Of a DNA stretch of 49,043 nt, positions 1-49,043 are shown in pieces. How positions within the stretch are numbered: the first letter of the stretch is position 1; every line of letters begins with the position of its first letter. The notes under the pieces are model-generated. The model ran no database searches and had not been told where the DNA came from. It saw only the letters and a list, made by a program, of their open reading frames with translations. Source of the DNA: an uncultured Alphaproteobacteria bacterium (lineage in GTDB: Bacteria; Pseudomonadota; Alphaproteobacteria; CAAHEQ01; UBA3637); assembly GCA_949286245.1 (NCBI GenBank), contig CASECF010000066.1:1-49043 (forward strand), given 5' to 3'. A program made the position numbers and the translations under genes.

Positions 1-2
1 GG

Positions 3-536
3 AATACTTATACCTATTCTTGTGGTTGGGGAGGATGCGAAACAGACGAGGACTGTCCTATTGATCAACCAGTTTGTAATATAAGTACTGGTCAGTGTAT
101 GGGATGTATAACAAACGCCGATTGTAATAACGGTTCCGAAAAAGGAGATTATTTTTGCAATCTATATGGAATTTCCGATAACGCACTCACCGACGGAACT
201 TGTGAATTGGCAACTCCCGCCGGCTCACTTCCTTATAATGGGAGAGACTATCTCATTTCACAAAAAATTCTCACCTGGTGGGGCGGTGAGAATTTTTGTA
301 AAGCACACGGACTAAGCTTAGCCCCAATTGATGATTTCCCCTGTTCTAAAAATGAAAATAAAGTCGAGAGTTGGGATCCAGAATTAATTTGTCAAGACAT
401 CGGAATTTCCGCTTACTCTCATTCTGGGTGTAAAACAGCAACAAAAGTAAATGAACGTAGTGGATATATGATTGGAGGAGTTTACAATGGAAGTGTTATC
501 ACTTTTACGGAAGCATACCGAGTCATCTGTCGATAA
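3..536 (+). CDS. Cys-rich lectin-like pseudopilin family protein, C-terminal part (cut by window start)
   Basis: The frame is open from base 3 to a TAA at 534-536, so the true start lies left of the window. The visible 177 residues hold a Cys-rich module (pattern C-x-T-D-x-D-C-P, then NxNADCN and YFCN) followed by a C-type-lectin-like segment with LTWWGGENFCKAHG and a final Cys-Arg end. The same module order occurs after a type IV pilin-like N-terminus in the full gene at 16609-17721, so I infer that this is the tail of a secreted or surface pseudopilin. A related module follows in the same frame directly after the stop. The function and ligand are unknown. Confidence 0.7.
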   Translation, partial: NTYTYSCGWGGCETDEDCPIDQPVCNISTGQCMGCITNADCNNGSEKGDYFCNLYGISDNALTDGTCELATPAGSLPYNGRDYLISQKILTWWGGENFCKAHGLSLAPIDDFPCSKNENKVESWDPELICQDIGISAYSHSGCKTATKVNERSGYMIGGVYNGSVITFTEAYRVICR

Positions 537-1223
537 TGCTTAAATGCAGTATTAACACATGCAACTGGTTGGGAATACCAATTCTTTTGTATCTATTGTC
601 CTTCTCAGATTATTTGTGGAGAACAGTGTTGTGCAGAAGGCGAAATCTGTATTCCTAAAAGAATAGATAATTACGGTATCCTCGAGGGATTTTCTTTTGA
701 ATATACTTGTGCTTCACCTTCTTGTCAAACAGATACTGATTGTCCAGACATTACACCGATTTGTAATTCCAATACAGGGCAATGTAGTGAATGCCTTTCT
801 AATGCCGATTGTAATGATGGTTCTGAGACCGGAAATTATTTTTGTAATTTAGATGGTCCTTCTGATCATTTATTATCAGGAACATGTGAATTGACACAAA
901 CAGGTTCTACTTATGATATCAAAGGAAAAAATTATGTCAAATCGAATGTATCAAGCGATGATGGACGATTAACCTGGTGGGGCGCAGATAACTTCTGTAA
1001 AGCGATTGGAAGTGAACTAGCCTCTATTTCTGATTTTTGTACCTCAGAAGAAATGAGTAATGATACTGGATATGGCTACAATTGTCCCTCAATAGGAAAT
1101 ACAATGTCTGGGTTTTGGATTGCACCTAAACTGAGCGAAAAGACTGGATATCAGATTCTAAATGGTTCTGTTTGGAGGCAATCTTTAGGATCAAAATTGT
1201 TTTCTGCCTTATGCAAAGACTAG
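537..1223 (+). pseudogene. Start-less tandem copy of the pseudopilin-lectin C-terminal region
   Basis: Starting right after the TAA at 534-536, the same reading frame stays open for about 228 codons to a TAG at 1221-1223. It encodes a Cys-rich stretch (ICGEQCCAEGEICI), then the C-x-T-D-T-D-C-P and NADCNDGSE module and the lectin-like LTWWGADNFCKAIG segment, in the same order as its upstream neighbour. No ATG, GTG or TTG with a ribosome binding site precedes the first module, and the pilin-like N-terminus present in the full gene is absent. It is therefore either a 5'-truncated pseudogene, a readthrough extension of the upstream gene, or a silent recombination cassette. The coding frame is otherwise intact, which is unusual for an old pseudogene. 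Confidence 0.65.
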
Positions 1224-1435
1224 TTTATAGAAAAATTGTTTCTCATTTATAGAAAAGTGGCTATCCAGTATAAAATTGATGAAGCGTATAAAGATTATTT
1301 TAACATGATTTTGTACGCTTCAAAATGTTTTTGCTCCCCAAAAAGCATCAAAAAGGAACACAAAACATTTCTTTTGATAAAAGCGAATGGTTCATAAATT
1401 TCACAGACAAAAGAGATATCCGTTCACAACCCATT

Positions 1436-2248
1436 TTAGTTTGAGATAAAATTGGACCAACTTTGTGGGACGGGGAGCAATTGCCATTGAGAATCATTTG
1501 GATAATGCGTTTTAATAAATGTTCGTGGCTTTGCAAAAAAGAAATCATCGTCAATATTCTTTCCTCGAACCAATGTCGTCACGGATGGAATTCTTTGTTC
1601 TCTCCGTTTTAAAAATGTCCGCATTTGACGTTCCGTCCGAATATCTTGTGCTTCATAGATATCGCCGTCAATCATCCAATACGTGTCAACCAGTTTCCAT
1701 TCTCCCTCAATTCGAACGGCATTCCATGAGGCTAAATAGCGTTGAAGCGGATAATTGGTCCCGACCAAATAATGAAGCATAACAGAAAACGCCACATATT
1801 TCGGCTCTTCATACCGAGAAATCCGAATATTATAACCGGCATACCCCGGAATCACAACCGTTTCCAAACCCGCCAACGTACACAGCTCTTGATACAAATC
1901 CGCAAATTGCTCCGGAGAACCGATTCTGGTTTTAAAAATATCGTTGGGAAGTGGCTCGGGAGCCGGTCGATTATTGTTTGATGCCTCAATCCGTTGTTTT
2001 CTTAAAAAGCCGTTTCTTTGGATTTGATAAGCCATCCAGGCAGCAATAATACGTGCTTTTTGTGTATCGGTTGTTAAATCTTTTGTTAGATATCGAACCA
2101 AATCTTCTTTGGTTTGAGCTTCCCGCAAGGGGGTTCTTTTTGCTTTAGCATCCAAATAACCGAACGTTTGAGACTGGGCAACTAACGGACATATTGAAAC
2201 AATGATAAGACAAAAACACAGAAACAATTTAGACATAAAAAATTTCAT
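1436..2248 (-). CDS. Secreted KY-type transglutaminase-like protein, probably catalytically inactive
   Basis: 270 residues with a signal peptide (about residues 1-25, hydrophobic, ending near VAQSQ). The domain resembles KY/transglutaminase-like proteins: LYQELCTLAG around 118-127, IPGYAGY at 133-139, WNAVRIEGEWKLVDTYW at 175-191, and the C-terminal KTHYPNDSQWQLLP signature at 246-259. In active members a GVC-type Cys and a His before WN form the triad with the Asp of LVD. Here the Cys position reads Pro112 and the His position reads Ala173; only Asp188 remains. I infer a periplasmic or surface scaffold or binding role rather than catalysis. The ATG overlaps the stop of the upstream gene by 4 bases (ATGA), so the two are co-translated. 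Confidence 0.75.
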   Translation of the reverse strand: MKFFMSKLFLCFCLIIVSICPLVAQSQTFGYLDAKAKRTPLREAQTKEDLVRYLTKDLTTDTQKARIIAAWMAYQIQRNGFLRKQRIEASNNNRPAPEPLPNDIFKTRIGSPEQFADLYQELCTLAGLETVVIPGYAGYNIRISRYEEPKYVAFSVMLHYLVGTNYPLQRYLASWNAVRIEGEWKLVDTYWMIDGDIYEAQDIRTERQMRTFLKRREQRIPSVTTLVRGKNIDDDFFFAKPRTFIKTHYPNDSQWQLLPVPQSWSNFISN

Positions 2249-3042
2249 CGATTTTCTCTCCCTCCTTTTATCTGATTAAAAAAAGAGAAATGTTTTTGCT
2301 TTAACTGTTGAGTGTGTTTTTTATCATCCATAGGGGGACAAGAACAGGAAGCCTTTTGATCAGAATGAGCGGTTGAAGTTTGAGATAACGCCGATTTCTT
2401 TTGGGTTATCACTTCATTTTTCAACACGGTTGAAAGAGATTGAAGCGGTTTTTGTTGTTCCTTTTTTTCTTGAGTTTTAAAAAGGCCATTCCACTCTGTA
2501 TCACTCTTCTTTTCTAAATTTTCCTTTCTTTCATCAAATGCCAAATCAAAGCGGTTCTGATTTCTGATCCATCTCAAATAATCAAGGGCCGGCAATATTC
2601 TTTGCAGTGTTTGATTGAGATGATCTCGCTCATCATCTGTTTTCTTTTGAGCCAGTGATCGCACACGAGCCGGTTTTTGGCTAAACACATTTGCATAAAA
2701 CGGTGTTTTATCCGGTAAATTTAACATTTCTTTTAAATCAGATACCGGTGTTTGACGTTGATACAAATTTTCTAAAATCATCGCCACCTGAGCGTAATAT
2801 TGGGAAACAATCATCTGAGATAAAGCCGTTTCACCGTCTTGTTTTTCTTTTAAGTCTATATGCCGAACAAAAGCCTTTAAAAGCCTTTTTTCATAAGCTT
2901 GAGGAGACAGTTTTTTTTGAGCGGCCCGCCGTGGAAAATTATCTGAATATACAAAAAAAGAAAACAGATACAACCGATAAGCTAACGGGATATCTTTATC
3001 CCAAAATTTTTTTCGTGGAACAGGTGATAAATTTTGAGACAT
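2245..3042 (-). CDS. Hypothetical protein, charged, possibly cytoplasmic
   Basis: 265 residues from the ATG at 3042, chosen because AAGGAGGA sits 5 bases upstream; an in-frame extension to 3114 would run through the promoter and lacks a ribosome binding site. I recognise no domain. The N-terminal half contains a hydrophobic/aromatic patch (YRLYLFSFFVY) that is not a clear membrane span. The C-terminal third is rich in Lys, Gln and Ser and low in complexity, with a CSCPP motif near residue 234. It is the first gene of a two-gene operon with the transglutaminase-like gene and has its own sigma70-type promoter at 3080-3107. Confidence 0.6.
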   Translation of the reverse strand: MSQNLSPVPRKKFWDKDIPLAYRLYLFSFFVYSDNFPRRAAQKKLSPQAYEKRLLKAFVRHIDLKEKQDGETALSQMIVSQYYAQVAMILENLYQRQTPVSDLKEMLNLPDKTPFYANVFSQKPARVRSLAQKKTDDERDHLNQTLQRILPALDYLRWIRNQNRFDLAFDERKENLEKKSDTEWNGLFKTQEKKEQQKPLQSLSTVLKNEVITQKKSALSQTSTAHSDQKASCSCPPMDDKKHTQQLKQKHFSFFNQIKGGRENR

Positions 3043-3079
3043 TAACATCCTCCTTAAAAGCTTGCGAACTCTTAATAAG

Positions 3080-3107
3080 AGTATCATTTTTTTTGTTTTT
3101 TTGTCAA
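3080..3107 (-). promoter_or_regulatory. Sigma70-type promoter for the 3042-1436 operon, with overlapping dyad
   Basis: On the minus strand TTGACA (3102-3107) and GATACT (3080-3085) are separated by 16 bases, 38 bases upstream of the ATG at 3042. A perfect 15-bp dyad (ACTCTTA-A-TAAGAGT, 3068-3082) overlaps the -10 element and is a plausible operator. No regulator is assigned. Confidence 0.6.
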
Positions 3108-3183
3108 GAATCATTTTTCTTGAAAGAACGGGGAAAATATGGTAAAAAGAGACATTTGTTAATTTATAAAAAAGGAGAAAATC

Positions 3184-3942
3184 ATGAGACGAAAATTAAT
3201 TGCCGGAAATTGGAAAATGAATTGTCTAAAAGAAGACGGTCTTACTTTAGCGAATGCTGTTTTTCAAAAATGTGCTGAACACAAAACGCTGCCATTCGAC
3301 GTTCTTATTTGCCCCCCCCTTTCATTATTAGGACAAATTGCGTCTTTACCCCATCCCATGACGGCAATCGGGTCTCAAGATGTCAGCCTTGCACCGAAAG
3401 ACTTTGGTGCTTTCACGGGAGATGTATCGGCGGAAATGATTAAAGATTTGGGAGCTTCTTATGCTATTGTTGGTCATTCGGAACGGCGTACGATGCGTCA
3501 CGAAACAGATGCCGTTGTTCTGGAAAAAGCAAAAAATGCTCAACAAAAAGGATTAACCGCCATTATTTGCATCGGTGAAACAGAACAAGAAAGAGAGGCC
3601 GGACTGGCACTATCTGTTGTATCCAAACAAATTAAAGGATCTGTCCCGACAGAGTCCACCGGTGATAACTGCGTCATTGCATATGAACCTGTATGGGCCA
3701 TTGGGACAGGGAAAGTTCCGTCTGTGGAAGATGTCGCCGAGGTTCATGCAGCCATTCGTCATGAATTAGCTGACTTATTAGGCTCCGAAAAAGCAGAAAC
3801 CATTCGGATTTTATACGGTGGTTCTGTCAAACCGTCCAACGCGAAAGAATTACTCAGTGTTCCCAATGTGGACGGAGCTTTAATCGGAGGGGCCAGTTTA
3901 AAAATTGCTGATTTTTGGGGTATTGCCGAAACACAATTCTAA
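3184..3942 (+). CDS. tpiA: Triosephosphate isomerase
   Basis: 252 residues, the normal length. It interconverts dihydroxyacetone phosphate and glyceraldehyde 3-phosphate in the cytoplasm. Catalytic residues are visible: Asn9 and Lys11 in AGNWKMN, the His of IVGHSERR, and the Glu of AYEPVWAIGTGK. The phosphate-binding ILYGGSVKPSN and the GALIGGASL end are intact. The start has AAAGGAG just upstream (3171-3177). It opens a run that ends with eno at 7743, so two glycolytic enzymes flank secreted-protein, secG and kdsA genes. Confidence 0.97.
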   Translation: MRRKLIAGNWKMNCLKEDGLTLANAVFQKCAEHKTLPFDVLICPPLSLLGQIASLPHPMTAIGSQDVSLAPKDFGAFTGDVSAEMIKDLGASYAIVGHSERRTMRHETDAVVLEKAKNAQQKGLTAIICIGETEQEREAGLALSVVSKQIKGSVPTESTGDNCVIAYEPVWAIGTGKVPSVEDVAEVHAAIRHELADLLGSEKAETIRILYGGSVKPSNAKELLSVPNVDGALIGGASLKIADFWGIAETQF

Positions 3943-3959
3943 ACACGAGAGAGGAAAAA

Positions 3960-4562
3960 ATGAAAAAAATTATTTTACTCCTTTGTTTTTATATTCTGCC
4001 GGCCAACGCACAATTATATGACAACTCCAGTTTAAGTTGTATGAAATCCCTGCCGGAAGTTGTGGTGGTGGATCCTCAATTACCGGAAACAACGTTCTCA
4101 AAACGAACGGATTCGGATGGTTTTTGGGATTATGAAAAAGAAAAAAAAGGATGGGGTTATTCGCAGTCTTATCGAAACGGGGGGTGTTTAAGTACGGTTT
4201 ATCTGTATAACGCCGATCTTCCCAATATCAGCCTAAAAGATTTACGCGAACAAGTGACGGCCTCGACCCACTTTCGTTCCACAAAACAAGAACGTGTTTT
4301 TGTCCATGGTGTTGAGTTTGAAAGTGTGACGGGCTATGAGGGAGATCAGATCAACCTCCTTCTGCTTGGTATTTTTCAAAATAACTTCTTAAAGATCAGA
4401 ACAACATGTCAAAATGTAAACCGTTTGGATCAAGTCGGTAATGAAAAATTAACTCAAGATATGACTACAAAATTAACGGAAATCGTTATGGAGAAGTTAA
4501 CAACTTGTTTAATGGTTCCGACAGAAAATACGATTTCTCCTTCATCCGAAGAAAATAAATGA
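3960..4562 (+). CDS. Secreted hypothetical protein, paralogue of the next gene
   Basis: 200 residues from the ATG at 3960, with GAGAGGA upstream; a longer start inside tpiA is unlikely. The signal peptide is residues 1-18 (MKKIILLLCFYILPANA). The mature part carries GWGYSQSYRNGGC near residue 60-75 and a NNFLKIRTTC motif in the last third. The next gene has the same layout (GAGYGQAYTNQGC, QGYFVKIRTTC), so the two are a tandem duplication that has diverged strongly. The spaced Cys residues suggest disulphide bonds in the periplasm. No family is recognised. Its stop overlaps the next ATG by 4 bases. Confidence 0.7.
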   Translation: MKKIILLLCFYILPANAQLYDNSSLSCMKSLPEVVVVDPQLPETTFSKRTDSDGFWDYEKEKKGWGYSQSYRNGGCLSTVYLYNADLPNISLKDLREQVTASTHFRSTKQERVFVHGVEFESVTGYEGDQINLLLLGIFQNNFLKIRTTCQNVNRLDQVGNEKLTQDMTTKLTEIVMEKLTTCLMVPTENTISPSSEENK

Positions 4563-5149
4563 AGTTTTTTGGATTTATCTCTTTCTGTTTCCTGATCGGC
4601 TTCATCTCTCCTGCACTTGGGAAGCCCCCCTTTTCTCCTCAAGTGTGTTGGAGGGAGTTGCCCGTTCAAATTCAAGCAACGAGTCTATCTCCGTTAAAAG
4701 AAGCATCGTTTCAAAAAAAGCCCGATGGCTTCATTAATTTTGAAGAGCAAGTGCAAGGTGCAGGATACGGACAAGCCTATACCAATCAAGGTTGCTATAC
4801 CCAACTGATTTTATATCCGATTACATCATCCGACAAATCATTGGATAACAATTTATTGAAACAAGAATTTTTAAAATCGCTTTCTTTTAAACCCTTGGCC
4901 ATAAAAACTTCTGTTATAGACAACCATCCGGTTCTAAGTGGTGGGGGAATCTCTTCAGTTTCAAGCGGAGATACAGAGGGACTTCAATATCTGTCTTTAA
5001 TGTTCTATCAAGGATATTTTGTCAAAATCAGAACGACATGTCTATACACAAGCACCCTAGAGAAAGAGCTTCAAATCACATTTGTTCAAGATCTGTCGGA
5101 AAATTTAATACAAAATGCATATCAACACTTGAAAAGCTGTTTCGAATAG
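4559..5149 (+). CDS. Secreted hypothetical protein, paralogue of the preceding gene
   Basis: 196 residues with a signal peptide of about 21 residues ending in ALG. It shares with the upstream gene the Gly-Tyr-Gly-Gln-x-Tyr...Gly-Cys segment and the F-x-KIRTTC motif near residue 150, and ends with a Cys three residues from the C-terminus. The ATG overlaps the previous stop (ATGA), indicating translational coupling and probably matched production of the pair. The function is unknown. The context (tpiA upstream, secG downstream) gives no clue to its job. Confidence 0.7.
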   Translation: MKFFGFISFCFLIGFISPALGKPPFSPQVCWRELPVQIQATSLSPLKEASFQKKPDGFINFEEQVQGAGYGQAYTNQGCYTQLILYPITSSDKSLDNNLLKQEFLKSLSFKPLAIKTSVIDNHPVLSGGGISSVSSGDTEGLQYLSLMFYQGYFVKIRTTCLYTSTLEKELQITFVQDLSENLIQNAYQHLKSCFE

Positions 5150-5193
5150 ATTAAACTAGGAGCATCTTTTAATAACATAAAAAAGGAAATATC

Positions 5194-5541
5194 ATGCAAA
5201 CACTTATTTTAACCATTCATATTTTACTTGCGATCGGAATTACCGTTTTGGTTTTAATGCAACGCAGTGAAGGGGGCGCTCTCGGTAGCTTGGGCGGTGG
5301 TCAAGGAGCCTCCGCTTTATTTACGGGTCGCCAAGCCGGAAACATGTTAACCCGCCTGACATCATACTTTTTTATCGGATTTATCTGTACCAGTTTAGCC
5401 CTCGTTATTATGGCTAAAAACGCACCCGACAATACAGATCCGGCCGCACAAGCCAATGCAACCCCGATCACGGGTAATATGCCGACACCCGCCACACAAC
5501 CGCAAACACCGATGGCACCGACACAACCGGCGGGAGAATAA
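5194..5541 (+). CDS. secG: Preprotein translocase subunit SecG
   Basis: 115 residues with two membrane spans (about 2-20 and 52-72) separated by the Gly-rich cytoplasmic loop [19 protein letters not shown], which is the family hallmark. SecG assists SecYE in exporting unfolded proteins. The Pro/Thr/Gln-rich tail after residue 80 is the usual variable extension. AAAAGGAAATATC precedes the ATG. kdsA starts 2 bases after the stop, so they are co-transcribed. Confidence 0.93.
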
Positions 5542-5543
5542 GA

Positions 5544-6398
5544 ATGACAGAAAAGACAATTGCTCGAGAAGTTCGATTAAACGATATTTGTTTTTCGAAT
5601 GAGGCTCCCTTTGTTTTAATTGCCGGCCCCTGCCAAATGGAGAGCCGACAACATGGCTTAGAGATGGCACATGCACTTCAAGAGATCTGTCAAAAGAAAG
5701 GGATTTCTTTTGTGTTTAAGGCCTCATTTGATAAAGCGAATCGAACCAGTATAAACGGCATTCGGGGTATGGGGCTAACAAAAGGACTTGAAGCTTTTGC
5801 GGATATTAAAGCGACTTACGGGTGTGCGACTCTGACCGATATTCACGAAACATCCCAATGTGCTCCGGCGGCAGAAGTTATTGATATTTTGCAAATTCCG
5901 GCTTTTTTATGTCGGCAAACGGATCTTTTGGTAGCAGCCGGAAAAACGGGAAAAATAATCAATGTCAAGAAAGGACAGTTTTTAGCCCCATGGGATATGA
6001 AAAATGTGGTTGGGAAAATCGAAAGTACCGGCAATCACAACATTTTGTTAACGGAGCGGGGTGTTTCTTTCGGATACAATACGCTTGTGGTAGATATGCG
6101 ATCTCTCCCGATTATGAAGCAAACCGGATATCCGGTTATCTTTGATGCGACACACAGTGTTCAGCAACCGGGCGGACAAGGTGGATCCAGTGGTGGACAA
6201 CGGGAATTTGCACCTGTTTTGGCAAATTGTGCCATAACAACCGGAATTGCCGGAATTTTTGCTGAGACGCATGAAACACCGGATACAGCACCCAGTGATG
6301 GTCCGAATATGATTCCGTTAAAAGAAATGCCAATGTTTATCGATCGCCTGATGGCTTTTGACAAAATAGCGAAAGAAGGCGTCAAGAAAATCGGTTAA
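5544..6398 (+). CDS. kdsA: 3-deoxy-8-phosphooctulonate synthase (KDO-8-phosphate synthase)
   Basis: 284 residues, the family length. It condenses arabinose 5-phosphate with phosphoenolpyruvate to KDO-8-P for the LPS inner core. Visible motifs are AGPCQMES near 28-35, [12 protein letters not shown], the central GQFLAPWDM segment, [11 protein letters not shown], and [14 protein letters not shown] at the end. It uses PEP, the product of the enolase encoded directly downstream. Its presence supports a Gram-negative envelope with LPS. Confidence 0.95.
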
Positions 6399-6453
6399 GA
6401 AACCGATTCAATAAGAAAAAGTGGAACAAATAACAACTCAAAAGAAAGGATAA

Positions 6454-7743
<1,290 letters not shown>

Positions 7744-7760
7744 AAAATAGTCATCCAAAA

Positions 7761-7788
7761 ACGCCCTGCGTATGCAGGGCGTTTTTTT
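7761..7788 (+). terminator. Intrinsic terminator after eno
   Basis: ACGCCCTGC (7761-7769) pairs with GCAGGGCGT (7774-7782) around a GTAT loop, followed by a run of T. Confidence 0.9.
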
Positions 7789-8095
7789 ATGAGAAAAAAG
7801 ATCATTCTTTTATAATAAAAACAAATATGAAATTCAAAAAAACGCTCTCACACTTAAATTTTATGAGAGTCTAAATTTTAACTCGGCGAATCAGATATAC
7901 GAACATATCAATTTTTGAATATAAGAATAACTGAAATTCAATAAAGAAATTTAAAAAAACAGGTTATAATTCTGAGTGAATATTTTAAAATATTTAATAT
8001 TTTAATTCTTTTTTAAAGTTTTCATACAAATAGTATTGCCAATTCTAAAAAAAAAGAATAAAGTATAGGAAAGTAGATTATCAGGGAGAAGAAAG
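7789..8095. other. AT-rich intergenic region with a weak hairpin
   Basis: No gene is supported between the eno terminator and the lipoprotein gene. CTCTCA and TGAGAG near 7845-7870 could pair around a 13-nt AT loop, and TAAATTTTA is repeated nearby. I see no convincing promoter hexamers for the next gene. Confidence 0.5.
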
Positions 8096-8713
8096 ATGAA
8101 ACAATATGTCACCCTTATTTTAGCAACAACTCTTTTTTGTGTGGGGTGTTCCTTAACGCAACAACCAACCGGCAAAAAGTTGCCCAGAACGGCCAGTTTG
8201 CCAACCACCTCTTATGAAGAACCGCTCAGTTGTTATTTAGAAGATGAACCATTCTCCGGTGTAGTTGAGCGCTACTATGATGGGGCAGTTGCATATGTTC
8301 AAAACGGACATTTGCACGGGGATTTAAATCAGACTCGTAATATGTATGCTGATAACAAACAATTGGCGATAGAAAGTATTTGTGTTAATGGTCGTTTGAG
8401 TGGTGTGACGCGTATTTATTATCCCAATGGGAATTTAAAAAAAGAGATGAAATATGCTAAAGGGCAACTTCATGGTGATTCGGCAGAGTATTATCCGGAC
8501 GGAAAAGTCAGAACTGTCACCCACTATACGGAAGGAAAGCGTGAAGGAGCTCACTCTTTTTATCATGAGAAGGGATATTTAATTATCCAAGTTGATTATC
8601 AAGATAACACGCCTGTCAGTGGATTTTGTTATAATTCTCGAAATGAGATTGTTCATCTCACAACGGCAGAGATATATAATTACCTACAGGGCACAGGTCT
8701 TATTTGCCAATAA
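8096..8713 (+). CDS. MORN-variant repeat lipoprotein
   Basis: 205 residues with a lipoprotein-type signal (LFCVGC, acceptor Cys18; the -3 Cys is atypical). From about residue 65 it carries repeats of the type YYxNGxLKxxxxYxxGxxHG (for example YYPNGNLKKEMKYAKGQLHG and YYPDGKVRTVTHYTEGKREG), typical of MORN_2 / YwqK-like proteins. Such proteins are usually surface or periplasmic with poorly known roles; database labels such as antitoxin rest on weak evidence. The start is supported by GGGAGAAGAAAG before the ATG. It stands alone, followed by a terminator. Confidence 0.8.
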   Translation: MKQYVTLILATTLFCVGCSLTQQPTGKKLPRTASLPTTSYEEPLSCYLEDEPFSGVVERYYDGAVAYVQNGHLHGDLNQTRNMYADNKQLAIESICVNGRLSGVTRIYYPNGNLKKEMKYAKGQLHGDSAEYYPDGKVRTVTHYTEGKREGAHSFYHEKGYLIIQVDYQDNTPVSGFCYNSRNEIVHLTTAEIYNYLQGTGLICQ

Positions 8714-8737
8714 AAAGGTATCATCTGTTAGATTGAT

Positions 8738-8767
8738 AAAAAACCGTCCGTTAGAGGCGGTTTTTTT
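8738..8767 (+). terminator. Intrinsic terminator after the MORN lipoprotein
   Basis: AAAAAACCG (8738-8746) pairs with CGGTTTTTT (8758-8766), followed by T residues. Confidence 0.8.
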
Positions 8768-8845
8768 AACAAGAAAACCAACAGTTTTACCGATAGTTCC
8801 AAAGAGCTTACGCCTTTACAGAAAAAACGGCTTTAGTAAAATAAG

Positions 8846-9510
8846 TTAGATGTTTTGGCAAAAGTCTAACCAAAAAAACGGCGTTTTTTATAAAGACTTG
8901 CCATACAATAGATATAAAAAAATACAAGTGCTAATATCATGTGTTTCTTTGCCCCAACATCAAAAGAAAGAATTATAGGTGGAAGTCAGGTGAAAATAGG
9001 GAAATTTTTAAGAGAATTATATTAAGGCCTTTTAAGAGGATTATGGCGAAGAAAAGAAATACCCATAATAGAAGAAGAGGTTTGTAGTGACCACGTCCAT
9101 ATCTTAATAGAGAGAGTGACAAAACTTTCGATAAGTTCGGTTATGGATTATCTCAAAGGTAAAAGTAGTCTAGCAATATAGGAGTGGTAGAAAAATGCAA
9201 AATTTCGATATCGACACAAAGAATTTGAATATAAAGAAAATAACGTATCTATCAACAAAAAATGTTGTTGTAAAGGCTCTTATGTAAAGACGACAGGTCA
9301 GAATGCTCAACAAATGACAAAGTATATTTAAAATCAACTGAAAGAAGAGACATGCCAAGTCAATTAACAATAGATTTTATCTCGTTCACGAGTAGCAAGC
9401 AATCTTCGCCTTGTCAGAGCGTTATATGCCTTAAGGCATTCACAGGCACCATTAAGATTGAATCCCTTAAAGAAAATCCACCGGCTAGGTCGATGGGTTT
9501 CTTTTAGATT
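8846..9510 (+). mobile_element. Degenerate IS200/IS605-family element
   Basis: A decayed single-strand-transposon footprint. A left-end hairpin (GTTAGA 8846-ish, TTTT-GGC-AAAA core, TCTAAC) precedes the broken tnpA. A right-end imperfect hairpin (TCCACCGG...CGATGGG, about 9476-9500) follows it. Boundaries are approximate. A sister remnant on the opposite strand lies at 30915-31640, and the two share recognisable 3' sequence around CAATTAACAAT. Confidence 0.65.
8885..9395 (+). pseudogene. IS200-type TnpA transposase remnant
   Basis: Translated fragments in shifting frames match the TnpA (Y1 transposase) order: KYKC-stop-YHVFLCPNIKRK near 8920-8972, then EEVCSDHVHILIERVTKLSI from 9076, continuing as SSVMDYLKGKSSL, and KTTGQNAQQMTKYI before a TAG at 9393-9395. 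The His-hydrophobic-His of DHVHIL (9088-9105) is the HUH metal site. In-frame stops (TAA 8932-8934, TAG after GKSSLAI) and frame changes show that it is dead. An intact IS200 TnpA is about 130-150 residues. Confidence 0.75.
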
Positions 9511-9572
9511 GTTTAATATCTGTTGATCTCAGAGTTTTTTTTTAAAATCAGGGAAGCGATAAAAACAAAAGC

Positions 9573-9789
9573 TCAATTATGAATTGAGTATGATCTTTCA
9601 CTAAAATCAAGAATGAACGTACATGAGAGATCAATAAAATTATTCTGGTATGATCCTAACTTATGAGAAGAAATCCACCACCTCTAAGCCTAATGAATGC
9701 ACAATTTCCGAAAATTACACGTGGAGCAGACTTAATAGTACAATAGAATATATAAATTGTGATGAGCCCTCATACACCAATCATAATGA
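9573..9789 (+). repeat. Dispersed ~215-bp repeat, copy A
   Basis: This segment, starting at TCAATTATGAAT and ending at CATAATG, is closely similar to the reverse complement of 21828-22042. Shared blocks include TGAACGTA, ATGAGAGAT, GAAGAAATCCAC, AAGCCTAATGAAT, ACGTGGAGC and TATAAATTGTGATGAG. Frames do not agree between copies, so it is a nucleotide repeat and not a conserved gene; it may be a fragment of a mobile element. Confidence 0.75.
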
Positions 9790-9809
9790 CACCCAAACAA
9801 AAAAGATAG

Positions 9810-10133
9810 TTAGTTATTTTGTGTCACTTGCCCTTTTTCAGATGGGACACACATAAAATGAGCTGCCTTTGGTGTTAAAAGCTTACAGGAAAATACTGTT
9901 TCATCTTTAAAAACAGCTTTGCGACCGGTTTTTTCACACTCAAGATCCGCCAGCGCCTGAGCCTGATCCAAATCAGACCAAAGGCCATTATAACAAATAA
10001 CCGGATAATCCGGTGTTGAACGACCGATTCTATTGGGAACACCAGCCTCCCGTCTCGAGTCCACGAATGGTTGAACTTGGGAACAAGAAAAACAGAAAAG
10101 AGTTAGACAAAGGAATAAAATACTTTTTTTCAT
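9810..10133 (-). CDS. Small lipoprotein, unknown function
   Basis: 107 residues with a lipoprotein signal (LFCFSCSQ, acceptor Cys17). The mature part has the phrase YPVICYNGLWSDLDQAQALADLECEKTGRKAVF, in which paired Cys and an Ala/Leu/Glu helix recall small alphaproteobacterial lipoproteins; I cannot name the family. The ATG overlaps the mscS stop by 4 bases (ATGA), so it is translated with the channel gene and may sit in the same envelope-stress context. Confidence 0.65.
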   Translation of the reverse strand: MKKSILFLCLTLFCFSCSQVQPFVDSRREAGVPNRIGRSTPDYPVICYNGLWSDLDQAQALADLECEKTGRKAVFKDETVFSCKLLTPKAAHFMCVPSEKGQVTQNN

Positions 10134-11284
10134 TTTTGTACCAACGTGGAAGATACAGAGACATTATTCTCTGATTGAGAGTCAAAGATTTGTTTTTTTT
10201 CTTCTGATGTAAGCGGTTTTTCTTCTTCCTGTTTGATCAGAGATAAACGATCCGCAAAATGGACAACCCGCTGTGGGAAAGGAATCTCGATTCCTTCTTT
10301 ATTAAAAGCATCTAAAATCGAGAACATTAAATTACTTTTAACAGTCCCCTTGTTCATAACATTTTGGACAATACATCGCAGTTCAAAATTAAGACTATTA
10401 TCGGCAAATTCGGTAAACCAGACATACGGAGCGGGCTTACTCAAGACCTGCGGTTCTTGAGCGGCACAATCCAACAAGATCTGGCGGACTTTTTTCACAT
10501 CCGAATCATAGCTGACACCGACAGGTACAATAACACGGCCATACATATCCGAATGTGTCCAGTTGGTTAGATCCGTTGATAAAATGTTTGCATTCGGGAT
10601 TAAAATGGAGGCTTTATCAAATGTTTCAATTTCGGTCGAACGAATATTAATTTTACGGACAATTCCTTCATTTCCACCGACAACAACCCAATCCCCCTCT
10701 TTAATGGGGCGTTCAAATAAAATCAACAAGCCGGAGACAAAATTATTTACAATATTCTGCAATCCAAACCCGATACCGACCGACAGAGCACCAAAAACGA
10801 TTGCCAAATTTTTAAAATCCAATCCCATAATGGAGAGACCAACCAAAAGGGCCACCAACCCCCCGACATATCCGATAATTGTCACGATCGAGCTTTGCGC
10901 TGCAACATCAATGTTGGTACGAGATAAAACACGATCACGGATAAAATACTTAACAACACGTGTCAAATAGAGTGTTGCCAAAAAGAACAACAAGCCCTGA
11001 ACAACTGAATCAAAAGAAATTCTTGTTCCCTTAACAGAGGAGAACAAATTATCCCACACAGTCGGATTTCTCCATCCATAAGTAAACAGTATTAAAGCAA
11101 TAATAAAAATAAGGAACTTACTGAGTAAATATCGAACAATCTTTAATGTTGTCAAAAACAGCGGATACACCCACTTTAAAGCGACTAGGCCAATAAATGT
11201 TTCCTTTCTGAAGAACCATGCCCAAAACCGCCGAAACAAACTACCTGATTTTTGAGCAATGGGCTGTTCTGATATTTCATCCAT
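10130..11284 (-). CDS. MscS-family mechanosensitive channel
   Basis: 384 residues from the ATG at 11284, preferred because GGGAGA lies 7 bases upstream; a GTG 7 codons earlier is possible. About four hydrophobic spans precede the conserved pore and beta-domain region: VFGALSVGIGFGLQNIVNNF (pore helix), then FERPIKEGDWVVVG, VRKINIRSTEIETFD and LIPNANILS. The C-terminal vestibule domain is present. MscS homologues open under membrane tension to release solutes. It lies 30 bases downstream of the carD-like gene and overlaps the small lipoprotein gene. Confidence 0.92.
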   Translation of the reverse strand: MDEISEQPIAQKSGSLFRRFWAWFFRKETFIGLVALKWVYPLFLTTLKIVRYLLSKFLIFIIALILFTYGWRNPTVWDNLFSSVKGTRISFDSVVQGLLFFLATLYLTRVVKYFIRDRVLSRTNIDVAAQSSIVTIIGYVGGLVALLVGLSIMGLDFKNLAIVFGALSVGIGFGLQNIVNNFVSGLLILFERPIKEGDWVVVGGNEGIVRKINIRSTEIETFDKASILIPNANILSTDLTNWTHSDMYGRVIVPVGVSYDSDVKKVRQILLDCAAQEPQVLSKPAPYVWFTEFADNSLNFELRCIVQNVMNKGTVKSNLMFSILDAFNKEGIEIPFPQRVVHFADRLSLIKQEEEKPLTSEEKKQIFDSQSENNVSVSSTLVQK

Positions 11285-11314
11285 GAGACGTCTCCCGAAA
11301 TCCACCTTTAGAAA

Positions 11315-11833
11315 CTACTTTGAGACACTGGTGGAGACTCTGTTTTGTAGGATACCCTGCAATTTTAAAGATGCTTCTTCTTCTTTGAGCTGATTGACAA
11401 CGGCATATTCCGAGACAAACCGTCCCATTGCCTGATCATAAATTTGTCTTTCACTGTAAGTTTGCTCACTTTTTGTCGGATCCTTATACAAATCCCGCAA
11501 AACTTCCGCCATAGCGATCGGATCACCGGAATTGATTTTAAGCGTATACTCTTGAGATCGTTTACTCCATTGTAAACGTTTCACTTTAGCCTTTCCTTTA
11601 AGAATACGAACGGCAGAATCCATAACGGCAGGAGTTGCAATTTGACGCAATCCGGTTTTTTGAGCATTAGAGAGAGGGATTCGCAACATAAGTTTATCTT
11701 TATTAAAATCAATAGCGATGAGCTCAAGATTTTGTCCGCCGACCGAGGTTGTTTGAATTTCTTTGACCTGTCCGACACCATGCGCCGGATAAACAACAAA
11801 ATCTCCCGGATTAAAAGTGTAATCTTTTGACAT
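11315..11833 (-). CDS. carD: CarD/CdnL-family transcription regulator
   Basis: 172 residues from the ATG at 11833 (AAGGAAC upstream); the longer frame to 11932 runs through the likely promoter. The N-terminal RNA-polymerase-interaction domain reads FNPGDFVVYPAHGVGQV near residues 8-24, followed by LRIPLSNAQKTGLR. The C-terminal helical part has LKGKAKVKRLQWSKRSQEY and AEVLRDLYKD, typical of the DNA-binding domain. CarD proteins bind the RNAP beta subunit and stabilise open complexes, usually at rRNA and growth genes. It is a housekeeping regulator in Alphaproteobacteria. Confidence 0.92.
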   Translation of the reverse strand: MSKDYTFNPGDFVVYPAHGVGQVKEIQTTSVGGQNLELIAIDFNKDKLMLRIPLSNAQKTGLRQIATPAVMDSAVRILKGKAKVKRLQWSKRSQEYTLKINSGDPIAMAEVLRDLYKDPTKSEQTYSERQIYDQAMGRFVSEYAVVNQLKEEEASLKLQGILQNRVSTSVSK

Positions 11834-11867
11834 GTTAACGAGTTCCTTTCCTTTGATTAACGGGGAG

Positions 11868-11896
11868 AGTATATCACATTTTTTTAATTTTGAAAA
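11868..11896 (-). promoter_or_regulatory. Likely promoter of the carD gene
   Basis: On the minus strand TATACT (11868-11873) is preceded by TGTGA and, 17 bases upstream, by a weak TTTTCA (11891-11896). Located 35 bases upstream of the ATG. Confidence 0.45.
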
Positions 11897-12011
11897 CACC
11901 CAGAAGTCATTTTTTTTATAAAAATCCGTCATTATGCTTCATTTTTGAGAAAAAAAGAGAAAAAGAAGAAAAGCTCTCCGGAATAAAAAGAGGAATATTT
12001 AGAAAAAAAAC

Positions 12012-12041
12012 TTGATTTTAGAAAGATAAATATGATATACT
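12012..12041 (+). promoter_or_regulatory. Promoter of the tRNA(CAU) gene
   Basis: TTGATT (12012-12017), 18-base spacer, TATACT (12036-12041), ending 20 bases before the tRNA. The same TTGATT...TATACT pair stands before the tRNA-Gly gene at 44839. Confidence 0.7.
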
Positions 12042-12061
12042 TTTCTCACTCAAGGTGAGAA

Positions 12062-12138
12062 GGGCCTGTAGCTCAGTTGGTTAGAGCTGTCCGCTCATAA
12101 CGGATAGGTCGTGGGTTCAAGTCCTACCGGGCCCACCA
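12062..12138 (+). tRNA. tRNA with CAU anticodon (tRNA-Ile2 or elongator tRNA-Met)
   Basis: 77 bases including an encoded CCA. The acceptor stem GGGCCTG pairs with CGGGCCC (one G-U), followed by the D-arm GCTCAGTTGGTTAGAGC, anticodon loop CTCATAA and T-arm GTGGG-TTCAAGT-CCTAC. The CAU anticodon alone cannot separate Met from lysidine-modified Ile2. The GGGCC... acceptor and the anticodon-stem sequence look more like Ile2 to me, with moderate certainty. An intrinsic terminator follows directly. Confidence 0.92.
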
Positions 12139-12141
12139 AGT

Positions 12142-12167
12142 ACCTCGTTTTATACGAGGTTTTTTTA
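12142..12167 (+). terminator. Intrinsic terminator after tRNA(CAU)
   Basis: ACCTCG (12142-12147) pairs with CGAGGT (12155-12160), then seven more T. Confidence 0.85.
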
Positions 12168-12400
12168 TATTTGTAAGATACACAAAAAACTACATTTATA
12201 AGCTTTTTTGATGTTGCCGTCTCTTTTAGTCTGTTTAATATCTTTTTTCTCCGTCGTTTTGATATTTACATTTCGAAAAAGATACTTTTGATCTGATCAC
12301 AACCAGACCAATAATTCCTCAATCCAATCTTTTCTGAAAACATAATTTCAGGTCTTGTTTCTATCATTTACATCATACTTTTGTCAAACGCAGTAAACGA

Positions 12401-14461
12401 TTAAATTTCGGGAATACCGATTCTTCTCAAATAGTCAAATGTTTCATCATAATATTGAGGCTTGCGTGTATCATCTTCCGAATTGCCTTCCGGAACACAG
12501 ATAATCATTCCCTGTCTGGCCCTTGTTAACAAAACACGATAGGCGTTGATCTGAAAAGCCTTCCTCTCTTCGGAGCGAATATTTTGCCACTTGTTCCCGA
12601 TAAACGCATAATTGCCCCAATGATTATCTTCACGCCGTAAATCTCCATCCCACACAACACAAGTCCAATCCAATTCCAAACCCTGAACATCAAACTCGGA
12701 GGCAGCATCCTCCAAAAACAAAGAAGAGCGAATATCACTGATATCATCTAAAAACCAATGAACCGTGTCCGGTTTACATCTAACATCGATCGAAAGAGGT
12801 CGCAGTCTTTGTGCTTGTGAAGAGACCAACAATCCATATCTTTCCGATCCCCTTTTTTTATTTTTAAGCCATTGTTTAGCCTTATCCAAAGAGCGTGTGG
12901 TACAAATCGGATACTTCTCTAAAATGGCATTCAACACTCTTCCGGCGGTCAAAACATCTCCTTCCAAAAAGGCATGAACAAAAGAAGAGACCTGTTCTGC
13001 TCGAAATGAGCGCATAGAAACCGATAAATGCAAATCTGCCTTTTTCCGTACATTCGGTAATGTATGCAAAAGATCATCCACTTCATCTTCGGCATATTCT
13101 TTTCCGGCTAAACGATCAGAAATAAACACATTCCAGTTCGAAAACCGATTATTGACGGCTCTTAACCATTCGGCAATTCCGGCTTCTCCGGTATTTATTT
13201 CTTGTCCGCCACCAACCAAGCAGACAATAACCGCCCAATCTTGACGCAAGTTTAAAGACCAAATTAAAAATTCGGGCTCGGACATCGGAAAATCTTGAAT
13301 GCCTTGTTTGCGTTTTAACCATCCGGCCAGTTGTTGTTTGGTCCAGGCTCGTTGTGCTTCATCAAAAATAGCGACATGTTCAACTTCGGAATATCCGTCT
13401 GTTTGATGTTTTTTTATTTTGGAAGGATCTATTTCCAACACTCCGTTTTGTATTGGTTTTTTAAGCTTATTTAAAGAAGCATTGCGGTAATGATGAACAA
13501 TCTGAATAAAAGATCTGACACTCCTGCGTGCCTCCGTCAAATGATACCGCTTTTCGGGATTTTTAAGTTCTTCTTGTCTCTTTTTATCTCGAGCCAAGGC
13601 TTCGCTCAATACATCCACCAACGGTTGATTACCTGACAAATAAACCGCCAAAGCGTTTTCCCCCTTTTCGTTTTCTCTCAATTGACGAACGGCGATATTT
13701 AACCCGACCAATGTTTTACCGGCCCCCGGTACACCCGTAATAAAGCATATTGACTTTTGAGAATTGTCTCGTGAGAAGTCAATAATTCGTTGCACAAAAT
13801 CCGTTGTTTTCTTTAAACTCTCACCGGAGGCTTCCGATCGCGTTATCTCTTCAACCGAATGATTCAGATATAAAGAACTGGCCGCCTGAATAATCGTTGG
13901 TGTCGGCATATAGCGACTACGTGCAAAATCGGATAAATCAAGACAAGAACCATATTTCTCAAGTATGTTATGAAGAACCGAAAGAAAATAATCGGCAGAA
14001 CAGAGTACCGGTTCAAAAACCATATCATGATAGCATGAAAAAACAAAGCGAGAGGTCTTTTCTTGGGCCTCGGTTGCAATCAAAACCGGAACAATTACAG
14101 CCCTCCGACTTTCCTCATGAAAATTCTTTAAATCAAGAGCATAATCCCAAACTTGTTCTATATCTGGACGCAAATATTCTTTGGCCCCCACCTTAAACTC
14201 CAAAACAAAGATAACTCCTTTGATAAGGAGCACCACATCGATCCTTTTACCCAACCGCGGAATAGAGTATTCAAACAAAATTTGTCCGGATTGATTTTGT
14301 AAAACTCGCTTTAAAAAAGAAATCTCATACATCCACGCATTGCGCTGTAAATCGGTTAAATCAAAAGGGGAAAATTGTGCTAAATTTCCAAGAATCTCAC
14401 TATCGCTGTCTTGTAAAAATTTTTCTATTGAATTTGCGTAAAAGAAACGATTCAGAGCCAA
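12401..14461 (-). CDS. DUF2075-type P-loop helicase/NTPase with N-terminal PD-(D/E)xK nuclease-like domain
   Basis: 686 residues from a TTG start with AGGTAAGAA upstream. The N-terminal domain has RIDVVLL (Asp75) and VFVLEFKVG-like FVLEFKVG (Glu88, Lys90), the D...ExK pattern of PD-(D/E)xK nucleases. Walker A GVPGAGKT is at 243-250, the Walker B-like IFDEAQRAW near 363, and a C-terminal helicase motif VI (LLTRARQGM). This matches the DUF2075/Schlafen-like superfamily 1 helicase group, often found in accessory loci; a role in DNA repair or phage defence is inference only. It is flanked by gaps of about 260 and 156 bases and stands as a single gene. Confidence 0.82.
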   Translation of the reverse strand: MALNRFFYANSIEKFLQDSDSEILGNLAQFSPFDLTDLQRNAWMYEISFLKRVLQNQSGQILFEYSIPRLGKRIDVVLLIKGVIFVLEFKVGAKEYLRPDIEQVWDYALDLKNFHEESRRAVIVPVLIATEAQEKTSRFVFSCYHDMVFEPVLCSADYFLSVLHNILEKYGSCLDLSDFARSRYMPTPTIIQAASSLYLNHSVEEITRSEASGESLKKTTDFVQRIIDFSRDNSQKSICFITGVPGAGKTLVGLNIAVRQLRENEKGENALAVYLSGNQPLVDVLSEALARDKKRQEELKNPEKRYHLTEARRSVRSFIQIVHHYRNASLNKLKKPIQNGVLEIDPSKIKKHQTDGYSEVEHVAIFDEAQRAWTKQQLAGWLKRKQGIQDFPMSEPEFLIWSLNLRQDWAVIVCLVGGGQEINTGEAGIAEWLRAVNNRFSNWNVFISDRLAGKEYAEDEVDDLLHTLPNVRKKADLHLSVSMRSFRAEQVSSFVHAFLEGDVLTAGRVLNAILEKYPICTTRSLDKAKQWLKNKKRGSERYGLLVSSQAQRLRPLSIDVRCKPDTVHWFLDDISDIRSSLFLEDAASEFDVQGLELDWTCVVWDGDLRREDNHWGNYAFIGNKWQNIRSEERKAFQINAYRVLLTRARQGMIICVPEGNSEDDTRKPQYYDETFDYLRRIGIPEI

Positions 14462-14617
14462 TTTCTTACCTATCCATAAACCATGTCGCTTCTCAGATGA
14501 TACAAATGGATCGTCTTTGTTGTCAACGATTATTTAAAATGACCATTCATTTTTCGCTTTATAAATTTTTCTTTCGGGGACCTCGTGTCATTCAAATAAT
14601 TCGGGTTATTATTTCAA

Positions 14618-15523
14618 TTATTTTTCTGAACAGATATGATTTTTAAACTTTTTTAAAATATCCATCACATTCTTTTTATATTTTTTTCTTGTCTCGGGAA
14701 CGCTTAAATGTTGCACAAATAAAACCAACGTGTCAAGTGTGATATTCGGATAATGTTTTTGCATATTCATAAGGGCAACTTCCTCATTCGGGGTATGATC
14801 ATCAAAGCCCTCTAATTCTACCGCTTGACGAAGCGGAACATAATAAACTCTATTCACATAAACAACTTCCGCAAACCGTTCGTTCGGACAATCCCTATAA
14901 ACAAGAAAACCTTTATGAACAAAACCTTCGTTCAAGCGAATTGTCGATATTTTTTCACCCGATAACAGAGCCTCCCATCGTCGCTCTACCAAATGCAACC
15001 ACTGTTGTTCCGGATTTTGAGCCTGTTTCACAAATGCCAGAATAACTTCTGCGGTTTCTTCCGGTGTTTGAGTTGTATTATTGATGATTAAATCGGCAAA
15101 CTCACGGTTATGATATCCTTCCTCATACATCTGACGAATACGGTTCTTTTCCCATTCCGTTAATGATCGCATTCCCCTATTCCTTAGACAAGTTTCCAAA
15201 TCGGGAGCTAACGTGATATTTAAAAATTGTGTTTGATCATCGGCAAAAGCTTGCCACCTTTTAAAATCTTTTTCGGTCATCGGATAGGCAAAAATAACCA
15301 CATCATGGGTCTTTGATTTTTTATATTCCGTCAACTGATGATCCAACCGTTTACGTCGCTCTTCCCAACCGGCCCGTCTTTCAAGCCCCAAAGAGGCCTC
15401 CTCCTCATCGCTCATCAGATCATCCACCTCTATAAAAACGGCATTAGGAATTTTTTGAACCAAAAGTTTGGAAACCGTTGTTTTCCCCGAATTAATGGGA
15501 CCATTGACATTCAATATCAGCAT
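14618..15523 (-). CDS. P-loop kinase fused to an ASCH-like domain
   Basis: 301 residues. The N-terminal half is a small-molecule-kinase-type P-loop protein: Walker A GPINSGKT at 8-15, then DDLMSDEE and a later LRNRGMRSLTEW lid-like segment. From about residue 173 a second domain starts with HLVERRWEALLSGEKISTIRL and continues with AEVVYVNRVYYVPLRQAVELEGF and a YPNITLDTLVLFVQ end, the pattern of ASCH (RNA- or nucleotide-binding, PUA-like) domains. I infer that a modified nucleotide or RNA end is the substrate. It lies 2 bases after the GNAT gene stop, so they form a two-gene operon. Confidence 0.75.
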   Translation of the reverse strand: MLILNVNGPINSGKTTVSKLLVQKIPNAVFIEVDDLMSDEEEASLGLERRAGWEERRKRLDHQLTEYKKSKTHDVVIFAYPMTEKDFKRWQAFADDQTQFLNITLAPDLETCLRNRGMRSLTEWEKNRIRQMYEEGYHNREFADLIINNTTQTPEETAEVILAFVKQAQNPEQQWLHLVERRWEALLSGEKISTIRLNEGFVHKGFLVYRDCPNERFAEVVYVNRVYYVPLRQAVELEGFDDHTPNEEVALMNMQKHYPNITLDTLVLFVQHLSVPETRKKYKKNVMDILKKFKNHICSEK

Positions 15524-15525
15524 TT

Positions 15526-16002
15526 TTATAACTCCTTTTCAAATCGTATAATGGGAAGATTGTATTTCCACATTTTTTCTTTTCCAATCACCGGAGATAG
15601 TCCCATTTTTTGATAGAACCCAATAGAGGGTCCGTTTTTTAACGTCCAAACAATCAATTTATGAAAGCCTTTTTCTTTTTTATCGGAACATAATGTCGAG
15701 ATCAACAGGGATCCTCCCCCTTTATGTTGAAAATGAGGATGAACATACAGGACTTGAATTTCAAATGCATTCGGTTCGGGATAAACGACATACGCAAATC
15801 CGATAATCTGATCATTTTCTTCCGCAACCCAACATTCAACTTTTTGAATATTCGCTTTTGTCCGTTGAATGTGTTCCTCATCAGCCATCATCTGATCTAA
15901 TTCATCATCCGGTAAATAACCTCGATATGAGGTTTGATAGGTGGTCACATGAATGGTTTTAATAACTTGCGCATCCTCCGGAACGGCTCGACGAATTTTC
16001 AT
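15526..16002 (-). CDS. GNAT-family N-acetyltransferase
   Basis: 158 residues from the ATG at 16002, chosen for the GAGGGA seven bases upstream rather than the ATG at 16026. It opens with MKIRRAVPEDAQVIKTIH, the usual GNAT beginning. The acetyl-CoA pyrophosphate loop is HFQHKGGGSLLI (Q-x-x-G-x-G/G variant), followed by LIVWTLKNGPSIGFYQKMG, the family beta5-alpha4 segment. The substrate cannot be predicted. Together with the kinase-ASCH gene directly downstream it may be a modification pair, but that is only context. Confidence 0.88.
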   Translation of the reverse strand: MKIRRAVPEDAQVIKTIHVTTYQTSYRGYLPDDELDQMMADEEHIQRTKANIQKVECWVAEENDQIIGFAYVVYPEPNAFEIQVLYVHPHFQHKGGGSLLISTLCSDKKEKGFHKLIVWTLKNGPSIGFYQKMGLSPVIGKEKMWKYNLPIIRFEKEL

Positions 16003-16329
16003 CTTGATCCCTCTCCTCCATAACAAAATAATCCTTTAAAAGGATATAAAAAAGAAATCAAAAAATCAAAGAAAATCTATTTTCTTATGTCTCTATAACA
16101 CCTTAAAAGGATTTAGATTTTTCCTTTTTCCGGAAACACGCCTTCATTATTGTCATACATCAGAATTGAAATACTGCTTATCCCTTCTCTTTTAGTATTT
16201 TTAATGTCAACACAAAATACATATACTCATACAATTATTGAAATAAAAAATGCCCCTTGGAAAATATTTTTTCTTATTTTGAAATCAAAATTTCAAGCAT
16301 TTCTACAATAAAATGCAAAATAAAAATCA

Positions 16330-16358
16330 TTGCAAAAAAGAGAAAAACATCATATAGT
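16330..16358 (+). promoter_or_regulatory. Promoter of the pseudopilin leader
   Basis: TTGCAA (16330-16335), exactly 17 bases, then TATAGT (16353-16358). Transcription would start near 16365, just before the first leader hairpin and about 244 bases ahead of the ATG at 16609. Upstream bases 16003-16329 hold no gene; a 15-bp ATCCTTT-A-AAAGGAT dyad lies near 16031-16045. Confidence 0.7.
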
Positions 16359-16364
16359 TAAACC

Positions 16365-16592
16365 AACCAAACACCTGTTTGGCCATGCATCCCAAAAGGT
16401 GCAGGGGCGTCAGAAACCCTTACATAAGCGGTAATGTAAAATGATAACATTACTGAATTTTTACCCCGATATGGGTCGGGGAGCTTGTGATGTATGTTCA
16501 GAGAGTACTTACTCTTAAAGATCACGAGGTCATCTCTTATGTATGATTTCTGAACTCTCCGACCGCCTTTTGTGAGGCGGTTGTTTTTATCA
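16365..16592 (+). ncRNA. Structured leader RNA or attenuator of the pseudopilin gene
   Basis: Perfect hairpins follow one another: CCAAAC/GTTTGG (16367-16382), GTAATGT/ACATTAC (16431-16453), CCCCGA/TCGGGG (16464-16481), and GTTCAGA/TCTGAAC (16496-16502 with 16549-16555) enclosing GAGT-ACTT-ACTC (16503-16514). The last element is a terminator, CCGCC/GGCGG (16563-16580) followed by a T-rich tail, ending about 17 bases before the ATG. This layout fits an attenuator, riboswitch-like leader or small RNA. It does not match any riboswitch consensus I can recall. Confidence 0.65.
16562..16589 (+). terminator. Terminator between leader RNA and pseudopilin start
   Basis: ACCGCC (16562-16567) pairs with GGCGGT (16576-16581), followed by TGTTTTTA. 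It sits before, not after, a gene on the same strand, so conditional readthrough is likely. Confidence 0.8.
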
Positions 16593-16608
16593 ATAACGGG
16601 AGTAAAAA

Positions 16609-17721
16609 ATGGAACAACATAACTCAAAAGAAATCCAAACAAGTCGTGGATACACAATGGTGGAAATGATCGGGGTTCTGGCTATTATCGGCGTTTTATC
16701 GATCGGAGCCGTCTTTGGTATTTCCTATGCGTTTGATAAATATAAGGCAAACGAAATATTAAACGATCTAATTTGGCGGGCAACAGAGCTTAAAAATCTC
16801 GAAAAAAAGAATTTAGATGAATGGCAATCCGAAAAAACAATCTATCCGATTGATCTCACAAACGAGATGGCTCTTCGAACAACAGGACTTCCAAAACGAG
16901 TCTGTCAAATGGTTTTTAATGAACTGATTCAAAAAGCACCTGTGAGTGTGAATGACATTAAATATGAAGTCCCAACATATGGGATTTGCAGTGATGAAGA
17001 AAATGCCGTTGTCTTTCATTTTATGGATTTCTCAACTCCTTGCATTCCGACATGTGCCGAAGAAGAATTTTGTGTGAACGGTATCTGTCTTAAAAACGGG
17101 AAACCGATCATCACAAAAGAATTTGATGAATGCACGCCGGATCAACAATGCCCCGACTGCCAAAGCTGTTCTAATGGAATTTGTATCGGAACCGGCCATA
17201 TCGACGGAGATTCTTGTACCACAATCGATGGGAAAGCCGGTCTTTGTGTTTTTGGAGAATGTCAAGAAACAGGCTGTGATAAAAACAGTGATTGTGCCTC
17301 AAATGAATACTGTGCCAGCCCTAACTCGAGCGGATCTCAAAAATTTCCGACACCCAAATCCGGATCTTGCACCCCGCTTGATTTTGTCCGTGTTCAAATC
17401 AGTGTCAACGGCCAACAAGAAGTCTATTATGTCTCCAATTCAACCATGAGCTGGTATGATGCCGACAGTGCTTGCTCAGCCCTTGGTAAAAAAATGCCGG
17501 AAAGTGTTTCTTTCTTTGTCTCTGACTGGGATGGGACACTCAGCAAAAAGACGTTGAGAGAACGAGCCAAAAAATTAAAAGAGGCCATTGGTAGTTTTTT
17601 TGTCATGACAACTGAAAATCATAGTACTAATACTATTTATAGCGTCGGTCTCTCCAGCGGAAGTATCCCCTATCAAACCAGATATTTTGATTATGACTAC
17701 AACATCGCCGTCTGTTATTAA
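16609..17721 (+). CDS. Pseudopilin with Cys-rich and C-type-lectin-like C-terminal modules
   Basis: 370 residues. The N-terminus is a type IV prepilin signal: SRGYTMVEMIGVLAIIGVL from residue 12, with cleavage expected after Gly14 and a conserved Glu five residues into the mature protein. A pilin-like region runs to about residue 140, then a Cys-rich region (CAEEEFCVNGICL, CPDCQSCSNGICI, CDKNSDCASNEYC), then a lectin-like domain beginning MSWYDADSACSALGKKM and ending in Cys-Tyr. GGGAGTAAAAA precedes the ATG. Such proteins would be exported, processed by a prepilin peptidase and assembled or anchored at the membrane. Homologous C-terminal modules are found at 3-1223. Confidence 0.85.
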   Translation: MEQHNSKEIQTSRGYTMVEMIGVLAIIGVLSIGAVFGISYAFDKYKANEILNDLIWRATELKNLEKKNLDEWQSEKTIYPIDLTNEMALRTTGLPKRVCQMVFNELIQKAPVSVNDIKYEVPTYGICSDEENAVVFHFMDFSTPCIPTCAEEEFCVNGICLKNGKPIITKEFDECTPDQQCPDCQSCSNGICIGTGHIDGDSCTTIDGKAGLCVFGECQETGCDKNSDCASNEYCASPNSSGSQKFPTPKSGSCTPLDFVRVQISVNGQQEVYYVSNSTMSWYDADSACSALGKKMPESVSFFVSDWDGTLSKKTLRERAKKLKEAIGSFFVMTTENHSTNTIYSVGLSSGSIPYQTRYFDYDYNIAVCY

Positions 17722-17764
17722 CAACGGATACCTGATTGGGTCATATCCTAAATATAAAAACCCT

Positions 17765-17799
17765 ATCAAAAGCTCCCTTTTAACACGGGAGCTTTTGAT
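17765..17799 (+). terminator. Hairpin after the pseudopilin gene
   Basis: A 13-bp perfect stem (17765-17777 with 17787-17799) around a 9-nt loop. No T-run follows directly, so it may act as an RNA-protecting hairpin as well as a weak terminator. Confidence 0.6.
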
Positions 17800-17867
17800 C
17801 ACTCTGCTTTTGGTTTTTCTTTCTCTTTTAATTTACTCAATGAAACAATTCAAAAAAATAAAAAAGA

Positions 17868-17896
17868 TTGACACAAAAAATAATTGATGCTATACT
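17868..17896 (+). promoter_or_regulatory. Near-consensus sigma70 promoter
   Basis: TTGACA (17868-17873), 17 bases, TATACT (17891-17896) with an extended -10 TGC. It lies 57 bases upstream of the ATG at 17954. Confidence 0.85.
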
Positions 17897-17953
17897 AAGG
17901 AAAATATCTAATGATATATGATTATAAAAACCTGTTTTTATAGGAGAACCAAA

Positions 17954-18433
17954 ATGTCAGAAACCGCTGGGCAGGAAACTCAGAACAAAGTTTCAAAAGC
18001 TGAAAAAAATTCTTTACCACAAGGAAAAGCAAAAATGAGCTCCATAGTACAGTTGCTGTATTCCAGAGCAGACAACCTCGTGGAATCCGATCCAAGAGAT
18101 ATAGTAGATGCCGTATCGGATAAGAAGCAGGAGGGACAACAATATAACAGCCCATTACAAAAAAGAGATATGTTGGAAAAAAATTTTGGGAAAAACCAAA
18201 ACAAGCCGACAAATCATAATATTTTATCTCAGGAGGAAAAAGAAAAGATTGCCGATCAAACAATACGTTCTGTCCTGAAGCCGGAACTCGCTATGCAACG
18301 AAAAGCAAAGACAAAACTACTTCAAGCCATTCGAAAAGCTTTTCAAAGAAAAGAGGTAAAAATTGCCTATCCAAATATTCAAACTCGTTTAAAAAAACGT
18401 CAAGAGTATATCAACTCAAAGCAAAAAGATTGA
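17954..18433 (+). CDS. Hypothetical charged protein
   Basis: 159 residues from the ATG at 17954 with TAGGAGAACC upstream. The sequence is hydrophilic and Lys/Gln/Glu rich, without signal peptide or membrane span. The C-terminal half is predicted to be helical and basic (LSQEEKEKIADQTI, then ELAMQRKAKTKLLQAIRKAF). I recognise no family. A near-consensus promoter and a strong terminator bracket it, so it is a well-defined, highly transcribed monocistronic gene, which suggests an abundant small protein. Confidence 0.7.
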   Translation: MSETAGQETQNKVSKAEKNSLPQGKAKMSSIVQLLYSRADNLVESDPRDIVDAVSDKKQEGQQYNSPLQKRDMLEKNFGKNQNKPTNHNILSQEEKEKIADQTIRSVLKPELAMQRKAKTKLLQAIRKAFQRKEVKIAYPNIQTRLKKRQEYINSKQKD

Positions 18434-18470
18434 TTCGAAAATTATTCACCTAAAATACATAAAAAAAACG

Positions 18471-18503
18471 AGTCTCTTTCAAATATTTGAGAGAGACTTT
18501 TTA
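18471..18503 (+). terminator. Intrinsic terminator
   Basis: AGTCTCTTTCAAAT (18471-18484) pairs with ATTTGAGAGAGACT (18485-18498; one G-U, centre unpaired in practice), then T-rich sequence. Confidence 0.8.
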
Positions 18504-18706
18504 TTAAAATAAAGAACTCTCCCAGTAGAAAGAAGAAAAATAAAACAGAATAAAGAAATAATACAGAACGAAGATCACAGAACATATTTTAGGTTATCTC
18601 ACCAACAGAAATTGTATTTATCAATGGCAACAAATCGTGAGAAACCTAAAAATAATTGCTTCAAATATAAAGCTTGAATGAAACAAAATGAATTTCACAA
18701 AAATTC

Positions 18707-19576
18707 TTAAATAAAATAAACCCCGATCACGGAAAGACTCCCTAAAATAAGGGCCACTAATTTTTTAACCGTAAAGCTATCCGTTCCAAATAAAACAGAC
18801 AAAAGAAACAACAAAAATACCCGCATTTGAGAAATCACAATAACAACAGTCGGCACATCATTGATAAAACTAATCGTTTCAAATACATAATAAAGCGCCT
18901 CCAAAGATCCGATCACAAAGCATAAAAAATACAAGTTATTCCACCAATGTTTGTCAATGACAGGCATATTTATTATTTTCTTTCGGTGCTTTTGATACTG
19001 ATAGAAAAAATAGGGAATCGCCACAAAATAATATCCAAGATTAATTGCTATTTCATTCGCTCCTTTTAAACCTGATAATTTAACCAAATAAGGAGCTGTC
19101 AGATAAAATAAAATCGATAAGGAAATAAACATAAATCCCTTTGGTTTCATGTTTTTTTGTGTTTGGAGTTCTTTTCCCGAAAAGAGGGAAACAGAAAAAA
19201 CGAATAGAGATAAAAGAAACATGAAATATACGGAAAACTCAACATATCCGATTATCGTATCAATCATAAATGTTAAAAATAAACTACCGGCTTCTATCAA
19301 GCCGATCAAAGCAATCGGAATATAGCGAAGAGATTTGACAAAGAAGAGATATCCAATCAAAATAACAACAGCATGAATCAAAACATACGGGATCGATACC
19401 CATGACACTCTTATTTCACTTAAAAAACCAATAACCCCCTGCCCGATCATGGCAACGAACGCCGTCAGGAATAGAACCTTATAGTAGTTAAACCGATTAA
19501 CAGAATAATCTAAAACCGTATCACATAACGAATTAGAAACAGTTGCAATAACGGCAGTATACCTCTGATCACTCAC
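18707..19576 (-). CDS. DMT-superfamily (EamA-like) transporter
   Basis: 289 residues from a GTG with GAGGAAGAGT upstream. Roughly ten hydrophobic spans are arranged as two repeats of about five, the drug/metabolite transporter plan. Visible pieces are YIPIALIGLIEAGSLFLTFM in the first half and LVALILGSLSVIGVYF at the very end, the usual final-span motif. The substrate is unknown. It is monocistronic, 76 bases after the LMW-PTP stop in the same direction. Confidence 0.8.
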   Translation of the reverse strand: MSDQRYTAVIATVSNSLCDTVLDYSVNRFNYYKVLFLTAFVAMIGQGVIGFLSEIRVSWVSIPYVLIHAVVILIGYLFFVKSLRYIPIALIGLIEAGSLFLTFMIDTIIGYVEFSVYFMFLLSLFVFSVSLFSGKELQTQKNMKPKGFMFISLSILFYLTAPYLVKLSGLKGANEIAINLGYYFVAIPYFFYQYQKHRKKIINMPVIDKHWWNNLYFLCFVIGSLEALYYVFETISFINDVPTVVIVISQMRVFLLFLLSVLFGTDSFTVKKLVALILGSLSVIGVYFI

Positions 19577-19651
19577 ACTCTTCCTCTCTGACCTATCAAT
19601 CTAAATTGAACCCACCTTACTTGATTGGATAACTCAAAATTTTTATTTTCC

Positions 19652-20122
19652 TTAATCTGAATGGCTTTCTTCTAAATACCTCAAAAACGCTTCACATCCC
19701 TCAACAACATCCCAATAAGTCTCATCAAAATTCCCTGTGTACCAAGGATCTTTAATATCTCTTGGATTTTTCGTAAATTCCAACAATCGATGCACTTTTC
19801 GAGCCGTATCCGGACCGATTACGAATTGAAGATCTTCCATATTTGTTTGATCCATTGTCAAAATATAATCGTAATACAGATAATCTTTTTGTCGAATACG
19901 TCTCGCATAATGTTGTTGAAACGGAACATGCATGACTTTTAATATTTCTTGTGTTTTCGGATGAATGCCGGCATGACACAATTCATTATAACCTTCCGTT
20001 CCGGCCGAATCTATTTCAAATTGATTGGCCACTCCTTTTTTTTGAACCATATCCCGAAAAACAGCCTCTGCCATCGGTGAGCGACAAATATTCCCCAAAC
20101 AAACAAAAAGCACTTTAATCAT
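19652..20122 (-). CDS. Low-molecular-weight protein-tyrosine phosphatase
   Basis: 156 residues. The catalytic P-loop [15 protein letters not shown] starts at Cys8 with Arg14 of CX5R. The general-acid Asp lies in DIKDPWYTG near residue 122, followed by [16 protein letters not shown], the family ending. Bacterial relatives (Wzb/YwlE type) remove phosphate from protein tyrosine or arginine. The ATG overlaps the stop of the DUF2130 gene by 4 bases, so the two are translationally coupled, though a functional link is unproved. Confidence 0.93.
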
Positions 20123-21414
20123 TTAGGATCCTTTAATTCATCAAATTTTTTCTTCATGGTCGGATTGTCTCGCGTCAATCGTTTAATCGTAATTTCTTGA
20201 GCTTTATCATTGGCCAATCTCAAATGATTCTCGGAAGACAGTAATGCCTCTTTTGTCTTTTGCAAATGATCGATCGTTTTATCAATCTCATCAATCGCTC
20301 GATCAAATCGCTCTTTTGCCAGCCGAACATTGTTTCCGAAACGTTCTTGAAAATCAAGCAACTTATTTTCAAAATTCGTAATATCAATATTTTGATTATG
20401 GTAAGTCTCTATTTGCTTTTTATACTGAACGGAATGGAGAGCCGCATTTCTTAAAAGTGTAATCAGCGGAATAAAAAATTGAGGCCTGATGACATACATT
20501 TTAGGATAGCGGTATGACATATCGACAATCCCTGTGTTGTATAGTTCACTGTCTGCTTCCAATAGAGAAACCAAGACTGCATATTCACACCCTTTTTCAT
20601 TTCGATCTTTATCCAGCTCTTTTAAAAAATCTTCATTTTTATGTTTTGTTGCCGTTGTTGCCATTTCATTTTTCATTTCAAACATAATGGAAACAAACTC
20701 TAATCCATCTTCTGTCTTATCCCGAAAAATATAATCTCCTTTACTGCCTGTTCTCGCATCGTTATCTTTTTCAAAATAAGCGTACGGAAATGCCGTCATC
20801 CTGATTTTATTAAACTCAATCTCACAATGTTGTTCCAATGTTTCTCCGACCATCTTAGTGGACATTTTTGCCTTTAAATCTTTATAAAAATCAAGTTCCG
20901 TTTCTTTGGCTTTCAATTGAACGGCAAAATTTTCCTTTAATGTTTTTTCTTGAAGCTGTTTATCTTTATGAGCCTCTTGAAGTTGGGTATTTAACTCCCA
21001 AATACGTTTTTCTTTTTCAGCCAATTCATCTTTTTTTTGAGACATCATCGTTTGAATGGCCAGTTGTTTTTCCTGATCACTTGATTGAATCTTGAATCTT
21101 AATTGATCATTCTCATGACGCAGTTCCGCCAAAGCTTTTTCTTTATCGATCTCCTTGTCCCGCTGCGTGGAAACAATCTGATTTTTTAATCGCTCAATCT
21201 CTTGACGCAATTCAAAAAGAGCTTTTTCCTTTTCCGAGTCTGCTTGTATTTTTAACAACGACAATTCATTCTTTTTGGATTTCTCCAACTGCACTTCTCG
21301 ATCGTGAAGTTGTTTATAAAACTCATCATCTCGAATCTGATTTAAAATAACGGCATATCCGCTTTCATCGACTTTAAAAACAGATCCGCATTTAGGACAT
21401 TTAATTTCCGGCAT
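20119..21414 (-). CDS. DUF2130-family protein with zinc-ribbon start and coiled coil
   Basis: 431 residues. It begins with [13 protein letters not shown], a half zinc-ribbon, followed by a long Lys/Glu/Gln-rich coiled coil from about 35 to 175. The conserved DUF2130 core then reads [43 protein letters not shown] and [19 protein letters not shown]. The D...ExK-like spacing in that core is suggestive of a restriction-endonuclease fold; that is my inference. The family is widespread and of unknown function. Confidence 0.85.
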
Positions 21415-21471
21415 TTAACCTCTTTCCTTTTATTCGTTTACATGCGACTTACTTGAAACTGGATATTTTGA

Positions 21472-21493
21472 ACAATAAAAACGTTTTTATTGT
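21472..21493. other. Perfect 22-bp palindrome
   Basis: ACAATAAAAAC followed by its exact reverse complement, with no loop, about 60 bases upstream of the DUF2130 start and 140 bases upstream of tatA. It could be an operator for either divergent gene, or a transcription terminator. Confidence 0.6.
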
Positions 21494-21635
21494 AGCAAAA
21501 ATCCTTCTTAATAACAACTGTTTCTCAACTGAGCAGAATAATCTCTTAACTTTACTTTGAATTTTTCTTGAATCGAATTAAATTTTAACGTACAAATAAT
21601 TACTGTCTTTTCAACGGATCATGAAGGGAAGGAAA

Positions 21636-21815
21636 ATGTCACTCGGTTTTACGGAAATTCTTCTTATTTTTATTGTTATTCTGATTTTGTTCGGGAGTAA
21701 ACGTATTCCGCAATTGGCACGAGCCATCGGGCAAGCCGGCCATGAATATAAAAAAGCGCAACAAGAAGCATTTCATGAACAATCCGATCCGAAAAAAAGA
21801 AAAAATAACTTTTAA
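21636..21815 (+). CDS. tatA: Twin-arginine translocase subunit TatA
   Basis: 59 residues from the ATG at 21636 (GAAGGGAAGGAAA upstream). An N-terminal span (SLGFTEILLIFIVILILFGS) is followed by the FG hinge and an amphipathic helix KRIPQLARAIGQAGHEYKKA, then a charged tail. TatA forms the protein-conducting oligomer of the Tat system. It is separated from tatBC (24656-25732) by about 2.8 kb that contains a repeat copy, an unknown gene and an Fe-S Tat client. Confidence 0.9.
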   Translation: MSLGFTEILLIFIVILILFGSKRIPQLARAIGQAGHEYKKAQQEAFHEQSDPKKRKNNF

Positions 21816-21827
21816 AAATAAAGGCTC

Positions 21828-22042
21828 CATTATGATTTATGTATGAGAGCTCATCACAATTTATATGCTTATGAGTTATTAAGCCAGCTCCACGTATAAT
21901 TTGCGGAAAGTGTATATTCATTAGGCTTAAGGGCATGTGGATTTCTTCTTATAAGGCAGGATCAAACCGGCATAATTTTATTTATCTCTCATATACGTTC
22001 ATTCCTGATTTTAATGAAAAATCATACCCTATTCATAATTGA
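21828..22042 (-). repeat. Dispersed ~215-bp repeat, copy B (inverted relative to copy A)
   Basis: The reverse complement of this segment matches 9573-9789 along nearly its whole length with scattered substitutions. It starts 12 bases after the tatA stop. The rest of 21816-22408 is AT-rich and I see no gene in it. Confidence 0.75.
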
Positions 22043-22310
22043 TCTAAAATAAATAAAATACTCAATTTACAAAACCTCCGAATATAGGATAAACCATATC
22101 TCTTTCTATTTATCTTAAAAATCTCTTTCCCGTAACAAAAAAGATCTCTTAGTTGCAGTGTTTTTAAAAATACGAAACTTACTCTTTGCTTATTTTTACA
22201 GAAAAAAGAAAAAATAAAAAATATAATTACGATATTCAACAAAATATCTTATTGAAAAATATAAAATTTATTTGCATTTAAATTTTTATCCATTTTTTTG
22301 TCTTTTTTTG

Positions 22311-22339
22311 TTGACAAATCATTTTTTTAAATCTAAAAT
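22311..22339 (+). promoter_or_regulatory. Sigma70-type promoter for the 22409 gene
   Basis: TTGACA (22311-22316), 17 bases, TAAAAT (22334-22339), about 70 bases before the ATG. Confidence 0.75.
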
Positions 22340-22408
22340 AGCTATGTTTTTGTAGTTAAAAACATATTTAGATGTTATTTTTTTAACGCTTGAATGAAGG
22401 AGGGAGCC

Positions 22409-22972
22409 ATGTTATCTGAAGAAAGAAAACAAACATTGACCGGATTGGTTGTGACTCGATTAGATGATGATATTTATTTAATTCAAAAATATTTTGATGG
22501 AGAACCTGAAGTCATTGGAAAAGCAAATTCTCTTTCATTAACAGGTATCAGAAGACCGGAATATGATGAAAACGCCCGTCATATTTTATTACAGAAACTT
22601 ATTTCTTCTGATGGGACAAAATCCCTCTTATATATGTTGCCGATCGAAAATGAAGCCAACGAAATTTGCGGCGCCTTTTTATTTAAAAAAACAAAACAAG
22701 AAGATCATTCGGATGTTCGATTTTTAGGATCCGTCGGTCTTCGAACCTATAAAAAAATGTTAAAAGAGCAGATTCCGGAAGCAGATGCACTCAAATATCC
22801 ATTTGTTTCAGAATCAACAACCACGTTTGAGCCGGACACCATTTCCGGGATTCAGTATCATCGTTATGCGCCACAAACATCTTCACAGCATAATGTTGTT
22901 TCAAAATTTATTGCCTCTCATCACAAACACCTTCCGGAAGCGATGAATGTGAGAGATGGAAAAACCTTATAA
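22409..22972 (+). CDS. Hypothetical protein
   Basis: 187 residues from the ATG at 22409, which follows AAGGAGGGAGCC; an ATG five codons earlier overlaps that ribosome binding site. No signal peptide or membrane span is visible. Recognisable stretches are LVVTRLDDDIYLIQKYFDG, LLYMLPIENEANEICGAFLF and a His-rich end (QYHRYAPQ, ASHHKHLPEA). I recognise no family. It has a strong promoter and its stop codon lies inside a terminator-like hairpin, with a large nested hairpin downstream. Confidence 0.7.
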   Translation: MLSEERKQTLTGLVVTRLDDDIYLIQKYFDGEPEVIGKANSLSLTGIRRPEYDENARHILLQKLISSDGTKSLLYMLPIENEANEICGAFLFKKTKQEDHSDVRFLGSVGLRTYKKMLKEQIPEADALKYPFVSESTTTFEPDTISGIQYHRYAPQTSSQHNVVSKFIASHHKHLPEAMNVRDGKTL

Positions 22973-22997
22973 AATAAACGAACTTTCGTTTATTTTA
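22970..22997 (+). terminator. Hairpin overlapping the stop codon of the 22409 gene
   Basis: TAAAATAAACGAA (22970-22982) pairs perfectly with TTCGTTTATTTTA (22985-22997). Confidence 0.65.
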
Positions 22998-23002
22998 TCT
23001 GC

Positions 23003-23138
23003 AGGAAGGAAGAAATATTTGTTTGAGAGGATTGTGAACTTTTAAAATATTCTGTTTTAATCAGACTCTCCCAAAAATAAAAACAGAATATCCCTCTCAA
23101 ACATCGTCTCCTCCTATTTTATCCTATTTCTCCTTCCT
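23003..23138. ncRNA. Large nested inverted-repeat element, candidate structured RNA
   Basis: Three nested stems share one axis. Outer: AGGAAGGA-A-GAAATA (23003-23017) with TATTTCTCCTTCCT (23125-23138), one bulged A. Middle: TGTTTGAGAGG (23020-23030) with CCTCTCAAACA (23093-23103), perfect. Inner: ATATTCTGTTTT (23047-23058) with AAAACAGAATAT (23080-23091), perfect, around a 21-nt loop. About 37 base pairs form in 136 nt. It codes for no protein. It could be a structured RNA, a small MITE-like element, or a 3' UTR structure. A terminator follows at 23150. Confidence 0.55.
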
Positions 23139-23149
23139 GAGAACCAAAG

Positions 23150-23180
23150 CGGAGCCGATTTTAAAACCGACTCCGTTTTT
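23150..23180 (+). terminator. Intrinsic terminator after the nested hairpin
   Basis: CGGAG (23150-23154) pairs with CTCCG (23171-23175), extended by CG/CG past a mismatch, then five T. Confidence 0.7.
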
Positions 23181-23328
23181 CAATCATCCCTCCTCCACAA
23201 AAATAAATTTTTCTCGATCTACTTATTAAAAACATCTTGACAATATCCCTCTTTAATTAAATAAATTATTTTAATACCGATAAAAAATCAAAAACTCGTC
23301 CCACAACAAACAAGTGGAGAGAAATAAT

Positions 23329-24654
23329 ATGCTTTTGAATCGATTTAAAATAAAAAAACTTTTGTTTCAACACCCCTTGTCGACACTTCGCATTTGTGTT
23401 GCCCTCATAAGCACTCTTTTGTTTTTAGGAGCGTTTACACATATATTTTATCCGATTCCTTTTTTAAACATTCAAATGACACCGCTTATCCAACGTGTCT
23501 TCATTGATTTTACGGGAACGGCTTTTATTTTGTTGGTATGTCTCATTTTGATCACGGTTCTTTTGGGACGATTATACTGTTCAACGCTCTGTCCTCTCGG
23601 TCTTTATCAAGAATTTTTGATGTTTTTTTCTCGCCATCCGAACACTTTACAAAAAAATCAATACGGCAAATATATCATTGCTTTGTTTTTTTGGGGGACC
23701 CTACTGGGAGGGAGTGTTTTTTTTGTTCGTTTTTTAGATCCCTACACGATAGCCGGCGGTATTTTTGAAAGGCTGATACCTGCCTTAATCGCAATCACGC
23801 TGATTACCGTTTTAGTCTTTTGGAAGGGGCGTTTCTTCTGTACACAGATCTGCCCTGTCGGGACACTTCTGGGACTTTTATCAAAATATTCCATGTATCG
23901 TATCCGTTTTCGACAAAACGCTTGTGTCTCTTGTGGTCTATGTGTTAAAACCTGTCCGGCGGGATGTATTGATATCTCTCAACAAAAGGTTCAAAACGAG
24001 ACCTGTTTAAAGTGTTTAAAATGTTTATCCGTTTGTCCTAAAAAAGCACTGTGTTATGGAAGACCCGTCAAACAGAAAATTCCTTTTGATACAAACAGAC
24101 GCCGATTTTTAATTCAACTCTCTTTGATAACAACCGGTTTTTTGTTTGCATGCCAATCCGGTAAAATTCTGGCTCAAAAAACTGCCGAAAAGGCCAAAAG
24201 CATTCTTTTACCGGCGGGAGCCGTCTCTATCGAAAGATTTCAAAACAAATGTTTGAATTGTAATCTATGTGTACAAAATTGTCCGATGAAAATTATTAAA
24301 GCAGCCGGAAACGGTTTTCCTACCGTTCACTTATCCTATGGGAAAAGTTTTTGTGATTATGACTGCCATCGTTGTTCGGAAGTTTGTCCGGCAGGAGCTC
24401 TCAAAAAAATGACACTTTCAGAAAAACAACGGACACAAATCGGATTAGCCGTTATTGATGAAACAAAATGTGTTAAATGCGGTCATTGTGTTCGAATATG
24501 TCCTCGCCAAGCCATAACAAAAGAAAAAAGGAAAGTACCCGTCGTTCATCATGAAACCTGTATCGGATGCGGTGCTTGTCAATCTGTCTGTCCGGTTGGA
24601 GCCATCCGCATCGTTCCGGTTGAACGACAAAAACTTCTATCAAGGGAAGAATAA
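23329..24654 (+). CDS. NapH-NapG-like fused iron-sulfur quinol dehydrogenase with internal Tat signal
   Basis: 441 residues from the ATG at 23329 (GGAGAG upstream; a GTG five codons earlier is possible). The N-terminal half resembles NapH/MauN: about four spans, CSTLCPLG and CTQICPVG motifs, then two ferredoxin clusters (CVSCGLCVKTCP, CLKCLKCLSVCP). Near residue 258 NRRRFLIQLSLITTGFLF is a twin-arginine signal, placed internally. The C-terminal half resembles NapG, with four cluster motifs: CLNCNLCVQNCP, CDYDCHRCSEVCP, CVKCGHCVRICP and CIGCGACQSVCP. NapG and NapH are normally separate; here they form one chain. Predicted role: carry electrons from quinol through cytoplasmic and periplasmic clusters. 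No NapA reductase is nearby. tatB begins 1 base after its stop. Confidence 0.85.
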   Translation: MLLNRFKIKKLLFQHPLSTLRICVALISTLLFLGAFTHIFYPIPFLNIQMTPLIQRVFIDFTGTAFILLVCLILITVLLGRLYCSTLCPLGLYQEFLMFFSRHPNTLQKNQYGKYIIALFFWGTLLGGSVFFVRFLDPYTIAGGIFERLIPALIAITLITVLVFWKGRFFCTQICPVGTLLGLLSKYSMYRIRFRQNACVSCGLCVKTCPAGCIDISQQKVQNETCLKCLKCLSVCPKKALCYGRPVKQKIPFDTNRRRFLIQLSLITTGFLFACQSGKILAQKTAEKAKSILLPAGAVSIERFQNKCLNCNLCVQNCPMKIIKAAGNGFPTVHLSYGKSFCDYDCHRCSEVCPAGALKKMTLSEKQRTQIGLAVIDETKCVKCGHCVRICPRQAITKEKRKVPVVHHETCIGCGACQSVCPVGAIRIVPVERQKLLSREE

Positions 24655-24655
24655 A

Positions 24656-24946
24656 ATGTCTATCGGTTTTTCTGAATTACTTTTAATTATAATTGTTTCT
24701 CTGATTTGTTTTGGAGGAAAACGTCTTCCCGAATTAGCTCATGTTCTTGGAAAAATATCTTATGAATATAAAAAAATCAGAACCGCTTGGTCTCAAGAAT
24801 GGGATTATTTAAAAGAGCCCCCTTCATCCCTATCTACCGCACAAAAAAAACAAAATAAAAAAAGAGTACGACCCTCTGTCACTCCTTCAAAGAAGAATTC
24901 TTCTCAGGAAACGACTGTTCGCTCTCACACAAAAAGGGAACATTAA
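24656..24946 (+). CDS. tatB: Twin-arginine translocase subunit TatB
   Basis: 96 residues from the ATG at 24656 with AAGGGAAGAATAAA upstream. The start MSIGFSELLLIIIV with the later KRLPELAHVLGKI segment is the TatB pattern; the FGG hinge is TatA-like, so an A/B-type subunit is possible. An amphipathic helix and a Lys/Ser/Thr-rich tail follow. TatB with TatC forms the signal-peptide receptor. It begins right after the Fe-S fusion gene, and tatC starts at the next base after its TAA. Confidence 0.88.
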   Translation: MSIGFSELLLIIIVSLICFGGKRLPELAHVLGKISYEYKKIRTAWSQEWDYLKEPPSSLSTAQKKQNKKRVRPSVTPSKKNSSQETTVRSHTKREH

Positions 24947-25732
24947 ATGACCTCTCGTGCTTCCGATGATCAATCGTCTTTTTTATCTCATTTGGAAAAA
25001 TTAAGAAATCTTCTGCTTGAATGTTTTCTGGCTCTTGGTATCTTTCTGATTCCCGCCTTATTTTTAGCACCGTTTTGTTTGGATTTATTCGTCCTTTTTA
25101 TTCATCAAAAAGTATCGGTTCCTCTCAATTATTTTTCTCCTTTAGAGATATTTTTACTACATCTCAAAATTGCCTTTCTATTGGATTTTATAATATGTCT
25201 ACCCTATATTGCCCATCGCCTATGGAAATTTATTCTACCGGGGCTTTATGAAAGCGAACGGCGACTTATTCGACTCTGCGCTTTGATTTCTTGCGGACTG
25301 TTTATTTTGGGTGTTTTGTGTGGCTTTATTTTTATCTTACCCTTGATAATGACTTTCGGAATTGGGTTTGAACAAGAAAATATCCGAGCGGTTTTAAATA
25401 TTTCAACTGTTATTTCTCTCTCTTTATGGCTAAGTGTTTCTTTTGGTATCGTGTTTCAACTCCCGCTTTTAACGGTTATTCTGGTTCGATGTGGTCTTCT
25501 CTCTATTCAGACTCTTCAAGCAAAAAGACCTTATGTTATTGTCGGTATTTTAGTCATCTCGGCTCTTTTAACACCACCGGACATAATCAGTCAACTCATG
25601 ATGGCGGTTCCTACTTATATTCTGTTCGAACTGGCTTTATTCTTTTGTCGTTATTTAAACCGGTCTCCCGTAAAAAACAAATTGACCTCAAAACAAATAA
25701 TCCCTAAAGTAAAAAAGAAGCGTTTAAAATAA
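24947..25732 (+). CDS. tatC: Sec-independent translocase subunit TatC
   Basis: 261 residues with six predicted spans. The N-terminus has SFLSHLEKLRN, matching the conserved TatC start, followed by YFSPLEIFLLHLKIAF, LYESERRLI (the F/Y-x-x-E loop) and LTPPDIISQLMMAVPTYILFEL, all family signatures. TatC binds twin-arginine signals. The ATG directly abuts the tatB stop. The Tat client encoded just upstream carries an internal RRRFLI signal, which suggests dedicated co-production. Confidence 0.95.
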   Translation: MTSRASDDQSSFLSHLEKLRNLLLECFLALGIFLIPALFLAPFCLDLFVLFIHQKVSVPLNYFSPLEIFLLHLKIAFLLDFIICLPYIAHRLWKFILPGLYESERRLIRLCALISCGLFILGVLCGFIFILPLIMTFGIGFEQENIRAVLNISTVISLSLWLSVSFGIVFQLPLLTVILVRCGLLSIQTLQAKRPYVIVGILVISALLTPPDIISQLMMAVPTYILFELALFFCRYLNRSPVKNKLTSKQIIPKVKKKRLK

Positions 25733-25749
25733 GATTCCATGGAGAAATA

Positions 25750-26319
25750 ATGAAGTATACATCAACTCTTCTCTTTTTAATTGTTTTTTCTGTCATAACA
25801 TTATTTTCCGACCTGCTAATGGCTCAAACAGCGGGAAATGAAAAACAACCTCGTATTCTCATCGCTTACTATTCCCTATCGGGAAATACAAAAAAGATAG
25901 CACAAACAATCCAACGAACAATCGGAGGCGATTTATTTGAAATTAAAACAGCGCAATCCTATCCGACAGAATATCGTGTTTTAGTGACGCAAGCCAAAAA
26001 AGAAATCAACGATGGATATCTCCCGACACTTAAAAATGCGGTCACGCAGATAGACCAATACGACATTGTTTTTATCGGGTCTCCGAATTGGTGGGGGACT
26101 ATTACTCCGGCCGTGAGTTCTTTTTTAAAACAAGCCAATCTGAAAGGAAAAACTGTTATTCCGTTTATCACACACGGCGGAGGCGGTATTCAAAATACGA
26201 TTCAAGACTTCACAAAGCAGTGCACGGGTTGTCTGATTGATCAGGGAAGCTTTTCAAGTTATGAGGGTGACACCATCGGCCTCACTGATTTTTTAGAAAA
26301 ATTAAAACAAATAAATTAA
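25750..26319 (+). CDS. Exported flavodoxin
   Basis: 189 residues. A Sec-type signal peptide (about residues 1-25, ending LLMAQ) precedes a flavodoxin domain with the FMN phosphate loop YYSLSGNTKKIA, then SPNWWGTITPAVSSFL and FITHGGGG. Most flavodoxins are cytoplasmic; this one is predicted to be periplasmic or lipid-free secreted. It lies 17 bases after tatC on the same strand, so it belongs to the Fe-S/Tat block and may accept electrons from the NapG-like half. The signal lacks twin arginine, so FMN would have to be loaded after export. Confidence 0.88.
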   Translation: MKYTSTLLFLIVFSVITLFSDLLMAQTAGNEKQPRILIAYYSLSGNTKKIAQTIQRTIGGDLFEIKTAQSYPTEYRVLVTQAKKEINDGYLPTLKNAVTQIDQYDIVFIGSPNWWGTITPAVSSFLKQANLKGKTVIPFITHGGGGIQNTIQDFTKQCTGCLIDQGSFSSYEGDTIGLTDFLEKLKQIN

Positions 26320-26358
26320 CTTTTTGCAACAAACCATATGTCCAATAGGAGTAAAATA

Positions 26359-26931
26359 ATGACTATTTCTCCCCCCTCTGAAATAAAAGGAGCCCGCATT
26401 TATTTAAAAAAACCGAATCTGAGTTTTCAGGAGGCTGATCAGCTTTTTCATGTAGCACAACGCAATCAAGATCATCTTCTCCCTTGGTTAGCTTGGGCTC
26501 AAAAAACAAACAAGCCCGAGGATTCTTTTCTTTTTTTAACTCAAATGAACACCCTGTGGAAAGAAGAAAAACGTTTTGAATATTTAATTTATGAAATGTC
26601 AACTCATGATTTGATCGGCGGTATCGGAGCCGCTCATTCAGATTCGTCTCGTCCACATAAAATTGAATGAGGCTACTGGCTTGATAAAGATCATTGCCAC
26701 AAAGGATATATGCAAGAAGCCATTCGGTTAATCGAAGATGTGTTTTTTGGTTTGGGCATTATACGAATTATCATTCGCAATGACTTGGACAACCATGCTT
26801 CTGTTCAAACGGCCCAAGCCTCAAATTATATATTGGAGGGAGTGGCTCGAAAAGATAAATGGAATCCCATTTTTAACGAATACCGAGATCTCAATATTTG
26901 GGTTAAGATAAAAGAGACGGCATCAAATTAA
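26359..26931 (+). pseudogene. RimJ/RimL-type GNAT acetyltransferase interrupted by one in-frame TGA
   Basis: The frame starts at the ATG 26359 (AGGAGTAAAATA upstream) and reads ARIYLKKPNLSFQEADQLF and GGIGAAHS before a TGA at 26668-26670. It resumes in the same frame as GYWLDKDHCHKGYMQEAIRL, then FGLGIIRIIIRNDLDNHASV and a normal end at 26929. Without the stop the product would be about 190 residues, full length for the family, and the stop sits exactly where a Trp (TGG) would suit the EWGYWL-like motif. A single G-to-A change explains it. TGA serves as a normal stop elsewhere in the window. Confidence 0.85.
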
Positions 26932-26932
26932 A

Positions 26933-26956
26933 AAAGCCTCCGCAACAGGAAGCTTT
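26933..26956. terminator. Bidirectional terminator between convergent genes
   Basis: AAAGCCTCC (26933-26941) pairs with GGAAGCTTT (26948-26956) with one mismatch. Confidence 0.65.
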
Positions 26957-26984
26957 CTTAATGATAGAAACCATCATAAATCAA

Positions 26985-27302
26985 CTATGACTCAAATAAA
27001 ACACACTGATTACCTTCCGTATTCCAACTCTCAACACGATCATCCTTGACCAAGAAAGTAATATTACAATAATTATAATAAGAGTAAGCCCACTCGCGAA
27101 CAATATCAATGTTATGATAAATCAAATAGCGTTCATTATCGCTCACCCAAATTCCTTCATCGGGAGCTCCGAAATTTTCATATAAATCAGCCACCGGTTG
27201 TCCGACAAATGTTGTGGAGCGTGTTTCACGATTGGGAAGCGGTTCATTCGCACAAGCAGACACCAATAAAAGGAGTCCCATAAAACACATAATTTTTTTC
27301 AT
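26985..27302 (-). CDS. Small lipoprotein, SmpA-like arrangement
   Basis: 105 residues from the ATG at 27302 (GAGGG seven bases upstream). The lipobox is LVSACANE with Cys17-type acceptor. The mature part contains TFVGQPVADLYENFGAPDEG, a pattern seen in SmpA/OmlA-like and related small lipoproteins in which G-x-P...FG-P marks the first helix, and two further Cys (YYNYCNITFLV, NQCVLF). The function is unknown. It is convergent with the broken GNAT gene and divergent from queA. Confidence 0.7.
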   Translation of the reverse strand: MKKIMCFMGLLLLVSACANEPLPNRETRSTTFVGQPVADLYENFGAPDEGIWVSDNERYLIYHNIDIVREWAYSYYNYCNITFLVKDDRVESWNTEGNQCVLFES

Positions 27303-27473
27303 ACTCAAACCCTCTGTAAAAAATGGAGAATGGTTTCAGGCTAACATCTTTTCATATGAATGTCAAATTTTTTTCATATATTCTCAATATATATTCCCCC
27401 CCCCAATGCGTCTCTTGACTTTTTAATAAAAAAAAGATATAACCCCCCAACAAATATTGAATTGGAGTTTTAT

Positions 27474-28523
27474 ATGAAAACGGCTCTTTTTACTTTTGAT
27501 ATGCCCTTGGAATTAATTGCGAATAAGCCTGCGGAACCACGTGACACCGCACGTCTTTTACACCTGTCACCGGACGGAACGCTTTCTGATCATCACGTTT
27601 TTGATTTACCGGATCTGCTCCGCCCATCAGATGTTTTAATCTTTAATGATACAAAAGTTATTCCGGCACGATTGTACGGAAAACGAGGAGAAGCTCATAT
27701 TGAAGTGACTCTTTTTAAACAACTTTCTTTATCTAGGTGGGAGACACTGATTAAAAATGCTCGCCGTTTAAAATCAGGAGATATTATTACTTTTACGGAT
27801 GATTTTTACGCAACCGTTCACACCAAACAAGAAAACGGAGCCGTTGTTTTAGAATTTAACAAGAGCGGAGCCGATTTAATGAACACACTTCATCAAGTCG
27901 GAACAATGCCTCTTCCTCCTTATATCAAACGGGAAAGAGGCGGGAAAGAATCAGATAAAGCGGACTATCAAACAATTTATGCAAAACATGAAGGATCTGT
28001 CGCAGCTCCAACAGCCGGTCTTCATTTCACACCGGAAGTTTTTAAGAAACTAGATGAAAAAGGGATTAAACGTCTTTTTTTAACACTTCATGTCGGAGGA
28101 GGTACTTTTCTTCCTGTTAAAGCCGAAGATACCGATCAACATAAAATGCATGCAGAATTTGGTGTCTTAACACCTCAGTTGGCAGAGGAAATTAACCGAT
28201 ATAAAAAAGAGGGACGTCGAATTATAACCGTCGGGACCACTTCTTTACGATTATTGGAATCGGCAACGGATGAACAGGGAATTGTCCATCCGTTTGAAGG
28301 AGAAACAAGTATTTTTATTACGCCCGGATATCGTTTTAAAATAGTAGATGTTATGTTTACAAATTTCCATTTATCCGGATCCACCTTGTTTATGCTCGTT
28401 AGTGCATTTGCCGGTTTGGAAACCATGAAACGGGCCTATACGCATGCCATAGAAAATAAATATCGATTTTTTTCATACGGAGACGCTTGTCTTCTTGAAA
28501 AAAAATCTGACTTTTCTCTTTAA
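27474..28523 (+). CDS. queA: S-adenosylmethionine:tRNA ribosyltransferase-isomerase
   Basis: 349 residues from the ATG at 27474 (GGAG seven bases upstream); a longer frame to 27360 has no support. It transfers and isomerises the ribosyl part of SAM onto preQ1 in tRNA to form epoxyqueuosine. Motifs include FDMPLELIANKPAEPRD at the start, DVLIFNDTKVIPARLYG, APTAGLHFTPEV, LHVGGGTFLPVKAEDTDQHK and TNFHLSGSTLFMLVSAFAG. No other queuosine genes are in the window. Confidence 0.96.
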   Translation: MKTALFTFDMPLELIANKPAEPRDTARLLHLSPDGTLSDHHVFDLPDLLRPSDVLIFNDTKVIPARLYGKRGEAHIEVTLFKQLSLSRWETLIKNARRLKSGDIITFTDDFYATVHTKQENGAVVLEFNKSGADLMNTLHQVGTMPLPPYIKRERGGKESDKADYQTIYAKHEGSVAAPTAGLHFTPEVFKKLDEKGIKRLFLTLHVGGGTFLPVKAEDTDQHKMHAEFGVLTPQLAEEINRYKKEGRRIITVGTTSLRLLESATDEQGIVHPFEGETSIFITPGYRFKIVDVMFTNFHLSGSTLFMLVSAFAGLETMKRAYTHAIENKYRFFSYGDACLLEKKSDFSL

Positions 28524-28634
28524 TGACTTATTGTTATTATATCTTTCCTTTTTGAAAAGAATTCCGACAAATGATTTGTGGAATACTCTTGATTTTTAAT
28601 TTATATCGACTGTTTTGATAATTCCAAAATTGTT

Positions 28635-28706
28635 ATAGGGGAGGTTCTTAAAAAACAAGCCTCACTCTGATCAAAGAGGAGACTTGTTTACCTTAAGGAA
28701 CCCTAT
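28635..28706. other. Nested hairpin between queA and the DUF1189-like gene
   Basis: An outer pair ATAGGG (28635-28640)/CCCTAT (28701-28706) with GTTCTTAA/TTAAGGAAC encloses AAACAAG (28653-28659)/CTTGTTT (28683-28689). Read on the minus strand, the inner hairpin is followed by a T-run, so it also works as a terminator for the DUF1189-like gene. Confidence 0.6.
28653..28689 (-). terminator. Intrinsic terminator of the DUF1189-like gene
   Basis: Minus-strand hairpin AAACAAG...CTTGTTT with partial inner pairing, followed by TTTTTT. Confidence 0.7.
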
Positions 28707-28718
28707 CAGACCCTATTT

Positions 28719-29705
28719 TTAAGAAGCCTTACGGGGCTTTCCCTTTTTCTTTGAAGCCCCTTGTTTCTCCTTCAAAGGAGTTGTCGATGTTTTTTTCTGA
28801 GACCTATGAGATTGGACTTTTCCTTTGAGGGGTGTTTTTGTCGGCTGTTTCAAAACTGCCGAAGCTTCTGTTTTCAACTGTTCCGATTTTTGTTCTTGTC
28901 TCAAGTCTTTTTCTTCTTGAACAGGCTCTGTCACACTCGAAGTCACCTCCGGCAAAATGGACACATAACTCGGTGTTTGCAAATCAGCTTTATTTAATTT
29001 ATTTTGAAGAGCCATTAAAACAATCAAATTAAACGCCAAAGAAAAACCAAAAGTCCATGTTAAACTCAACGGTTGATTTAACAATAAAATCATACCCATA
29101 AATAACGTAAAGAAAAAAGACCAAGAAACAACGGCCAAACGAGAAATTAAACCGGATATTGGACATTTAAATCCGATTAAAAAACCAAAAAATAATGTCA
29201 TCAACAATAAAAAGGCATATCCAAACCAAATTAAGAAAGCTGATAAGAATGCAAAAAAGATTAAAATTGTTTGGAACCCTTGTTGAACAAACTTCAAAAG
29301 ATCCGGACCCGTCACAATCATGTTGGGAATATTTTGATACGTTCCAACAGACATCATTTGACCATTCAAATGAACCCAGACATCATTTTTTGTTAAATAC
29401 AAACCATCCGATTCATCCGATATCTTCTGTTGATCCAAAGACGGATCAATGACTAAATAAAAAGGCGCCTCCATTCCTAACAAATCTTCCTTAAACGGTT
29501 TATCCAACGCAAGCAGTTGATGATCTTTAAACGTCAAAACCGGAACTTGCGTCAACACCTCTTCCATTGATGTTTGTTCCCACATAAATTGAAAAGATTT
29601 ATGGTACATGACATATGATAAAATAACCACAAGAACAGAAAACAAAAATAAATATTTTAATCCATAGCCCTTCCCATTTCGAAGATATCCGATAAATCTC
29701 TCCAT
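28719..29705 (-). CDS. DUF1189-like membrane protein
   Basis: 328 residues from the ATG at 29705 (AAAGGA upstream; an in-frame ATG five codons earlier is less likely). The first span is near residues 18-35, followed by an extracytoplasmic region (SMEEVLTQVPVLTFKDHQL, VIDPSLDQ) and four spans between about 145 and 235. The Lys/Thr/Ser-rich cytoplasmic tail from about 255 is low complexity and very basic (KGKVQSHRSQKKTS, KEKQGASKKKGKPRK). The extracytoplasmic domain pattern matches DUF1189. The function is unknown; the basic tail could bind nucleic acid or acidic lipid. Confidence 0.7.
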   Translation of the reverse strand: MERFIGYLRNGKGYGLKYLFLFSVLVVILSYVMYHKSFQFMWEQTSMEEVLTQVPVLTFKDHQLLALDKPFKEDLLGMEAPFYLVIDPSLDQQKISDESDGLYLTKNDVWVHLNGQMMSVGTYQNIPNMIVTGPDLLKFVQQGFQTILIFFAFLSAFLIWFGYAFLLLMTLFFGFLIGFKCPISGLISRLAVVSWSFFFTLFMGMILLLNQPLSLTWTFGFSLAFNLIVLMALQNKLNKADLQTPSYVSILPEVTSSVTEPVQEEKDLRQEQKSEQLKTEASAVLKQPTKTPLKGKVQSHRSQKKTSTTPLKEKQGASKKKGKPRKAS

Positions 29706-29997
29706 TTCCAATCCTTTCAAATAAAAATTATCATAATACCCTTCGATTTTTTAATCTCTTTTTATTTAAAAGTCAAGTTGCATTCCTTATTTCAAACTCA
29801 ATCATTTGAACCTTAATTTAGAAGAAACAGAAAAAGAATTATTCCATGAAGCACTTTTTCATAATGTATTTATTATTTGTTCTTCGATTGATTTTGTCAT
29901 TGTCCAAAATCATTTATCGAAAAAAACCTCTCAAGTGCCGAATAAAAAAGAGAAATAAGAAAAAATAAATAAAATCTACCCAAAGGCACCAAAATCT

Positions 29998-30073
<76 letters not shown>

Positions 30074-30085
30074 AAATTGGGAAGT

Positions 30086-30114
30086 AGTCTACACTTTTTT
30101 ATTTTACTTGTCAA
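30086..30114 (-). promoter_or_regulatory. Promoter of tRNA-Ala
   Basis: On the minus strand TTGACA (30109-30114), exactly 17 bases, TAGACT (30086-30091), 12 bases before the tRNA. Confidence 0.8.
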
Positions 30115-30142
30115 GATCCCTTTTTTAACATAAACTTTCCCT

Positions 30143-30784
30143 ATGAAAAAAATAGTATATTTTCTGATCGGGCTTTCAATCACCCTTTGTGTGGGATGGT
30201 TTTTCTTTATTTCCTTTATAACAAATAAGCTAATAGAAACAATCCCCCAATACTTATCAAAATCATCTATTTTCGAAATAACCTATCAAAAAATAGAAAA
30301 AGATCCATCCTGCTTTTGGAATATTTGTCTTGTTATGTCCGGAGTTAATTTCCTGTTTAATGATCACCAAATTCATCTCGGAACAATTCGGATACAAACA
30401 AATCCTCTTTTTCTGAACCACATCCGAATGAAAACGACACCCTCAACAGAAAGTGTTTCTTTTATTCAATTAGATGGTTCTTTCACCCCTCATTTGGTCG
30501 ATATAAAGCAATCAAAAATCAAAATACAGGATTTTTCGGCCGTTTTGAAAGGATTCTTTAACCCTGTCACACAAACAGGTCAATTTTCAGCTCAAACCAT
30601 TCACTTGTTTTCCTTTGTCACACCCTTTTTACCACAAGAAATGAAATGGACCGCATTTTTATTCTTAAAAGATACACCTCAAAAAATCTCTATTGAAATA
30701 GACAACGGCGTCATTCGACTGCAAGGAATTCCCATAACAAAGCTTCCGGCAACGTCTATTTCCTTGAAACCGCTTTTGTTTTAA
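30143..30784 (+). CDS. Membrane-anchored hypothetical protein
   Basis: 213 residues with a single N-terminal span (about 5-27) and a probable periplasmic domain of about 185 residues. The domain is rich in beta-type alternations (IFEITYQKIEKDPSC, HQIHLGTIRIQTNP, IQLDGSFTPHLVDIKQSKIKIQDF), which resembles AsmA/DUF2125-like lipid-transport folds, but I cannot assign a family. Two close Cys (CFWNIC) may form a disulphide. The ribosome binding site is weak. It is divergent from tRNA-Ala. Confidence 0.65.
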   Translation: MKKIVYFLIGLSITLCVGWFFFISFITNKLIETIPQYLSKSSIFEITYQKIEKDPSCFWNICLVMSGVNFLFNDHQIHLGTIRIQTNPLFLNHIRMKTTPSTESVSFIQLDGSFTPHLVDIKQSKIKIQDFSAVLKGFFNPVTQTGQFSAQTIHLFSFVTPFLPQEMKWTAFLFLKDTPQKISIEIDNGVIRLQGIPITKLPATSISLKPLLF

Positions 30785-31019
30785 TTTCCATAAACGCTCA
30801 CCAACTTAACGCAAGGGGTGTGATCTGTTCCGAATGTTCCCCTGCCCCAACCCCTCGCAACCCTAACGATTGGGGCGGTATATCCCCTTCCGACATAGGG
30901 AATGTGACCCTCAAATCAATACCCCCGCATAAAAGCGAGGTTCTTCATATGTGGCTATAAGCCTTTAGCACTGGGGGCTACTAAATGGGGCACCCATATT
31001 CTGCCTGACGCAATTGTTA

Positions 31020-31516
31020 CTACTTACCCGTAAACGGGTCATTTAAGTCCATTGTTAATTGCTCAGCTAATTGGTCTTGTTTAAGCTGTTCTCAAATATA
31101 TCTCTTGATTTTCCCTGTATTTTCCCCCGTCATCTCTCCATAAGAGCCTTAAGAGCAACATTTTCTGTTTATGGCTACGTCATTTCTTGACACACAAATT
31201 CTCTGTTTCGATAGTGATATTTTATATGACGCCATCTCTCATATATCATTCAACTACTTTTCCCCTTGAGAAAGACCATAAAATCCTGATATACCGACTT
31301 TTTGCGGGTATCTTTACTAATACTTGTATATGGTCGGGACATGCTTCTCCTTCTCATATTTCTATTCCTTCCCATTGACATAATTCTGTAAGTATTTTTA
31401 CTCTTTCTAATCTTTTGCTTCCGTAAAATACTTTTCTTCTATACTTGGATGCAAATATTATATGATATTTTAGGGTTCCACGTCGTATGTGATAATCTTT
31501 CTATGTCAGTTTTCAT
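31020..31516 (-). pseudogene. IS200-type TnpA remnant, second copy
   Basis: It starts at an ATG (31516) and ends at TAG (31020-31022). Translated pieces give KYHIIFASKYRRKVFYGS, ERVKILTELCQWEGIEI, then a stop, EGEACPDHIQVLVKIPAKS, and a C-terminal AEQLTMDLNDPF. The HUH metal motif reads HIQ instead of HVH. Stops and a frame change (total length not divisible by 3) show that it is inactive. It matches the remnant at 8885-9395. Confidence 0.8.
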
Positions 31517-31525
31517 AACTATCCT

Positions 31526-31577
31526 CCAAATAGGTTATTTTGCGTCTTGCCAGACCGCAAAATTCTAACCTATTTGG
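31526..31577. repeat. 19-bp inverted repeat of the IS200-type left end
   Basis: CCAAATAGGTTA-TTTTGCG (31526-31544) pairs with CGCAAAA (31556-31562) and TAACCTATTTGG (31566-31577), a TTC bulge between them. It lies just upstream of the tnpA remnant, where IS200 elements place a transcription- and translation-insulating hairpin. Confidence 0.75.
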
Positions 31578-31645
31578 AGCGCTTTGTCATCCTCGTCCCT
31601 ATAAGCTTTTCTGAACCATGCGTCTAACGCGTGGTTTTCTAGATA

Positions 31646-31670
31646 CAAAAAAAGGAAGCGTATTGCTTCC
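31646..31670 (-). terminator. Intrinsic terminator of the DUF2934 gene
   Basis: GGAAGC (31654-31659)/GCTTCC (31665-31670), with a minus-strand T-run at 31646-31653. Confidence 0.85.
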
Positions 31671-31692
31671 CTTTTAATCAAAACAAAAAACT

Positions 31693-31965
31693 CTACTTCT
31701 TCTTTGCAGCATACAAATCCGATTTAACCGGTTTTTCTGCTGTTTTGGAAGCACAAGCCTTTTTAGAAGCACAAGCCTTTTTGGGAGCTTTTTCAACCGT
31801 TTTGGAAGCACAAGCCTTTTTAGAAGAAGACTTGGAGCTACCGGAAAATAATTGCTCGCAGGCTTTAATCCAGCATTCTTTTTCCTGACCTTCCGGTCGA
31901 CCGGCTTTTTCCCAAATATAATAAGCGGCCACACGGATATTTTCTTCATCTTTTTGCGTTAACAT
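31693..31965 (-). CDS. DUF2934 protein with Lys-Ala-Cys-Ala-Ser-Lys repeats
   Basis: 90 residues from the ATG at 31965 (AGGAG upstream). Residues 5-40 match DUF2934: EENIRVAAYYIWEKAGRPEG, then ECWIKACEQLF. The C-terminal half is a low-complexity tail with three KACASK units mixed with Lys/Pro/Ala (SKKACASKTVEKAPKK, CASKTAEKPVK). Lys/Ala tails of this kind usually bind nucleic acid; the regular Cys are unusual. The function is unknown. It is a single gene with its own terminator. Confidence 0.75.
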   Translation of the reverse strand: MLTQKDEENIRVAAYYIWEKAGRPEGQEKECWIKACEQLFSGSSKSSSKKACASKTVEKAPKKACASKKACASKTAEKPVKSDLYAAKKK

Positions 31966-32199
31966 GTTATTTTGTCTCCTCTTCATCAATAACCATTTGA
32001 AACAATTACACTATAAAACGGAGATTTTGTTTTTGCAACCTTTTTTTTCGAAAAGAGTACATTTTTTTCGTATAATTTTCGAAAACAAAGAAATATCCGA
32101 ATAACTATTTATTTTATTGATGTTTTTTACAAGACTTTCCGTATAGTTAAATCATTATATTATTTATATCGTATATTCTTTTAAAAAACATTTTTTATT

Positions 32200-33513
32200 T
32201 TATTCCACCACTCGTGTTCTTAAAACACTTAGCAAAGGTAGAGCTCTCATATCTGTTTCTGAAACAGGAATTAAAACAGACTGTCCCAAATGTCCCGAAG
32301 AGATTGATTCTGCCGCCTGACCGGATCTGGCATCATACAATTCATTCACCGTGATTTGAATCGGCTTTACAAAATACGGGGACAAGGCCTCTAAAATCAT
32401 TCCTTTCGTAATCTTATGTTTTACTTCTATTTCCAAACAATTTTTCTTTGATCCCAAAACACGTCCGGCATACCGCCACACTCCGGAACTGGCAGACACT
32501 TCAAAATTCTGAGCTTCCGGACCGGCGTTTCCATCCAAAAATCCAACCGTATATCCCCGAGAGTGAAGAGTCATCAACTCATCCATATACAAGTCCGGTT
32601 TCCAAGCAGACGGATCCGAAAACCAATCATCAATAGCATGTCGATAAGCTCTCGCCGTGATAGCCGCATAATATTCGGATTTATTTCGACCTTCAATTTT
32701 AAAAGAATCAATTCCGATCGGCAAAATCTCATTTAATCGAGGCAACCAACACAAATCTCTTGAATTCATAATATAAGATCCCTGCTCATCTTGATCAATC
32801 CGCATCCACTCTCCCGTGCGTGTTTCCTCCTCGATATAATAGACTTTATTCGGATCATAGAGAGGATCTTTTGTATTGACTGTTTCATACACCTTATAAC
32901 GCCACCGACAAGAATGGGCACAATTTCCTTTATTGGCACTTCGTCCCGTCATAAAGTTAGACAAGAGACAACGTCCCGAATAGCTGACACAGAGAGCTCC
33001 GTGAACAAACGTTTCCAATCGAATATCCGGACACTCTTTTCGAATTTCTGCTATTTCTGCCAACGGCACTTCTCGTCCCAAAACACATAAAGAGGCCCCC
33101 AGTTCTTTCCAAAATCGAACCGTTAAAGTAGAACAGACATTGGCTTGAGTTGAAATATGAAGCGGTAAATTCGGTATTTCTCTTTGTATCATTCGAAAAA
33201 CACCGGGATCTGCCACAATCACACCATCCGGATTTAATTCTTTTAAATGAGAAATAAATGCCGAGAGTCTCGGAATATCTCGATTATGCGTAAACAAGTT
33301 AATCGTTAAATAAATTTTTTTCCCAAGCGAATGTGTATACCGTATTCCCTCTTGAAGCTCCTCAAATGAAAACGAAACTTTATTTCTGAGGGAAATCCCC
33401 GGCATTCCGGCATAAACAGCATCTGCACCATATAAAAAAGCAGTCTTTAACCGATCCAAAGATCCTGCCGGTAATAAAAGTTCGGGCTTTTTTAAGTGTT
33501 CGGTATTCATCAT
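32200..33513 (-). CDS. trhP: U32 family protein, probable tRNA 5-hydroxyuridine synthesis protein TrhP (YegQ)
   Basis: 437 residues, typical for the family. Signature segments: ELLLPAGSLDRLKTAFLYGADAVYAG at the start (residues 11 on), ISTQANVCSTLTVRFWKELGASL, LETFVHGALCVSYSGRCLLSNFMTGRSANKGNCAHSCRWRY (the Cys-bearing U32 motif) and FKIEGRNKSEYYAA. E. coli TrhP makes 5-hydroxyuridine at tRNA position 34. Despite the old peptidase label no peptidase role is established. Its ATG overlaps the EAL gene stop by 4 bases. Confidence 0.88.
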   Translation of the reverse strand: MMNTEHLKKPELLLPAGSLDRLKTAFLYGADAVYAGMPGISLRNKVSFSFEELQEGIRYTHSLGKKIYLTINLFTHNRDIPRLSAFISHLKELNPDGVIVADPGVFRMIQREIPNLPLHISTQANVCSTLTVRFWKELGASLCVLGREVPLAEIAEIRKECPDIRLETFVHGALCVSYSGRCLLSNFMTGRSANKGNCAHSCRWRYKVYETVNTKDPLYDPNKVYYIEEETRTGEWMRIDQDEQGSYIMNSRDLCWLPRLNEILPIGIDSFKIEGRNKSEYYAAITARAYRHAIDDWFSDPSAWKPDLYMDELMTLHSRGYTVGFLDGNAGPEAQNFEVSASSGVWRYAGRVLGSKKNCLEIEVKHKITKGMILEALSPYFVKPIQITVNELYDARSGQAAESISSGHLGQSVLIPVSETDMRALPLLSVLRTRVVE

Positions 33514-34349
33514 TTTTTCCTTTGTGAAGGGGTCAATTTTTCTTTATGTGTCAATAAAAAATTCAAGAGTATCGGTAGCGGAAGGGGTTTAGAAAACAAA
33601 AATCCCTGCCCCACATCACACCCATATTTTTTCAACCAATTCTCTTGTTTAACGGTTTCAATTCCTTCAGCCAAAACCGTCAAGTTTAAATTATGACCTA
33701 AATTGATAATAGCCGACAAGATCGTCTCATTACTCTTTTTTTCAAAGAGCGTTCGAATAAACTCCCGATCTATTTTTAATTTATGAACATTGAGCTCTCT
33801 CAAGTAGTTAAATGAAGAATATCCGGCTCCGAAATCATCAATAGACAGCCTGATTTTTAAATCATCTATTTTATTCAAAACCAAAAGAGCATCGATAAAA
33901 TTTTCGACCATAGCCGTCTCGGTCACTTCACACTCTAAAAATCCGGGATCGATTTGATACTTGTTCAAGCTACGTTTAATAACGGTTAAAAGAGCCGGAT
34001 CTTGCAATTGAACAACCGACAAGTTAACTGACATAAAAAGCTGATCAAATCCATTCTTTTTTATTTCTTTTAAATCCTTCAATGCTTGGTTAAAGATAAA
34101 TGGAGTTAATTTATGAATCAACTTTGATTTTTCCAAAAGAGGAATAAATTCCATTGGAGAAACAAGTCCTCGAACGGGATGATTCCATCGCAACAGAGCT
34201 TCCAATCCTAAAATTTTTTTTGTACTCAGATCGTATTCGGGTTGATAATAAAAAACAAATTCTTTTTTTCGAATAGCACGATCAATTTCGTCTTCCAAAT
34301 GATCCCAACAAGAGGTTATTTTTTGTCGTTTAAAAAAGAAAAAAGCCAT
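33510..34349 (-). CDS. EAL-domain cyclic di-GMP phosphodiesterase
   Basis: 279 residues consisting almost entirely of one EAL domain. The catalytic set appears complete: E50-A51-L52 with Arg54, Asn109 in SVNLS, Glu141 in EVTE, Asp171-Asp172 in DDFGAGYSS, Lys192 in LKIDREF, Glu228 in AEGIET and Gln248 in GQGFLFS. It should hydrolyse c-di-GMP to pGpG. There is no GGDEF or sensor domain, so input must come from a partner; the histidine kinase gene ends 10 bases upstream. The trhP start overlaps its stop. Confidence 0.93.
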   Translation of the reverse strand: MAFFFFKRQKITSCWDHLEDEIDRAIRKKEFVFYYQPEYDLSTKKILGLEALLRWNHPVRGLVSPMEFIPLLEKSKLIHKLTPFIFNQALKDLKEIKKNGFDQLFMSVNLSVVQLQDPALLTVIKRSLNKYQIDPGFLECEVTETAMVENFIDALLVLNKIDDLKIRLSIDDFGAGYSSFNYLRELNVHKLKIDREFIRTLFEKKSNETILSAIINLGHNLNLTVLAEGIETVKQENWLKKYGCDVGQGFLFSKPLPLPILLNFLLTHKEKLTPSQRKK

Positions 34350-34359
34350 TCAATTCTCC

Positions 34360-35340
34360 TTAGCCGATAACAATATCTTGAAATTTTTCCACTCGCATGG
34401 CGGGGAAGATCAATGTCACCGTTGTTCCCTCGCCTAATTGACTTTTAATATCAACACGCCCCCCATGTAAATGCATAATTCGATCAACTAACGATAATCC
34501 CAATCCGGACCCTTTATGAGTTCGTGTCATCACATTTTCGACTTGAACAAATGGCGTCATGATAGCCGATAACTTGTCTGCCGGAATACCAATACCGTTA
34601 TCTGATACAGACAACAAAAAATCACCTCGTTCATTGATATCTAAATCAATAAAAATACGACCGTTGTCCTTAGTGAATTTAACGGCATTTGATAATAAAT
34701 TGAGTAGAACCTGACGCAACAATCGGATATCTGCCAATAATTTAGGAAACGGGTCATGGTCCACCACTTTTATTTTACGCTTTTCAGCTTCCGGATATCC
34801 GGATACGATTTTTAAAACATCCGACAAGACATTATCAATATCAATCCATTCTGATTTCACCTGCTGTTTATTCGCCTCAATCTTACTCAGATCCAAAATA
34901 TCGTTAATCAAAGAAAGCAAGTGTTCTCCGCTTTTATAGATACGAGCTGCATACTCTCGATAAACAGGAGAGTTGATCGGACCGAAAGCCTCATGTTGCA
35001 TCGCCGATGAAAAGCCTAAAATCGCATTAAGAGGTGTTCTCAATTCATGACTCATATTAGCCAAGAAATCAGATTTTGACTGACTGGCACTTTCAGCTGT
35101 TTGTAAAGCTTTTTCAAGTTCTTCTGTCCGTTCTCGCACCTGTTGTTCCAAATCCAACTGTTTCAAATGGGATAGTTGGTGATAAGAACATAGCAATGGG
35201 ATTGTAGCCAAAATCAAAATCAAATCAAATAAAATCGGTGATAGCGGGATCCGACCTTCCCCCAAAATGACAAAAAGAAGAGCTCCCCCATAAAAAACTA
35301 TCGAAAAGAGCCACATTTGTTTTGCTTTTTTGCGATTCAT
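34360..35340 (-). CDS. Membrane sensor histidine kinase
   Basis: 326 residues from the ATG at 35340 (AGAGGAAAA upstream). Two N-terminal spans (about 9-27 and 35-52) have almost no periplasmic loop, then a coiled coil (LDLEQQVRERTEELEKALQ). The HisKA domain has SHELRTPLNAILGF with phospho-acceptor His98, and the HATPase domain has LLSNAVKFTKDNG, SDNGIGIPADKL and HKGSGLGLSLVDRIM. No response regulator is in the window. The absence of a sensory loop suggests membrane- or cytoplasm-derived signals. It heads the HK-EAL-trhP operon. Confidence 0.92.
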   Translation of the reverse strand: MNRKKAKQMWLFSIVFYGGALLFVILGEGRIPLSPILFDLILILATIPLLCSYHQLSHLKQLDLEQQVRERTEELEKALQTAESASQSKSDFLANMSHELRTPLNAILGFSSAMQHEAFGPINSPVYREYAARIYKSGEHLLSLINDILDLSKIEANKQQVKSEWIDIDNVLSDVLKIVSGYPEAEKRKIKVVDHDPFPKLLADIRLLRQVLLNLLSNAVKFTKDNGRIFIDLDINERGDFLLSVSDNGIGIPADKLSAIMTPFVQVENVMTRTHKGSGLGLSLVDRIMHLHGGRVDIKSQLGEGTTVTLIFPAMRVEKFQDIVIG

Positions 35341-35481
35341 TTTTCCTCTCGTTTCTATATCTCTTGATCTGTTTATACTCTTTTTTTGAAAAAAAAGCAA
35401 AAAATTATTACACTTTTAACCTTTTTTATCCTATACTCTTCTAAGATGAATGAAAAACAAAAAAATGTAAAGGAAATAAAA

Positions 35482-37014
35482 ATGTCAAGACAAAAACCGA
35501 TTGTACTTTGTATTTTGGATGGATGGGGATACCGAGCGGAAAAAGAAGATAACGCTATTGAAATGGGCAACACCCCCGTTTGGCATAAACTTATTCAAAC
35601 TTATCCGACAACCATGTTGCAAACATCCGGTCTGGATGTCGGCCTTCCTGCCGGACAAATGGGTAATTCCGAAGTCGGTCATACGAATCTCGGGGCCGGC
35701 AGAGTTGTCATGCAAGATCTGCCCCGAATTGATCAAGCTATCGAAACCCATGCTTTGGAGAAAAATCCGGTTCTTGTCGAGTTGATTAACCGATTAAAAG
35801 AAACACGGGGCACTTGTCATTTAATGGGGCTTATCGGTCCCGGCGGTGTTCACGCCTCGCAGAATCACATCAATGCCTTGGCACGCATTTTAAATGATGC
35901 GAACATTCCGGTTATGCTACACTGCTTTATGGATGGCAGAGACACCCCACCTGATTCCGGCTATGGATACTTAAAAGAGTTAGAAGAAACACTGACATCC
36001 TTACCTCATGTTCACATTGCTACCATTTCGGGGCGTTATTATGCTATGGACAGAGATAACCGTTGGGAGCGTGTTGATTTAGCCTACAAAGCTTTAGTTA
36101 ACGCTGATGCTCCCCATTTTGAAACACCGGATCAAGCCATGCAAACCGCATATGCTCAAAAAGTATACGATGAGTTTATTGTTCCCTGTGTTATTAACGG
36201 ATATCAAGGGATGAAAGACGGCGATGGTTTAATTATGGCAAATTATCGGTCTGATCGAGCCAGAGAAATAACACGAATGCTTTTACAGCCGGACTTCACA
36301 CTGCATGACAGGGTTCGTGTCATTCATTTTACTGGTGCCGTAGCGATGACAGAGTACTCCACTGATCATAACGCATGGATGAAAGTTTTGTTTCCGCCGG
36401 AAGATCTCAAAAATATTTTTGGAGAGATTGTTGCAAACGCCGGTCTTAAGCAGCTTCGAATTGCCGAGACGGAAAAATATGCCCATGTCACCTTTTTCTT
36501 TAACGGTGGAAAAGAGACTCTTTTTAACGGAGAAGAACGAATACTTGTTCCCAGTCCCAAAGTGGCTACCTATGACTTAAAACCGGAAATGTCAGCTTAT
36601 GAAGTGACAGATCAATTGATCGATGCAATTCAAAAAGATTTGTTTGATGTGATTATTGTCAATTATGCCAATGGAGACATGGTCGGACATACGGGAGTTT
36701 TAGAGGCTGCGATCAAAGCAGTATCAGCGGTTGATGAGTGTGTCGGAAAAGTTGTCAATGCCGTCTTAGAGAAGGATGGATTGCTTTTCATAACGGCAGA
36801 TCACGGAAATGCCGAAAAAATGAAAGATCCTAAAACAGGAGCCCCCTTTACGGCGCATACAAACACACCTGTTCAAGCTGTCTTGGTAAATGCACATGGT
36901 GTTAAAGCGTTAAAATCCGGCAGATTATCTGATGTCGCACCGACATTATTGGATTTGATGGGGCTTCCGCAGCCAGCTGAAATGACCGGTTCTTCTTTAG
37001 TCGAGAGAGGATAG
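35482..37014 (+). CDS. gpmI: 2,3-bisphosphoglycerate-independent phosphoglycerate mutase
   Basis: 510 residues from the ATG at 35482 (AAAGGAAAT upstream), the family length. It interconverts 3- and 2-phosphoglycerate. The first metal site is VLCILDGWGYR near residue 8, the phosphoserine motif QMGNSEVGHTNLGAGR has Ser near 62, and SGRYYAMDRDNRWER, MANYRSDRAREI, NYANGDMVGHTG and ITADHGNAEKM follow. It continues the glycolytic theme and heads the run gpmI-envC-like-ctpA-rppH. The order gpmI, M23-like, S41 protease is common in Alphaproteobacteria. Confidence 0.96.
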   Translation: MSRQKPIVLCILDGWGYRAEKEDNAIEMGNTPVWHKLIQTYPTTMLQTSGLDVGLPAGQMGNSEVGHTNLGAGRVVMQDLPRIDQAIETHALEKNPVLVELINRLKETRGTCHLMGLIGPGGVHASQNHINALARILNDANIPVMLHCFMDGRDTPPDSGYGYLKELEETLTSLPHVHIATISGRYYAMDRDNRWERVDLAYKALVNADAPHFETPDQAMQTAYAQKVYDEFIVPCVINGYQGMKDGDGLIMANYRSDRAREITRMLLQPDFTLHDRVRVIHFTGAVAMTEYSTDHNAWMKVLFPPEDLKNIFGEIVANAGLKQLRIAETEKYAHVTFFFNGGKETLFNGEERILVPSPKVATYDLKPEMSAYEVTDQLIDAIQKDLFDVIIVNYANGDMVGHTGVLEAAIKAVSAVDECVGKVVNAVLEKDGLLFITADHGNAEKMKDPKTGAPFTAHTNTPVQAVLVNAHGVKALKSGRLSDVAPTLLDLMGLPQPAEMTGSSLVERG

Positions 37015-37020
37015 TTATTT

Positions 37021-38202
37021 TTGATTAAAAAGGGTTTTATTTTTTCTTTATGTTTAATTCTGTTGAGTGGGCAAGGTGTTTACGCCGTGCCCTCTGAAAG
37101 TGATTTAAAACGTATTGAAAAGCAGATTGAAAAGGAAGAACAAACCCAAAAAGAAGCCAAACAAAAAGCCATTGAATTGTCAACGGAAATACGAACCGTT
37201 CAACGACAAATGGTTCAATCTGCCAAAACAATACAAGAAAAAGAAGAGCTGTTATCTAATCTGGAAATACGATTGGAGAAGTTAAAAAAAGAAGAAAAGG
37301 ACCTAACAGAGAAATTGAACTTAACAGACAAACAAATGGTTCAAGTCGTAACGGGATTACAAACATTGGCGCTCAGGCCACAAGAACTCATTTTATTCAA
37401 AACACAAACACCGATTGAAGCTGTCCGTAGTCACTTACTCATGCAAAAAAGTTTACCAATTATCGGGACTTGGAATGAAACGGTAAAAAGGGATTTAGAG
37501 AACCTTATTCAAACACAAAAAGATGTTCAAGAACAAGCTGTTCAGATCAAAAGTTTGACCTCACAACTTAATGATCGAACACGGCGAATGAATCGCTTGA
37601 TCCGTCAAAAGGCACGATTACAAGCACAATATGATGCTACGCATCAAAAAGCCAAAAGAAGAGCCTCTCTTTTAGCCGAACAAGCAAGTGATTTAAAAGA
37701 TTTATTGGCTAAATTAGAAGCCGACCGACAACGAAGACTTGAAGAAGAAAGACAACGTCAACGAGAAAAAAGAGCTCATTTATCTCAACAAACCTCGCTT
37801 CAATTTCAATCCGGTTCCTCTATGAATCGCTCCAAAGGGGCTTTATTGTTTCCCGTTCGGGGACGTATCGAAGAAAATTTCGGAGATATTTCCTTATCGG
37901 GTGCTCATGCGAAAGGGATGACAATTGTTCCGCGTGCGAATGCTCAAGTTATTGCCCCTTTTTCGGGAATTGTTTTATTTTCGGGGCCATTCAAAACTTA
38001 CGGACAACTCTTGATTTTGGATAACGGAGACGGTTATTTAACTCTTTTGGCCGGGATGGAACGAATAAACGTCTCTGTCGGGCAGGAGATTTTAGGAGGA
38101 GAACCGATTGGAACCATGGGAAATCGTGATCCGAGACTGTATGTGGAAATTCGAAAGAGCGGGCAACCAATTGATCCGCGTCCTTGGTTTTCAAAGCGTT
38201 AA
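37021..38202 (+). CDS. EnvC-like murein hydrolase activator (degenerate M23/LytM domain)
   Basis: 393 residues starting at TTG, 6 bases after the gpmI stop, with AGAGGA inside the gpmI end. A signal peptide (1-22) is followed by a long coiled coil from about 25 to 255 and a C-terminal LytM domain (FPVRGRIEENFGDI, then GAHAKGMTIVPRANAQVIAPFSG, LYVEIRKSGQPIDPRPW). The zinc ligands of active M23 peptidases (H-x3-D and HxH) are missing, as in EnvC, which activates amidases rather than cutting peptidoglycan. It likely acts at the division site in the periplasm. Confidence 0.88.
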   Translation: MIKKGFIFSLCLILLSGQGVYAVPSESDLKRIEKQIEKEEQTQKEAKQKAIELSTEIRTVQRQMVQSAKTIQEKEELLSNLEIRLEKLKKEEKDLTEKLNLTDKQMVQVVTGLQTLALRPQELILFKTQTPIEAVRSHLLMQKSLPIIGTWNETVKRDLENLIQTQKDVQEQAVQIKSLTSQLNDRTRRMNRLIRQKARLQAQYDATHQKAKRRASLLAEQASDLKDLLAKLEADRQRRLEEERQRQREKRAHLSQQTSLQFQSGSSMNRSKGALLFPVRGRIEENFGDISLSGAHAKGMTIVPRANAQVIAPFSGIVLFSGPFKTYGQLLILDNGDGYLTLLAGMERINVSVGQEILGGEPIGTMGNRDPRLYVEIRKSGQPIDPRPWFSKR

Positions 38203-38214
38203 AAGGAGAAAAGC

Positions 38215-39546
38215 ATGAAGTTAAAATTTGTATCTGTCATTACATTATTTCTGTTAACAACCTTACCCGTACAAGGTTCTGCAAAAGAAGAAGAAAAATC
38301 AGATTCACGGCTTGAGAATCCATATGTTTTAATGGAACTTTTCGGCGCCTCTTATAATATGATTAAATCCGATTATGTTGAAGAAACAACCGATAAAAAA
38401 TTGATTGAAGATGCCATCAATGGCATGTTAACGGCTCTTGATCCTCACTCGGGATTTATGGATCAAAAAAGCTTTGAAGAAATGGAAGATGAAACCAAAG
38501 GTGAGTTTGGCGGATTAGGTCTTGAAGTGACCATGGATAACGGATTAGTTCGAGTTGTGGCTCCCATTGACGATACACCGGCATATAAAGCGGGCATTCA
38601 AATGGGTGATTATATTACGCATATTGACGGAACAGCGGTAATGGGAATGAGCTTGAGTGATGCCGTCAAAAAGATGAGAGGCAAACCGGGGACAGAGGTT
38701 ATTCTGATGATTTCCAGAAAAGACAAAGAACCGTTTGAATTGGAAATTGAGAGAGCCATTATCAAGGTAAAACCGGTTAAGTACGAAGCAAAAGGGGATA
38801 TCGGTTATATTCGAATTACGACTTTCAGTGAAAAAACGACTCAAATGGCCAAAGAAGCCATTCAAAAATTAACAAAAGAAATCGGTAAAGACAAGATTTT
38901 GGGATTTGTTATTGATTTAAGAAATAATCCGGGAGGATTATTAGATCAAGCGGTTGGAGTCAGCGATCTCTTTTTATCTCAAGGAGAAATTGTATCCACT
39001 CGTTCCCGAAAACCGGAAGACACATTGCGATTTTCGGCGACAGACCCCGATATGACCAAGGGATTACCGCTTGTTGTCCTGATTAACGAAGGCTCTGCCT
39101 CAGCCTCAGAAATTGTGGCCGGAGCTTTACAAGATCATAAACGAGCCGTGATTGTCGGTCTAAAATCTTTTGGAAAGGGGTCTGTTCAAACAATAAAAGC
39201 CATTCCCGGATTTGGAGGCATTCGTATAACAACGGCGCGTTATTACACCCCGTCCGGTCACTCGATCCAAGCAAAGGGTATTGAGCCGGATATTATTATC
39301 CCACGAGCCAAACTGGAAGAGCTTCCGGAAATAAAAGGATTTAATGAGGGGAACTTGCCGGGAGCTATTTCTGCCGAAGTTGGGAAAAAGGCAATTGATT
39401 CTCAAAAAGACGACAAAAACAGGGATAAGAAAAAATCATCTCAGGTAGAAAAAAATTCAGAGGACAAAGAAGAAGAAGCTGATTATCAGTTAGACCGAGC
39501 TCTGGATATTTTACGAGGTATCGCTCTTTATCGAGAGAAGGAATAA
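38215..39546 (+). CDS. ctpA: S41 family C-terminal processing peptidase
   Basis: 443 residues with a signal peptide of about 23 residues. Domains in order: N-terminal S41 helix part (NMIKSDYVEETTDKKLIEDA, GMLTALDPHSGFM), a PDZ domain (FGGLGLEVTMDNGLVRVV, AGIQMGDYITHIDG), and the protease core with GYIRITTFSE and RNNPGGLLDQAV. The Ser-Lys dyad lies in NEGSASASEIVAGAL and SFGKGSVQT. A Lys/Glu-rich linker precedes the C-terminus. It trims or degrades periplasmic proteins. It lies 12 bases after the EnvC-like gene. Confidence 0.95.
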   Translation: MKLKFVSVITLFLLTTLPVQGSAKEEEKSDSRLENPYVLMELFGASYNMIKSDYVEETTDKKLIEDAINGMLTALDPHSGFMDQKSFEEMEDETKGEFGGLGLEVTMDNGLVRVVAPIDDTPAYKAGIQMGDYITHIDGTAVMGMSLSDAVKKMRGKPGTEVILMISRKDKEPFELEIERAIIKVKPVKYEAKGDIGYIRITTFSEKTTQMAKEAIQKLTKEIGKDKILGFVIDLRNNPGGLLDQAVGVSDLFLSQGEIVSTRSRKPEDTLRFSATDPDMTKGLPLVVLINEGSASASEIVAGALQDHKRAVIVGLKSFGKGSVQTIKAIPGFGGIRITTARYYTPSGHSIQAKGIEPDIIIPRAKLEELPEIKGFNEGNLPGAISAEVGKKAIDSQKDDKNRDKKKSSQVEKNSEDKEEEADYQLDRALDILRGIALYREKE

Positions 39547-39567
39547 AAATACGGGAAAGGAAAAAAA

Positions 39568-40077
39568 ATGATTCAAACTTATCGTCCCAATGTCGGAATA
39601 ATGATCATTAACTCGGAGAAAAAAGTCTGGATGGGAAAGCGAGCAGATGGGGAAAAATATCTTTACAATCAGCAGATGCCTCAAGGCGGAATTGATCTCG
39701 GAGAGACCCCCGATCAAGCCGTTTATCGTGAACTCAAAGAAGAAACGGGGTTAACGCCGGATAAAGTGAAGCTTATTACAATTTCAAAGCACTGGTACAA
39801 ATATGACTTACCCGTTGGTCATAAAAAAAGAAAGACCGGACTTAAGGGGCAACGACAAAAATGGTTTTTATTTCTATTTTTGGGGACAGATAACGATTTT
39901 AAACTCAATGCGTTTCAAGAAGAAATTGAATTTAGTTCCTTTAAATGGATGAATCTGGAAGAAATAACAGAGGTTGTTGTTCCCTTTAAACGAGGGGTTT
40001 ATAAACAAGTTATTCGGGAATTTAAGCCCGTTATTGATGCTTTAATTCTGTCTCCGGAAGAAATTCAAAAGCCCTAA
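39568..40077 (+). CDS. rppH: RNA pyrophosphohydrolase
   Basis: 169 residues, family length. The Nudix box GGIDLGETPDQAVYRELKEE-TGL fits GX5EX7REUXEEXGU. WMGKRADGEKYLYNQQMPQG upstream and KGQRQKWFLFLF downstream match RppH. It removes pyrophosphate from the 5' end of transcripts and starts mRNA decay. It ends 5 bases from the convergent nrdG stop, so no terminator fits between them. Confidence 0.93.
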   Translation: MIQTYRPNVGIMIINSEKKVWMGKRADGEKYLYNQQMPQGGIDLGETPDQAVYRELKEETGLTPDKVKLITISKHWYKYDLPVGHKKRKTGLKGQRQKWFLFLFLGTDNDFKLNAFQEEIEFSSFKWMNLEEITEVVVPFKRGVYKQVIREFKPVIDALILSPEEIQKP

Positions 40078-40082
40078 AAATC

Positions 40083-40775
40083 TTAGCCCCGAACAGAACA
40101 ATGTTCAAATTGTTTTTGGAGTGTCTTTAAAAAAGAGGCATCCGTAAAAAAGGATTCAATCTCCGTGACGGAGGGCGGATTTTGATCTCCCTCAAAGGTA
40201 CGATATTTTTGAAGCATATATGTTTTAACACCTCGTTGCGAGAGATCGGTTGCAATTTCCAAAATATCTTCTTTTGTTAAATATCTGGGGTCACACGTTG
40301 TTCGACATTCAAAATTTTTTTCTGCCGATATCAATAAGGAGAGTGATTTTCGGACAAGCGGGGCCATATCCCTTTGCCCCGTCAATACCTGATATTTAGA
40401 CCAAGGAGCCTTAATGTCCAATCCGATCCAATCCAAAAAAGGCAAACAATTTTCCAATCGTTCCGGATAAACACCGGAGGTATGAATTCCAACCGATAAG
40501 CCCAATTGATGAACCGCCTCAATTGCTTTTTCTACGGCGGGTTGCATTAAGGGTTCCCCACCGCTAAAAACAACTCCGTCCAACCGTTTTGATCGTTCTT
40601 TAAAAAAGGCAAGTGCGGTTTCCCAGTCCATTTCACTCTCTCCGGACGGATCTTGAAGGCTGTAATTGTGGCAAAACGGGCATCTCAGGGGGCATCCTTT
40701 TAAAAAAAGAACCGCTGCCAAATGATCGGGATAATCAATTGTTGTAAACGGGACAAGACCGGCGATTTTAATCAT
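40083..40775 (-). CDS. nrdG: Anaerobic ribonucleotide reductase activating protein (radical SAM)
   Basis: 230 residues from the ATG at 40775 (GAGGAAACGT upstream); a longer frame to 40826 has no ribosome binding site. The radical SAM cluster motif is CPLRCPFCHN (CX3CX2C) near residue 30, with FSGGEPLMQ further on and LDIKAPW. NrdG generates the glycyl radical on NrdD using SAM and a [4Fe-4S] cluster. It lies downstream of a terminator that follows the small glycyl-radical gene, so expression may depend on partial readthrough or its own promoter. Confidence 0.93.
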   Translation of the reverse strand: MIKIAGLVPFTTIDYPDHLAAVLFLKGCPLRCPFCHNYSLQDPSGESEMDWETALAFFKERSKRLDGVVFSGGEPLMQPAVEKAIEAVHQLGLSVGIHTSGVYPERLENCLPFLDWIGLDIKAPWSKYQVLTGQRDMAPLVRKSLSLLISAEKNFECRTTCDPRYLTKEDILEIATDLSQRGVKTYMLQKYRTFEGDQNPPSVTEIESFFTDASFLKTLQKQFEHCSVRG

Positions 40776-40865
40776 ACGTTTCCTCAAATTATTCAAACGA
40801 AGTGTCGCAAAAAGAGACACTGTCATACATTGTCTTCAATTGTTTCTTCATCTCATTTTTTCATG

Positions 40866-40891
40866 GAAAAGGCGTTCCGATGAGAACGCCT
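40866..40891 (-). terminator. Intrinsic terminator after the glycyl-radical gene
   Basis: AGGCGTTC (40870-40877) pairs with GAACGCCT (40884-40891); on the minus strand a short TTTT follows. Confidence 0.7.
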
Positions 40892-40912
40892 CCGCAAAAC
40901 AATTCTTCTTTA

Positions 40913-41098
40913 TTAAACGGCTTTTTTAACCGAACAAGAGCAAAAATCCTTTTCTACAAACCAAACACGTTCTTCGAACTCAGATTTTTTTCCTTTATTG
41001 AACTGGCTATAAGGACGGAAATAACCCATCACGCGCGTCCAACATTCAACCGGTTGTCGTTCTGTTTCATGTTGATTTAAAATTTCTTGATCTGTCAT
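40913..41098 (-). CDS. Detached glycyl-radical C-terminal subunit of anaerobic ribonucleotide reductase
   Basis: 61 residues from the ATG at 41098, with AAAGGAGATTAGG upstream. The core CWTRVMGYFRPYSQFNKGKK-SEFEERV aligns with the C-terminal end of ordinary NrdD proteins (RxxGY...WNxGK-xE...R), where the Gly before Tyr carries the radical; here that is Gly25. The large NrdD upstream ends just before this region. So the reductase is split in two, with the radical-bearing tail as a separate polypeptide. It ends in a Cys-containing CSCSVKKAV. It is coupled to nrdD by a 41-base gap. Confidence 0.85.
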   Translation of the reverse strand: MTDQEILNQHETERQPVECWTRVMGYFRPYSQFNKGKKSEFEERVWFVEKDFCSCSVKKAV

Positions 41099-41139
41099 CC
41101 TAATCTCCTTTAAAAACAAAGTTAACATAACACCTATTA

Positions 41140-43191
41140 TCAGGCACTTTCCAATTCTTTCCGTTTTTTCTCGATCAACTCCTGATCACATACCGGACAA
41201 TATTTATGCTCACCGGCAATATAACCATGTTTCGGACAAATCGAATAAACCGGTGTAATAGAAACATAAGGGAGCCGATAATTTTCCAACACCTTACGAA
41301 CCAATGATTTACAAGCCTCTGCAGAAGAGATTCGCTCACTCATATAGAGGTGCAAAACAGTTCCACCCGTATATTGTGTCTGCAAATCATCTTGATAATC
41401 TAAAGCCTTAAACGGATCATCCGTAAATCCGACAGGAAGTTGAGATGAGTTGGTATAATAAGGCGCTTCTTTTGTTCCGGCTTGAATAATTCCCATAAAA
41501 CGCTTTTGGTCTTCCTTGGCAAATCGATACGTCGTTCCTTCGGCAGGCGTTGCCTCCAGATTATACATATTTCCCGTTTCCTCTTGAAATTTAACAAGTT
41601 TTTCACGCATATGAGTCAAGAATTTTTTAGCAAACTCTCTTCCCCACGGGGTTGCGATATTCTCTCGATCTCCGGTAAAGTTACGAATCATTTCATTGAT
41701 TCCATTGACCCCAATCGTTGAGAAGTGACTGTTAAAGCGTCCCAAATATCGTTTTGTATAAGGATACAACCCTCGATCCATATGCATGGAAATCGTTTTT
41801 CTCTTAATTTCCAGAGAAGTTTTAGCCAACTCCATCAGTTCGTCCAAACGGTTGTATAATTCTTCTTCTTTCCCTTTATAAAGATATCCCAAGCGAGCAC
41901 AATTAATCGTGACGACACCGATAGATCCGGTCTGTTCGGCAGATCCGAACAACCCACCGCCTCGCTTTTTTAACTCGGTCAAATCCAATCTTAGCCGACA
42001 ACACATAGATCGAACATCACTGGGTTTCATATCCGAATTCAGATAGTTAGAGAAGTATGGGAGACCATATTTTGCCGTCATCTCAAACAAATACTCGGTA
42101 TTGGGCGAATCCCATGGGAATTCATTGGTAATATTATAAGTCGGAATCGGGAAGGTAAACGGACGACCTTTGGCATCTCCCTCACCCATAACCTCCAAAA
42201 AGGCCCGATTGATCATATCCATTTCTGCCTGCAAATCCCCATATGTAAACTCTTGAACCTGTCCCCCGATAATCGGATGTTTATCTTGCAAATCAGCCGG
42301 CGGGTTCCAATCAAACGTTAAGTTTGTAAACGGTGTCTGCGTTCCCCAGCGAGATGGGACATTTAAATTAAAGATAAATGACTGCATGGCTTGTTTAACA
42401 TCTTCGTAAGACAGCTTTTCAATTCTGACAAAAGGAGCCAAGTAAGTGTCCGCCGAAGAAAAAGCCTGAGCACCGGCCCATTCATTTTGAAGGGTTCCCA
42501 AAAAGTTAATCATCTGACTAAAAGCAGAGACCAAATGTTTTGGAGGGTTCGATTCAACTTTATTTGGAACCCCATTAAATCCCTCCTCTAACAAAACACG
42601 CAAAGACCAACCGGCACAATACCCACACAGCATATCCAAATCATGAATATGATAATCCCCGTTCCGATGAGCCTCACCGATCTCCGGTGTATAAACGTGG
42701 TTAAGCCAATAATTTGCCACCACCTTACCGGAAACATTTAAAATCAAACCACCCAACGAATATCCTTGATTTGCATTAGCATTAACACGCCAATCAGATC
42801 TATCCAGATATTCATTGATCGAAGAAATAGCGTCAATAACGGCTCGCTTATCTTTTCGCATTTTATCCCGTTGTTCCCGATATACAATATAAGAACGGGC
42901 TGTTTTGTAATAGTTGGATGAAATGAGAACTTGTTCAACAACATCTTGAATCTGCTCAATGGCCGGAATAATTCCATACGCAAACTTATGCTTCAAAACC
43001 TTAACGACTTGCCGTGTTAACAACCATGCCTCATCGGAGCCAAACTCTTTTGTAGCTTCTCCAGCTTTCATGATCGCCATGGCAATTTTCGTCACAGCAA
43101 ACGCATGCTTTTCTCCGTCTCTTTTGATCACTTCTTTGAGCGGTCCAAGGTCAATGGTTGATTTTTCTTCATTTTGGATAACTTCCAACAT
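41140..43191 (-). CDS. nrdD: Anaerobic (class III) ribonucleoside-triphosphate reductase, large part
   Basis: 683 residues from the ATG at 43191 (GAGGAG upstream; a TTG seven codons earlier is less likely). An N-terminal ATP-cone (VIKRDGEKHAFAVTKIAMAI to about residue 105) is followed by the catalytic barrel: DIHDLDMLCGYCAGWSL-type HDLDMLCGYCAGWSLR, NVPSRWGTQTPFTNLTFDW, CCRLRLDLTELKKRGGG and GVVTINCARLGYLY. The zinc site ISITPVYSICPKHGY / HKYCPVC closes the chain near residue 670, then the protein stops. The glycyl-radical tail is encoded separately at 40913-41098. It reduces NTPs to dNTPs without oxygen, with formate or a thiol as reductant. Confidence 0.95.
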   Translation of the reverse strand: MLEVIQNEEKSTIDLGPLKEVIKRDGEKHAFAVTKIAMAIMKAGEATKEFGSDEAWLLTRQVVKVLKHKFAYGIIPAIEQIQDVVEQVLISSNYYKTARSYIVYREQRDKMRKDKRAVIDAISSINEYLDRSDWRVNANANQGYSLGGLILNVSGKVVANYWLNHVYTPEIGEAHRNGDYHIHDLDMLCGYCAGWSLRVLLEEGFNGVPNKVESNPPKHLVSAFSQMINFLGTLQNEWAGAQAFSSADTYLAPFVRIEKLSYEDVKQAMQSFIFNLNVPSRWGTQTPFTNLTFDWNPPADLQDKHPIIGGQVQEFTYGDLQAEMDMINRAFLEVMGEGDAKGRPFTFPIPTYNITNEFPWDSPNTEYLFEMTAKYGLPYFSNYLNSDMKPSDVRSMCCRLRLDLTELKKRGGGLFGSAEQTGSIGVVTINCARLGYLYKGKEEELYNRLDELMELAKTSLEIKRKTISMHMDRGLYPYTKRYLGRFNSHFSTIGVNGINEMIRNFTGDRENIATPWGREFAKKFLTHMREKLVKFQEETGNMYNLEATPAEGTTYRFAKEDQKRFMGIIQAGTKEAPYYTNSSQLPVGFTDDPFKALDYQDDLQTQYTGGTVLHLYMSERISSAEACKSLVRKVLENYRLPYVSITPVYSICPKHGYIAGEHKYCPVCDQELIEKKRKELESA

Positions 43192-43214
43192 CTTGTGATC
43201 TCCTCTTTCCAAAA

Positions 43215-43230
43215 ATACTATATATTGTGT
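43215..43230. promoter_or_regulatory. NrdR-like box upstream of nrdD
   Basis: ATACTATATATTGTGT closely fits the NrdR box consensus (acaCwAtATatwGtgt), 23 bases upstream of the nrdD ATG. A partly symmetrical GTTATGTATAAC (43244-43255) lies further upstream but its spacing does not fit a standard second box. The rest of 43231-43595 is AT-rich with no supported gene. Confidence 0.7.
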
Positions 43231-43595
43231 TAAATGGTTTGATGTTATGTATAACTAAAATATTTTTCATTCTAAAAGTCAATCCTTTTTCCCCCATAAA
43301 AAAATGTTTTTTATAACCTCTTTAAAAGATGATATTTTTTTTATTTTCATAAGAAAAAAAAACAAAAAAAGAAGAGAGGGAGAGGTCTCACTTTAAGTTG
43401 AAAAATGAATAAATATTTCACTTAATAAAAGAAAAAAAAGAATAATCTATTGAAAATAATATTCTTCTTTTCTTATTTTCCGAATCCGACATATTGTCCG
43501 AATCCGATATCCTTTTTGCTTTATCTTTTTGAGCAATATTCATTCGATCAAAAACAATCGCTCATCGATGATCTGTTGATTGTATTTATAAATTT

Positions 43596-44672
43596 TTACT
43601 CAACGTTGGAAAGAACAAATGCATTGTCTTTTTTTACAAAGATTTCAGGGTCATATTTCTCCCACCGAACCTCCAATTGATTGCCGTTTAAAACGAGTGT
43701 TCCGCAATCTTGCGGTTGGGTTTTACGGCAATACAAATGAGATTCTGCTTTCGGAAGCAACTGATCTTTCCGGTTGGGATACACCAAAGAAAGAGCATAG
43801 TCAACCGTGTCTCTTTCTTGTCTCAAATAAATTAAGCCTCCGTATTTTTTTTCGCCTTTATGTTTCATAATAATTCGAATATCATCTTTAATTTGATCAA
43901 AATAAGACCAATCGAACGGTGCCCAAATATATCGAGGATCCATTACCAATGGATTTTTAAGATCTAGCACATATCTGTTCAGATGCGATTCATCATGCCA
44001 TCTGGCCATTTGTTTTTCTTTCACGTCGATTAGAGTTCGCTCTAAAATAACTTTTGTCATTTTAAGAAAATCTTCGGATCGTCCGCCGTTAAAACCACCC
44101 TGAATATAAAATTTTCCTTGTCCCATCATAATATAAGCGGTTGATCTCGGATTACGATCATATGGAAAACCAAACGGATTTCTATGAGCATAATATCCCG
44201 GGTGCCAAGCAAACATCAATCCCTCTTGTTCTTTTGTCGGCAATATTTCATCATGGACCGGTCGAACAACTTCGGCGTTTCCGTTTAAAAAGTATATATA
44301 GTTATATTGTGACAACAAGTCTTTTATGGAATCAAAAAACGCCCATCTCATCAGAGAAACAAACGGGAATTTAAGCGGACCGATTAAAACCTTTGTCACA
44401 TTATCCGGCACAACAAGATCTTTATCATCCGTAAAAAAGAAATAATGTTTAGGATATTCCGGCAAAAAATTTTTCTCCATACTGGAATAAAAATCATCCC
44501 AAAATACTGTATATCGATTCGTGGCAATATATAAAATTGCAATAGAGGGTTTAGACTTGAGAATCGCTTTTTCAGCTGTCCCTGACTGAGAAGAATAAAT
44601 AAAAAGATATGGCATCCATCCCAAAAAAAGGAACAGACAAAGACTCATTCCGATCCATTTGATTTTTTTCAT
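43596..44672 (-). CDS. GT6-family glycosyltransferase (ABO-like) with NxN motif
   Basis: 358 residues from the ATG at 44672. An N-terminal membrane anchor (about 6-26) precedes the GT6 domain: IAILYIATNRYTVFWDDFY, HYFFFTDDKD, LMRWAFFDSI, YFLNGNAEVV (the position of the DxD metal motif, here NGN at 130-132), FAWHPGYY, YIQGGFNGGRSEDFL and WHDESHLNRYVL. Vertebrate GT6 enzymes (A/B antigen, alpha-1,3-galactosyl) use DxD and manganese; bacterial GT6 enzymes with NxN are known and metal-independent. It likely adds alpha-1,3-linked Gal or GalNAc to an envelope glycan. The anchor is not usual in bacterial members. Confidence 0.88.
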   Translation of the reverse strand: MKKIKWIGMSLCLFLFLGWMPYLFIYSSQSGTAEKAILKSKPSIAILYIATNRYTVFWDDFYSSMEKNFLPEYPKHYFFFTDDKDLVVPDNVTKVLIGPLKFPFVSLMRWAFFDSIKDLLSQYNYIYFLNGNAEVVRPVHDEILPTKEQEGLMFAWHPGYYAHRNPFGFPYDRNPRSTAYIMMGQGKFYIQGGFNGGRSEDFLKMTKVILERTLIDVKEKQMARWHDESHLNRYVLDLKNPLVMDPRYIWAPFDWSYFDQIKDDIRIIMKHKGEKKYGGLIYLRQERDTVDYALSLVYPNRKDQLLPKAESHLYCRKTQPQDCGTLVLNGNQLEVRWEKYDPEIFVKKDNAFVLSNVE

Positions 44673-44795
44673 ACCTATATATCCCTTTGTTATATCTGAT
44701 ATTTGAGCGAAAGAGTACATGATATTCCTCAAATTGTCAATATTGCTACTTTTTTTGAAAAAAACATATTCCTTTTCAAAAATGTATAAAAAAAC

Positions 44796-44824
44796 TTGAT
44801 TTTTCTTCTTAAAGCAGATATACT
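44796..44824 (+). promoter_or_regulatory. Promoter of tRNA-Gly
   Basis: TTGATT (44796-44801), 17 bases, TATACT (44819-44824), 14 bases before the tRNA. Confidence 0.8.
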
Positions 44825-44838
44825 GCGTGGTGTAGATT

Positions 44839-44912
44839 GCGAGTGTAGCTCAATGGTAGAGCGGAAGCTTCCCAAGCTTAAGACGAGGGTTCGATTCCCT
44901 TCACTCGCTCCA
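44839..44912 (+). tRNA. tRNA-Gly (CCC anticodon)
   Basis: 74 bases including CCA. Acceptor GCGAGTG pairs with CACTCGC, D-arm GCTCAATGGTAGAGC, anticodon loop TTCCCAA, T-arm GAGGG-TTCGATT-CCCTT. Its 3' end is part of a downstream duplication, described separately. Confidence 0.95.
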
Positions 44913-45009
44913 TTTTTTTATAAAAAATCCAATACATATTTGTGAAGGGAATCTCACCCTACGGGTTCTTCAATTCCGACATCACCCAAACGGCGATTGC
45001 CATCTTGTT
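44899..45009 (+). repeat. Direct repeat copy 1, includes the tRNA-Gly 3' end
   Basis: 111 bases from CTTCACTCGCTCCA through CATCTTGTT are repeated at 45073-45182 with one T missing. Copy 1 begins inside the tRNA T-arm. Also, GATTCCCTTCAC (44894-44905, tRNA) is the exact inverse of GTGAAGGGAATC (44942-44953). No protein is supported in 44913-45226. Confidence 0.9.
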
Positions 45010-45035
45010 TGGCTGTGTCTCATTGCTGCGTCGGG

Positions 45036-45060
45036 AAAAACAGTCCCCCGGACTGTTTTT
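45036..45060. terminator. Perfect 11-bp hairpin between the repeat copies
   Basis: AAAAACAGTCC (45036-45046), CCC loop, GGACTGTTTTT (45050-45060). Works as an intrinsic terminator on either strand; it may serve tRNA-Gly. Confidence 0.8.
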
Positions 45061-45072
45061 CTGCCTCCTTGT

Positions 45073-45182
45073 CTTCACTCGCTCCATTTTTTATAAAAAA
45101 TCCAATACATATTTGTGAAGGGAATCTCACCCTACGGGTTCTTCAATTCCGACATCACCCAAACGGCGATTGCCATCTTGTT
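45073..45182 (+). repeat. Direct repeat copy 2, with a partial tRNA-Gly 3' end
   Basis: 110 bases matching 44899-45009 apart from one T. It starts with the last 14 bases of the tRNA (CTTCACTCGCTCCA), as an attachment-site duplicate would. It is followed by AATCTTT-TT-AAAGATT (45183-45198). Confidence 0.9.
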
Positions 45183-45226
45183 AATCTTTTTAAAGATTGA
45201 CAATCACAATGTCTTATTTCTTTAAT

Positions 45227-45637
45227 TTATGCCCCTCGCTGCATTAAATCTGCCAGTGTTTTTGCTCTTTGTCCGACTTGTTGCGCCCAAAGACTTGATC
45301 TCATCTCACGAGCCGCCAATCCATAGTCTTTTAATGATAAGGCCGTTAACATGTGACGAAAGCTTTTTAATTTTTTTAATCCCAAATTAAAGCACATTTC
45401 CAAAAGAACCCCCTGTCGTGTCTCATCCAATTCATGATACCACCAAAATGAATGAAGACATTCGTGATGACATCGTGCCAAATCATTTTTTAATAACTCG
45501 ATTGCCTCCGATTCCGTAATTCCCACATCTTCTAAATTACGCCCAATCCCGATTGTTAATTTACCGGCAGTACATCTATACGGTTTCAGTCTCAGACCCT
45601 CGTGTTTAATTAAGCGTTCTAATAATTTTTGATTCAC
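45227..45637 (-). CDS. GH24 phage-type lysozyme (endolysin)
   Basis: 136 residues without signal peptide. It begins LIKHEGLRLKPYRCTAGKLT then IGIGRNL; catalytic Glu13 and Thr28 match T4 lysozyme Glu11 and Thr26, while Cys22 stands at the T4 Asp20 position, a change seen in many phage GH24 enzymes and reported to remain active in T4. ETRQGVLLEMCFNLG and a C-terminal Arg-Ala-Lys-Thr helix complete the fold. It cleaves peptidoglycan between MurNAc and GlcNAc. A holin-like gene lies directly upstream, so the pair is a lysis cassette, probably a prophage remnant. Confidence 0.9.
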   Translation of the reverse strand: MNQKLLERLIKHEGLRLKPYRCTAGKLTIGIGRNLEDVGITESEAIELLKNDLARCHHECLHSFWWYHELDETRQGVLLEMCFNLGLKKLKSFRHMLTALSLKDYGLAAREMRSSLWAQQVGQRAKTLADLMQRGA

Positions 45638-45660
45638 TTTATTTCCCTTTCCTTTAAAGA

Positions 45661-46020
45661 TTAATTTCTAAACAAAAATGTTCCAACCTCTCCGACAGAG
45701 ACGCCGAATGCGGCACATAAAAGAGTAATAATTAAATAAATGAATACTTTATTATTGAGAATGGATTTCAGTATTTGCCATACATCTCTTCGTTCTTCCA
45801 CCAATGTTAAGACGCGATCTAACTTTTCATCGACCATATTTCTCATTTGATCCATTTTATGATCCAATAAATCTACTTTTTTTTCTAAATTATTCATTCG
45901 CATCTCCATTTTTTTATAATCTTTACATTGCTTCTCTGCTAATAAAATCATATTTTTAGACAAGCCCCCATTTCTGGGTTGTATTTTGATCGCTTCCAAA
46001 GCAGTTTCCTGTTCACACAT
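45661..46020 (-). CDS. Holin-like protein with coiled coil and C-terminal membrane span
   Basis: 119 residues from the ATG at 46020 (GGAGGGATAT upstream), rather than the ATG nine codons earlier. A coiled coil (CKDYKKMEMRMNNLEKKVDL, then DHKMDQMRNMVDEKLD) is followed by a single C-terminal span (KVFIYLIITLLCAAFGVSVG). That layout matches XhlA-type or related holin/anchor proteins of lysis cassettes. It lies 23 bases upstream of the lysozyme gene on the same strand. Assignment rests on layout and neighbour, not on a sequence signature. Confidence 0.7.
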   Translation of the reverse strand: MCEQETALEAIKIQPRNGGLSKNMILLAEKQCKDYKKMEMRMNNLEKKVDLLDHKMDQMRNMVDEKLDRVLTLVEERRDVWQILKSILNNKVFIYLIITLLCAAFGVSVGEVGTFLFRN

Positions 46021-46226
46021 ATATCCCTCCCCAAAAAATAGAGCCAATACAGATCATTCTTTCTTGGCTCTATTTTCAAATGAAATCTATTTTCCCTATT
46101 TTATCTATATTATACATGATTTTACTCCTTTTTACGACAAGTCAAAATATGACACTTCATGACAATATCCGGCAAAATCATCTGGGAATGTAATCAGCGC
46201 CCTTATTCTCGATTTTGTTTTATTTC

Positions 46227-46255
46227 TTGACTTTAAAAACAGAATTTGGCACTAT
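46227..46255 (+). promoter_or_regulatory. Promoter of the dUTPase-like gene
   Basis: TTGACT (46227-46232), 17 bases, CACTAT (46250-46255), 30 bases before the ATG. Confidence 0.6.
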
Positions 46256-46285
46256 GGAGAGAGAGTTTGAAAAGGATCTATCGAA

Positions 46286-46822
46286 ATGTTTCCAAGATTA
46301 CATATCGTTCGTACACCTGATGGAACAGGCTTTCCTCTTCCGTCATACCCCTCCCGAAATCATGTCGGATTGCAATTATTGGCCGCAATTCCAGCAACAA
46401 TTAAACTGGAGCCCCAGGAACGTGTTCATATCCCAACCGGCTTTGCGATTGGAATTCCCAATGGTTTATGTGGGTTTATTGTCAGTTTGCCGGAGTTAGT
46501 TTTAGAAACGGGATTGATCGTTATGGATGCGCCTAAACTTGTTAATCCGGAAAATAGAGATCCCTTATTTATTTTAATTCAAAACGCAAGCCGGCATCAA
46601 GTTGTTTTGCGTCGAGGACAACCGGTTGCTCAATTGGTTATCATGCCGGCCTATCAAATAGCTTGGAATGAAATTACCACTCCATCTACCGATACAGATA
46701 TACAACCAACAAATACATCTGATATTTTGGTGGATAAAAGGACTGTCGCTAATCCAAAATCCGAACACAGTCGAAGAGAGACGAGATCTATTCGAGAGAG
46801 GTTTAAATCATCGGATGAATAA
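46286..46822 (+). CDS. dUTPase-fold protein lacking catalytic motifs
   Basis: 178 residues. The dUTPase beta-fold order is clear: LPSYPSRNHVGLQLLAA, LEPQERVHIPTGFAIGIPNG, a central FIVSLPELVLETGLIVMDAP and RRGQPVAQLVIMP. Yet motif I GLDL is GLQL (28-31), motif II PRSG is SLPE (67-70), motif III (IDxDYRG) reads LVNPENRD (85-92), and the C-terminal Gly-rich motif V is absent; instead there is a Ser/Arg-rich tail. It should not hydrolyse dUTP. It may act as a binding or regulatory protein, or be decaying. The next gene starts within its last codons (8-base overlap). Confidence 0.82.
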   Translation: MFPRLHIVRTPDGTGFPLPSYPSRNHVGLQLLAAIPATIKLEPQERVHIPTGFAIGIPNGLCGFIVSLPELVLETGLIVMDAPKLVNPENRDPLFILIQNASRHQVVLRRGQPVAQLVIMPAYQIAWNEITTPSTDTDIQPTNTSDILVDKRTVANPKSEHSRRETRSIRERFKSSDE

Positions 46823-47321
46823 ATTTTTTGTTTTTTTATCCGGCTCTCTTTTTTGTATCGGGAGCATTTTCCCCAATTATGTTTTGGGTAAAGAATCTCT
46901 TTCTCTTCCTCGTTTTGTTGCGATTCGCTATAATGAAGTGAATTTAAGAACCGGTCCCGGCAGTCGTTTCCCTATTAATTGGGTTTATGTAGAAAAGCAT
47001 TATCCTGTTGAGATTATAGATGAGTATGAATTATGGCGTCAAATTCGTGAATTGGACGGAACGATCGGTTGGGTTCACAAAAATATGCTGACCAACCAAA
47101 GATATGCTGTTTCTCTCAAAGAAGATTATCTCTTTAAAAAACCTCAAGAGACAGGGCAACCCATTGCCATCGCACAAAAAGGCACAATTGCCCACATTGA
47201 AAAATGTCCTCCCAAATCAGATTTTTGCTTACTGCGTTTCCCTTATGGAGAAAAACATATTAAAGGCTGGATGAAAAAAACATCCTTCTTCGGTGTCTAT
47301 CCTAACGAAGTGATTGATTAG
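46815..47321 (+). CDS. Secreted bacterial SH3-domain protein
   Basis: 168 residues from the ATG at 46815, overlapping the previous gene by 8 bases. The signal peptide is about residues 1-25 (ending VLG-K). SH3_3/SH3_4 features follow: VNLRTGPGSRFPINWVYVEK, VEIIDEYELWRQIRELDGTIGWVHKNML, and a second SH3-like half (AIAQKGTIAHIEKCPP, KGWMKKTSFFG). Such proteins bind peptidoglycan or act as envelope adaptors in Alphaproteobacteria. It ends 1 base before the convergent LPG-flippase-like stop. Confidence 0.85.
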   Translation: MNKFFVFLSGSLFCIGSIFPNYVLGKESLSLPRFVAIRYNEVNLRTGPGSRFPINWVYVEKHYPVEIIDEYELWRQIRELDGTIGWVHKNMLTNQRYAVSLKEDYLFKKPQETGQPIAIAQKGTIAHIEKCPPKSDFCLLRFPYGEKHIKGWMKKTSFFGVYPNEVID

Positions 47322-47322
47322 T

Positions 47323-48294
47323 TCACTGTATATTTAACTCTTGATCTATTTTATAACGACGATATCGCAACAAGCCTTCATAAACGACAATAGCAACACC
47401 GGAAACCAAAAGAGGAAGCAAGTAATAAATAATCCGGTAAGCAATTAAAGCTCCAAAAATATGAGCCACACTCGCCTCCGATGGTAAAATAGCCAAAAAT
47501 AATCCCTCAAATACTCCCAGTCCCCCCGGAACCTGACTAAACACGCCTAAAACCTGAGCAATAATAAAAACCCCCATAAACACATCAAAAGGAATATCAA
47601 CAAACGGGATAAGAACAAAATATAAAACCAACGAAGCGGCCAAAATATCGGCGCCACCGATAAAAACCTGAGCTAAAGCCATCTTAAACGAGGGCATTTT
47701 AAAAGAGAGATCCTTAATACGAACTGCTTTTTTATAAAAAAGAGATAATCCAAAATATCCTAACAATCCAATCAGAGAAACCACCATAACAATCGTTGTG
47801 GTCATATGAGACATAGAACTGTTCCCAAAAGCATGAGATGGCGTCAAAACATATCCGACAATGATTAGGAAAAAGCAAGCAACCAAATATGTAAAGCCTG
47901 AAAAAGTGACCATTTTAATAATCTCAAAGGCCTTGAGGCGCCATCTGGTATATAAACGATACCGAACCGTCCCACCGGAAACAATGGCATGACCGGCATT
48001 ATTACTGATTGAGAAGCCAATAAACCCGGCAAAAATCCATTTCCATGCTGACAGTGATTTCTTGACATATTTAAGGGCTAAAAAGTCATATGAGGAAAGA
48101 GCCACATACCCAAAAAAAGAAGCTATACAGGAGAAAACCAAATTGTGCAGAGGAATAGAAAAAAGAGCGTTCTTAATATCTATTAAAGAATATTTGGAGA
48201 GTTGATGATACAACATGATTGCGGCAATAATAAAAAAGAACAATCCCGCCCATGAAACAGCTTTTTTAAAAATTCTTTTGGCTTTTACACTCAC
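47323..48294 (-). CDS. Lysylphosphatidylglycerol synthase TM-domain (UPF0104) protein
   Basis: 323 residues from a GTG (AAGGAAAATGGT upstream). About eight spans match the MprF N-terminal flippase domain: FIGFSISNNAGHAIVSGGTVRYRLY is the family signature, and AQVLGVFSQVPGGLGVFEGLFLAIL with RIIYYLLPLLVSGVAI the second half. It lacks the C-terminal aminoacyl-transferase of MprF, as is common for standalone members. Presumed role: lipid flipping or aminoacyl-lipid handling at the inner membrane. The substrate is unknown. Confidence 0.88.
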   Translation of the reverse strand: MSVKAKRIFKKAVSWAGLFFFIIAAIMLYHQLSKYSLIDIKNALFSIPLHNLVFSCIASFFGYVALSSYDFLALKYVKKSLSAWKWIFAGFIGFSISNNAGHAIVSGGTVRYRLYTRWRLKAFEIIKMVTFSGFTYLVACFFLIIVGYVLTPSHAFGNSSMSHMTTTIVMVVSLIGLLGYFGLSLFYKKAVRIKDLSFKMPSFKMALAQVFIGGADILAASLVLYFVLIPFVDIPFDVFMGVFIIAQVLGVFSQVPGGLGVFEGLFLAILPSEASVAHIFGALIAYRIIYYLLPLLVSGVAIVVYEGLLRYRRYKIDQELNIQ

Positions 48295-48585
48295 ACCATT
48301 TTCCTTTTCAATCTAACAAACAGATTGTATCATAATGAGTTTTCAATTTTTTTTCAATAAAAAAAGAAAAGAATAAACCGAAGGATAGAAAGGAATAAAA
48401 TATCTGAAATTCCTAAAAGGAGTACCCGTATTCAAATATTCTCTGAAATATATTCAATGAAGAATAAAGACACCTTTACAAAAAGATCTCTGGGAAATAA
48501 AGAAAATTTAAATTTTTTTGACTAAAAAATAAATTCAAAGTAATTAATATACATTTACCTACTAAAAATCTTCTTAAATACACAA
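48295..48585. other. AT-rich intergenic region
   Basis: No gene or clear motif is supported here. It separates the LPG-flippase-like gene start from the terminator of the right-end pseudopilin. Confidence 0.5.
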
Positions 48586-48613
48586 AAATACCCGAAAAAT
48601 CTTTCGGGTATTT
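48586..48613 (-). terminator. Intrinsic terminator of the right-end pseudopilin gene
   Basis: AAATACCCGAAA (48586-48597), AATC loop, TTTCGGGTATTT (48602-48613), with T-runs on both strands. Confidence 0.88.
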
Positions 48614-48631
48614 TTAAGAGAGAATATCAGA

Positions 48632-49043
48632 CTAATACGCCTCAAAATTTAAAAGAATGACACTATAATCAGCGCTATAATAAGTACCGCTTATAAACTT
48701 ATTCCCAGCAATCGACTTAATCGCATTATACGTCCCTTCACTGATAGGTCCCGAAATACTCACACTCCCGTTTTGATAACCCCCAATATCTGTTGCTCCA
48801 CCAACATTTCGACTCGTTGTCACTTCAGACATCCTGGCATATAGATCCGTAGGTGGAACACCAGGCTGATGCTCCCAAAGAGGTCTTTGTTTCGACATAG
48901 CGATAACGGCAACTTTAGAGGCAACATCGATGATTTCATTGGCACGATAGCGGTTCATCGCCATGGTGTATCCGGCAATCCCGCCGATTGATAACACACC
49001 GATAATGGCAAGGACACCGAGCATCTCTACCATGGAACGGCCT
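48632..49043 (-). CDS. Pseudopilin (type IV prepilin-like), 5' end outside the window
   Basis: The frame runs from the stop at 48632-48634 to the right edge, reading GRSMVEMLGVLAIIGVLSIG, then GIAGYTMAMNRYRANEIIDV. That is a prepilin N-terminus; cleavage is expected before a residue just left of MVEM, so a few leader residues are outside the window. Only about 137 residues are visible and the chain lacks the Cys-rich and lectin-like modules of the 16609 gene. It ends NFEAY and is followed by a strong terminator. It is a simple pilin-like family member, possibly the ancestor type. Confidence 0.85.
   Translation of the reverse strand, partial: GRSMVEMLGVLAIIGVLSIGGIAGYTMAMNRYRANEIIDVASKVAVIAMSKQRPLWEHQPGVPPTDLYARMSEVTTSRNVGGATDIGGYQNGSVSISGPISEGTYNAIKSIAGNKFISGTYYSADYSVILLNFEAY

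Follow-up and report, generated by a model that had tools for sequence, protein, structure and literature searches.

A search of all prokaryotic proteins for an internal twin-arginine (RR) motif preceding the last transmembrane span uncovered a family of 'polytopic polyferredoxins' (Tooke et al. 2017; PMC5449189). The authors described these proteins, with their three inner and four outer clusters, as 'a fusion of NapH with NapG'. When the reporters MBP and AmiA were fused to the membrane-spanning portion of the member from delta proteobacterium MLMS-1, their export was RR-dependent, and Tat dependence of the transmembrane region was shown in E. coli (PMC5449189). To account for the hand-over from Sec to Tat, the authors pointed to the weak hydrophobicity of the last span and to the positive charges behind it, and they named NapGH as the two-gene counterpart (PMC5449189). 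Linkage of these genes to tat genes appears to be undiscussed in that paper, where the word 'operon' is absent. Client–translocase linkage has a precedent in phoD–tatAd–tatCd of Bacillus subtilis (PMC3068169), and tatC neighbourhoods have been surveyed (PMC3827258). Finally, some Flavodoxin_4 proteins carry covalent FMN, attached by ApbE at an inserted loop (PMC8238504, PMC11334425).

Here we describe a polyferredoxin gene in a 49,043-nucleotide stretch of DNA from an uncultured alphaproteobacterium (the window). On balance, we consider it likely that the gene product is a dual Sec–Tat polyferredoxin, encoded in an operon-like array, co-inherited with a distinct TatC lineage, and acting as an electron carrier and as the protein that its Tat translocase chiefly serves.

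The polyferredoxin and its neighbours

The gene is a single intact open reading frame running from an ATG at 23329 to a stop at 24654, with GGAGAG upstream (Table 1). This start is favoured over an in-frame GTG farther upstream, at 23314. Among the 42 loci of relatives fetched from bacterial genomes, 40 contain a single full-length frame, the exceptions being one gene truncated by the end of a contig (L043) and one that is split (L044). The preliminary description had proposed that NapH and NapG are fused in one chain, and the intact 441-residue frame, with its four N-terminal spans and RRRFL leading into a fifth, agrees. It had also named a frameshift and an alternate start near residue 250 as possible grounds for doubt, and neither was found. 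A frameshift or two-gene artefact is ruled out by conservation of the single frame and of the twin arginine, and the alternate start by the absence of in-frame ATG, GTG or TTG codons between residue 189 and the RR, the nearest candidates being ATG at residue 189 and TTG at residue 266.

Table 1. Positions of the polyferredoxin gene, its parts and neighbouring genes in the window
Feature	Positions	Strand	Basis or remark
Separate tatA, 1.5 kb upstream	21636..21815	+	57 bits; same order in L043
Ribosome binding site GGAGAG	23316..23321	+	Sequence; 7 nt before ATG
Dual Sec–Tat polyferredoxin gene, 441 aa	23329..24654	+	Frame, Pfam, NCBIfam, alignment
NapH-like part, residues 1–246: four spans, CxxxCP twice, CxxCxxCxxxC twice	23329..24066	+	Pfam, NCBIfam, alignment, hydropathy
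Internal twin-arginine motif RRR(FL), residues 257–259	24097..24105	+	R257 and R258 invariant
Fifth span, predicted Tat-dependent, residues 260–278	24106..24162	+	Least hydrophobic of five, then net positive charge
NapG-like part, four 4Fe-4S motifs, predicted extracytoplasmic	24250..24591	+	Pfam, NCBIfam, alignment
tatA/B-family gene (TatB-like)	24656..24946	+	PF02416; one base after polyferredoxin stop
tatC, polyferredoxin-linked lineage	24947..25732	+	PF00902, E 1e-53; tree
Flavodoxin_4 protein, N-terminal Sec-type signal, probable partner	25750..26319	+	Pfam; conserved YYSxSGNT loop

The protein contains two Fer4_5 (NapH-type) stretches and many Fer4 stretches in Pfam. In NCBIfam searches with a 446-residue reading of the gene, residues 13–248 resemble NapH and residues 258–437 resemble NapG, both below the equivalog cut-offs (93.5 bits against 213 for TIGR02163, 88.9 against 234 for NapH and 71.8 against 269 for NapG). 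The hydropathy profile places four spans at about residues 22–40, 61–79, 115–133 and 145–165 and a fifth, weakly hydrophobic one, at 260–278, directly preceded by RRR. In an alignment of 22 polyferredoxins, R257, R258 and 28 cysteines are invariant; 12 of these cysteines precede the RR and 16 follow it, giving seven 4Fe-4S sites, three plus four. The upstream set comprises CxxCxxCxxxC motifs at C199–C209 and C226–C236 and CxxxCP motifs at C84/C88 and C171/C175, and the downstream motifs lie at C308–318, C342–353, C381–391 and C411–421. Thus, the four clusters first counted after the RR stand, whereas the two of cytoplasmic type become three potential ones with the two extra invariant CxxxCP motifs. 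In all 22 sequences, no other span is as weakly hydrophobic as span 5 (Hessa-scale sums in the window's protein, 4.5 for span 5 and -4.1 to 1.7 for spans 1–4), and the residues that follow it have a positive net charge, again in 22 of 22; these values are simple residue sums, unlike those of the server used by Tooke et al. 2017. An AlphaFold prediction (22 sequences; mean pLDDT 67, pTM 0.45) was too weak for topology, and Foldseek with the model returned ferredoxin domains only.

An even number of spans, then an RR before the last one, seven sites (three plus four) and a weak last span with positive charges place the protein in the described class. Like Q1NSB0 of MLMS-1 (eLife 6:e26577, PMC5449189), it has five spans with the RR directly before the fifth, seven 4Fe-4S sites (three in, four out) and a weak span 5 with positive charges following. 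It differs in the position of span 5, which occupies residues 338–359 in Q1NSB0, and in its setting, in gut Alphaproteobacteria, where tat genes of its own and the gene for an exported flavodoxin lie alongside. The preliminary description had called the protein a topologically unusual Tat client: the topology agrees with the sequence and with the homologue experiments (PMC5449189), and the protein type is already known.

Several variants were observed. A 384-residue polyferredoxin in genome G493 (L084:4449-5603) has lost the RR and span 5 in frame with its clusters kept, and tatA, tatC and a Tat-signal reductase are retained beside it; it may possibly be a topology switch or an assembly error. 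One genome (L032 and L040) encodes two paralogues, one tat-linked and one unlinked, and the polyferredoxins of L026, L031 and L034 resemble the unlinked type. At the end of span 5, LFAC (residues 272–275, window 24142-24153) weakly matches a lipobox; this reading was dropped because LFAC is variable among relatives.

The polyferredoxin, tatB-like, tatC and flavodoxin genes form an operon-like array, all on the + strand with gaps of 1, 0 and 17 bases and with no terminator-like site between them; a promoter scan gave a result at chance level. The position directly upstream of tatB, noted at the outset, is exact: the tatB-like ATG lies at 24656, one base past the polyferredoxin stop. Between tatA and the polyferredoxin gene, window 22394-22972 encodes a 192-residue protein with no Pfam match, a close homologue of which lies in the same place in L043.

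Probable co-inheritance with a TatC lineage

tatC lies directly downstream of the polyferredoxin gene in 34 of the 42 relatives, and three more loci stop at a contig edge. The window's order is represented by 43 genomes of one family: 10 have the polyferredoxin, 10 have TatC, nine have both, one has each without the other and 32 have neither. Of 153 genomes from a second gut order, to which G384 led, 80 have the polyferredoxin, 79 TatC, 78 both, two the polyferredoxin only, one TatC only and 72 neither. There, the polyferredoxin is present in 78 of the 79 TatC genomes, TatC is absent from 72 of the 73 genomes that lack the polyferredoxin, and the two genes are directly adjacent, polyferredoxin upstream, in 72 of the 78 genomes with both. 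The linkage is real, and much stronger than could be known to the preliminary description, which had suggested searching other genomes for the fusion and its tat neighbours. The co-occurrence has a Fisher P of 3e-40, a value that ignores kinship and overstates certainty. Both states are found inside at least seven genera (g1, g11, g60, g269, g287, g296 and g299), so the association does not reflect one founder event. Across Alphaproteobacteria more widely the polyferredoxin is rare, occurring in nine of 385 sampled genomes, which belong to three families only.

The discordant genomes are few. In the second order, the single TatC without a polyferredoxin belongs to a member of another family (G571), and the two polyferredoxins without a detected TatC are those of G425 and of G437, where the contig ends after tatA. 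In the window's order, G007 has TatC without the polyferredoxin and G011 has the polyferredoxin with no TatC found. The genome of G011 (L086) is 99% complete and its RR is intact; either the TatC contig is missing or the polyferredoxin outlived Tat. In G508, the polyferredoxin gene runs near a contig end, which is only suggestive of joint decay of polyferredoxin and TatC. Four genomes (G010, G012, G006 and G008) combine the polyferredoxin with an ordinary, unlinked TatC, indicating that the linked Tat is not obligatory.

A phylogenetic tree of TatC puts the linked sequences of the two orders together on a very long branch, split 100/100 from the ordinary TatCs of the window's own family (G006, G007, G008, G010 and G012) and from that of G571; the tree was midpoint-rooted with no outside root, its branches are long and its bootstrap had not settled. 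Distribution, adjacency and tree together support inheritance of the polyferredoxin as a unit with a distinct TatC lineage. The simplest reading is that the unit moved between orders and that most genomes lacking it have lost Tat completely.

The polyferredoxin gene is both adjacent to and co-distributed with tat genes, one of the marks of a Tat translocase linked to a dedicated client. In this it is like the phoD–tatAd–tatCd case of Bacillus subtilis (PMC3068169, PMC3827258), where the client gene also lies directly upstream of the tatA–tatC pair serving it and where linked TatC isoforms, some horizontally moved, are likewise seen. However, PhoD is a secreted enzyme and the polyferredoxin a polytopic Sec–Tat membrane protein; moreover, no genome of the second order that has the linked Tat showed another one. 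What is new is a polytopic Sec–Tat client co-inherited with its own Tat lineage across two orders of gut Alphaproteobacteria.

The window's genome was scanned for other clients. Across 45% of it (663 kb), a rule combining RR with a hydrophobic pattern found no convincing N-terminal Tat signal; its seven hits include cytoplasmic-looking proteins. Among these are sequences that by eye we take to be UvrB-like and FabF-like. The identical rule gave many hits in the relatives' loci, and five or more randomly spread clients would have yielded at least one hit in the part scanned with a probability of about 95%. The Tat signal model TIGR01409 had no match in the window's genome, although it also misses the internal polyferredoxin motif, and a genome-wide RRxF DNA pattern was at chance level (659 hits against 716 in the reversed control). 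The polyferredoxin is thus likely to be the main client of its translocase in this genome.

The linkage and co-distribution might instead stem from an ordinary Tat locus that was vertically retained and happens to lie beside the polyferredoxin gene in genomes shedding other respiratory genes, the polyferredoxin being one client of many. The genomes are indeed reduced (1–2 Mb), and in the second order predicted Tat clients lie near the locus (aldo/keto reductase, FMN reductase, a metallo-beta-lactamase fold and DUF362). We nevertheless regard this explanation as unlikely: the linked TatC differs from the family's ordinary lineage, polyferredoxin and TatC are gained or lost jointly within mixed genera, the relatives' Tat-signal aldo/keto reductase and DUF362 proteins were not found in the window's genome (the former in a search without a positive control), and the scanned 45% holds no other clear Tat signal.

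Flavodoxin, an improbable nitrate context and nickel-pincer genes in relatives

The flavodoxin downstream of tatC (PF12682, 89 bits against a gathering threshold of 24) keeps the FMN phosphate loop, YYSxSGNT, and is the most regular other neighbour of the polyferredoxin. High-scoring flavodoxins occur in 61 of 80 polyferredoxin genomes (19 are without) as against one of 73 others, lie within 8 kb of the polyferredoxin gene in 50 of the 61, and stay beside it in G008, where Tat is unlinked. It is probably the recipient of polyferredoxin electrons. As in NapH-like flavinylated systems and extracytosolic Flavodoxin_4 proteins (PMC8238504, PMC11334425), a NapH-type membrane Fe–S protein would pass electrons to an extracytosolic flavoprotein. 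The differences are that ApbE attaches covalent FMN there, whereas an alignment of 16 flavodoxins shows no inserted flavinylation loop between strand 1 and helix 1, and that the polyferredoxin has a predicted Tat-exported ferredoxin domain in place of the FMN domain.

The NapH–NapG resemblance had implied a nitrate context, in which the polyferredoxin would be a genuine NapGH-type quinol dehydrogenase for a periplasmic nitrate or other molybdenum reductase. Its halves do match NapH and NapG best, NapGH is the published two-gene counterpart, and it shares with NapG plus NapH of the Nap system the same two modules and probably the same direction of electron flow. We nonetheless consider this role highly improbable. 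NapG and NapH are separate genes there, the curated cut-offs lie far above the scores obtained here, and no molybdopterin reductase is among the recurrent neighbours in the 42 relatives. In the window's own genome (G000, 94% complete), no molybdopterin oxidoreductase (PF00384), and so no NapA-type enzyme, was found, although 11 of 14 control genomes gave one; nitrate respiration is thus excluded as far as a genome of that completeness allows, and a nitrate context is not supported.

Fuller versions of the unit are seen in the second order, where it is often joined to LarB, LarC and LarE, of nickel-pincer nucleotide synthesis, and to RR-signal proteins, among them a Tat-signal aldo/keto reductase whose C-terminal part bears two 4Fe-4S motifs. 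Lar-joined units include L004, L007, L009, L013-L015, L019, L021, L025, L027, L030, L038, L040, L042 and others, many of which also carry a conserved membrane protein (c8) with no family match. The aldo/keto reductase (L025:478-1713 and 21 relatives) shares 74-89% identity with the reference sequence in many genomes; its gene apparently evolves much slower than that of the polyferredoxin. In the window's family, G010, G011 and G012 have a Tat-signal DUF362 protein beside flavodoxin and polyferredoxin, and G010 also has a LarC-like gene. DUF362 proteins were located at L086:4172-5170, L095:1962-2960, L096:10448-11482, L024:4390-5328 and L040:4991-5917, most with an RR signal peptide.

DUF362 and LarA belong to one Pfam clan (PMC11770544). 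For the predicted structure of the L086 DUF362 protein, each of the 18 PDB matches that have an E-value under 0.001 is a LarA-type enzyme, at a TM-score of about 0.4 to the query, a partial, fold-level resemblance. Four DUF362 residues are invariant: H124, H181, K191 and H208. These resemble the His/Lys set of LarA, a likeness that we take as a lead only. We hypothesize that the relatives need Tat because they export a nickel-pincer enzyme that folds and receives its cofactor in the cytoplasm; this concerns the relatives' loci, and not directly the window's genome. A broader reading, which we put forward tentatively and rate as doubtful, is of a mobile, self-sufficient module, in which a Tat translocase of a separate lineage would serve mainly to assemble a single Sec–Tat wire that would reduce the non-flavinylated periplasmic flavodoxin and, in relatives, a Tat-exported aldo/keto reductase and LarA-fold enzymes with a LarBCE-made nickel-pincer cofactor. 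If true, nickel-pincer redox chemistry would run outside the cytoplasm, in a system equipped with an exporter of its own.

Proposed assembly of the putative electron wire

We propose that Sec inserts spans 1–4 of the polyferredoxin, so that two to three 4Fe-4S clusters stay on the inner side. Span 5 would be too weakly hydrophobic and too positively flanked for Sec to hold and would be released, and its RR motif would then pass the folded four-cluster domain to Tat. Sequence features and analogy to the characterized homologue support this Sec-then-Tat route. That the internal RR is unused, Sec alone inserting span 5 with the C-terminal clusters inside or misfolded, is very improbable: adjacent arginines before a hydrophobic stretch do arise by chance, and the G493 protein keeps its clusters minus RR and span 5, but the RR is conserved in every aligned full-length relative, span 5 is uniformly the least hydrophobic, tat is adjacent and a homologue is proven to be RR-dependent. 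Once assembled by Sec and then Tat, the seven clusters may take electrons from quinol or from a donor in the cytosol and deliver them to acceptors in the periplasm, the flavodoxin or others, and onward.

We read the polyferredoxin–tat unit as a co-inherited cassette, a Sec–Tat electron wire with its own translocase. Tat is usually pictured as a general exporter that serves many clients. Across the two orders studied here, a Tat lineage and one polytopic client seem to come and go jointly. The natural pairs of presence and absence may help to reveal which parts of TatC recognize an internal, membrane-anchored RR signal. Finally, the recurring neighbours of the polyferredoxin point to a periplasmic redox pathway, so far undescribed, in gut bacteria that are common but uncultured.
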